Below are positions 1 to 36,059 of a stretch of 36,059 nucleotides of DNA, in pieces. Both the position numbers and the translations under genes were made by a program. Under the pieces are notes generated by a model. That model saw only the letters and a program-made list of their open reading frames with translations, made no database searches and was not told where the DNA came from. Numbering within the stretch: the stretch's first letter is position 1; every line of letters begins with the position of its first letter. Source of the DNA: Candidatus Krumholzibacteriota bacterium (GTDB lineage: Bacteria; Krumholzibacteriota; Krumholzibacteriia; LZORAL124-64-63); NCBI GenBank assembly GCA_024275485.1, contig JAJRZA010000028.1:73359-109417 (forward strand), read 5' to 3'.

Positions 1-3000
1 GTATCGTATTCTTCCAGGGCCAGATGGTTGATCGGTCCCAGGGAAGCAATTTTCTGCCGTTTGATATCCAGCAACTCCTCGGCCTGACCCAGCTGAAAGA
101 CACCGTCTTCAATTTCCAGTTCCCTGGGCAGGTCTTCTTCTTTCAAAGCGGCCAAAAGATCCTTGAAGTTGCCTTTGTACTGCTCTTCGATGCGCTCTTC
201 TAGGTTGTTCCTCTTGATGTCCAGGGTGGCCAGTTCGGTCTCCATCTCATGGGCCTGATCGCGGAACCCGCCGCGGGCCTTCTCGATGCTTTGCACCCTC
301 TGGTGCCAAACCCCGGTTTCATCATTCAGTTTCTGGATTCCTTCGGCGGCAGCGCCCACAATTTGCCGCCTACGCCCCCGCTCTTCCATTCCCTGACTCA
401 TGATGGTGCGTTTGCAATTCAGCTCCTCGACCATGGTCTCGATGGATTGACTGCCCACTTCAATTTCCTGGGCCAGCCTTTCCCGACGGCTGAACAGTTC
501 CGCCACATTGTCGCGCAGATGCCCCAGGGCGGCTTCGGTCTCCCGCTTCTGGCTTTCGAGACGCTGGTGGGTCAGAAGCATTTCCTGCAAATCGGACCGG
601 GCTTCATCCCGTTGAATTTCCGCATCTTCCACCCTGGTACGCAGCTCATCACGCTGCATGGTGCTGGTATCGCGCAGGCGGCCGCTTTCGGCCAACTGGT
701 CGGCCAGGGTTTTTTCCTGACGTTCCAGCTCAACCACCTTTTCAGCCAGACGGGCGCTTTCGGTGGACATTTCTTCGGCGCGGGTTCCAGCTCCGTCACG
801 CTTGTGTTGCAGTTGAGCAGCGGTCACCTGGTTCTGGTTCAACTCTTCGTCCAAACCAGTGAGCTGTCCGCGACCTTTGATCAAGCTCTCACGAAGATCC
901 TCCCGCTGGGAACGGTTCTGGCTCACTTTTTCGCGAGCCGATTCCAGTCGCTCTTCCAGGTTCTTAATTTCGACGGTCAGTTCTTCCAGTTTTTCCTTGC
1001 GACCAATGATGCTGCCGTCGGCTGCACTGTCACGACTGCCACCACGCACGGTTCCGTCACTGGTGATCAGCAGGCCTTGCCGGCTGACACAGACCAGAAC
1101 ACCGGATCCCTCATAGGAAGAAGCAGCCGCAGCAGCCTGATCATCACCATCAAAGACCACCGCCCTGGACAACAGTGAACGCAAGGCGGGCAAGTCAGTA
1201 CCGGGTCCGGTAACCACTTCAAGGGCAGGCAGGCCACCATCGATCCCTCCGGTGTCCACGTCAACCTTGGCGGAAAACTCTCCTGCACAAAGGAAACGGG
1301 CCTCCCCAATTTTATCGTTGCGGAGCTCCCGAACCATGTCCAATGCCGCAGGTACGCCATCGACAACAACCGCTTCCAGCAATTCGTCCAACAGGACTTC
1401 CAGGGCCAGGGTGTCCGGTCGGGCCACCTGCAACAGATCGGCCAAGCCACCGGTGATGCGTTTTTCGCCTCCGTGCCTTTTCAGGATCTCCCGGGGACCT
1501 TTGCCATATCCTTCGTACTGCTGGTGCAGCCGATTCAACAGATCGTGGGTGGACTTGGCGGCTTCCCGCTGACCCGACAAAACGGTAACTTGCTCCTGCA
1601 AACCGCTGGCATCCATCTCCAGATCGGTTTCCTGGCGTTCGGTGGCGGCCAATCTACCCAGAAGTTCCGCCCGTCGCGAAACGATTTCTTCGTTTGCGGA
1701 TTTCAGGGCGTGAAGGGCTTCTTCTGCCTCCTTGCCTTCCCGCAATACTTCCACCTTTTCTTCGGCCAGAAGGGTCATGCGTTCCTTACGATTGTCCTGG
1801 CGCACACGCAATTCACGCAAATAGCTGCGCTGTGTTGCATCGTTCTCAATCACCTGCAGGTTGCTGGCCGTGGCGTCGTCGAGGGCTGCCCGGTCGTTCT
1901 GCAATTGGCTCTCCAGGATCTGGGTGCTTTCAGTCTTCTGCTCCACCTTGATTCCCGAAGACTCCAACTCTTCCTCGATGGCCAGCAAACTCTGGGTCAT
2001 GCGCTCGATCTGGCCTTCAATATCCTTTTGGCGGATTTCCGCTTCTTCAATGGACGTGGTATTGTCTTTTATCCTGCGCTGATGCTCATCAATGCGGTGC
2101 TCCAGCACCAGAACCTGCCGCTCGGTTTCCTGGAGTTCTTCCTCAAATGCCTCGAGGGCACTCTCCAACTGCAATTTTTCAGCAGTGCGTTCTTCAATCT
2201 GGGGCCGTGAAGTCTCAATTTTGGCCTGCAATTCGGCCAACTCTCCCACCCCGCACTCGGCCTGGGTTCGAAATTCCTGAAGATGGTCCCTCGCTTCGGT
2301 CTCCCGATTGTCGAGGGCCAAATGTCGACGCGCGGCCACCGACAAATCCAGGCAGCGGATCTCCGAGTACAATTTCTGATGCCGGCGTGCTTTGCCGACC
2401 TGACGTTGCAAGGAACGAACTTCCCGGCCGATCTCTTCAATGATGTCGTACAAACGGATCAGGTCGTTCTGGGTACGGTCCAGTTTGCGTTGGGTCTCCT
2501 TGCGCCGGGCCTTGTACTTGGTAATACCAGAACCCTCTTCCAGGAGGTGCCGCAGGTCGTTGTTGTTCTCATTGAGGATCTGCTTGATCATGGATTCTTC
2601 GATGATGCTGTAGGAGGTGTTGTTCACCCCACTGTCGAAGAACATGTCCCGCAGATCTTTCAGGCGACAGGGAGTACCGTTCAGAAAATAGTCGCTGCCC
2701 CCATCCCGGGTGACCCTGCGTTTGATGGCCACCTCGCTGAAATCAATGGGGATGGCCCGGTTCTCGTTGGAAAAAACCAGGGTCACCTCGGCCATGCCCA
2801 CTGCACGTCGCTTGGTGGTACCTTTAAAAATGACGTCGTCCATTTTGCCGCCACGCAAAATTTTTGCTGATTGTTCACCCAAAACCCAGCGGATGGCGTC
2901 CACCACATTTGACTTGCCGCAACCATTGGGGCCGAGTATGGCCGTGATACCTTCGTCAAACTCCAGTTTGGTACGATCAACAAACGATTTGAAGCCCTGC

Positions 3001-3023
3001 ATTTCGATTGTTTTCAGTTTCAC
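1..3023 (-). CDS. smc: Chromosome segregation ATPase SMC (3' end beyond window)
   Basis: Condensin ATPase that compacts and organises the chromosome in the cytoplasm. The N-terminal head has Walker A GPNGCGKSN at residues 32-40, followed by SMC-typical stretches (VVDAIRWVLGEQSAK; LLEEGSGITKYKAR). Next comes a long coiled coil, a hinge at about residues 515-660 (GLADLLQV... DGTVRGGS), then the returning coil. At the left edge the reading reaches SLGPINHLALEEYD, the conserved start of the C-terminal head, so roughly 170-190 residues with the signature and Walker B motifs lie outside the window. I chose the GTG at 3023, which gives MKLKTIEMQGFKSF and has AGAAGG upstream. About 1007 codons are visible with no stop in the parts I translated. 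It is last in the selA-SPOR-smc run, 51 bases after the SPOR gene. Confidence 0.97.
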   Translation of the reverse strand, partial: MKLKTIEMQGFKSFVDRTKLEFDEGITAILGPNGCGKSNVVDAIRWVLGEQSAKILRGGKMDDVIFKGTTKRRAVGMAEVTLVFSNENRAIPIDFSEVAIKRRVTRDGGSDYFLNGTPCRLKDLRDMFFDSGVNNTSYSIIEESMIKQILNENNNDLRHLLEEGSGITKYKARRKETQRKLDRTQNDLIRLYDIIEEIGREVRSLQRQVGKARRHQKLYSEIRCLDLSVAARRHLALDNRETEARDHLQEFRTQAECGVGELAELQAKIETSRPQIEERTAEKLQLESALEAFEEELQETERQVLVLEHRIDEHQRRIKDNTTSIEEAEIRQKDIEGQIERMTQSLLAIEEELESSGIKVEQKTESTQILESQLQNDRAALDDATASNLQVIENDATQRSYLRELRVRQDNRKERMTLLAEEKVEVLREGKEAEEALHALKSANEEIVSRRAELLGRLAATERQETDLEMDASGLQEQVTVLSGQREAAKSTHDLLNRLHQQYEGYGKGPREILKRHGGEKRITGGLADLLQVARPDTLALEVLLDELLEAVVVDGVPAALDMVRELRNDKIGEARFLCAGEFSAKVDVDTGGIDGGLPALEVVTGPGTDLPALRSLLSRAVVFDGDDQAAAAASSYEGSGVLVCVSRQGLLITSDGTVRGGSRDSAADGSIIGRKEKLEELTVEIKNLEERLESAREKVSQNRSQREDLRESLIKGRGQLTGLDEELNQNQVTAAQLQHKRDGAGTRAEEMSTESARLAEKVVELERQEKTLADQLAESGRLRDTSTMQRDELRTRVEDAEIQRDEARSDLQEMLLTHQRLESQKRETEAALGHLRDNVAELFSRRERLAQEIEVGSQSIETMVEELNCKRTIMSQGMEERGRRRQIVGAAAEGIQKLNDETGVWHQRVQSIEKARGGFRDQAHEMETELATLDIKRNNLEERIEEQYKGNFKDLLAALKEEDLPRELEIEDGVFQLGQAEELLDIKRQKIASLGPINHLALEEYD

Positions 3024-3074
3024 CTGAATATCACCTTCTCGCCATAAGGCGTTGTGTATAAAAAATTTCCGAAA

Positions 3075-4679
3075 CTAGAAACGGGCAGGATTCGCCCAGT
3101 CCTCACCTAGCTTTTCCTTGAGCTTTTTGCGGGCGGCCTTGGCTTCATTTCTGGACTTGAAACTGCCGAGATAGACTCGAAACCAGCGTCCCTTATCCTT
3201 TAGCTGCACCGCCCGGGTAATGCTTCGGAAGCCCTTGCTTGCCAAAATATCCCGCTCCCTTTCAGCCAACAGGCTGTCCGGAAAAGAGTAGACGTGCAGT
3301 GCCCAGCCTGCGCCGCCAACGGGAACCATATAAGGATCCATGCCAAATTCAGGTGGGGCCGCAGGAATTTCCACGCCCTCTGCCTGGCCATCAGACAACA
3401 ATTCGGTATCAATTTGGGCTAATGTTTCATTGGAGACAAGTTCCGCCTCCGCAGGCTCATCCTGCCCTTGACCTTCAAATGAATTATGGGCAGCCAAGTC
3501 TTCGACAAGTTGCTCGCCAGATTGGTCCGTAAAATCGTCTGCCGTTTCACCCTGAAGGGTTGTCAAACCCACGTCCGACTGTGCTGTGCCACCAATGAGG
3601 TCCTCAGACAAAGCACCATCGGTAGTTGCGACTTCGTTTTGGGTCACCACGGGGAACACTTCACCCGATGGCACCTTCAGGTATTTAAAGTAGTAGGCAG
3701 AAGCCAGCAAAATCATCACCAGGGAAACTATGGCTACCGCCCAAAAGACACCTGAATTGCCTTTTCGCCGGGCAAATTCTTCTTCTTCCTGGGACTCTTC
3801 AGCCTGTTCGTCCCACTCGCTGAAAATGGCCCTGGTCGAACCCTGGGATTCAGCGACAGATTCACCCTCTTCCTCAACCACCACATCATCCACCACATGG
3901 TCGACCAACTCATCCACCAATTCATCCAGAATGGGTGTGTGGTCATCATCGAGGTCCTTGGGTAGACCAAAACCAACCAACCCGGTCAGGGAGATCCCCA
4001 CCGAGTCAAAACTTTCCAGAAGGTTGCCAACCAGGGAGGCCGAACGCTGAGACCGATCCCAGCACAGCAAACGCAGATCTGCTTCTGCGGCCCAGAAACG
4101 CCCCACCGCGTCTGCTGGAGCCGTCACCAGGATGTCGTCCGCCTGGCGCTTCAATCGACCCAGCAAATCCGCAACCTCGGAGCCCGTAACATCCGCCGGG
4201 GTGAATGATCCCACACCCAGCAAATAGCCTCGTCGCCCTTCAAAGGGCATGGGAATGCCGCAATTCAGCACACTGGACCCATAGCGCACCAGATCGATCC
4301 ACCCATCAAGGTCCGTGCGACCTGCCCACCGGGTCAGATCAGCGTCTTCGTCGTCCCCATCCAACAGCAGGACAGCTTGGTCACGACTGGCCAGCTCCCG
4401 GGCAAAATTCAGGGCGGCGGCCACACTCAGATGAGCTTCACCGGGTTCGTGCAGGAATACCCAGACTCTGGGCGAACTGTGGCCGGCCATGGCCCCATCC
4501 AGACTGTCGGCCAGCTGGCTTTCGCCGATCAAACGATGGGCCCTGTCCCAAAAGGTGGCCTCGTCAGTGAATTGGATGTTCCGGGTCCCCCAGCCGGTTG
4601 TGAATATTGGCAGCCCACCGGGTAGGTTGGTTGGTTGTTCACCAGATTTATTTTCAGGCCTTCCGGATTTCTCACTCAT
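3075..4679 (-). CDS. SPOR-domain membrane protein with MinD/ParA-like cytoplasmic region
   Basis: A 534-residue single-pass protein. Residues ~70-240 resemble the MinD/ParA/capsular-kinase fold (a VWVFLHEPGEAHLS loop, AAALNFARELASR helix, VLLLDGDDEDADL strand), but the loop lacks the GK[ST] of Walker A, so ATP binding is doubtful. An acidic linker (~243-303) leads to one membrane segment (GVFWAVAIVSLVMILLASAYY, ~310-330). A long polar region then leads to a C-terminal SPOR domain (~455-534: WALHVYSFPDS ... GRWFRVYLGSFKSRNEAKAA). SPOR domains bind glycan strands stripped of stem peptides at division septa, so the C-terminus should be periplasmic. The start overlaps the end of selA by 8 bases, so translational coupling is likely, and smc follows. 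The domain order is clear; a division role is inferred. Confidence 0.85.
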   Translation of the reverse strand: MSEKSGRPENKSGEQPTNLPGGLPIFTTGWGTRNIQFTDEATFWDRAHRLIGESQLADSLDGAMAGHSSPRVWVFLHEPGEAHLSVAAALNFARELASRDQAVLLLDGDDEDADLTRWAGRTDLDGWIDLVRYGSSVLNCGIPMPFEGRRGYLLGVGSFTPADVTGSEVADLLGRLKRQADDILVTAPADAVGRFWAAEADLRLLCWDRSQRSASLVGNLLESFDSVGISLTGLVGFGLPKDLDDDHTPILDELVDELVDHVVDDVVVEEEGESVAESQGSTRAIFSEWDEQAEESQEEEEFARRKGNSGVFWAVAIVSLVMILLASAYYFKYLKVPSGEVFPVVTQNEVATTDGALSEDLIGGTAQSDVGLTTLQGETADDFTDQSGEQLVEDLAAHNSFEGQGQDEPAEAELVSNETLAQIDTELLSDGQAEGVEIPAAPPEFGMDPYMVPVGGAGWALHVYSFPDSLLAERERDILASKGFRSITRAVQLKDKGRWFRVYLGSFKSRNEAKAARKKLKEKLGEDWANPARF

Positions 4680-6111
4680 CGATTAACTCCCAAAGATGTT
4701 TTTTTAGGACAGACCAGGCCGTGATGAAGGCATCGACGACCAGTATAACTTCCTCTTCGGTGATGGTTCGCACGTCGACGGCCAAACCATCTTGATTCAT
4801 GCGCCCGACCAGGGCCGGGTTTCCCTGACGCAACAACTGATTGCAATATTCAAGCTCTTCTTTGGGACCATCCCACAGGAGCAGCCTCGATTCGATGCTG
4901 GTGGTGGAGAAAGACCCACCGCCCACGCTGGACTTGCCCGGCACAACGGTCGATTGCCAACCTTTTGGCGCCTTGTCCTGCAACAGATCGCACAATCTTC
5001 CAGCCCGAATTTCCAGGTCTGTTAAAGATGTCCCCAGCTGATTGAGTGTGGGTATGTCCGGTTGGCCGTCGGCAGCCAGATAGAGACTCAGCACAGCATC
5101 AAGGGCTGCCAAAGTGGTTTTATCCACCCTGAAAGCCCGGCGCATGGGATGTTTGCGCAAACGGGCAATCATTTCCCGGGACCCAAAAATAATACCGGCT
5201 TGGCACCCGCCAAGCAGTTTATCTCCGCTGCAGGTCACCAAATGAGCACCGGTGGCAAGATCCTCGTTCAAAAGCCGTTCGCCAGGGGGCAACCCCAGTT
5301 CCTCGTAAGGAAAGAGGGCCCCACTACCGGCATCGTAGACCAGCGGACAATTCTGTTCGTTGCAGGCAGATGCCAAATCGGATAGATCCACATCTTCGGT
5401 AAAACCCTCCACCACGAAATTGCTGCGGTGCACCTTCAAGATGGTGGTGCCTGGCTCCATGGCCTGGCGGTAGTCTTCCAGGCTGGTTCGATTGGTGGTG
5501 CCGATTTCCACCAGATCACAACCGGTCTCGGCCAGAATTTCGTGCATGCGGAACGACCCGCCAATGGCCACCACTTCACCCCGGGATAGAACCACCCGGC
5601 CTCCCTTGCTGGAAAAGCGCACAGCCAACCAAAGGGCCGCTGCATTGTTATTGACGATGAGGGCATCCGAAGCCCCAGCCAACAGGGCGGCCTTCTCTTC
5701 CACCAGACGACCACGATGCCCCCGGCCTCCGGCATTCAAGTCGTATTCCAGATCACTGTTGTGCAAGGCCACGGTCTGGGCAGCAGTGGCTGCCTCCTGG
5801 GGGAAATTGCTGCGCCCCAAATTGGTGTGCACCACTACTCCGGTACCATTCAGAACCCTTGTCCAGGAAGGCCCCAAAAGATCCTGACGACGAGCCAGAA
5901 CCCTCGCCACGACATCTTCCAGCAATTCCTCACGCTGAACAACGGAACCCTTTGTCTCGCGAAGAGAAAGACGAAGCTCCTCGATCACTTTCTGAACCAA
6001 TCTTGTCATCCAGGGCACTTGTCGTCCAACCATCATCGGAGCGATGCGATCATGCTCTATTATGGCACTCACCTGGGGGATTTGGCGCATGCGATCCTGC
6101 ATATCGGTCAT
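4672..6111 (-). CDS. selA: L-seryl-tRNA(Sec) selenium transferase
   Basis: PLP enzyme that converts Ser-tRNA(Sec) to Sec-tRNA(Sec) using selenophosphate, in the cytoplasm. The hallmarks are present in order: LNGTGVVVHTNLGRS, SDLEYDLNAGGRGHR, the VNNNAAA loop, SRGEVVAIGGSFR, GTTNRTSLEDYR, then SGDKLLGG with the PLP lysine near residue 298 and a MRRAFRVDK segment. With the ATG at 6111 it is 479 residues, close to the usual ~460. ATG 6102 is an alternative; the open frame runs upstream to 6297, but that extension does not look like SelA and would lie upstream of the candidate promoter. One oddity is GGCQAG after the PLP lysine, where relatives usually have GGPQAG. No selB, selD or tRNA-Sec is visible, so they must lie elsewhere if the pathway works. 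Confidence 0.95.
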   Translation of the reverse strand: MTDMQDRMRQIPQVSAIIEHDRIAPMMVGRQVPWMTRLVQKVIEELRLSLRETKGSVVQREELLEDVVARVLARRQDLLGPSWTRVLNGTGVVVHTNLGRSNFPQEAATAAQTVALHNSDLEYDLNAGGRGHRGRLVEEKAALLAGASDALIVNNNAAALWLAVRFSSKGGRVVLSRGEVVAIGGSFRMHEILAETGCDLVEIGTTNRTSLEDYRQAMEPGTTILKVHRSNFVVEGFTEDVDLSDLASACNEQNCPLVYDAGSGALFPYEELGLPPGERLLNEDLATGAHLVTCSGDKLLGGCQAGIIFGSREMIARLRKHPMRRAFRVDKTTLAALDAVLSLYLAADGQPDIPTLNQLGTSLTDLEIRAGRLCDLLQDKAPKGWQSTVVPGKSSVGGGSFSTTSIESRLLLWDGPKEELEYCNQLLRQGNPALVGRMNQDGLAVDVRTITEEEVILVVDAFITAWSVLKKHLWELIDE

Positions 6112-6220
6112 GAAAACCCGGACTTTCAGCTTGGACAGAATAAAAGCGTCTGGACAGATATCCGGCCTGGGAACCAAGGAAACGGAACCCAGGAACCGGC
6201 AAGCTGCCAAAGCAGGTGGC

Positions 6221-6249
6221 AATGTACCAGAAAGCAATATTAATGTCCA
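6221..6249 (-). promoter_or_regulatory. Candidate sigma70-like promoter of selA operon
   Basis: On the minus strand TGGACA (6244-6249) is followed after 17 bases by TACATT (6221-6226), matching 5/6 and 4/6 of the consensus boxes. Transcription would begin near 6214 and leave a leader of about 100 bases before the selA ATG at 6111. This is pattern-based only. Confidence 0.4.
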
Positions 6250-6364
6250 GCTTCTGTGCGAAATCCTCAGCCAATTTCCTACAGTAATTTGGCGCATTCA
6301 AGCTATCGTCCGGGGTAGAGGTGCGCTAAAATAAATTGGACACCAAAAGAAAGGGTTCTCCCAT

Positions 6365-8785
6365 ATGGCTTATCGGACCGAAATTCTCAGCCGCTTAATG
6401 GTTTCCCTGGTCACCATTGGCCTGCTGTCTACCGGCTGCAGCCGTCATCCCGCCCCATCGACCGGCGAAACACCCGGCATCCCGGGCTACCTGGAGCTTC
6501 AAGAAGAATTCGGCCCCAAGGACTTCTCCCCCCTGCGGGGACGACACATTGTTCTGGACCCGGGACATGGTGGTTTCTTCCGGGGCGCCCTGGGCCCCAA
6601 TGGACTAACCGAAGCAGAAGTCAACCTGGGCGTGGCCCTCTATTTGCGTGGCCTGCTTGAGTGGGCGGGCGCCCACGCGCACCTGACACGCACCGCCGAC
6701 TATGATTTCCTAACCCCGGCCGACAGCACCCTGGCCAGCGATCTGGCATTCAGATCTTCCTTCATGGATTCCATACAACCTGATGTCTTTATTTCAATTC
6801 ACCACAACAGCACTGCATCCCGAGACCCGGACGTCAACGAAACTCAAACCTACTATCCCCTGGGCGACGAAGGTGCATCGCTAGACCTTGCCCGCAGCGT
6901 GCACCGCCATCTCGTATTGAATCTGGAAATCACTCCCGCCAAAATCCTGCCGGGCAATTTCCATGTTTTGCGTCAGGCAACTGTCCCGGCCATCCTGGGT
7001 GAACCGGCCATGATCTCCAACCCGGTGATAGAAGGAAGGTTGGCCCTGGCTGCCAGCCAGGAGCTCGAAGCCAAAGCCTATTTCTTGGGTCTGCTCGACT
7101 ATTTTGCCAACGGACAGCCTCGTTGGAGTGGCGCCACCAACGATACTCTCATGGTGGATTCCGGCACCCAATGGATGGAAATTTCCTGGGTATTCCAATC
7201 CTCCCTGCCTGACGAAGCTGCCGGGCCCGGGCCCCAACCAACATCATTTCGCCTTTCCCTGAACGGCCAGGACCAGGGTTTTGACCTCTCTGCCGACGGT
7301 CGCACAGTTACCTGGCGAACCAGCTCACCTCTATCCTCGGGCGTTCACCTGTTTCACCTGCGCGGGCAAAACCTGAAAGGACGTGCTACGCCCGATCGGT
7401 ACACCCGACTGCTGGTGAGCACCGAGCCCAGGCTAAAAGTCAATCTCACCAAGGAGACTGCCACCGCCGGCATCATCGCCAAGACCATGGTTCACTGGCA
7501 ATCCATTGACGGAAATCCCGTGCCTGCAGGCTTTTTGGATGTGAGCAGTCAGCTCAGTTTGCCTATTCCACCGGCCGCTCAGGGTTGGTTCCTGCTCCCG
7601 GCAACGGATGTCAACCCTGACCACCTGCAATTCCGACTGCTGGATAACCGGACCAATGGCCCATTGCTTCCCGAAATCAACCCTGATTTGTCTCCAGATT
7701 TCTTGTGGCGTCTTTTAACCGTTGGCGAAAATCCTGAATACGCCGCAACCAGAATGCCCCACCTGGGTTGGCGCCATCGTTTGCCTGTAAATCCCGGGAT
7801 TTTGCCCTCTGGGTCAGTGCCCCATGGACCCGCCGTGGCCTGGCAACCCAATCAACCGGTCTGGATTGAGGGCCAGGGCGTTTTGCCCCTTGTAGATTCC
7901 GGTCAGGGCCTCCATGACCACCCTCGTACGTTGATCTCTGAACACTATATCTGGCAGACCAGGTTACTGCTGCCTCAACTGCATGGGCGAACCATTGTCC
8001 TGGATCCCGCTGGGGGCGGCACCAACAACGATGGCGTCTTTGGCTTGGGAACCCGCGGTTCGGACATCAACCTGGCCACCGCCAAACGAGCCCGTGACCT
8101 TTTGGAAGGAGCCGGGGCCAGAGTTCTGTTGACCCGCACCGGTGAGGTGGCTCCCGATGCCCAGCAAAAGGTGCTGATGGCCGGCAATTCCAAGGCTGAT
8201 CTCTTTTTGACCATTGGCCGGGCCAGCCCCGGCGGGCAGCCTCAGGTCCTGCATCACCCCGGCAGCCACCTGGGTAGCAAGTGGGCTCGGGCCATGTCCT
8301 CGGCCATGGCACCTTTGGATAGCCTGACAATGGGCCAATCCTACGCCTACCTTTTACGCCACACGGCCTGTCCGGCCCTGGAAGTCCACCTGAGGGCCCC
8401 CAAAACTGCCCCTGAAGAGATGCAGGTATCATCCATTCCCTGGCAAATGGCAGAGGCCAGGGCAATTCTGCTGGCCTGCGCTGGGGCCCTGACATTTGAT
8501 GGCAGTTTACCTCCCAATATGGACCCTGCCCAGCTGATCCAGGATTTGCCCGGTGTGTTTCCCTTGGCAGGAATTGATTGGGCCCGCTGGGACGGAAATT
8601 TCAGCTGGCAACCACCAACTTCCCTGAAACCAGGCGATCCGGTAACTTCATGGACCACCCCTGGCTGGCCGACTGGCCCAGGTTTGCATACACTGGAAGT
8701 TCACGCATCCGCTCAATGGCAATTGTGGCTGGTTAAAATCCTGCCAACGGGTACCAACTACCGACTGATGATGGAGAATCGTTGA
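6365..8785 (+). CDS. N-acetylmuramoyl-L-alanine amidase lipoprotein with second, degenerate amidase domain
   Basis: Cell-wall amidase that should cleave the bond between MurNAc and L-Ala. The N-terminus is a lipoprotein-type signal ending LLSTGC (Cys ~25), so the protein is probably membrane-anchored in the envelope. Residues ~58-247 are an Amidase_3 domain with its expected zinc and catalytic residues: H68 (LDPGHGG), E83 (TEAEVNL), H146 (SIHHN) and E213 (GEPAMISN). A beta-rich region without a clear family follows at ~255-530. Residues ~537-712 are a second Amidase_3-like copy that has lost key ligands: LDPAGGG replaces DPGHGG, TIGRA replaces SIHHN, GSDINL lacks the Glu. It may bind glycan or regulate the first domain (inference). 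At 806 residues it is much longer than ordinary amidases. The next gene starts one base after its stop. Confidence 0.85.
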   Translation: MAYRTEILSRLMVSLVTIGLLSTGCSRHPAPSTGETPGIPGYLELQEEFGPKDFSPLRGRHIVLDPGHGGFFRGALGPNGLTEAEVNLGVALYLRGLLEWAGAHAHLTRTADYDFLTPADSTLASDLAFRSSFMDSIQPDVFISIHHNSTASRDPDVNETQTYYPLGDEGASLDLARSVHRHLVLNLEITPAKILPGNFHVLRQATVPAILGEPAMISNPVIEGRLALAASQELEAKAYFLGLLDYFANGQPRWSGATNDTLMVDSGTQWMEISWVFQSSLPDEAAGPGPQPTSFRLSLNGQDQGFDLSADGRTVTWRTSSPLSSGVHLFHLRGQNLKGRATPDRYTRLLVSTEPRLKVNLTKETATAGIIAKTMVHWQSIDGNPVPAGFLDVSSQLSLPIPPAAQGWFLLPATDVNPDHLQFRLLDNRTNGPLLPEINPDLSPDFLWRLLTVGENPEYAATRMPHLGWRHRLPVNPGILPSGSVPHGPAVAWQPNQPVWIEGQGVLPLVDSGQGLHDHPRTLISEHYIWQTRLLLPQLHGRTIVLDPAGGGTNNDGVFGLGTRGSDINLATAKRARDLLEGAGARVLLTRTGEVAPDAQQKVLMAGNSKADLFLTIGRASPGGQPQVLHHPGSHLGSKWARAMSSAMAPLDSLTMGQSYAYLLRHTACPALEVHLRAPKTAPEEMQVSSIPWQMAEARAILLACAGALTFDGSLPPNMDPAQLIQDLPGVFPLAGIDWARWDGNFSWQPPTSLKPGDPVTSWTTPGWPTGPGLHTLEVHASAQWQLWLVKILPTGTNYRLMMENR

Positions 8786-8786
8786 C

Positions 8787-9548
8787 ATGATTTCGGTTTC
8801 CAATGCGCTGTCAACAAAAGGGCCGGACCTACCTCCTGCCCGGTTCACCACCAAAGCCCAGATGGCGGAGCGGCAGGGATTTCGGCGGCGCATACTCTGG
8901 GCCGTGGCCATGGCCCTGGCAGGCCTGCTCGCATTCATTCTGCTGGGACCGGATGCCCAAACCGTCAAAGACAAATTTGAATACTATGGCGTTCGCGACG
9001 ACTTGAAGATCATGCCTGAAGTCAGCATCGACAAGGGTCGGGATATGGTTCACCAGTTACCCAAGAGCCTGATGGTTCCCCCACCTCCATCCCACATTGC
9101 AATCGAACCCGAAGATCTTTCAGAAACAGGAACCGAGCCTGCCCCCGAAGAAACCCTGGAACCCATCGATGAGATACTCAACGACGTAACTTTGCCCAAC
9201 CCGGACGCCGAGGTTGCCGACAATGAGCAGGTTGAACTCAGCTTGCCCCAGCAAAGCAATCCCGACTATTTCATCAAGCATCAGGTGTATGCCGAGTATC
9301 CGTTGGGCGCCAGTGAAGCCGAGCGGCGCATACCCGTCATTTTTGTAAAAGTTGCCATTTTTGTGGATATTGACGGGAAAGTGACCGATGCCATGATTCA
9401 AGGCACCAACGGCAGTCGGGTTTTTGCTGATGAAGTTATTAAGAGTGTCCTGCAGTGGGAGATTGGCTATCGGGTGGTCCCCGAGGCGGGGCGCTGGATC
9501 ACCATGACCTGGAATTTCAACAGTCCGTATTTTACCGGGGCCCGTTAG
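8787..9548 (+). CDS. TonB-like energy-transducer protein
   Basis: A 253-residue protein with a short basic cytoplasmic start, a single membrane anchor at ~36-54 (ILWAVAMALAGLLAFILLG) and a Pro/Glu-rich periplasmic stretch at ~90-140. The C-terminal TonB-type domain (~165-250) includes VIFVKVAIFVDIDGKVTDA and SVLQWEIGYRVVP...W. TonB proteins carry proton-motive energy to outer-membrane transporters; many paralogues of this form in non-proteobacterial diderms have unknown partners. No exbB, exbD or receptor gene is next to it. The ATG directly follows the stop of the amidase gene, so the two are probably co-transcribed. The family is clear from the C-terminal pattern; the substrate cannot be told. 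Confidence 0.75.
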   Translation: MISVSNALSTKGPDLPPARFTTKAQMAERQGFRRRILWAVAMALAGLLAFILLGPDAQTVKDKFEYYGVRDDLKIMPEVSIDKGRDMVHQLPKSLMVPPPPSHIAIEPEDLSETGTEPAPEETLEPIDEILNDVTLPNPDAEVADNEQVELSLPQQSNPDYFIKHQVYAEYPLGASEAERRIPVIFVKVAIFVDIDGKVTDAMIQGTNGSRVFADEVIKSVLQWEIGYRVVPEAGRWITMTWNFNSPYFTGAR

Positions 9549-9574
9549 GATTCAAGCTTGGCGCACAATTCCAA

Positions 9575-11479
9575 CTATTGATTTTCCGGCAAATCGCCAT
9601 CCACTCCATGAACAAGCCCGATCACATCAATAATATCAACAGCCAAAGAATCAACCACCGCACCATCGGTCAGTGCCCAGGATTCGGCAAAAACACCCGC
9701 AGGAAATGGCACGGCCCGATCGTTCTGGTACATGCGAACCGTGTTGGAGAAACTCTCGGGCCCCTGCGCCTGAATATCCCGGTTGGCCAAACGACGCTCC
9801 AGCGCATCCTGCAACTGGGCCCGATTGCTAGCCCCACTTTGATACAAGGTGTCCAACACCAGCCGCATGGCCTGATAGCTCTTCAAGGCCAGAACCTCGG
9901 CTTCCTTGGGATAATTCTTGCCATCCCAGCCAGCGTTGAATTCACCCGTCCAAAGGGCGGGAAACAAAGCCAGGTCATTGGGAAAGATCGCCCGCTCCAG
10001 AACCGAGCTGGTGCGTTGAAAAAGACGCTCGGAATTCCAATTGCTCAAGCCCATGACCAGGGCTCCCGCTTTGTAGAAATCCAGCTGGGGCGCCAGCAAA
10101 ATCATCTGATCAACCGTGGCCGGCGTAAAAATAACTTCAGGCCGGGATTTCTTCATGGCCAGGATCACTTTGCGAAAATCGGTATCGGCCAGGTTGTATT
10201 GTTCAATGGCAACAACCTGCCCACCAAATTTCTCTACTTCAGCCGCAAAAATCTGGGCCTGGCGAGTCCCGTCAGGCGTGTTTTCATGGAGGATGGCAAA
10301 TCGCTCCTTCAACATCACGCTGGTGGCCAACTGGGCCAACAATCGAACCTCGTGCTGGCCTGTCAGGTTGGTTTGGAAAATCCCATCGCCCAACTCCCAC
10401 AAATGATCATTGGTCGCAGTAGGTGAAACAAGGGGAACACCATAAATGTCAGCCACCACGGCTATGGATGCCGTGGGGTTGCTCATCAAGGAACCAAAGA
10501 GTGAGCCACAGGCATCCTCCGAACAGAGGCGACGAGCGGCCAGGGCGGCGGTCACCGGATCCCCGGCCGTGTCTTCAACCTTGAGGATGAATTCCCGATC
10601 CGTCTCGGCATTGGCCGCGTTCAGGGCCAGGATGGCTCCATCGTAAAATGCATTGCCAAGAACAGCGAAGCGTCCGGTAAGAGGGCTCAAGACACCAACC
10701 TGGTCCATGTTGACTCGTCCCACCGTCGGCCGGTGTGGAGCACCTCCAGCCGCCAATCCCTGATGGACCAAAAGATCCATGGCAGCCAAGGACCAAGGAT
10801 CGTTCAAATCCGCGGCCCGCAACTCGGCCACCACAACTTCGGCCTGCGGATAGAGGCCATCATCAAGATATTTGGAGGTGCGCAGGAACCCCAGGTAACT
10901 CCAGAGGGGCCGACCATTTTGCTGGCCCATCATGCTACCCAATTCGGCGGCGTTCAAGGTTTGCAGCAAGGCATCACAACGAGGCAATCCACTCCCAAGA
11001 GTGGAACGAAGAGGATCCCGATTATGGTAGCGCAGTTGGTACTGAACAGCATTGAGGGTATCTGATTCGGCCAAGGCGAGATCTGATACTTTCAGAAGGG
11101 TTTGATCCAGAAGCGGACTCTGGGGGTAGCGCAACAGCAATTCATCGCCCAAACCCCTGGCCTGGGGAATATCCCCGATACGAGTGGCGGAATCCATGGC
11201 CATGGCCAGAACTTCATCATTGCGAGCAAAGGCGGGGTAATAATCCACCAAAGTGCCAGCCAAATGGAGGCTTTTACGATACCGATGAAGACTGACTTCC
11301 TGGCGCAGGTTCGCGAATAGCTTTTCAGCTTGCTCCAGTTCCTTCCCCATGAGTTCCTGGCTACCGTCTACATCCTGCTGGTAGGACGGAGAACACCCTG
11401 CGGACAAAATCATGGCCAAGGCAGTTAAACCCACTGCCACAAGGGACAAGCTACCCCATCGAGCCAAAACCCGTGCCAT
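9575..11479 (-). CDS. LpoA-like lipoprotein: TPR-like region plus periplasmic-binding-protein domain
   Basis: A 634-residue lipoprotein with signal ending ILSAGC (Cys ~29). Residues ~40-250 form a helical, TPR-like region, rich in repeats of the style LGDELLLRYPQSPLLDQTLLK. Residues ~255-620 are a type-1 periplasmic-binding fold (Peripla_BP_6, branched-chain amino-acid receptor-like), beginning VGVLSPLTGRFAVLGNAFYDG and including VPLVSPTATNDHLW and SRPEVIFTPATVD. This layout matches LpoA, the outer-membrane activator of class A penicillin-binding proteins, although distant ABC substrate-binding lipoproteins look similar and no transporter genes are nearby. The start has AAGGAG at good spacing. 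It is the last gene of a minus-strand run and converges on the TonB-like gene with only 26 bases between the stops and no visible terminator. Confidence 0.7.
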   Translation of the reverse strand: MARVLARWGSLSLVAVGLTALAMILSAGCSPSYQQDVDGSQELMGKELEQAEKLFANLRQEVSLHRYRKSLHLAGTLVDYYPAFARNDEVLAMAMDSATRIGDIPQARGLGDELLLRYPQSPLLDQTLLKVSDLALAESDTLNAVQYQLRYHNRDPLRSTLGSGLPRCDALLQTLNAAELGSMMGQQNGRPLWSYLGFLRTSKYLDDGLYPQAEVVVAELRAADLNDPWSLAAMDLLVHQGLAAGGAPHRPTVGRVNMDQVGVLSPLTGRFAVLGNAFYDGAILALNAANAETDREFILKVEDTAGDPVTAALAARRLCSEDACGSLFGSLMSNPTASIAVVADIYGVPLVSPTATNDHLWELGDGIFQTNLTGQHEVRLLAQLATSVMLKERFAILHENTPDGTRQAQIFAAEVEKFGGQVVAIEQYNLADTDFRKVILAMKKSRPEVIFTPATVDQMILLAPQLDFYKAGALVMGLSNWNSERLFQRTSSVLERAIFPNDLALFPALWTGEFNAGWDGKNYPKEAEVLALKSYQAMRLVLDTLYQSGASNRAQLQDALERRLANRDIQAQGPESFSNTVRMYQNDRAVPFPAGVFAESWALTDGAVVDSLAVDIIDVIGLVHGVDGDLPENQ

Positions 11480-11498
11480 GAAACGCTCCTTATATAAA

Positions 11499-11933
11499 CT
11501 ACTTCACGGTGAAATCAGCGGAGCCGAGAACCCGTCCATCGCTGTCCAGAACTTTGACTTCCCAATGACCGGTCCAGTGCGGCAAAAGTCTTTTACTCGA
11601 CCAGGTGCGCCAGGTTGCGGAGGCCACATTGAGGTCAACCCTGGCCATGGTCTTGCCATCGCGATACCAGACATGGGTAACCGAACTGGGAGCCTCCAGG
11701 CCCTGGATCAGGGTCAAGCAGGTGATTCGCTCGATTCCCGCTGAAAAAGCGGTGCTTTCGCCCACCAATTCCCGATTTTCACGATCAATATCCGTGCCAA
11801 AGGTGATTCTGACCGTTGCAGCGGCTTTTTGTGGAGTCGAGCCCGGGTCTGCTTCCTGGGCCAGCCCTCCGGTGGCCAGCAACATCAACGCCATGGCCAA
11901 CAAAACCTGCTTTTGCCGATTCAAATCCAACAT
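11499..11933 (-). CDS. DUF2914-domain exported protein
   Basis: A 144-residue protein with a signal peptide of about 25 residues (QKQVLLAMALMLLATGGLAQ). The rest fits the DUF2914 pattern: F..GI..I.CLT......P..V.HVWYRDGK......L.V....WRTWS.K.L.....G.W.V.V.D.DG.VLG...F.V. The domain is a small beta-sandwich of unknown role, often found exported or attached to other envelope domains. The start has AAAGGAG six bases upstream. It lies between the parvulin-type lipoprotein gene and the LpoA-like gene, both of which also make exported proteins, so an envelope role is likely, though the precise function is unknown. Confidence 0.75.
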   Translation of the reverse strand: MLDLNRQKQVLLAMALMLLATGGLAQEADPGSTPQKAAATVRITFGTDIDRENRELVGESTAFSAGIERITCLTLIQGLEAPSSVTHVWYRDGKTMARVDLNVASATWRTWSSKRLLPHWTGHWEVKVLDSDGRVLGSADFTVK

Positions 11934-11961
11934 GTCATCTCCTTTATCCCGAAGTGTTGCC

Positions 11962-13191
11962 TCATTTACCCCGTAATTGCTCGATGCTTTCCGGATTCAA
12001 GGCCTTTGGATTGTAAAGATTGTCCCTCAAAAAGACAGCATCCTCGAACATATCGCTCTCTGGATACTCTTCGATCAGAATGTTCAGGTAGCGTTTGGCA
12101 AGACGACGATCCTGCCAGGTGTCCATACACACCAGTGCGCACATAAACAAGGCATCATCAGCCCGCTCACTCTCCGGGAAATCCGTGTAGATCATGCGGT
12201 AGTAGTCAATCTTGACTCCCGGGTCCGAGACCATGGCGGCGCGTGACATCAGAACATCCGGTTCCACACCCTGGCCCGGTGTGAATGTGCCCAGAAGGCT
12301 CACTGGATAAGTTTTTCGGGCTGAGCGCAGATAATCCTTTACCAAGCCATCGAAATAGCCCGGCATCATGAGGTCCTGGACAAGGGTCCGTGCCTCGCTG
12401 TAGGTCATGGGGCGCCCAGGCGTGCGATCCAGGATTTCCACAACATGCCATCTGTCAGCAACCTGAATGGGACGGCTCAATCCAAGGGGCAAATCGAAAG
12501 TGAGGGCAATAAAGGTTTTGCTGTCCTTGATCATCGGAACAACCCCGGACCTGTTGTACCAACCCAATTCCGCATTATCGGCCAAACTGACCCTGTTCAC
12601 TGAGAAATCACTGGCGACCTTCATGAAATTATAAGCCGAATAATCATCCTTTAAAAGCTGATAGGCTTGTTCAGCTTCTTGCAAAGTCAAGCATTCGATG
12701 TGACGTGCATGGACCATGCCCTCCTGCATGAACTCCTTGCGATTGTCGGCAAAAAAGGCCTGGAAGTCATCTTCAGTGGGATCATTTCCTTCTGGCACAC
12801 CGATGTTGCGCATGGCCGCTGTCATGGCCGCACGTCGTTGGGTAATCAAGGTTCGTGCGACTTCATCCCGATTTTCCAGCCCTTTATCCTGGGCCCCTAG
12901 AACAAGCAGGGTCTGATCGACCATGTCCTTCAACAGCAGTTGGCGACCTTCCGGACCATTGTATTTATTCTGCAACCTGGGAACCAGTTCGTCATAGTGC
13001 AAATCCAATTGCTGTTGGGTGATGCTGATGTCACCGACAGTGGCGATAACCTCAGAGATATCCTGTCCGCCGTTCCCGAAAATTGGGAATATACCATTGT
13101 TGGAAGCAGCATTTCTTTCCTGGCAGGAAGCCAGGAGCAGCCCCAAAGCCAGAATCAACACCACAGGCAGCGTCCGACGAATAATAACCAT
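11962..13191 (-). CDS. Parvulin-type peptidyl-prolyl isomerase lipoprotein (SurA/PrsA-like)
   Basis: A 409-residue protein with lipoprotein signal ending LLLASC (Cys 23), preceded by a good ribosome site (AAGGAGA). Residues ~46-150 resemble the SurA N-terminal chaperone helices (VATVGD-type strand, QQLDLHYDELVPRL). Residues ~158-256 are a parvulin rotamase domain (VHARHIECLTLQEAEQA, VASDFSV, AELGWYNRSG, HVVEILDRTPG). The C-terminal ~150 residues are helical with a TPR-like end (ADDALFMCALVC, LAKRYLNILIEEYPESD). Such proteins help fold exported or outer-membrane proteins. Downstream lie the DUF2914 and LpoA-like genes, giving a small envelope-biogenesis group that follows the ribosomal genes. 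Isomerase activity is inferred from the domain only. Confidence 0.82.
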   Translation of the reverse strand: MVIIRRTLPVVLILALGLLLASCQERNAASNNGIFPIFGNGGQDISEVIATVGDISITQQQLDLHYDELVPRLQNKYNGPEGRQLLLKDMVDQTLLVLGAQDKGLENRDEVARTLITQRRAAMTAAMRNIGVPEGNDPTEDDFQAFFADNRKEFMQEGMVHARHIECLTLQEAEQAYQLLKDDYSAYNFMKVASDFSVNRVSLADNAELGWYNRSGVVPMIKDSKTFIALTFDLPLGLSRPIQVADRWHVVEILDRTPGRPMTYSEARTLVQDLMMPGYFDGLVKDYLRSARKTYPVSLLGTFTPGQGVEPDVLMSRAAMVSDPGVKIDYYRMIYTDFPESERADDALFMCALVCMDTWQDRRLAKRYLNILIEEYPESDMFEDAVFLRDNLYNPKALNPESIEQLRGK

Positions 13192-13222
13192 GAGATTCTC
13201 CTTGTCCTACGATGAGCGGGAA

Positions 13223-14326
13223 CTACAAAAGTTCGTCACGTCCATCCTTTTCCAAAAGGTCGATGATTTCCTTGATGCGCTGGGCATCGGCTTTGCGGGC
13301 CACCAGCAGTGCATCGGGTGTGTCGACCACAATCAGGTCCTGTACACCCAGCAAAGCCACCAGCTTTTTTTCCGAACGAATAATATTTCCTCCACTATCG
13401 AGGCTTAGCAGGTCCGCAATTCCTTTGTTTCCTCCCGGCAATTCGGGAGCCAACTTTCCCCAGGCATCCCAGCTACCCAGGTCGGACCAACGAAACGTGA
13501 CTTCCAGAAGAGAAAAACCTGGCAATTTTTCCATCATTGCCACATCCACGGACTCGGCAGGGCATTGGTGATAAGCAATTTCCAACGCCTCAGTAAAGCC
13601 ATCGGTTCCAAAATGATTGATCGGCGATTCCATCAGGCGGCAAATTTCGGGGACATGAAGCTGGGCCATGGCGGCAAACCAGCTCGGATTCCAGACAAAC
13701 ATACCGCTGTTCCAGTAGAACCGCCCGCTGCGAACATATTGTTCTGCCCGCGCAATATTCGGCTTTTCCACAAACTCAAGACCGGTCAGGACTCCAAACG
13801 AATCATCGCCCTTTTCCGTGCGAATATAGCCGTATCCTGTTTCAGGATACGTAGGTTTGATGCCCAGGGTGATAACAGTATCCCGGGTTGAGGCCAGATC
13901 AAAAGCCACTTGCAGTTGGTCACGGAACAAATCTTCGTCTGGGATAAAATGGTCGGCTGGCAGGAGGGCCACCGGAGCCTGGGAATCCAGTCGCCGAGCC
14001 ACGCCCAACCCCAGCACTGCACAAGGTGCTGTGTTTCGACCGACGGGTTCACAGATGACATTTTCAGGAGGAAGTTCGGGCAGTTCCGCCCGGATGGATT
14101 CAGCAAGGGTGCCGCTGGTGATCACCAAAATACGATCAGCACCGACCAGGTCCCGAACCCGGGTGAAGGTATCACGCAACAAGCTGGCCCCCGAACTGAG
14201 GGCTTGCAACTGCTTGGGTCGAGAGGTCCGGCTCAGAGGCCAGAAACGAGTTCCCCGGCCCCCGGCCATGATGACACATATTCCCCGACAACCAATGCCG
14301 AGGGGCGTGGCTGGATCAGACACCAT
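13223..14326 (-). CDS. manC: Mannose-1-phosphate guanylyltransferase
   Basis: Cytoplasmic enzyme that makes GDP-mannose from mannose-1-phosphate and GTP for surface glycans. The nucleotidyltransferase signature is clear (MAGGRGTRFWPLSR..RPKQ, residues ~20-38), followed by EPVGRNTAPC, LLPADHFIPDED, TGYGYIRTE, LEFVEKP, YWNSGMFVW and the SLLEVTFRWSDLGSWDAW end of the catalytic domain. At 367 residues it is the short form, without the C-terminal mannose-6-phosphate isomerase domain of the bifunctional enzymes. The chosen ATG lies 13 bases after GGAGG, rather far, so the start may be elsewhere in the first ~15 codons. It follows rplI by 21 bases. The polysaccharide genes at 23-27 kb could use its product (inference). 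Confidence 0.92.
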   Translation of the reverse strand: MVSDPATPLGIGCRGICVIMAGGRGTRFWPLSRTSRPKQLQALSSGASLLRDTFTRVRDLVGADRILVITSGTLAESIRAELPELPPENVICEPVGRNTAPCAVLGLGVARRLDSQAPVALLPADHFIPDEDLFRDQLQVAFDLASTRDTVITLGIKPTYPETGYGYIRTEKGDDSFGVLTGLEFVEKPNIARAEQYVRSGRFYWNSGMFVWNPSWFAAMAQLHVPEICRLMESPINHFGTDGFTEALEIAYHQCPAESVDVAMMEKLPGFSLLEVTFRWSDLGSWDAWGKLAPELPGGNKGIADLLSLDSGGNIIRSEKKLVALLGVQDLIVVDTPDALLVARKADAQRIKEIIDLLEKDGRDELL

Positions 14327-14347
14327 GGATAAGCTTACGCCTCCAGG

Positions 14348-14791
14348 TTAGGGTTTGACGACCCAAACCTTGGCCGTCACTTCAACCTCAGAGTGCAGTC
14401 TCACAGGCACGCTGTAAACACCCAACTTTTTTATTGCCTCATTCAGGACAATCATTTTCTGATCGAACTCGATATCATCGTTTTTCAGAGCCTCGGCGAT
14501 ATCCCGGGAAGTGACCGAACCGTAAAGCTGGTCATCATCTCCGGCCTGCACTGAAATGGTGCAACTCAGTTCGCCCAGCTTTGCAGCCAGTTCCTCGGCC
14601 CCGGCACGACGCAGATCATCTCGTTTGGTTTCGAGCTTCATATGCTCGGCTACCATCTTCCGGTGTCCCTCGGTGGCCAGCACGGCCAAACCTTTGGGCA
14701 CCAGGTAATTCCGGGCGTAGCCCCGGGCGACGGTGACAGTGTCACCCATCTCACCCAGATGTTCCACGCGTTCCATGAGGATCAACTCCAT
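14348..14791 (-). CDS. rplI: 50S ribosomal protein L9
   Basis: Large-subunit protein bL9, which binds 23S rRNA. The 147-residue product starts MELILMERVEHLGEMGDTV, matching the family start, then ARGYARNYLVPKGLA, the L9 signature at ~22-36, and the long connecting helix. The C-terminal domain begins near AAKLGELSCTISVQAGDDDQLYGSVT. An ATG one codon upstream (14794) and a TTG (14797) also lie in frame, but family alignment and the spacing to AAGGTGG favour 14791. It is last of the conserved rpsF-rpsR-DUF2232-rplI set. The 133 bases before it (14792-14924) hold no convincing gene. Confidence 0.97.
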   Translation of the reverse strand: MELILMERVEHLGEMGDTVTVARGYARNYLVPKGLAVLATEGHRKMVAEHMKLETKRDDLRRAGAEELAAKLGELSCTISVQAGDDDQLYGSVTSRDIAEALKNDDIEFDQKMIVLNEAIKKLGVYSVPVRLHSEVEVTAKVWVVKP

Positions 14792-14924
14792 CATCAACCA
14801 CCTTTGAAAAGTTGCCGCGAACCCCCTTCACCTGGAGTGGGAAACGTCGGCATCAGCGGCGGGGTTGTCATCATTCCCGCCATTGTTTTCTATCCGGACC
14901 TGAACCTGTTCAACCTGAGCAAAA

Positions 14925-15905
14925 CTAGGCTGAATCCTCAGGTTCCACTTCATTGAGCTTGCGAAAATTCAACCACTGATCAGCCAATCCCAGCAGGACC
15001 AGGGGTAGAAAAAGCAAGCCCGCCATAACCATGAAAAACATCCTCGGCAGCAGCGGGAAACCCACTTTGCTCATTCGCCACTGCACCGCGGCACCTTGAA
15101 CAGCCAGCAAACTGACCACCACCAGGACCAGATTCACTCCGGCCTCGGGCCAAAAACCCGGTTGGACGATCATCAAGGCAACCGCCCCGGCCAACAGCCA
15201 AATCACCGCGAACGGCAACCGCCACCTGCCAAACGGAGGTATCCCCCGAAATGCGGCGGCAAGGCCCAAAACCCGCACCAGAACCCATATCAGACCGAAA
15301 GTCAGTCCGCTCTGGATCAATTGCACCAGAGCCATGGAGCCCGGCATCATTTGTTTAACCAACAGAAGAGCATCTTCGAGAAACTGCTCTTCCTGCGCCA
15401 GGGCCGGGTCATCATCCCCGGATCTGGCTTCAGCTTTCAAGTACTCGCGCCTGTCTTGCAGGGCCTGTTCCTTGTATTGGTCAAACATTTCGTCAAGGGA
15501 CTCATTCTCCAGAGTCCAAATGACAAGAGGTGATGAGACCAGAACCAGCAAAAGAACAATGAGTTCTGGCTTCCACCTGACCATCAGCCCCAATGCGGCC
15601 ACCAGTCCAGTGACCACATGAGTGGTCAGAGGCCAAGTGACATCGGCCGGCATCATCACCAAACCAGCAAACAACCAAACAACTGCCCCCCCCAACACAA
15701 TTTTGTGTGGACGGCCCGTCAGCAGCGCCCAGGCCCAAACCACCGGCACCACAAAGGGTGTCAACAGCGATAACATGCCCAGGATCCCCAGGACAGGAAG
15801 CATGAGATCTTCGTGTCCCTGAACTGTAGCAAACACGCCACCAAACAGGACGGTCACCATGACCGCCACCGCCGTAGGCATGAGTCTTGACCGTACAAGG
15901 GTCAC
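14925..15905 (-). CDS. DUF2232 multi-pass membrane protein
   Basis: About 326 residues with some eight hydrophobic segments, for example AVAVMVTVLFGGVFATV, LVPVL-type helices near 40-60, HKIVLGGAVVWLFAGLVMM, LIVLLLVLVSSPLVIWTL and FAVIWLLAGAVALMIV. A polar, charged loop sits between about 145 and 190 (DQYKEQALQDRREY...). Its place between rpsR and rplI and its membrane pattern match the YybS/DUF2232 family, usually found in just this spot; the function is not known. I favour the GTG at 15905 because TGGAG lies five bases upstream; a TTG at 15926 would add seven residues. The protein ends in an acidic tail. Confidence 0.8.
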   Translation of the reverse strand: MTLVRSRLMPTAVAVMVTVLFGGVFATVQGHEDLMLPVLGILGMLSLLTPFVVPVVWAWALLTGRPHKIVLGGAVVWLFAGLVMMPADVTWPLTTHVVTGLVAALGLMVRWKPELIVLLLVLVSSPLVIWTLENESLDEMFDQYKEQALQDRREYLKAEARSGDDDPALAQEEQFLEDALLLVKQMMPGSMALVQLIQSGLTFGLIWVLVRVLGLAAAFRGIPPFGRWRLPFAVIWLLAGAVALMIVQPGFWPEAGVNLVLVVVSLLAVQGAAVQWRMSKVGFPLLPRMFFMVMAGLLFLPLVLLGLADQWLNFRKLNEVEPEDSA

Positions 15906-15947
15906 GTCGACTCCATTTTCCTTCAAACCGCCGGCGACCAGTTCGGT

Positions 15948-16214
15948 CTACCGGTAGTATTCCTTCACAAAAGGCAACAGGGCCAGGTGCCGGGCGCGCT
16001 TGATGGCCACAGCCAAAGGACGCTGGAACTTGGGTGTGGTACCAGTGTTGCGGCGAGGGGCGATCTTGCCGCGCTCGGTCACAAAACGGCGAAGGAATTC
16101 ATCATCCTTGTAATCAATGGCAATCATTCCGGTCTTGCTGAAGAAACAGACCTTTTGTTTGCCATGCCTTCTTTTTTTCTTCTTCTTCTTGATCCGAAGG
16201 TTTTTACGTGCCAT
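15948..16214 (-). CDS. rpsR: 30S ribosomal protein S18
   Basis: Small-subunit protein bS18, which pairs with S6 on the platform of the 30S subunit. The 88-residue product has a very lysine-rich start (about eleven basic residues in a row), then [49 protein letters not shown], the S18 signature. Only one cysteine (KVCFF) is present, so it is a form without a complete zinc site. AAAAGGAGA stands before the ATG. It lies 85 bases after rpsF; the gap shows no obvious terminator. Confidence 0.97.
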
Positions 16215-16299
16215 CGGATTCTCCTTTTCATATTGCGCCGGCCATCAAATCAAGCCAACGACAGTAAGAGCGAAACGACTGAACACCAGAAAAGAGAGC

Positions 16300-16659
16300 C
16301 TACTCGGCAGCTTCTGCAGTTTCAGCTTGACCCTGGCGACGCTTGGCCATGGCCACGCGGTTCCGTTCTTCCCACTCCTCGTCCACAACGATCAGGTGCC
16401 GCAGCACCTTGTCGTCCAGACGCAGGAACTTGTCGAGATCGTTGATGGCAGTGCCGTTGGACTTGAACTTCAGGAACATGTAGTTGCCCTTGTTCTCGTA
16501 CTCGATCTCATAAGCAAGGCGGCGAACGCCCCAGTGGTTTTCCTGAGTGATCTTACCATCATGATCGGCGAGAATGGTGCTGACGCGTTCAACACGCGCG
16601 GCCATCTGCTCTTCAGGCTGGTCAGCCTTCAGGATAAAGATAAGTTCATACTTCTTCAT
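16300..16659 (-). CDS. rpsF: 30S ribosomal protein S6
   Basis: Small-subunit protein bS6, which forms a dimer with S18. The 119-residue product begins MKKYELIFILKADQPEE, the family start, and contains WGVRRLAYEIEYENKGNYMFLKF, then LDDKVLRHLIVVDEEWEER. The ATG at 16659 has a strong GGGGGAGGTG six bases upstream; a GTG three codons earlier is in frame but overlaps that ribosome site. The C-terminus is the usual short Ala/Glu-rich tail. It heads the ribosomal cluster and is served by the promoter at 16852-16880. Confidence 0.97.
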   Translation of the reverse strand: MKKYELIFILKADQPEEQMAARVERVSTILADHDGKITQENHWGVRRLAYEIEYENKGNYMFLKFKSNGTAINDLDKFLRLDDKVLRHLIVVDEEWEERNRVAMAKRRQGQAETAEAAE

Positions 16660-16851
16660 CGGTAACACCTCCCCCCGGACAGAAGACCCGATTCTCTATT
16701 CACGATGGCCTGCCGTTGCCAGATTCCGGAAACCGGTTTGGCGACCGCCCGTCGTGTCAGATCGGGTAGGGATGTGAGCACCTAGCTATTCAGCTGGGTA
16801 TTATTTGTTGGGCACAGTTTGCCCCCTAGCCGCAGCGCGCGGCAGTGTGGC
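16660..16851 (-). promoter_or_regulatory. Structured leader of the rpsF operon
   Basis: About 185 bases lie between the candidate promoter and the rpsF start. They contain a near-TSS hairpin GCCGC-agcgc-GCGGC (16829-16843) and a second short one, GGGC...GCCC (16811-16824). In many bacteria the rpsF leader binds the S6-S18 complex for autoregulation; this leader could hold that motif, but I could not confirm its conserved bulge by eye. Confidence 0.35.
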
Positions 16852-16880
16852 AATATATTCGGTAGGTCGGAAAATGGCAA
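16852..16880 (-). promoter_or_regulatory. Sigma70-like promoter of the rpsF-rpsR operon
   Basis: On the minus strand TTGCCA (16875-16880) and TATATT (16852-16857) are separated by exactly 17 bases; each box differs from consensus at one position. It is the best promoter match I found by eye. It sits between the pth stop (16918) and rpsF, so the ribosomal genes need not depend on read-through from pth. Confidence 0.65.
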
Positions 16881-16917
16881 GAAAAAGAGATTAACAGGGA
16901 ATTTCTCAGGAAATACA

Positions 16918-17646
16918 CTATTTCTCCGGCGGGTTGGGTCCGCCACGACGATTGAAGCTGCTGGCAGTCCGTTCCAGTGTATTTTTCAGCCAAAACTCCA
17001 CCATGTCGGCCGCATGGTTGATCACATTCTGCACCAACTCCCGCTCATCGGGCTCAAATTCAGCCAGGACAAAGTCCGGCCAGAACTCAGGATCCACCGG
17101 AATGTCACGCGGAGCAATCCCCAACCTCAGGCGAGGGAACTCTTCTCCTCCAAGATGATCGATAATGCTCTGGATCCCATTTTGACCACCGCTACTGCCT
17201 TTGGCCCGCAGCCGAACAGCCCCCAAAGGAAGAGCCAAATCATCGCAAACCACCAAAGGACGGATTCCTTTACGCTGAGAGGGCAGGTCATGGCCCATTC
17301 CAGGTTCCGGAGTGGATTCCTGGGTGTTCTCAAGCAAAATTTCCACATCATCTTCGATTGGTGGATTCACCGTGCTGCGCCCTGTAAGCTCCAACCTCGA
17401 CCGTTTGGACCAACTCGTCAGGGCTTCACCACTGAGATTCATGTAGGTCAGGGGTTTCAGCAAAACCAAACCCTCCGGACCGTAATCCTTCCCCGTGGCA
17501 AGGTATTCGGTTTCTTCCACTGAAAAATTCAAATTCCGACGCCTGGCCAACTCATCCACCACCAAAAAACCAATATTGTGACGCGTGTCCCGGTATCGGA
17601 CGCCTGGATTGCCGAGCCCCACCACGATTTTGGGATTATCCACCAT
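16918..17646 (-). CDS. pth: Peptidyl-tRNA hydrolase with internal insertion
   Basis: Cytoplasmic enzyme that frees peptidyl-tRNAs released from stalled ribosomes. Catalytic landmarks are present: the Asn of GLGNPG, His of DTRHNIG, Asp of VCDDLALPLG and Asn of SSGGQNGIQSI (most relatives have SGGHNG), plus the PLTYMNLSG motif. The product is 242 residues against about 190 usual. The excess is mainly one stretch of ~35 residues between NLSGEALTSW and RPLVVCDD, polar and proline-rich (RSTVNPPIEDDVEILLENTQ...), plus a short C-terminal tail. I use ATG 17646; GTG 17649 is equally well placed behind GGAGGAG, and ATG 17676 would put the start at the foot of a hairpin. It follows rplY, the order known from prs-ctc-pth. 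Confidence 0.93.
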   Translation of the reverse strand: MVDNPKIVVGLGNPGVRYRDTRHNIGFLVVDELARRRNLNFSVEETEYLATGKDYGPEGLVLLKPLTYMNLSGEALTSWSKRSRLELTGRSTVNPPIEDDVEILLENTQESTPEPGMGHDLPSQRKGIRPLVVCDDLALPLGAVRLRAKGSSGGQNGIQSIIDHLGGEEFPRLRLGIAPRDIPVDPEFWPDFVLAEFEPDERELVQNVINHAADMVEFWLKNTLERTASSFNRRGGPNPPEK

Positions 17647-17680
17647 CACCTTGATCTCCTCCGGATGCATCAGCATATGG

Positions 17681-17711
17681 AAACGCCTCCAGGTTTAACC
17701 CGGAGGCGTTT
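17681..17711 (-). promoter_or_regulatory. Perfect 10-bp hairpin in the pth leader
   Basis: AAACGCCTCC (17681-17690) and GGAGGCGTTT (17702-17711) are perfect inverted repeats around an 11-base loop that is itself partly self-complementary (GGTT/AACC). It lies between rplY and pth. No U-tract follows on either strand, so it is not a classical terminator; it may be a processing, stability or attenuation element. Confidence 0.5.
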
Positions 17712-17759
17712 ATGACTATCCACAAGTTTGCCCCATTTGGCCAGAGGCAAGGTTGGGAA

Positions 17760-18440
17760 CTAGTCCTCTTTCTTGTCGTCGGTCGCATCTTCATCAGAAG
17801 CTTCAGCACCTTCTTCGCCTTCGACTCCTTCTTCACCCTCGACAACTTCCTCTTCCTCTTCCTCGCCAAGATCCATTTCCTGAGGAACACTGATATTCAC
17901 TACCAGGGCTTCAGGGTCGGAAACCATTTCACCCACAGGAGTTTTGATGTCACCAACAAAAACCTTGTCGAATTCAGACAGTTCGGTGATATCCACTTCG
18001 AGAAACTCGGGGAGTTCACGCGGCAGGCAGGAGATTTCCACGGCATCCATCACCAAGGCCACGGCGGCGCCCGCCGAGATGATGGCTGGGCTCTCGCCCA
18101 CAATCTTGATGGATACGGCAACTGTCACGGGCAAACCGTGGGGCACTTCCATCAGGTCCACATGCAAAATCTCGTCGGTGCAGGGATTGCGTTGAATCTC
18201 CCGCATCAAGGCAATGGGATCGTCATCGGTGGGTTCGCCTTCGATCAACGAGAAAATGGCGGCTCGGCCTCCCAGTTTTTTCAGAATCTTCTGGAAAGAT
18301 TTGCCATCCAGTTCATACATCGCTGCGGCACGGTCCTTGCCATACACCACGGCTGGAATTCGCCCGGCGGCGCGAGTCCGGCGGTTTTCGTTCTTGCCTT
18401 TGGCCGTGCGGGGGGAAATTTCGATATTTACGAGACCCAT
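17760..18440 (-). CDS. rplY: 50S ribosomal protein L25 (CTC type)
   Basis: 5S rRNA-binding protein bL25 with the C-terminal extension of general stress protein Ctc. The 226-residue product has the L25 N-terminal domain (~1-92: RRTRAAGRIPAVVYGK, PIALMREIQRNPCTDEILHVDL) and the TL5/CTC beta domain (~95-190: LPVTVAVSIKIVGESPA ... LPEFLEVDITELSEFDKVFVGDI). A very acidic tail closes it, starting GEEEEEEVVEGEEG. The start has GGAGGAG seven bases upstream, and a small hairpin (CACCGA-aaa-TCGGTG, 18464-18478) lies just before that site. It follows prs and precedes pth, the classic order. Confidence 0.96.
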   Translation of the reverse strand: MGLVNIEISPRTAKGKNENRRTRAAGRIPAVVYGKDRAAAMYELDGKSFQKILKKLGGRAAIFSLIEGEPTDDDPIALMREIQRNPCTDEILHVDLMEVPHGLPVTVAVSIKIVGESPAIISAGAAVALVMDAVEISCLPRELPEFLEVDITELSEFDKVFVGDIKTPVGEMVSDPEALVVNISVPQEMDLGEEEEEEVVEGEEGVEGEEGAEASDEDATDDKKED

Positions 18441-18587
18441 GGCGTCTCCTCCATAAACTTGGCCACCGATTTTCGGTGACAGGGAAAGGGCTCACTGCCT
18501 ATTGCAGAAAGGAACCTTTTGGCCTTTGGCCTGATTGGGAAGGCTCAACCTGACTTTGGAGGCACGCTACTGCCACAGGGTCGGACG

Positions 18588-18632
18588 CTCCCGCAAAATG
18601 AGTGCTAAAAAAGGCACTCATTCGGGCGGGAG
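18588..18632 (-). terminator. Terminator-like two-part hairpin after prs
   Basis: Outer stem CTCCCGC/GCGGGAG (18588-18594 with 18626-18632) and inner stem AATGAGTGC/GCACTCATT (18597-18605 with 18614-18622) around an A/U-rich loop. On the minus strand the inner stem ends in ATTTTG, a short U-tract. It lies about 30 bases after the prs stop within the 224-base gap before rplY, and may reduce read-through into rplY-pth. Confidence 0.55.
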
Positions 18633-18664
18633 TCAAGGTAAAGTGGCAAATCAGTTCCATTTCT

Positions 18665-19603
18665 TTACAGGAACAAGGCGCTGACGGTCTTTTCCAGGTG
18701 AATCCGCTCAATGGCATCGGCCAGCAAAGAGCTCATGTCCAGCACCTTGATTTTCGAACACAAATGATGGCGATCAAAAGGAATGGTATTGCTGACCACC
18801 ACTTCTTTGATGGGCGAGTTGTTCAACCGTTCGATGGCCGGACCCGAAAGAATAGGGTGGGTGCAACAGGCGGTCACTGACAAGGCGCCATGGTTTTCCA
18901 TGCAAACCCTGGCTGCATCGGTCAAGGTGCCGGCGGTGTCGATCATGTCGTCAAAAATCACCACATCCCGGCCAGCGACATCACCGATAAAATTCATGAC
19001 CTCGGCTTCGTTGGCCCTCGGACGGCGCTTGTCGATGATGGCCAGACCAACACCCAGCCGTTTGGCAAATGAGCGAGCCATTTTGATGGACCCCACATCC
19101 GGCGATACCACCGCAAGATTTTCGGTAGGCTTTCCTTCAAAATGCTTCAGCAGCACTGGTGCAGAGTAGATATGATCGAGGGGGATATCGAAAAAGCCCT
19201 GGATTTGCGGTGCGTGCAGGTCAATGGTCAGCACCCGATCCGCACCCGCGGTGGTGATCAGGTTGGCCATCAGTTTGGCTCCGATCGGGACTCTCGGCTG
19301 GTCTTTGCGGTCCTGCCTGGCATAACCAAAATAGGGAATGACCGCGGTTACACGTCGGCATGAAGCCCTGCGCACAGCATCTATCATCAGCAAAAGCTCC
19401 AGGATATTCTCGGCCGGGGGCATGGTGGGCTGCACAATAAAAACATCCGTCCCGCGAATGTTCTCCATGATCTTGATGCTCACTTCACCATCGGAGAAGC
19501 GAGTTGCTTCAATCTCCAGCAAACTGAGGTTGAGGTTCTTGGCGATCCGATCGCCCATCTCAATGTGCGCTGTTCCGGAAATGACAACCAATTCGTTATA
19601 CAT
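18665..19603 (-). CDS. prs: Ribose-phosphate pyrophosphokinase
   Basis: Makes PRPP from ribose-5-phosphate and ATP, the precursor for nucleotides, His, Trp and NAD. The 312-residue product fits the family length. Seen in order: SGTAHIEMGDRIAKNL, FSDGEVSIKIMENIRG, the flexible loop YFGYARQDRKDQPRVPI, the metal-binding DLHAPQIQGFFDIP, and the PRPP loop VIFDDMIDTAGTL. The ATG has GGAGG well placed. It lies between tRNA-Gln and rplY in the conserved spoVG-prs-ctc-pth neighbourhood. PRPP is also the donor used by DPPR synthase, whose probable homologue is coded at 22.2-23.1 kb. Confidence 0.98.
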   Translation of the reverse strand: MYNELVVISGTAHIEMGDRIAKNLNLSLLEIEATRFSDGEVSIKIMENIRGTDVFIVQPTMPPAENILELLLMIDAVRRASCRRVTAVIPYFGYARQDRKDQPRVPIGAKLMANLITTAGADRVLTIDLHAPQIQGFFDIPLDHIYSAPVLLKHFEGKPTENLAVVSPDVGSIKMARSFAKRLGVGLAIIDKRRPRANEAEVMNFIGDVAGRDVVIFDDMIDTAGTLTDAARVCMENHGALSVTACCTHPILSGPAIERLNNSPIKEVVVSNTIPFDRHHLCSKIKVLDMSSLLADAIERIHLEKTVSALFL

Positions 19604-19712
19604 GCAGGGGAGCCTCCGGGATCGACGGTTAGTTTGCCAACGAGAAAGGAATCAAAACCGATGTGGGCAGGAAAATCAAGTAGGAGAAATAATGGGACGG
19701 GGGGAATTTGGC

Positions 19713-19733
19713 AAAAAACACCAAAAAAAGGTG
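19713..19733 (-). terminator. Weak terminator candidate after tRNA-Gln
   Basis: On the minus strand just after the tRNA 3' end: CACC-TTTTTTT-GGTG followed by TTTTTT. The stem is only four base pairs, so termination may be partial. It could equally be just an A/T run in the prs leader. Confidence 0.3.
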
Positions 19734-19735
19734 GA

Positions 19736-19810
19736 TGGTTGGGGCGGCAGGATTCGAACCCGCGAATGCATGGACCAAAACCATGTGTCTTACCGCTTGA
19801 CGACGCCCCA
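19736..19810 (-). tRNA. tRNA-Gln (anticodon TTG)
   Basis: On the minus strand TGGGGCG (19804-19810) pairs with CGCCCCA (19740-19746) as the acceptor stem. The anticodon stem CATGG/CCATG encloses TTTTGGT, giving anticodon TTG, which reads CAA. The T-arm has GGTTCGAATCC. The discriminator A and the 3' CCA are encoded (19736-19739). Length 75. It sits between spoVG and prs on the same strand, so it is probably cut from the operon transcript. tRNA-Gln beside prs is a known arrangement in several phyla. Confidence 0.97.
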
Positions 19811-19846
19811 CCCAGTTCCACTCAACAGAGGAGTTTGATTTAACTA

Positions 19847-20185
19847 TTAAAAACGTTCCTCCATTGTGGCCTCGCGGTCACCATCAAAATCGGCATTTCG
19901 GGTCGGAGGTGGGACTTCACCGTTTTCCACCCTCTGGATTTCCAAACGATAAGCTGCGATGACCTGATTTTCCATCCATTTCCGCGTGGACATATTGATG
20001 GGGTGGGCAATATCCTGAAAAGTACCATCCTTGCGCTTGCGGCTCGGCATGGCAATGAACAATCCTGAAGAACCTTCAATGATCTTCAGTCCGCGAATAA
20101 CAAAAGCGTTTTCAAGGGTTATGCTGGCAAAAGCTTTTAGCTTGTTATCATCGCGCAGGGTGATCCTGATTTCAGAGATATTCAA
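19847..20185 (-). CDS. spoVG: Septation regulator SpoVG
   Basis: Small RNA/DNA-binding regulator first known from Bacillus sporulation, but common in non-sporulating bacteria. The sequence shows LNISEIRITLRDDNKLKAFA, then SITLENAFVIRGLKIIEGSSGLFIAMPSRK, and IAHPINMSTRKWMENQVI, the core family pattern. With the TTG at 20185 the product is 112 residues and begins where the family begins; GGGAG stands four bases upstream. A GTG at 20212 would add nine residues that do not match. The C-terminal ~25 residues are acidic and variable. It follows ispE by 59 bases and precedes tRNA-Gln and prs. Confidence 0.93.
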   Translation of the reverse strand: MNISEIRITLRDDNKLKAFASITLENAFVIRGLKIIEGSSGLFIAMPSRKRKDGTFQDIAHPINMSTRKWMENQVIAAYRLEIQRVENGEVPPPTRNADFDGDREATMEERF

Positions 20186-20244
20186 GGCACTCCCTCTCCG
20201 TGGCGAAATCACCAGAGCAACATATTAAAGACACCCGGTAAAGC

Positions 20245-21177
20245 TCATCCTTGAACTTTTACACCAGACGAATGCGGCCCCACTACCCGAACATAAAGCC
20301 CCGCTTCCTTGAACTCGCTCACCAGCTCGACGATGTCCTCCCCATCGGGGAAAACAGCCACGACTGCTGATCCGCTACCCGAAAGCATAGCCACAGGTGC
20401 CAACTCTTGCAATTGCAAAACCAAGCGTTGCAAGGCGGGTTGCTGGGGCAACACTGCGGATTCAAGTCTATTAAACCCCGGCCAAGTTTTCTGAGGAAAC
20501 CGAGCCAGCATGGACTTCATAACCTTGATGTTAGCCTTTGTGCTATTGACTGTCAATCCCATTTTGAGATTGGCGTAAACCGTCGCCGTCTTTAACTTCA
20601 AGGCTGGTTTGACGATAAGGAATATTCCTGTCCTTATGGTGGGCATTGGCGTGAGGATACCCCCGGTTCCGCGCCCCACCGCTGTGCCACCCCTGATAAA
20701 GAAAGGGACATCGGAACCCAAAGGCCGTCCCAGTTTTTCAAGTTCGCTTTCGTCCAACTTACCGCCAAACAGGATGTTGCACGCCAGCAGCACGGCAGCA
20801 GCATCGCTGGAACCACCACCGAGGCCGGCCTCCGAAGGGATGTTTTTGGTCAGATGGATGTTCAAGGAGCCGGATAACCCCAGTTCCCGACAAAAATGAC
20901 GCGCGGCCAGCCAACAAAGGTTGGTTTCGTCAGCGGGAACGGAACCCGTAGGCGAAACGGTCATGGCGATGGACGGTTCGCCGCCTTGAAATTTCTCCAG
21001 GAGATCCACAACCACAGTATCAAAAATAGAGATCGCCTGAAAAACGGTCTCTATTTCATGGTAACCATCGTGACGTTGTCGAACCACTTCCAGATGGAGA
21101 TTGACCTTGGCAGGTGCCTGAACGGTCAACGACTTGTGGATTGGCTTGCGGCCCTTGGAAAATTCCACTTCGTTCAT
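20245..21177 (-). CDS. ispE: 4-diphosphocytidyl-2-C-methyl-D-erythritol kinase
   Basis: GHMP-family kinase of the MEP isoprenoid pathway, phosphorylating CDP-methylerythritol. The 310-residue product has the substrate motif APAKVNLHLEV and DGYHEIETVFQAI near the N-terminus, the ATP-binding glycine loop SEAGLGGGSSDAAAVL, and the third GHMP motif VAMLSGSGSAVVAVF near the C-terminus. The ATG at 21177 overlaps the DUF362 stop as ATGA, so coupling is likely; an open frame continues upstream, but it lies inside the DUF362 gene. It supplies precursors for the polyprenyl carriers used by the glycan genes upstream (inference). Confidence 0.96.
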   Translation of the reverse strand: MNEVEFSKGRKPIHKSLTVQAPAKVNLHLEVVRQRHDGYHEIETVFQAISIFDTVVVDLLEKFQGGEPSIAMTVSPTGSVPADETNLCWLAARHFCRELGLSGSLNIHLTKNIPSEAGLGGGSSDAAAVLLACNILFGGKLDESELEKLGRPLGSDVPFFIRGGTAVGRGTGGILTPMPTIRTGIFLIVKPALKLKTATVYANLKMGLTVNSTKANIKVMKSMLARFPQKTWPGFNRLESAVLPQQPALQRLVLQLQELAPVAMLSGSGSAVVAVFPDGEDIVELVSEFKEAGLYVRVVGPHSSGVKVQG

Positions 21178-22193
21178 GAAGTCACTCCTGATTGGTATTG
21201 GCGGAAAAGTTTGGCCCAGGCCGAATTCGCCGGAGCTTTGCCAATCCCATGGCCACGGCCCAGCAAACGGCTCCACAAGGCACCCGGCGACAACCCGAAT
21301 AGTGGATTACCGGATGCAAAGGTGTCCTCCGGAATATGGAAGTCAAGATCCAAGCACTCAGGTTCCCCCACAATGGAGATTTTGGCCAAATCAGCCACCC
21401 CCAGGCCCCGGCTCTCACACAACCCCAGCCAGGGCAAGTCAGCGGGATTTTTGCCCACCAGTTTCGCCAAAACCGAATCCACGGCAACAATATCATTGCC
21501 GGCCACCAGAAGATTGCGCACCAAAGGGACTCTCGTTCCTCCACGACGGGCCAAAGACCAAATGGTCGCATCAGTCACCACGAACACCGAGGAAAAAACT
21601 TCCCTGGCCAGTCCCACGACCTCAGCCAGGACTTCTGCCTCCGGAATTCGGCCCCCGGTTTTCCGATCGGCTGCCAAAAATGAATCAAGCAGGGAAAAGT
21701 TGGCTTTCAGGCCTCCACCCGGTTCTATTCCCAAGGTGGACAATAGCACCAGATCTTTCCCCCGACATTGAGGCGAAATTCGAATTCCCCCGGGAAGGAC
21801 ACCTTCCAGTGCAGGCAAAAGACTCTCTGGCCGGTAGGAAACCGCTTCATGATCCCCTCCGTCCATGGTCGCCACGGACCCCCGAGCAAGAATTTCTTCC
21901 CATCCCCACTTCTGTCCGGATTTCCTGGGCATCGGCCCCGAATCAGTCACCGGGATCAACGATGCCTGAGGGGGGACTGCCTTCTCCTGGCCACTCAGTG
22001 ATTCAAGGAACCCTTCTATTTGCCAAGGAGGGCACACCAACCCCGGAAACCATGTCCGCTGTCTCGCTTCAGTGGCTAGAAGGAGATCCGTTCTGTCTTC
22101 AGAGGCCTCCAGATCAACCAACCCCAACAAGCGGCTATAGTCCTCGGTAATGGTTTCGGGACGGGCTTTGAGCAGGGCGACAACAGGTCGCAT
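21174..22193 (-). CDS. DUF362-family protein
   Basis: A 339-residue cytoplasmic protein without signal or membrane segment. It fits the DUF362 pattern in the segment VPLVRNLLVAGNDIVAVDSV, then LVGKNPADLPWLGLCESRGLGVADLAKISIVGE, where relatives have AG.DPVAVD....K.MG..P..I..L. The iron-sulphur ferredoxin cysteines found in some DUF362 proteins are not seen, so this is the form without that domain. Function is unknown. GGAGGTCACC gives a good ribosome site. It begins 21 bases after the UbiA-family gene and overlaps ispE by four bases, between glycan and isoprenoid genes. Confidence 0.75.
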   Translation of the reverse strand: MRPVVALLKARPETITEDYSRLLGLVDLEASEDRTDLLLATEARQRTWFPGLVCPPWQIEGFLESLSGQEKAVPPQASLIPVTDSGPMPRKSGQKWGWEEILARGSVATMDGGDHEAVSYRPESLLPALEGVLPGGIRISPQCRGKDLVLLSTLGIEPGGGLKANFSLLDSFLAADRKTGGRIPEAEVLAEVVGLAREVFSSVFVVTDATIWSLARRGGTRVPLVRNLLVAGNDIVAVDSVLAKLVGKNPADLPWLGLCESRGLGVADLAKISIVGEPECLDLDFHIPEDTFASGNPLFGLSPGALWSRLLGRGHGIGKAPANSAWAKLFRQYQSGVTS

Positions 22194-22214
22194 GGTGACC
22201 TCCAGTGAAAAGAA

Positions 22215-23105
22215 TCAAGTTCCGATGATTTTTATTGCAGAAACGATCCAACCAATCACCAAAACCTGCAAGAACAAATCATTCAAAAGGATTTCATGGG
22301 GTTTGCCTCCCCGGTCCTCCTGATAAACCAGATACAAATATCGCCCCATGCCTGCCAGTACAAATGGAATCGTGTAGATCAAATGGTTGGTGCCAAATTG
22401 TTCCACGGTATCGGGCCAGACAGTGTAAAGCCCATACATCATCATGGTCAGCCCTAAACTGATTCCGATCATGGCGTTGAGCATCGGTTCTGAATAACCA
22501 AGCAACACCGGTCGGGTTTCTCCCTTCAGGGGTCCGATCTTCAGGTACTCGTCCCGCCTCTTGCAAAACCCCAGAAACAGGCTCAGAAAGAAGGTGCACA
22601 GCAACAGCCACGGAGAGAGTCTTACATGGGGACAGGAAGGCAAGAGCACAAGAACACCACTGGTGGCGCGAATAACGAAACTCATGCCGATGCCTGAAAC
22701 ATCCAGAATAGGCACCCCTTTCAACCAACGTGTATAGAGCCAATTCCAAAGGAAGAAGAAACAAACTCCACCCAAAAAGAGTTGACCCAGGGCCCAGGCA
22801 GACACCATGCACAAAATAAAAAGAATACCCCCCAGCTTGACGGCCATCGGAGCAGGCAATCGACCCGAGGCAATGGGGCGATTTCGTTTGGTGGGATGCC
22901 TCCGGTCAAGTTCCCGGTCAGCCAGATCATTGAAGACATAAATCACCCCCGAACTGAAACAAAAAACCAGAGCCCCCAGCACCGCACGCTTCACGCAGGC
23001 CGGATTGCCCAATTCCCGGGCAAAGATCACCCCGGCAAACAACAAAAGGTTTTTTGTCCACTGCCGGGGTCGCAGATTTTCAAAGAAGGCTAGCCAGATG
23101 CTCAT
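22215..23105 (-). CDS. UbiA-family prenyltransferase, probable decaprenyl-phosphate phosphoribosyltransferase
   Basis: A multi-pass membrane enzyme of 296 residues. The first Asp-rich motif reads NDLADRELDRRHPTKRNRPI (N59 to about I78), the form typical of DPPR synthases, which join PRPP to a polyprenyl phosphate as the first step to decaprenylphosphoryl-arabinose. The N-terminus RPRQWTKNLLLFAGVIFA and the second motif near CKRRDEYLKIG also fit that group. The ATG at 23105 shares its A with the TGA stop of the upstream glycosylphosphotransferase gene. Assignment to the UbiA family is firm; the DPPR activity is by resemblance. The usual partner genes dprE1 and dprE2 are not in the window. Confidence 0.82.
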   Translation of the reverse strand: MSIWLAFFENLRPRQWTKNLLLFAGVIFARELGNPACVKRAVLGALVFCFSSGVIYVFNDLADRELDRRHPTKRNRPIASGRLPAPMAVKLGGILFILCMVSAWALGQLFLGGVCFFFLWNWLYTRWLKGVPILDVSGIGMSFVIRATSGVLVLLPSCPHVRLSPWLLLCTFFLSLFLGFCKRRDEYLKIGPLKGETRPVLLGYSEPMLNAMIGISLGLTMMMYGLYTVWPDTVEQFGTNHLIYTIPFVLAGMGRYLYLVYQEDRGGKPHEILLNDLFLQVLVIGWIVSAIKIIGT

Positions 23106-24586
23106 CAGTAAGCATTCTCCCCGCGCATGACATGGTGAATAGTCATCAACAGAATGCGAATATCCAGACCCAGAGACCAGTTTTCCACATAGTGTAGATC
23201 GTATAGGGTGCGGTCCTCGATGCTGGTGTTCCCACGCAAACCATGCACCTGGGCCCAACCGGTCAATCCGGATTGAACCCGATGCCGTTCAAAATAGCGG
23301 GGCATGGTCCGGCTGAATTCCTCTACAAAAACTCTACGTTCCGGTCGTGGTCCAACCAGGCTCATATCACCCCGCAGGACATTCCACAACTGGGGAAGTT
23401 CATCCAGGCTGTATCGCCTCAGAATGCCCCCGACCGGGGTCACCCTGGGATCGGTTTCGGTGGTCCATACGGGACCGCTTTTTTGCTCCGCATCGGTTCG
23501 CATGGTGCGAAACTTGATCATCTCAAATTCGCGGCCGTCACGCCCCATTCGAGTCTGACGATAAAACATGGGTCCGGTTGACGAGAGCTTCACCAGGAGT
23601 CCCAGCACTATCAGCAAGGGCAGCAGTAAGATCAGTCCCAATCCACTGGCAACCAGATCAAAAGTCCTTTTGACAATGCGGTCAACACCACTGAGGGCTT
23701 CTTCACGAACTGAGATAAAAGGGATTCCCCCGATGTCCTTCAACCGCATTCTGCTGGTGTGCAAAGCCATCAAATCCGGTACAAACTGCAAGTCAACGTT
23801 CAGGTTTGACAGCTCGCCGGCAATTTTCTGAACAAGGGGCAATTGCTCGAAAGGAACAGTCAGGACCACAAGGTCGATGTGGTGTTCCAAAACCACGGAC
23901 CGGACTTCGGACACCTCACCCAGAAGCGGAACTTCGGCAGCTTCGATGCAAGGTTTTTGCCGTCCGGAAGCATCCAGAACAGAGGTTGGTCCCACATCCC
24001 CACCTGCACTGTTATTCGTTGCGTCATCAGGTGTGGACAGCCACCCCACCGGTCGAATGGACAAACCCGGCAACTCCCGGACCAGGTGCAACAACCGCCC
24101 GCGCATGGGGCTGGTCCCCACCAGCAAGGTCCGGATCCCAGTTCTCCCACGGTGCAAAACCGATCGCAAAAAAGCCCGAGCCAGGATCCGGCCAAGAGTC
24201 AGAAAGCAAAAGGTAGCCAGGAAGAACAGGCCAAAAAAAGATCTGCTGAAAGCCAGAACCTTGAGAAAAAAAACGAGAGCCAATACCAAAAGGCTGGCCA
24301 GAACCACTCCTTTGAACAGTCCCAGAAGATCATCCACCAGGGTTCGCCCACCTCGAAGGGTGTACATTCCCGACCAATAAAAAATGCCGAAAAAAACCAT
24401 CAGGATCAGGGCGCTGACCGGCAGATACACACTCAGCGGGGGAATACCCAGGGGGACCAGCCAGAGGCCACTGTAAAAACGAAACCAATAGGTGATGAGA
24501 AAGGCAGACTCCAGCATCAACAAATCGGTGACGATCAGAATGATGGCGTCAAAAGCCCGTTCTCTGCCTTGGCCTGTTTCAGTCAC
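23105..24586 (-). CDS. Polyprenyl-phosphate sugar phosphotransferase (WcaJ/RfbP type)
   Basis: Membrane enzyme that places the first sugar-1-phosphate on undecaprenyl phosphate for surface polysaccharide. About 493 residues: four hydrophobic segments in the first ~150, a nucleotide-fold domain in the middle (TRTLLVGTSP, then ELPGLSIRPVGWLS), a fifth segment (FDLVASGLGLILLLPLLIVL) and the catalytic end. That end shows FYRQTRMGRDGREFEMIKFRTM, YSLDELPQLWNVLRGDMSLV, GPRPE and SGLTGWAQVHG. The sugar cannot be told. The GTG at 24586 overlaps the stop of the upstream glycosyltransferase by eight bases. Its position between GT4 and UbiA genes supports one glycan operon. Confidence 0.93.
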   Translation of the reverse strand: MTETGQGRERAFDAIILIVTDLLMLESAFLITYWFRFYSGLWLVPLGIPPLSVYLPVSALILMVFFGIFYWSGMYTLRGGRTLVDDLLGLFKGVVLASLLVLALVFFLKVLAFSRSFFGLFFLATFCFLTLGRILARAFLRSVLHRGRTGIRTLLVGTSPMRGRLLHLVRELPGLSIRPVGWLSTPDDATNNSAGGDVGPTSVLDASGRQKPCIEAAEVPLLGEVSEVRSVVLEHHIDLVVLTVPFEQLPLVQKIAGELSNLNVDLQFVPDLMALHTSRMRLKDIGGIPFISVREEALSGVDRIVKRTFDLVASGLGLILLLPLLIVLGLLVKLSSTGPMFYRQTRMGRDGREFEMIKFRTMRTDAEQKSGPVWTTETDPRVTPVGGILRRYSLDELPQLWNVLRGDMSLVGPRPERRVFVEEFSRTMPRYFERHRVQSGLTGWAQVHGLRGNTSIEDRTLYDLHYVENWSLGLDIRILLMTIHHVMRGENAY

Positions 24587-25748
24587 CAATACTCTCTTTC
24601 CGGGGCTTCGCCTGATGCCGATGCCAGGCATGCATAATTTCATTTTCCATTTCCAGGCGGTAACGTTCGCGGCTGAAACGAGCGGCATGCTGGATCATCC
24701 CATGGCAGTCCCAGGGCTGATCTAACGTGGGATCATTCAGGACGGCTGCCAGGGCATCAGCTGTTTGTTCCTGGAAAAACAAACCATTCAGATTTTCAAC
24801 CACCGTGTCGAGAGCTCCACCTTCACCATAAGCAACCACAGGGCGACCCGAAGCAGTGGCTTCCAAGGGAGTGATGCCAAAATCTTCAAGTCCCGGAAAA
24901 ACAAAGCAACGGCAGTGGGCATAGTACGCTGGCAGGTCAACATCGGAAACTGCCCCGGCAAATTGCACCAACCCCTGACCACCGCCGCGTTCGGCCAGAA
25001 GACGAAGCCGCTCCAATTCAGGTCCCTTGCCGACGATCACCAATCTTCGATGCGCTTTGATGGCACCAAGAACAGCCAGATCGATTCTTTTATAGGCCAC
25101 CAGCGCCGACACCACAAGGTCATATCCACCACTGGGCAAACCATCGGGCACAGGCAACCGTTCGGCTGTGTCAAACCGCCCAACATCAACAGGCGGGTGC
25201 ACCACGGTCACTTTTTCGCCTGCCACCGAGTACCAGTCCATAATTCGGCTGCGCACCACCGTTGAATTGGCCAACCATTGATGGACACGCCCGGCGGTAT
25301 CCCGGTCCCAGCGCCTCAACCGGGCAGCCTGTCCGGCGATCATTTGGCGTACAGGAAACGGTTTGCTGCCAAAATAGTCATCAAAACGGTCCCACACATA
25401 ACGCATGGGAGTATGACAGTAACAAATCGACAACGCACCCGGTGCCGGGATCGCACTTTTAGCCACGCAGTGACTGCTTGAGAAAACGAGATCGTATCCG
25501 GAAAGGTCAAAAGACTCGATGGCCCGGGGAAAGAAAGGCAAAGCCCAACGGTAAACTTTTTCCGCTGATGGAATGTTCTTAAGGAAGGAGGTATGGATGG
25601 TGCGATTCTCCAGCACTGCCGAAACCCTTCCCGGCAAATGCAGGAGAGTAAACAGGTCCGCCTGGGGAAACATTTCGGCCATGACTTCGAGACACTTCTC
25701 ACCACCGCGCATGCCCGTTAGCCAGTCATGAATCAAGGCCACCCGCAC
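24579..25748 (-). CDS. Group 1 (GT4) glycosyltransferase
   Basis: Soluble or peripheral GT-B enzyme of about 389 residues that transfers a sugar from a nucleotide donor during glycan assembly. Seen: VRVALIHDWLTGMRGGEKCLE at the start, the CYCHTPMRYVWDRFDDYFG segment typical of this subgroup, VVSALVAYKRIDLAV, LVIVGKGPELERL and the donor-site EX7E region EDFGITPLEATASGRPVVAYGEGGALDTV. No ATG stands at the expected start; GTG at 25748 fits the alignment, GTG 25742 and GTG 25787 (overlapping the gmhA stop) are alternatives. It lies directly after gmhA and overlaps the WcaJ-type gene by eight bases. Donor and acceptor are unknown. Confidence 0.88.
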   Translation of the reverse strand: MRVALIHDWLTGMRGGEKCLEVMAEMFPQADLFTLLHLPGRVSAVLENRTIHTSFLKNIPSAEKVYRWALPFFPRAIESFDLSGYDLVFSSSHCVAKSAIPAPGALSICYCHTPMRYVWDRFDDYFGSKPFPVRQMIAGQAARLRRWDRDTAGRVHQWLANSTVVRSRIMDWYSVAGEKVTVVHPPVDVGRFDTAERLPVPDGLPSGGYDLVVSALVAYKRIDLAVLGAIKAHRRLVIVGKGPELERLRLLAERGGGQGLVQFAGAVSDVDLPAYYAHCRCFVFPGLEDFGITPLEATASGRPVVAYGEGGALDTVVENLNGLFFQEQTADALAAVLNDPTLDQPWDCHGMIQHAARFSRERYRLEMENEIMHAWHRHQAKPRKESIGD

Positions 25749-25779
25749 CCCGTCAGAGATACCGTCAACACCGCTGGTA

Positions 25780-26223
25780 TCAATCACTGTGCTGCACCCA
25801 CTCTTCAAGCACCTGGCAAAGCAGGTGCCCCATGGTGATGTGAATTTCCTGGATCCGGGGAGTTTGAGTGCTCGGAGCAACCATGGCAAAATCGACCAGA
25901 GAGAGAAGCTCTCCTCCATCATTGCCCAGGAAACCATGCACTCTCATACCCTTGACGCGAGCCTCCCGCACAGCCAGCAGGCAATTGCTGGAATTCCCTG
26001 AAGTGGAGATAACCAACAGGACATCACTCGGACCACCGAGTCCCTGAACCTGCCGGGAAAAGATATGATCGAAACCATAGTCGTTGCCCACGGCAGTCAG
26101 CACCGAAGAGTTGGTGGTCAGGGCCAGGGCGGCATACCCCGGCCGCTCAGCCATGAAACGACCCACCAGTTCGGCTGCGATGTGCTGGCTGTCGGCAGCA
26201 CTGCCGCCATTGCCGCAAATCAT
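25780..26223 (-). CDS. gmhA: Phosphoheptose isomerase, C-terminal SIS part (gene split by in-frame TAG)
   Basis: GmhA turns sedoheptulose-7-phosphate into D-glycero-manno-heptose-7-phosphate for LPS or S-layer heptose. This open frame gives 147 residues of the SIS domain: MICGNGGSAADSQHIAAELV, TNSSVLTAVGNDYGFDHIFSRQV, VLLVISTSGNSSNCLLAV and the C-terminal IQEIHITMGHLLCQVLEEWV. The N-terminal helices of the family are coded directly upstream in the same frame (26230-26391), cut off by TAG at 26227-26229. The ATG 26223 lies two codons after the stop and has AAAGGCGG before it, so restart is conceivable. Without the N-terminal helices the tetramer, whose active site lies at subunit interfaces, would probably fail. 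Confidence 0.85.
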   Translation of the reverse strand: MICGNGGSAADSQHIAAELVGRFMAERPGYAALALTTNSSVLTAVGNDYGFDHIFSRQVQGLGGPSDVLLVISTSGNSSNCLLAVREARVKGMRVHGFLGNDGGELLSLVDFAMVAPSTQTPRIQEIHITMGHLLCQVLEEWVQHSD

Positions 26224-26226
26224 CAG

Positions 26227-26391
26227 CTATCCGCCTTTCTCCCAGGCGGCGAGAACATCTTCAGCCAAGGCCTGAACAGCAGTGAAATGCGATTCGTCAA
26301 GGCGTTCAAGTGTGGCTTTGAGGTCTGAAACTGTTATTTGAAAAAAAGTGGATGCCGTCTGCCGGCGGTCATCATCGGAATTCTGAACCAT
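26227..26391 (-). pseudogene. gmhA: gmhA N-terminal fragment before in-frame TAG
   Basis: ATG 26391 starts about 54 codons ending EDVLAAWEKGG-stop. The text FFQITVSDLKATLERL and HFTAVQALAEDVLAAWEKGG matches the N-terminal helices of GmhA, and the family usually continues as G-[KR]-[LV]-[LM]-ICGNGGS. Here one codon, TAG, stands where Lys or similar is expected (AAG to TAG is a single change), after which LMICGNGGS continues in the same frame. It is therefore a broken or recoded full-length gene, or a base-call error. Confidence 0.75.
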
Positions 26392-26420
26392 GACGTTCCA
26401 GGTTCCTTTCCAGGAAAATA

Positions 26421-27287
26421 TCAGGGGTGCCGGGCCTGGCCCGATTCCAAAAGATGGATGTAACGCGCCACAGCGTCCTGCCAAGACTCACGATCCGGAC
26501 ATCCTGACGCCTCCAGCCGCTGACTCTGCAAAACAGAACAGGCGGGTCTCATGGCAGCGGTTGGATACTCACTGCCCTGGCAGGCGCCAATGCGTTGGGC
26601 ATCGACCATGATCAAGCCGGCGATCTCGCGAGCAAGCTCGAACCATGTGCATTGGCCGGAATTGGTCCCGTGGAAGATACCACGACTGTCCGAAGTTACA
26701 AGAAAACCCAGGATGGCGGCCAGGTCTTCTGCATAGGTGGGGCATCCCCTTTGGTCATCAACTACCTTCAGCTGGGGTTTCTGTCCCAGAAGTCGGCGAA
26801 TGGTTTTGGGGAAATTTGTCGATCCATCGCCGAACAACCAACTGGTGCGGACGATTTGCCAAGGCCCATTCATGGTTTCCACTGCTTCTTCACCCCGGGC
26901 CTTGGTCAATCCATAGTAGTTGATGGGATCACGCTTCTGGTCTTCGGCATAGCCAGTGGCCCCACCCAGGCCGTTGAACACGTAGTCAGTGCTGAGGTAA
27001 GTCAAGCCTGCCTGCTGCCTATCGCAATTCTCAACCATCAATTCAGTTGCTAAACCATTGACCGCCATGCAGGCTTCTCGGGCGGTTTCAGCCCCATCCA
27101 CATCGGTCCAGGCCGCACAATGAATGACCCATCCAGGATCAACGCGCTGGAAGAGAGCCTGAACCTGGTCCGCTTGGGTAAGATCCGCATCGGCCAGGTC
27201 CACACCGATCAAATCATGAGCCGTCGCCAGCCGGGTCATAACCGCCTGCCCCAACATTCCTTCGCTTCCAGTGACCAGGATTCTCAA
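26421..27287 (-). CDS. rmlD: dTDP-4-dehydrorhamnose reductase
   Basis: Last enzyme of dTDP-L-rhamnose synthesis, an NAD(P)H-dependent short-chain reductase in the cytoplasm. The 288-residue product has the nucleotide loop VTGSEGMLGQAV, HCAAWTDVDGAE, STDYVFNG and the YYGLTKARGE catalytic YxxxK, then IVRTSWLFGDGSTNFPKTI and VVDDQRGCPTYAEDLA, the RmlD signature. It starts at TTG 27287, which overlaps the recX stop (TTGA), with GGAGG upstream. rmlA, rmlB and rmlC are not in the window. It heads the surface-glycan part of the operon, 29 bases before gmhA. Confidence 0.94.
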   Translation of the reverse strand: MRILVTGSEGMLGQAVMTRLATAHDLIGVDLADADLTQADQVQALFQRVDPGWVIHCAAWTDVDGAETAREACMAVNGLATELMVENCDRQQAGLTYLSTDYVFNGLGGATGYAEDQKRDPINYYGLTKARGEEAVETMNGPWQIVRTSWLFGDGSTNFPKTIRRLLGQKPQLKVVDDQRGCPTYAEDLAAILGFLVTSDSRGIFHGTNSGQCTWFELAREIAGLIMVDAQRIGACQGSEYPTAAMRPACSVLQSQRLEASGCPDRESWQDAVARYIHLLESGQARHP

Positions 27288-27931
27288 AACTCATCCTCCA
27301 AATTGGGCTTGTTTTGCCGCACGGCCTTCCAGGCCAAACCAGTGGGAAAGCCTCGGCCCACAAGATAGCGGGCCACTTTTTCTTCCGCCTTGCGGTCGGA
27401 TTGCCCCAGCATTCGTTGCCATTTCCACCTGGCCGCCTTGTGGGCCAAATCAGACTCTGTCTCTTCATCCAGGTTCTCGGCCACCACCTCCCGGGCAATA
27501 TCCATCGAGACTTGGCGACTCCAGAGCTTGCTCTCCAAATATCGCCTGCCCACCAGTTTTGTGGACAAGGTGTCACGGCAGTAGGCAGCTGCATACATTT
27601 GATCGGAATATACCCCTTGTTTGCTCATCTGTTCCAGCACAGCATCAACCGCATCTACCGGATATTCTTCCTCCAATAATTTGACCCGAATCCTAGCCAC
27701 CGGCATCAAGCGTCGATCCAGAAGGGAAAAAATTCGCCGGGCCACTTTTTTGCGCTGCGCCGCCAACCGGAGTTCAGCCAAAAGGGGGGAGCTGATGCTC
27801 CCCCCAATTTCAGGCATATTTATTGGAACCGAACTGACGGCCAGTTCAAGGGTTTCACCGTCATCCAGAATCAGGAAAACCGTATCCCTTTCCTGCCGAC
27901 TATCCATCAGCAGGCGCAAACCATCGGTCAT
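27284..27931 (-). CDS. recX: RecA modulator RecX
   Basis: Small helical protein that limits RecA filament growth. The 215-residue product has an N-terminal ~60-residue beta-like extension (DTVFLILDDGETLELAVS) and then the repeated three-helix units of RecX: ARRIFSLLDRRLMPVARIRVKLLEEEYP, VLEQMSKQGVYSDQMYAAAYCRDTL, GRRYLESKLWSRQVSMDIAREVV and a last unit with YLVGRGFPTGLAWKAV. It directly follows recA by 11 bases, the usual arrangement, and overlaps rmlD by four, tying repair and glycan genes into one transcript. Confidence 0.92.
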   Translation of the reverse strand: MTDGLRLLMDSRQERDTVFLILDDGETLELAVSSVPINMPEIGGSISSPLLAELRLAAQRKKVARRIFSLLDRRLMPVARIRVKLLEEEYPVDAVDAVLEQMSKQGVYSDQMYAAAYCRDTLSTKLVGRRYLESKLWSRQVSMDIAREVVAENLDEETESDLAHKAARWKWQRMLGQSDRKAEEKVARYLVGRGFPTGLAWKAVRQNKPNLEDEF

Positions 27932-27942
27932 GATTGAATCCC

Positions 27943-29067
27943 TTAGGTCAGCTTGCTGGGTGTCGCTTCGCCTGCAACGGCCGCCGCAGCCTTGCCTTTG
28001 GCCGTTACCCCAGGCACAATGGCGCCATCCGTGGATTTGATTTCTTCTTCCTTTTTATTTTCAGCACCAATGCCGTAGTGCTTGAAGACCAGGACCTTGA
28101 TCTGACCGTACAGGTCGATGTTTTCTTTCAGGAAGATGCGCACATTCTCACGTCCCTGTCCCAGACGTTCTTCACCAAAGCTGTACCAGGCCCCACTCTT
28201 CTGGATGATGTTGCCAGCCACCCCCAGGTCGATCAGGTCGCCTTCCTTGCTGATACCTTCATTGTACAGAATGTCGAATTCAGCCTTCTTGAAGGGGGCG
28301 GCAACCTTGTTTTTGACCACCTTGACACGCACCTGGTTGCCAACCACCTCTTCCCCCCGGGTGATGGCGCCGATGCGCCGAATATCCATGCGAACAGAAC
28401 TGTAGAATTTGAGGGCATTGCCACCAGAGGTGGTTTCGGGGTTGCCGAACATGACGCCAATTTTCATGCGGATCTGGTTGGTGAACATGACCAGGGTATT
28501 GGTCTTGGCGATGGCGCCGGCCAGCTTGCGCAAGGCCTGACTCATCAGGCGGGCCTGCAGACCAACATGGGTATCTCCCATCTCACCTTCGATCTCGGCC
28601 CGGGGCACCAAAGCGGCAACCGAATCGATGACAATCATATCGACCGCACCGCTACGCACGAGCATTTCAGTGATTTCCAGAGCCTGCTCGCCGGTATCCG
28701 GCTGGCTGACCAATAGGTTGTCAATATCCACACCGAGTTTGCGGGCGTAAAGAGGGTCCATGGCATGCTCGGCATCAATGAAAGCGGCCGTGCCGCCATC
28801 TTTCTGGCAATTGGCAATGACCGACAGGGCAACCGTTGTTTTACCACTGCCTTCGGGACCATAGATCTCCACAACCCGGCCCCTGGGAAGACCCCCGAGG
28901 CCGAGAGCAATATCGAGAGACAAACTGCCGGTACTGATGAAATCAATCTCATCATAGATTTTGTTGTCACCCAAACGCATGATGGAGCCCTTGCCGAATT
29001 GCTTTTCAATTTGGGCACGGGTCAGTTCAAGAGCCTTGGCTTTTTCGTCGGCTTTGCTTTTGGCCAT
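27943..29067 (-). CDS. recA: Recombinase RecA
   Basis: DNA strand-exchange ATPase and SOS co-protease. The 374-residue product shows [16 protein letters not shown], Walker [27 protein letters not shown], Walker [21 protein letters not shown], the DNA-binding loop [16 protein letters not shown], and [13 protein letters not shown]. The Ala/Lys-rich C-terminal tail is longer than usual ([21 protein letters not shown] end). ATG 29067 matches the family start [16 protein letters not shown] and has AGGAG nine bases before; the frame stays open upstream to 29154 without family likeness. recX follows. The upstream gap holds a candidate promoter and repeats listed separately. Confidence 0.98.
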
Positions 29068-29232
29068 TCCTGTCATCTCCTGTGGATCCGTCCGGGGAAT
29101 TTCATCCCACTGAACTGTGTTGCTGACTATGAGCCATTGGATATCAGAAAACACCGAAAAATTTGTTGTTCACCGCATTGTCTGAATATTTCAAGGCTCA
29201 TGGATGGTTTGACGTCTCTGGAAAAATCCTTC

Positions 29233-29265
29233 CATGATCGGACCATGATTGAATCATGATCGAAC
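29233..29265. repeat. Three 11-bp direct repeats upstream of recA
   Basis: CATGATCGGAC, CATGATTGAAT and CATGATCGAAC stand head to tail, one DNA turn apart. They contain the palindrome CATGATT-g-AATCATG (29244-29258). Read on the recA strand the conserved corners are GTTC-N7-ATTC-N7-GTCC, which recalls the GTTC-N7-GTTC direct-repeat SOS box of Alphaproteobacteria. A regulatory role is inference. Confidence 0.55.
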
Positions 29266-29300
29266 GATCCCCAAGGCTCGATTTTCTTGGTTCGAGGGCC

Positions 29301-29330
29301 AAGATAGCACAGTTACCCGAGCCGGCGCAA
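29301..29330 (-). promoter_or_regulatory. Candidate recA promoter
   Basis: On the minus strand TTGCGC (29325-29330), an 18-base spacer and TATCTT (29301-29306) with an extended TGC just before it. Each box matches 4/6. It would start transcription near 29294, so the 11-bp repeats would lie in the first ~60 transcribed bases, as expected for a repressor roadblock. Confidence 0.35.
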
Positions 29331-29730
29331 CCCTATTGTTCGCCTTTTTTTCGTAAAAATGAGAAAATCATCCCTACAGTCACTTAAGATGTTACAGAAC
29401 AACAAGATATAATTGACAAGGCCCACCTGGAAAGATTGCACTCAGGAACGTCAATGTTTCCAATGCAGGATTAATTCCCATTGCCTCCAAAGAGATCAAA
29501 AACACTCAAAACAGCCAATAGAATCTAGATTCAAGCACCCAAGAAATGGCATCACCGACTTTAGGTGACCTGGAAACCCGTATTCCGGGCGAATCTTCCA
29601 AAAACCGACATCCAAGACGCGAGGGTCAGAATCGTGCCACTGCAATCAAGGGTCGTGCGGAAATGAGTCAAGCACTGTTGACATCGGGGCACCGAACTCA
29701 TCCCTGGTAGAGACAATCAGGAAAAACCCA

Positions 29731-31047
29731 TCACTTCGTCCGACCAGAAGCAGGAGTGCACCACGAGTCACCTGAACGCCAAGGGGATTGGTCCGAACCA
29801 AATTCCAGGCTGCGGCGCAGGGAATCCACCACTGAAGCCACCGTCAGCATTCTGTTGCGATGTCGATCACCAGGGAAACGGTACACTTGGGTAAATGTTT
29901 TTTCTGGACCGGCCACGGCCATCCAGGTAGTCCCCACCGGTTTGTCTACATGGCCGCCATCAGGACCGCTGATCCCACTGACTGCCAGGGCGAAGTCGGT
30001 CCCCAATCGCTGTTTCGCCCCTTCGGCCATGGCCTGAACAACCGGCCCACAGACCGCCCCGTGCTCTTCCAGAATCTCTGCCGGAACGCCCAGCAGCTCT
30101 TGCTTGATGTCATTGGAGTAAGCCAGTATTCCACCCTTGAAAAATGCCGATGAACCAGCCAGATCCGTGAGTTTGGCGCCGATCATCCCGGCGGTGCAGC
30201 TCTCGGCAACGGACAAGGTCAACCCTCGTTCAATCATCATTTTCTGGACGACTTCCGGCAAGGTCTCCATGCGCCTGCTGTAAACCAGGTGGCCCAGGGC
30301 AGCGGTCACCGGATCGTTGACGGCAGCCAACTGGGCCTGGGCTTCAATATGTCCGGGTTCGGCCGCCAGGCGCACATCCACCCCCCATTCAGTCAGCCAC
30401 CAGGACCAATGCAATCGGGGATGGGCACTTCGGATATCATCCAGCTTACGCACCAGGGCCAGTTCGGCGATTTGCCCCGTGCGCCACAAGAGAATTTGCC
30501 GGGCCGCAGGCAGGTACCCCTGCTCACCCAACCATTGCATCACCAGGGGCAACAATCCGATCATCTCGTCCGGCACACCTGGCAGCATTACCAGGATGCG
30601 ATCTTTCAATCGCCCGACCAGGCCCGGCGCAGACCCCACGGGATTGGTCAAAGCCGTCATGCCCTGCGGCACCTGACACTGCCGATGCACCCCAACTCCT
30701 GCTTTGCGACCGAGCTTGGCCCAACGCTGTTCCAGTTGTCGGCGCACTTCATCATCTTGAATCAACTCCACTGCGGCCCAACTGGCCACCATGTCCCGGG
30801 TCAGATCGTCGGGCGTGGAACCGAGGCCGCCGGTCATGAAAACAATGTCCCCGGCGGCTGTCCTTTGCAAAGCCGTATGGATGGCCTCTTTTGTATCCGG
30901 CACCACCTGAATCCCCACCACCTGCACGGCGTGCTGGCCAAGAGCCCGTTGGATGCGTCCGCTGTTGGTATCGGCGGTGCGACCTTCAAGCAGTTCGTCC
31001 CCCACGGCTATCATGTTGACGCGGAATTTAAGATCAGATTCAGTCAC
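29731..31047 (-). CDS. cinA: CinA family protein (competence/damage-inducible; NMN amidohydrolase type)
   Basis: The 438-residue product has both CinA parts. Residues ~10-180 are the molybdopterin-binding-like (COG1058) domain: MIAVGDELLEGRTADTNSG, MTGGLGSTPDDLTRDMVA, NPVGSAPG and MLPGVPDEM. Residues ~275-430 are the C-terminal nicotinamide-nucleotide amidase domain: LTLSVAESCTAGMIGAKLTDLAGSSAFF, GGILAYSNDIKQELLGV, AVSGISGPDGG and KPVGTTW. The C-terminal domain deamidates NMN in pyridine nucleotide salvage. The GTG start overlaps pgpA by four bases (GTGA). In many bacteria pgpA, cinA and recA follow one another as here, but the gap to recA is unusually long. Confidence 0.95.
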   Translation of the reverse strand: MTESDLKFRVNMIAVGDELLEGRTADTNSGRIQRALGQHAVQVVGIQVVPDTKEAIHTALQRTAAGDIVFMTGGLGSTPDDLTRDMVASWAAVELIQDDEVRRQLEQRWAKLGRKAGVGVHRQCQVPQGMTALTNPVGSAPGLVGRLKDRILVMLPGVPDEMIGLLPLVMQWLGEQGYLPAARQILLWRTGQIAELALVRKLDDIRSAHPRLHWSWWLTEWGVDVRLAAEPGHIEAQAQLAAVNDPVTAALGHLVYSRRMETLPEVVQKMMIERGLTLSVAESCTAGMIGAKLTDLAGSSAFFKGGILAYSNDIKQELLGVPAEILEEHGAVCGPVVQAMAEGAKQRLGTDFALAVSGISGPDGGHVDKPVGTTWMAVAGPEKTFTQVYRFPGDRHRNRMLTVASVVDSLRRSLEFGSDQSPWRSGDSWCTPASGRTK

Positions 31048-31520
31048 AGGATCACATTCCAGCCCAGCAGACGCGCCGTGATCTGGGTGGCAATGGCGGC
31101 CAAAACACCGGCGCCCAGATCATCCACCATGATGCCCAGCCCACCTCCAAGTTTCTCCAGTTTGCGCACGCCGAAGGGTTTCAAGATGTCGAAAAACCGG
31201 AACCAGAAAAACCCGGCCACCCAACCCAGCATACCTGCGTTCAAGGCAAAGTAGGTGACCAGCATGCCGGCCACCTCATCGATGACCACCAGGGAAGGAT
31301 CCTCCCCGTGAATCTTTTCCAGTTTGCCGGCCACCGGTATCCCAATGGCTGTCACCACCACCAACAACGCCGCCTGTACCCAAAGGGGAATTGGTCCGAG
31401 ATATGTCCAACTCAGCCACCACAACACCGCAACCCCGAAACTGGCCACCGTGGCAGGGGCAATAGGAGCAAAACCGGTCCCGAAAAAAGTACCGATGGTA
31501 TAAAGAAGTGGTCGAGACAT
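31044..31520 (-). CDS. pgpA: Phosphatidylglycerophosphatase A
   Basis: Inner-membrane phosphatase that makes phosphatidylglycerol from its phosphate. With the ATG at 31520 (GAAGGG six bases upstream) the product is 158 residues, the usual length. Motifs: the N-terminal TIGTFFGTGFAPIAPATVAS, the central KIHGEDPSLVVIDEVAGMLV with the conserved acidic cluster, WFRFFDILKPFGVRKLEKL and GLGIMVDDLGAGVLAAI. Three to four membrane segments are visible. It heads the pgpA-cinA-recA run; the mglA terminator at 31607-31631 lies just upstream. Confidence 0.95.
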   Translation of the reverse strand: MSRPLLYTIGTFFGTGFAPIAPATVASFGVAVLWWLSWTYLGPIPLWVQAALLVVVTAIGIPVAGKLEKIHGEDPSLVVIDEVAGMLVTYFALNAGMLGWVAGFFWFRFFDILKPFGVRKLEKLGGGLGIMVDDLGAGVLAAIATQITARLLGWNVIL

Positions 31521-31601
31521 GGAGTACCCTTCCGGTGAGTTCGATTTGGGGATAAATTTGTGGGCCCAATATACTGCAGCCGTTGGCTTGTGCCCAAAAG
31601 A

Positions 31602-31631
31602 TAAAACGCCCCCCGAAAAACCCGGGGGGCG
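31602..31631 (-). terminator. Intrinsic terminator after mglA
   Basis: CGCCCCCCG (31607-31615) and CGGGGGGCG (31623-31631) form a perfect 9-bp GC stem around a seven-base loop; on the minus strand it is followed at once by TTTTAT and shortly by CTTTT. It closes the dnaX-ybaB-recR-mglB-mglA run and separates it from pgpA. It is the clearest terminator in the window. Confidence 0.9.
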
Positions 31632-31662
31632 CAAAATCAAACCAAATCACCAATGTCCCAGA

Positions 31663-32253
31663 TCAGGACCCAACAGTCTGCAACTGGCGCAACACCTGCT
31701 TGGCTACACATTTCAGCGTATCAAAAACTCCATCACCATTGACGGCCACAGCCTCGAAAAATTCGAAACCCTCGGGATTCAACTCCTCATTCAACTCTTT
31801 GACGGGAATGGCATCGGGCATATCACGCTTGTTGTACTGCATGACGAAGGGGATTTCCCTCAGGTCCAGATCATATTCCTTGAGGTTGTCATGCAGGTTG
31901 TACAGGGCTTCGATGTTGGCGTCAAACCGCGCCTCACTGCTGTCGGCCACAAAAACCAGGCCATCGACGCCGCGCAGGATCAACTTGCGGCTGGCGTTGT
32001 AATAAACCTGTCCGGGTACGGTGTAGAGGTGGAAGCGGGTTTTGAAGCCTTTGACTTCGCCCAGCTCCAAAGGCAGGAAGTCGAAGAAAAGCGTACGGTC
32101 CATCTCCGTAGCCAGAGTGACCAACTTGCCCTTGGTTTCAGGGGCAAGTTTTTCATAGATGTACTGGATGTTCGTCGTCTTTCCACCAATACCAGGACCG
32201 TAAAACACGATCTTACAGTTGATCTCGCGGGATGAATAGTTAATCAGCGACAC
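31663..32253 (-). CDS. mglA: MglA-like polarity GTPase
   Basis: Small Ras-like GTPase that marks a cell pole, known from Myxococcus and Thermus; it controls motility or surface dynamics. The 196-residue product begins [20 protein letters not shown], has the G1 loop [29 protein letters not shown], the G3-equivalent [21 protein letters not shown] and the G4 [11 protein letters not shown]. The usual DxxG of G3 is TVPGQ, typical for MglA. It starts at GTG 32253, six bases after AAAGGG, and follows mglB by 29 bases; the terminator lies 32 bases after its stop. Confidence 0.94.
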
Positions 32254-32282
32254 GGCTTACCCTTTCAACAGGCGTTCTGGCT

Positions 32283-32780
32283 TCAATCCACAAACAGGCT
32301 ATCGATTTCGGCTTCCACCTCACGGGTGAAGCCGTCGTCGAAGGCATCGTATTCCTCGTTCCGGTACTCCAACTTTTCGTACAGCTTATCGATGATCACA
32401 TCGAGCTCTTCGACGGCCCGTTTGACCCTCAATCGGACCAGGCCCAGAGTGGTCGTGCGGTCAAAAATAACCGCGAGGACGACCCCATTGGCAATTTTCC
32501 CCAAGAACATACTGTCCTTGGTGCCCTGGTGGTAAAGAGTGCTGAAATCCTTCTCGCCGATGAGTTTGGCCAGCTGGTAATTGGCTTCGAAATCGGCTGC
32601 GCACAGGGAGGCAAAACTGGTCAGGTCGAATTGAACATCCGGCCCACATTGGCTGATCAACTGACCGGTACGATCAATAAGAATCACATTCCGGCACTGA
32701 CTGCTTTTCAGCAGATCGTCCAGGACGTTGTTGATCGCCCAATAATCTTCTTCGAAGATGGCCCATTCGGCTCGAACCAT
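32283..32780 (-). CDS. mglB: MglB-like Roadblock/LC7 protein
   Basis: Probable GTPase-activating partner of MglA. The 165-residue product has a Roadblock/LC7 domain at ~10-130: INNVLDDLLKSSQCRNVILIDRTGQLISQ, SFASLCAADFEANYQLAKLIGE, MFLGKIANGVVLAVIFD and TTLGLVRLRVKRAVEEL. An acidic C-terminal tail of about 35 residues follows. The ATG has GGGAG six bases upstream. Its place immediately before mglA on the same strand supports the pairing; the GAP role is known for the family, not shown here. Confidence 0.88.
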   Translation of the reverse strand: MVRAEWAIFEEDYWAINNVLDDLLKSSQCRNVILIDRTGQLISQCGPDVQFDLTSFASLCAADFEANYQLAKLIGEKDFSTLYHQGTKDSMFLGKIANGVVLAVIFDRTTTLGLVRLRVKRAVEELDVIIDKLYEKLEYRNEEYDAFDDGFTREVEAEIDSLFVD

Positions 32781-32892
32781 GGATCACTCCCTGCCGGATT
32801 TGCTGGCAGTTGGCTTGCATTCGGATTGACGTTCTCTAAAAGGACTATCGTCCGTCGGAACGGTCACTTGATGGATTAATCCCAATTTTTTG

Positions 32893-33519
32893 TCAAAATG
32901 AGCGTCGGCCCTGAAAAGCTCGCTGCAGGGTGACCTCGTCGGTGTAGGCCAAGGCTCCACCCACGGGGATACCAGTGGCCAGGCGGGTCAGCTTGATCTT
33001 GCCGTCATCGAGCAATTGTTGCAGATACAGGGCGGTGGTTTCACCCTCCACGCTGGCATCAAGGGCGAGAATGATCTCGGTTACCCCATCGTTGCGCACT
33101 CGCTCGGCAAGACGCTCGAAAGGCAAGTCCCCGGCTCTAACCCCATCCAGTGGTGAAAGCAATGCGCCAAGCACAAAATAGCGTCCCGGGAAGAATCCGG
33201 CTTTCTCAAAAGGCAGAACATCCACCGGGCTGGCCACGATGCACAGCTGGGATGCATCCCGCCGATCACTGCAACAAATACGGCAGGGATCCGGTTCGGT
33301 GATGGCCCCGCAATTGCTGCAATTGGTCACCTTTTCAGCGGCTTCGGCGGCGGAAATCAGGAGTTCTTCTGAAGATGCTTTCTGGGCAATCAAATGCAGG
33401 GCGATGCGGGTGGCGGATTTGCGTCCCAACCCCGGCAGGCGACTGAGGCTGCGCACCAAACGTTCAAGGGCGGGCGACTGAAACTCACCCCCCTCGTTGG
33501 CATTGAGCTTGCGGCTCAT
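32893..33519 (-). CDS. recR: Recombination protein RecR
   Basis: RecFOR pathway protein that helps load RecA at gaps. The 208-residue product shows the helix-hairpin-helix start LVRSLSRLPGLGRKSATRIALHLI, a zinc finger CSNCG...DPCRICCSDRRD, a Toprim domain (LCIVASPVDVLPFEKAGFFPGRYFVLGA ... EIILALDASVEGETTALYL) and the C-terminal LATGIPVGGALAYTDEVTLQRAF. It begins one base after the ybaB stop, as in the common dnaX-ybaB-recR order. Confidence 0.97.
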   Translation of the reverse strand: MSRKLNANEGGEFQSPALERLVRSLSRLPGLGRKSATRIALHLIAQKASSEELLISAAEAAEKVTNCSNCGAITEPDPCRICCSDRRDASQLCIVASPVDVLPFEKAGFFPGRYFVLGALLSPLDGVRAGDLPFERLAERVRNDGVTEIILALDASVEGETTALYLQQLLDDGKIKLTRLATGIPVGGALAYTDEVTLQRAFQGRRSF

Positions 33520-33520
33520 A

Positions 33521-33838
33521 TCAACCCATACCAGGCATACCGGGAATATTCATGCCTCCGGTCACGCTGCCCATATCCTTTTCAACCATTTCATCCACCA
33601 GGCGGGCTGCTTCGTTGACGGCCGATGCCACCAGATCCTGCAAAAATTCCACATCTTGAGGATCCACGCATTCGGGGGCGATGATGATGCTGCTGACCTT
33701 GTGCTTGCCGTTCATGGTGATTTTGACCTGGCCTCCGGCCACTTCAGCTGTCACTTCCTTGCCTTCAAGTTCTTTCTGGGCTTGGGCCATTTTTGCCTGC
33801 ATCTGCTGGGCCTGTTTCATCAACGCGCGCATGTCCAT
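33521..33838 (-). CDS. ybaB: YbaB/EbfC nucleoid-associated protein
   Basis: Small dimeric DNA-binding protein, 105 residues. The N-terminal helix MRALMKQAQQMQAKMAQAQKEL, the sheet VTAEVAGGQVKITMNGKHKVSSIII and the helix FLQDLVASAVNEAARLVDEMVEKDM fit the family, and the tail is rich in Gly, Met and Pro. AAAGGAAC precedes the ATG. It lies 21 bases after the dnaX tau part and directly before recR. Confidence 0.95.
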   Translation of the reverse strand: MDMRALMKQAQQMQAKMAQAQKELEGKEVTAEVAGGQVKITMNGKHKVSSIIIAPECVDPQDVEFLQDLVASAVNEAARLVDEMVEKDMGSVTGGMNIPGMPGMG

Positions 33839-33859
33839 GTCGATTTGTTCCTTTCAGGG

Positions 33860-34522
33860 TTATTTCCAGTTGTCGCGATCTTCTTCGTGCAGCGGTTCAC
33901 CGTGGAGGGTATCGACCAACTGCTCCAGCGCCGAATCCTGGGCACAAGCCCTGGCCAGCTCTTCGACGGTGGTGGGAGCCACTTTTCTTCGGATCTCCTC
34001 TTTGATTTCCCTCACCTGCCCCCGGGTGCCGAGGAGCAATTCCACTTTGATGGGACGTGCAAATTGTTTTGAAGCGGCTTCTTCCAGGGCGGGAATCTGC
34101 CCCTCCACCATTTTAACCTTGAACTGCTTGTCCTGCTCGAAAGCGATGGTCAGACGGCCATTTTTCAGATCAAGGGATGGCAGCCCTTCCATGAGGCAAG
34201 CCGCCACGGCTGGTTTGACGGCCATCAGATTGTCGATCAATTGGGTCCAACCTGGAACCGTCTCGCCGGCGGTGTTGTTGGCGGTGTTGTTGGCGGTGTT
34301 GTTGGCGGTGTTGCCGGCGGTGTTGCTGGCCGCTGAAGTTGGTTTGCCTGGCCCGGCATTCCGGGGAGCCACAATTTCAGGTGCCGATGCAGGTGCCGAT
34401 GCAGGTGCGGCAAACCGGCCACCTCCTGCACCACCGCCTGATGCGGAACTTCCACCAAGGGCTTCCAGACGATGGGCCAGATCCGACAGCAAAACCCGCG
34501 ATTCAAATCGGCAATATTCCAC
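33860..34522 (-). pseudogene. dnaX: dnaX, C-terminal (tau) part behind in-frame TAA
   Basis: This open frame continues the dnaX frame after the TAA at 34532-34534. Its first residues (VEYCRFESRVLLSDLAHRLEAL) match the end of domain III of the clamp-loader subunit. A low-complexity linker follows (Ser/Gly/Ala, then NTAN repeats), and then a tau-type C-terminal domain (WTQLIDNLMAVKPAVAACLMEG ... GRLTIAFEQDKQFKVKM ... IKVELLLG). A GTG at 34522 could start it, but no ribosome site is visible. It is either part of a broken or read-through dnaX or a separately started tail. Confidence 0.7.
34268..34327. repeat. 12-bp tandem repeat in the tau linker
   Basis: Five copies of GGCGGTGTTGTT (the last two changed to ...GCC and ...GCT). 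On the coding strand each unit encodes Asn-Thr-Ala-Asn or a variant. A second short repeat (gccgatgcaggt, about two units, 34383-34410) encodes Ser-Ala-Pro-Ala. Such repeats change copy number easily without shifting the frame. Confidence 0.85.
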
Positions 34523-34531
34523 CAGGGAAGC

Positions 34532-35587
34532 TTACAGCATTATTCGTGGCTGGGTGCTGCGATGAATGCGTTCAAAGTGTTGACCAGAACGATCAATCAA
34601 GGCCAGCAGATCCTGTTCGGTAAAATTGACGGCCTGTTTTCCCAGTTCTTCGATTTGCTCTGGTGGCAAATCTACCATTTCCGCCAACTCCGGATCGATT
34701 TTAAGCAGCATCAAATTGCGGAAATTGCTGACCACGCCCCGAGCAAAGGCATCCAGGCTGTGGCCGGTGCTGCTGAGGCTTTCCACCAGGCGCAGTGCGC
34801 GGGCGGCATCTTTGGCAATGATAGCTTCGTTCAACTCAACATAAAGCTGGGATCGAACCAGCCCAAAGGCTGATACCACCGTGTCCTCGGTGATGGTTCC
34901 CTCACAACCTGCGATCACCTGATCGAGCAAACTCAACCCGTCACGCACACTACCTTCAGCTAGGCTGACCAAAAGGCTCAGCCCGGTTTTATCCAGGGTT
35001 GCGCCTTCAGCCTGGGCAATTTCCAGCATTCGCCCACCCAGTTCATCGCGGGTCAGCAGGCGAAAATCAAACCGTTGGCAGCGGGATAGAATAGTGCGGG
35101 GAATCTTGTTCGGTTCGGTGGTGGCGAAAAAGAAAAACACTCGTTTCGGCGGCTCTTCCAGGATTTTCAAAAGGGCGTTGAAGGCACCCTTGGAAAGCAT
35201 GTGAACTTCATCAATGATGAAAACACGACTACTGCCTTCACTGGGCGAATACTGGGCCATATCGCGCAGTTCACGGATGTTGTCCACGCCCGTATTGCTG
35301 GCGGCGTCGATTTCCAGCACATCGAGATAACTTCCCCTGGCGATGGCCATGCAGGTTTCGCAAGTGCCACAGGGATCACCCTCGCGATTGGTTTGGCAGT
35401 TGATGGCCTTGGCCAGCAATCGGGCCACGGTGGTCTTTCCACAGCCCCGGGGACCACTGAATAAATAAGCATGGCTCAGCTTGTCCCGCGCCATGGCGGC
35501 GCGCAGGGTGCTGGTAACGTGGGCCTGACCAACCACTTGATCAAAAGTCTCAGGACGATACTTGCGGGCAATTGCTTGATAGGACAT
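34532..35587 (-). CDS. dnaX: DNA polymerase III gamma/tau subunit, clamp-loader part ending at in-frame TAA
   Basis: ATPase of the clamp loader, which places the sliding clamp on DNA. The 351-residue product starts MSYQAIARKYRPETFDQVVGQ and shows Walker A FSGPRGCGKTT (~44-53), zinc cysteines at ~64, 73, 76 and 79, the DEVHML box, and LSRCQRF (sensor/arginine finger). Domain III runs to IHRSTQPRIML, where TAA stops it. Relatives continue as RLMLE.AL(V)RL, so the stop stands in the last helix of the collar domain and the same frame carries on beyond it. Hence this is not a clean gamma form. ATG 35587 is chosen by family match; the ribosome site is weak (GAAAG). It leads dnaX-ybaB-recR. Confidence 0.93.
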   Translation of the reverse strand: MSYQAIARKYRPETFDQVVGQAHVTSTLRAAMARDKLSHAYLFSGPRGCGKTTVARLLAKAINCQTNREGDPCGTCETCMAIARGSYLDVLEIDAASNTGVDNIRELRDMAQYSPSEGSSRVFIIDEVHMLSKGAFNALLKILEEPPKRVFFFFATTEPNKIPRTILSRCQRFDFRLLTRDELGGRMLEIAQAEGATLDKTGLSLLVSLAEGSVRDGLSLLDQVIAGCEGTITEDTVVSAFGLVRSQLYVELNEAIIAKDAARALRLVESLSSTGHSLDAFARGVVSNFRNLMLLKIDPELAEMVDLPPEQIEELGKQAVNFTEQDLLALIDRSGQHFERIHRSTQPRIML

Positions 35588-35734
35588 TGCAGGTGCTTTC
35601 TGAAAATACAGATTTAAGAGGCGATGCTCGGCGAATGGAGAATTTAACATGAAATTCCGCATTGGGAAATGTGGATCAAAAGAAAGTTAGGAAACATGGC
35701 AAAGAAATTGTAATTGAATTGCACTTTGGTACCG

Positions 35735-35760
35735 CCCAGGGGGTTGGTCGACCCCCTGGG
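35735..35760. repeat. Perfect 10-bp inverted repeat upstream of dnaX
   Basis: CCCAGGGGGT (35735-35744) and ACCCCCTGGG (35751-35760) with a six-base loop. There is no U-tract in either direction, so it is not a standard terminator. It lies about 150 bases before the dnaX start, possibly a leader structure or an insertion trace. Confidence 0.6.
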
Positions 35761-35766
35761 TATGCT

Positions 35767-35811
35767 AAAAAATCAAGGCCGATGCCAGGAAGTTGTGTTA
35801 CCTGCGCCTTG
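35767..35811 (-). terminator. Terminator candidate facing dnaX
   Basis: On the minus strand CAAGGC ... CAGG ... CCTG ... GCCTTG (35774-35811) forms a bulged stem and is followed by ATTTTTT (35767-35773). It would stop transcription coming from the IS200-like side before dnaX. Confidence 0.45.
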
Positions 35812-35874
35812 GCGGACTATCGTGCCCGCTTCCAGCATTTCCCCCAGACGAAGACGAAGAGTTTGGTAGGTCAT
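35773..35874 (-). CDS. Possible 33-residue ORF next to the IS end
   Basis: ATG 35872-35874 to TGA 35773-35775 encodes a 33-residue peptide starting MTYQTLRLRLGEMLEAGTIV. The GGAGG of an IS-end hairpin stands two bases before the ATG, too close for a good ribosome site, and the stop lies within the terminator stem. I do not recognise the peptide. It may be the remaining end of a gene cut by the insertion, or chance. Confidence 0.2.
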   Translation of the reverse strand: MTYQTLRLRLGEMLEAGTIVRQGAGNTTSWHRP

Positions 35875-35876
35875 GA

Positions 35877-36059
35877 CCTCCGGCAAAGCCGGAGGCTTGC
35901 AAGAGTGTGAACCGCTCAAAGCGGTTAAATGATGTGCCGCCTAAAGACGGCGGGATCTTCTACCACATTCCCAGCTGATCAATTCTCTTGTCCTCCTTTT
36001 CCTGTCTGGCAATGTAGTTCCGGATAGTTTCCTCATCGCGCCCAACCGTAGACATGAAG
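35877..36059 (-). mobile_element. IS200/IS605-type element, 3' end only
   Basis: The C-terminus of a Y1 transposase (see CDS at 35960) is followed by three hairpins: CCGCC/GGCGG (35937-35953), AACCGCT/AGCGGTT (35910-35926) and CCTCCGGC/GCCGGAGG (35877-35895). The last two have three-base loops. IS200/IS605 elements end in subterminal hairpins that the transposase recognises as single strands. The exact right tip is not known; it may be near 35870. The rest of the element is outside the window. Confidence 0.65.
35960..36059 (-). CDS. tnpA: IS200/IS605-family transposase TnpA, C-terminal fragment
   Basis: Only the last ~32 codons are in the window. They read STVGRDEETIRNYIARQEKE and end DKRIDQLGMW before TAG. 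This closely follows the C-terminal text of IS200-type Y1 transposases (STVG.DE..I..YI..Q...D...DQL). The catalytic tyrosine helix and HUH motif lie beyond the right edge, so whether the transposase is intact cannot be told. Confidence 0.75.
   Translation of the reverse strand, partial: FMSTVGRDEETIRNYIARQEKEDKRIDQLGMW

Follow-up and report, generated by a model that had tools for sequence, protein, structure and literature searches.

Does the TAA codon that interrupts dnaX in this genome divide an essential gene, is it read as an amino acid, or is it a wrong base? The window, by which we mean the whole stretch of 36,059 nucleotides analysed (contig C10, positions 73359-109417), comes from a genome assembly of 3.98 Mb in 106 contigs, 96% complete, of an uncultured lineage. 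On its reverse strand, the DnaX frame begins at an ATG at 35587 (MSYQAIARKYRPETFDQ...), runs for 351 codons to ...IHRSTQPRIML, meets TAA at 34534-34532 and continues with ASLVEYCRFESRVLLSDL... to a terminal TAA at 33862-33860 (Table 1); a second in-frame ATG lies upstream of this start, at 35662. The original prediction, that the TAA cuts dnaX within the collar domain and that the two halves share one frame, is borne out by the sequence: the match to PF12169 (gamma/tau domain III, the collar-domain family) crosses the stop, and in an AlphaFold2 model (mean pLDDT 88) built with Glu in place of the stop, residue 352 falls within the last collar helix (residues 347-359). We found no further dnaX in the genome at the above completeness, so that the gene is single-copy, and it does not resemble a pseudogene: there is one stop, the other sequence is conserved, and a second intact copy is absent. 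Downstream of dnaX on this strand, after ybaB-like and recR-like genes, an MglA-like small GTPase gene adjoins a Roadblock-like gene (window 31663-32780, reverse strand).

Codon 352 is GAA or GAG in all relatives from the same family or class for which a match was obtained (31 of 31), and Glu was also found in 16 more loci, mostly from other phyla, giving 47 of 47 compared sequences. In the same-genus relatives dnaX is one unbroken frame of 576-608 codons, and no other genome surveyed has an internal stop in its dnaX match. Named relatives include a Candidatus Krumholzibacteriota genome (DnaX 85% identical) and an unclassified MAG (91% identical). Because Glu occupies this position in all compared relatives, a chance in-frame stop is excluded. 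In these alignments Glu is invariant at position 352, and assembly GCA_024275485.1 alone carries the stop. GAA had been anticipated as the expected codon, and the relatives agree; a sense codon in relatives had also been proposed as grounds for dismissing the stop, for which purpose the comparison falls short, since all it establishes is that the stop is peculiar to one assembly. A programmed frameshift was rejected: as anticipated, dnaX has no slippery A-run of the E. coli kind (there is no run of six or more, and the only run of five is AAAAA at codon 475), and the stop lies in the zero frame.

If the stop were a real nonsense mutation whose truncation is tolerated, the cell would possess a clamp-loader subunit of 351 residues without the last collar helix, perhaps together with a separately started tail. 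In favour of this are the in-frame position of the stop, the GTG four codons beyond it, and the shorter gamma form of DnaX that Escherichia coli and other bacteria produce; however, the cut falls inside the last collar helix and removes most of it, at a Glu present in 47 of 47 sequences, no second dnaX exists, no Shine-Dalgarno sequence precedes the GTG, and stops of the same class in thrS, guaB, ftsY and prfA (described below) are not explicable by a tolerated split. On these grounds (helix position, invariant Glu, one gene copy, further genes affected) we discarded this explanation, and consider a working split dnaX, or an evolved split clamp loader, very unlikely.

The other affected genes came from a survey by homology to three relatives (G003, from the same genus, G009 and G017), combined with a coding scan whose hits were judged by protein family, which covered approximately 0.81 Mb, about a fifth of the genome. 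The scan relied on codon usage without references and gave many false hits (gene junctions, antisense frames), so that its hits were treated as candidates only until judged by protein family. Approximately 15-16 further single in-frame TAA or TAG codons were identified in otherwise intact conserved genes in this 0.81 Mb plus prfA (Table 1). Comparison of contig C10 with its counterpart in G003 shows two more stops of the dnaX kind among 57 genes (gmhA and ftsY, the SRP receptor gene) and no frameshift among these genes; none of the in-frame stops in the survey set is accompanied by a frameshift. In the reverse comparison, no such stop was found within conserved gene bodies of G003, and approximately 1.3 Mb of G003, G009 and G017 contained no genuine TAA or TAG of this kind.

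Table 1. Features of the dnaX locus and in-frame TAA/TAG codons in the genome. Positions given as a..b refer to the window; those with a prefix refer to the contig (C) or stretch (L) named. The asterisk denotes the stop.
Feature	Position	Strand	Codon	Remarks
dnaX codons 1-351 (AAA+ ATPase domains and collar domain as far as the stop)	34535..35587	-		PDB match to E. coli gamma/tau residues 1-299, E = 3e-77
dnaX codon 352, in-frame stop	34532..34534 (C10:107892)	-	TAA	Glu (GAA/GAG) in all relatives; last collar helix 347-359 (model)
dnaX remainder, same frame	33863..34531	-		end of last collar helix, Ala/Gly/Asn-rich linker, tau-type tail
dnaX terminal stop	33860..33862	-	TAA	normal stop
closest possible restart	34520..34522	-	GTG	4 codons past TAA; no Shine-Dalgarno; use judged unlikely
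12-base tandem repeat	34268..34330	-		5.2 copies; encodes Asn-Thr-Ala linker in DnaX tail
gmhA-like SIS-domain gene	25783..26487	-		single in-frame stop; SIS_2 match crosses stop; no stop in G003 ortholog
gmhA in-frame stop	26227..26229 (C10:99587)	-	TAG	same class as dnaX TAA; context AWEKGG*LMICGNGGSAAD; Lys in G003
ftsY	C10:72299		TAG	Glu in two relatives; between helical-bundle and GTPase domains; just outside window (L171:11514-12590)
sigma-54 activator	C18:5058		TAA	Glu/Asp of G[E/D]SGTGKE motif
sulfatase-like	C18:7120		TAA	
ECF sigma factor	C18:15809		TAG	
guaB	C18:106413		TAG	Asp/Ala/Ser in relatives or homologues
YfbK-like VWA protein	C18:164821		TAA	
hutU	C19:19848		TAG	Asp in relatives or homologues
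FKBP	C19:34700		TAG	Trp in G009
HDOD-like protein	C19:55814		TAA	Ser in relatives or homologues
kinase with PD40 repeats	C19:67125		TAG	
aconitase-like	C19:77205		TAG	Gln/Glu in relatives or homologues
protein of unknown family	C19:96258		TAA	no Pfam match; weakest call of the set
response regulator	C19:164151		TAA	Gln in relatives or homologues
thrS	C28:144694		TAG	Asp/Glu/Thr in relatives or homologues
prfA (release factor 1)	C49:16553-17605; stop at about L320:1775		TAA	codon 94; variable site: Ala, Asp, Glu, Ser, Val, Gln

Every lesion comprises one codon only, and the remaining protein is intact. In gmhA, guaB, the sigma-54 activator, the sulfatase-like gene and the ECF factor, VWA and FKBP genes, a Pfam domain match continues past the stop; for guaB and the sigma-54 activator, and also for thrS and the aconitase, alignments with solved homologues do so too. 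In prfA, the GGQ and PxT motifs are kept despite the TAA, no stop is present in the gene in 29 relatives, and prfB is open. The matched parts of thrS, hutU, ftsY, gmhA, FKBP and HDOD in other same-genus genomes have no stop, with the exception of a partial ftsY match in G004 that overruns its frame and reports one TGA; for guaB, the aconitase and the VWA gene, interference from upstream sequence makes the same-genus counts unclear. No checkable in-frame stop is common to this genome and any same-genus genome, the nearest one included. The dnaX TAA thus belongs to a genome-wide class of single private TAA and TAG codons in one assembly. Because such stops occur in essential genes without backup (dnaX, thrS, ftsY, guaB and prfA), they are not true knock-outs, and because they recur in other genes of this genome, dnaX is very unlikely to be an evolved split clamp loader. 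The presence of the same stops in at least fifteen other genes, many of them vital, and their absence from relatives indicate that the dnaX TAA results either from wrong bases in one assembly or from a cell that decodes TAA and TAG, and the cause applies genome-wide, not to dnaX alone. Three options had been offered for the locus at the outset: the tolerated split has lost ground, whereas read-through and a wrong base both stand, now as questions about the whole genome.

We next consider the codons themselves. The 17 sites comprise 9 TAG and 8 TAA codons and no TGA. Under uniform single-base errors and the codon usage of this genome, TGA is expected in 19.6% of nonsense changes (p = 0.025 for 0 of 17), and Tyr and Leu codons are expected to be 33% of TAA/TAG sources but account for 0 of approximately 12 sites with known relatives (p = 0.006-0.02); these pattern tests were chosen post hoc, with the data already seen, and are suggestive only. 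The residues found in relatives at these sites are Glu, Asp, Gln, Lys, Ser and Trp, not one single amino acid; over 12 sites Glu fits best (11.7, vs. 7.1 for Asp and 6.3 for Gln). The in-frame TAA/TAG codons identified amount to approximately 1 per 12,000 codons. Insertion of selenocysteine (TGA) or pyrrolysine (TAG only) was rejected, the dnaX site being TAA and the set 8 TAA and 9 TAG. Separately, we observed in-frame TGA codons at a Cys position in thioredoxin-like proteins of this genome (C28:37196, L189:17196; ATW*SYCP) and of G003 (contig C22, L293:8251; TDW*PSCK), both of which are candidate selenocysteine sites; an Rfam scan of the two stretches gave no relevant match.

The same codon pattern bears on the possibility that the assembler picked a minority nonsense allele, or damaged templates, of a mixed population, in which case some DNA would truly carry these bases whereas growing cells would not. 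A multi-contig assembly of an uncultured lineage and private stops free of indels match what rare variants would give, but the minority base would have had to prevail independently at many positions. Cytosine deamination would create stops from Gln and Trp codons, with 29% TGA (p = 0.003 for 0 of 17), whereas many sites are Glu-like instead. We regard this origin as quite improbable.

A base error in the assembly consensus is the explanation towards which we lean, though slightly and at just short of an even chance. The metagenome-derived consensus would then hold approximately 1 wrong substitution per 1000 bases, the dnaX TAA among them, and the living organism would produce tau-type DnaX as a single unbroken protein whose residue 352 is Glu. 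From the sequences compared, in which every relative carries intact copies, a technical cause of the stops appears most likely. Family scores of rpoB, rpoC and two uvrA copies are slightly below those of same-genus genomes, as stray missense errors would give, while those of dnaK and prfA are normal by the same comparison. Unique changes in this genome and in G003 numbered 599 vs. 521 at 12,614 outgroup-conserved columns; when two outgroups were used, they numbered 121 (this genome, G000) vs. 117 at 4260 columns, and the distant outgroup gave 300 vs. 312. In 344 near-invariant columns of dnaX and prfA, the sole private change is the dnaX stop. A missense excess at conserved columns is hence not clear, and these tests, being of limited power, neither demand nor exclude an error rate of about 1 per 1000. 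Against error stand the absence of TGA, of Tyr and Leu sources and of indels, and contigs that are long (100-175 kb), free of internal repeats and similar to a sound short-read assembly. Other gauges of error were considered: no repeats or CRISPR arrays that could serve as an internal measure were found in the 0.81 Mb; of the stem mismatches in three tRNAs, weighed as error signs, the Val one is identical in a relative and hence natural; and counts of Asp-to-Tyr and similar changes were set aside, error and divergence not being separable in them.

The other explanation is that in-gene TAA and TAG are both read as an amino acid, either because nonsense codons are suppressed or because the two codons are at an early stage of partial reassignment, a reading that we hold tentatively, at below an even chance. 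The proposed route would be one ochre-type suppressor tRNA (anticodon UUA, reading UAA and UAG) or a weakened release factor 1, with Glu as the best-fitting residue. All 17 sites are release factor 1 codons; they lie in conserved, otherwise intact genes; the two strictest, dnaX E352 and the sigma-54 activator motif, both call for an acidic residue; prfB is intact, and the TAA of prfA occupies a position that varies among relatives and is tolerant of change; and missense changes are not clearly elevated. On the other hand, anticodons UUA, CUA and UCA are absent from the 44 tRNAs read, an absence that is not final with 4% of the genome missing, and the anticodon stems of the Glu, Gln, Lys, Tyr and Trp tRNAs are normal, with 5 pairs and none shortened. 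A suppressor tRNA is thus not among the tRNAs of this assembly, and loss of release factor 1 was rejected, as prfA is present with its motifs, though carrying its own in-frame TAA. TAA and TAG also terminate 51% of 397 long genes (TAA 25%, TAG 26%, TGA 49%), extra stops behind TAA/TAG terminators are no more common than behind TGA, and no TAA/TAG site is shared with relatives. Since both codons still serve as terminators without tandem stops, there is no sign of long-standing adaptation, and only a recent event would fit. Separately, in comparison with G003, terminal stops show a change from TAA towards TGA (23 vs. 6 ortholog pairs, p = 0.002; contigs C10, C18, C19, C28, C50 and C94), and TAG was unchanged.

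Under such decoding, the in-frame UAA of prfA would tie the synthesis of release factor 1 to read-through, possibly forming a feedback loop. The full picture, which we consider less likely than not, would be of a free-living bacterium that keeps TAA and TAG as terminators yet reads both, probably as Glu, at dozens of sites in essential genes including dnaX, with the supply of release factor 1 set by its own read-through and recoding caught at its start. If the bases are right, this would be a rare natural decoding of both release factor 1 codons in essential genes of a standard-code bacterium, release factor 1 included, and a direct test case for how stop codons start changing meaning. If they are wrong, some eighty or more genes would be falsely annotated as broken in a public genome (extrapolated from the approximately 17 sites identified in about one fifth of its length), and the combination of TAA/TAG only, private occurrence and no indels would provide a simple screen for such assemblies.

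Among known systems, the E. coli-type dnaX frameshift is similar in that a shorter and a longer DnaX would come from one gene; here, however, A AAA AAG is lacking, and the zero-frame stop interrupts the collar helix instead of following it. UAR codons encode Glu in peritrich ciliates (NCBI table 30). UAG encodes Gln in crAss-like phages (PMC9523058). The present set resembles UAR reassignment in being confined to TAA and TAG with Glu as the best fit, but TAA and TAG end half of the genes, their in-frame use is very rare and no cognate tRNA was found, so that a reassignment of the table 6, 15 or 30 type is not indicated (both codons still terminate, and there is no UUA or CUA anticodon in 44 tRNAs). 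Natural suppressor tRNAs occur in approximately 0.3% of standard-code bacterial genomes (PMC13092985). Natural nonsense suppression shares with this genome scattered in-frame stops, intact genes and retained standard terminators, and the expected feature, conserved genes that are intact apart from a private nonsense codon, was observed several times (approximately 16 in 0.81 Mb, plus prfA), whereas here no suppressor tRNA was found in the assembly, and the gene for release factor 1 and several essential genes are among those interrupted. The programmed frameshift of prfB likewise involves a release factor gene broken by an in-frame stop that is read by its own product (PMC12421855), but in this case the gene is prfA, and its zero-frame TAA is at a variable site in one assembly. 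A survey of more than 12,000 genomes reported 34 with prfA pseudogenes, for which sequencing errors were not excludable (PMC12421855). Base errors in metagenome assemblies differ from the present pattern, in which indels, TGA and a clear missense excess are lacking, but match it in being single-base lesions that affect conserved genes and are confined to one assembly.
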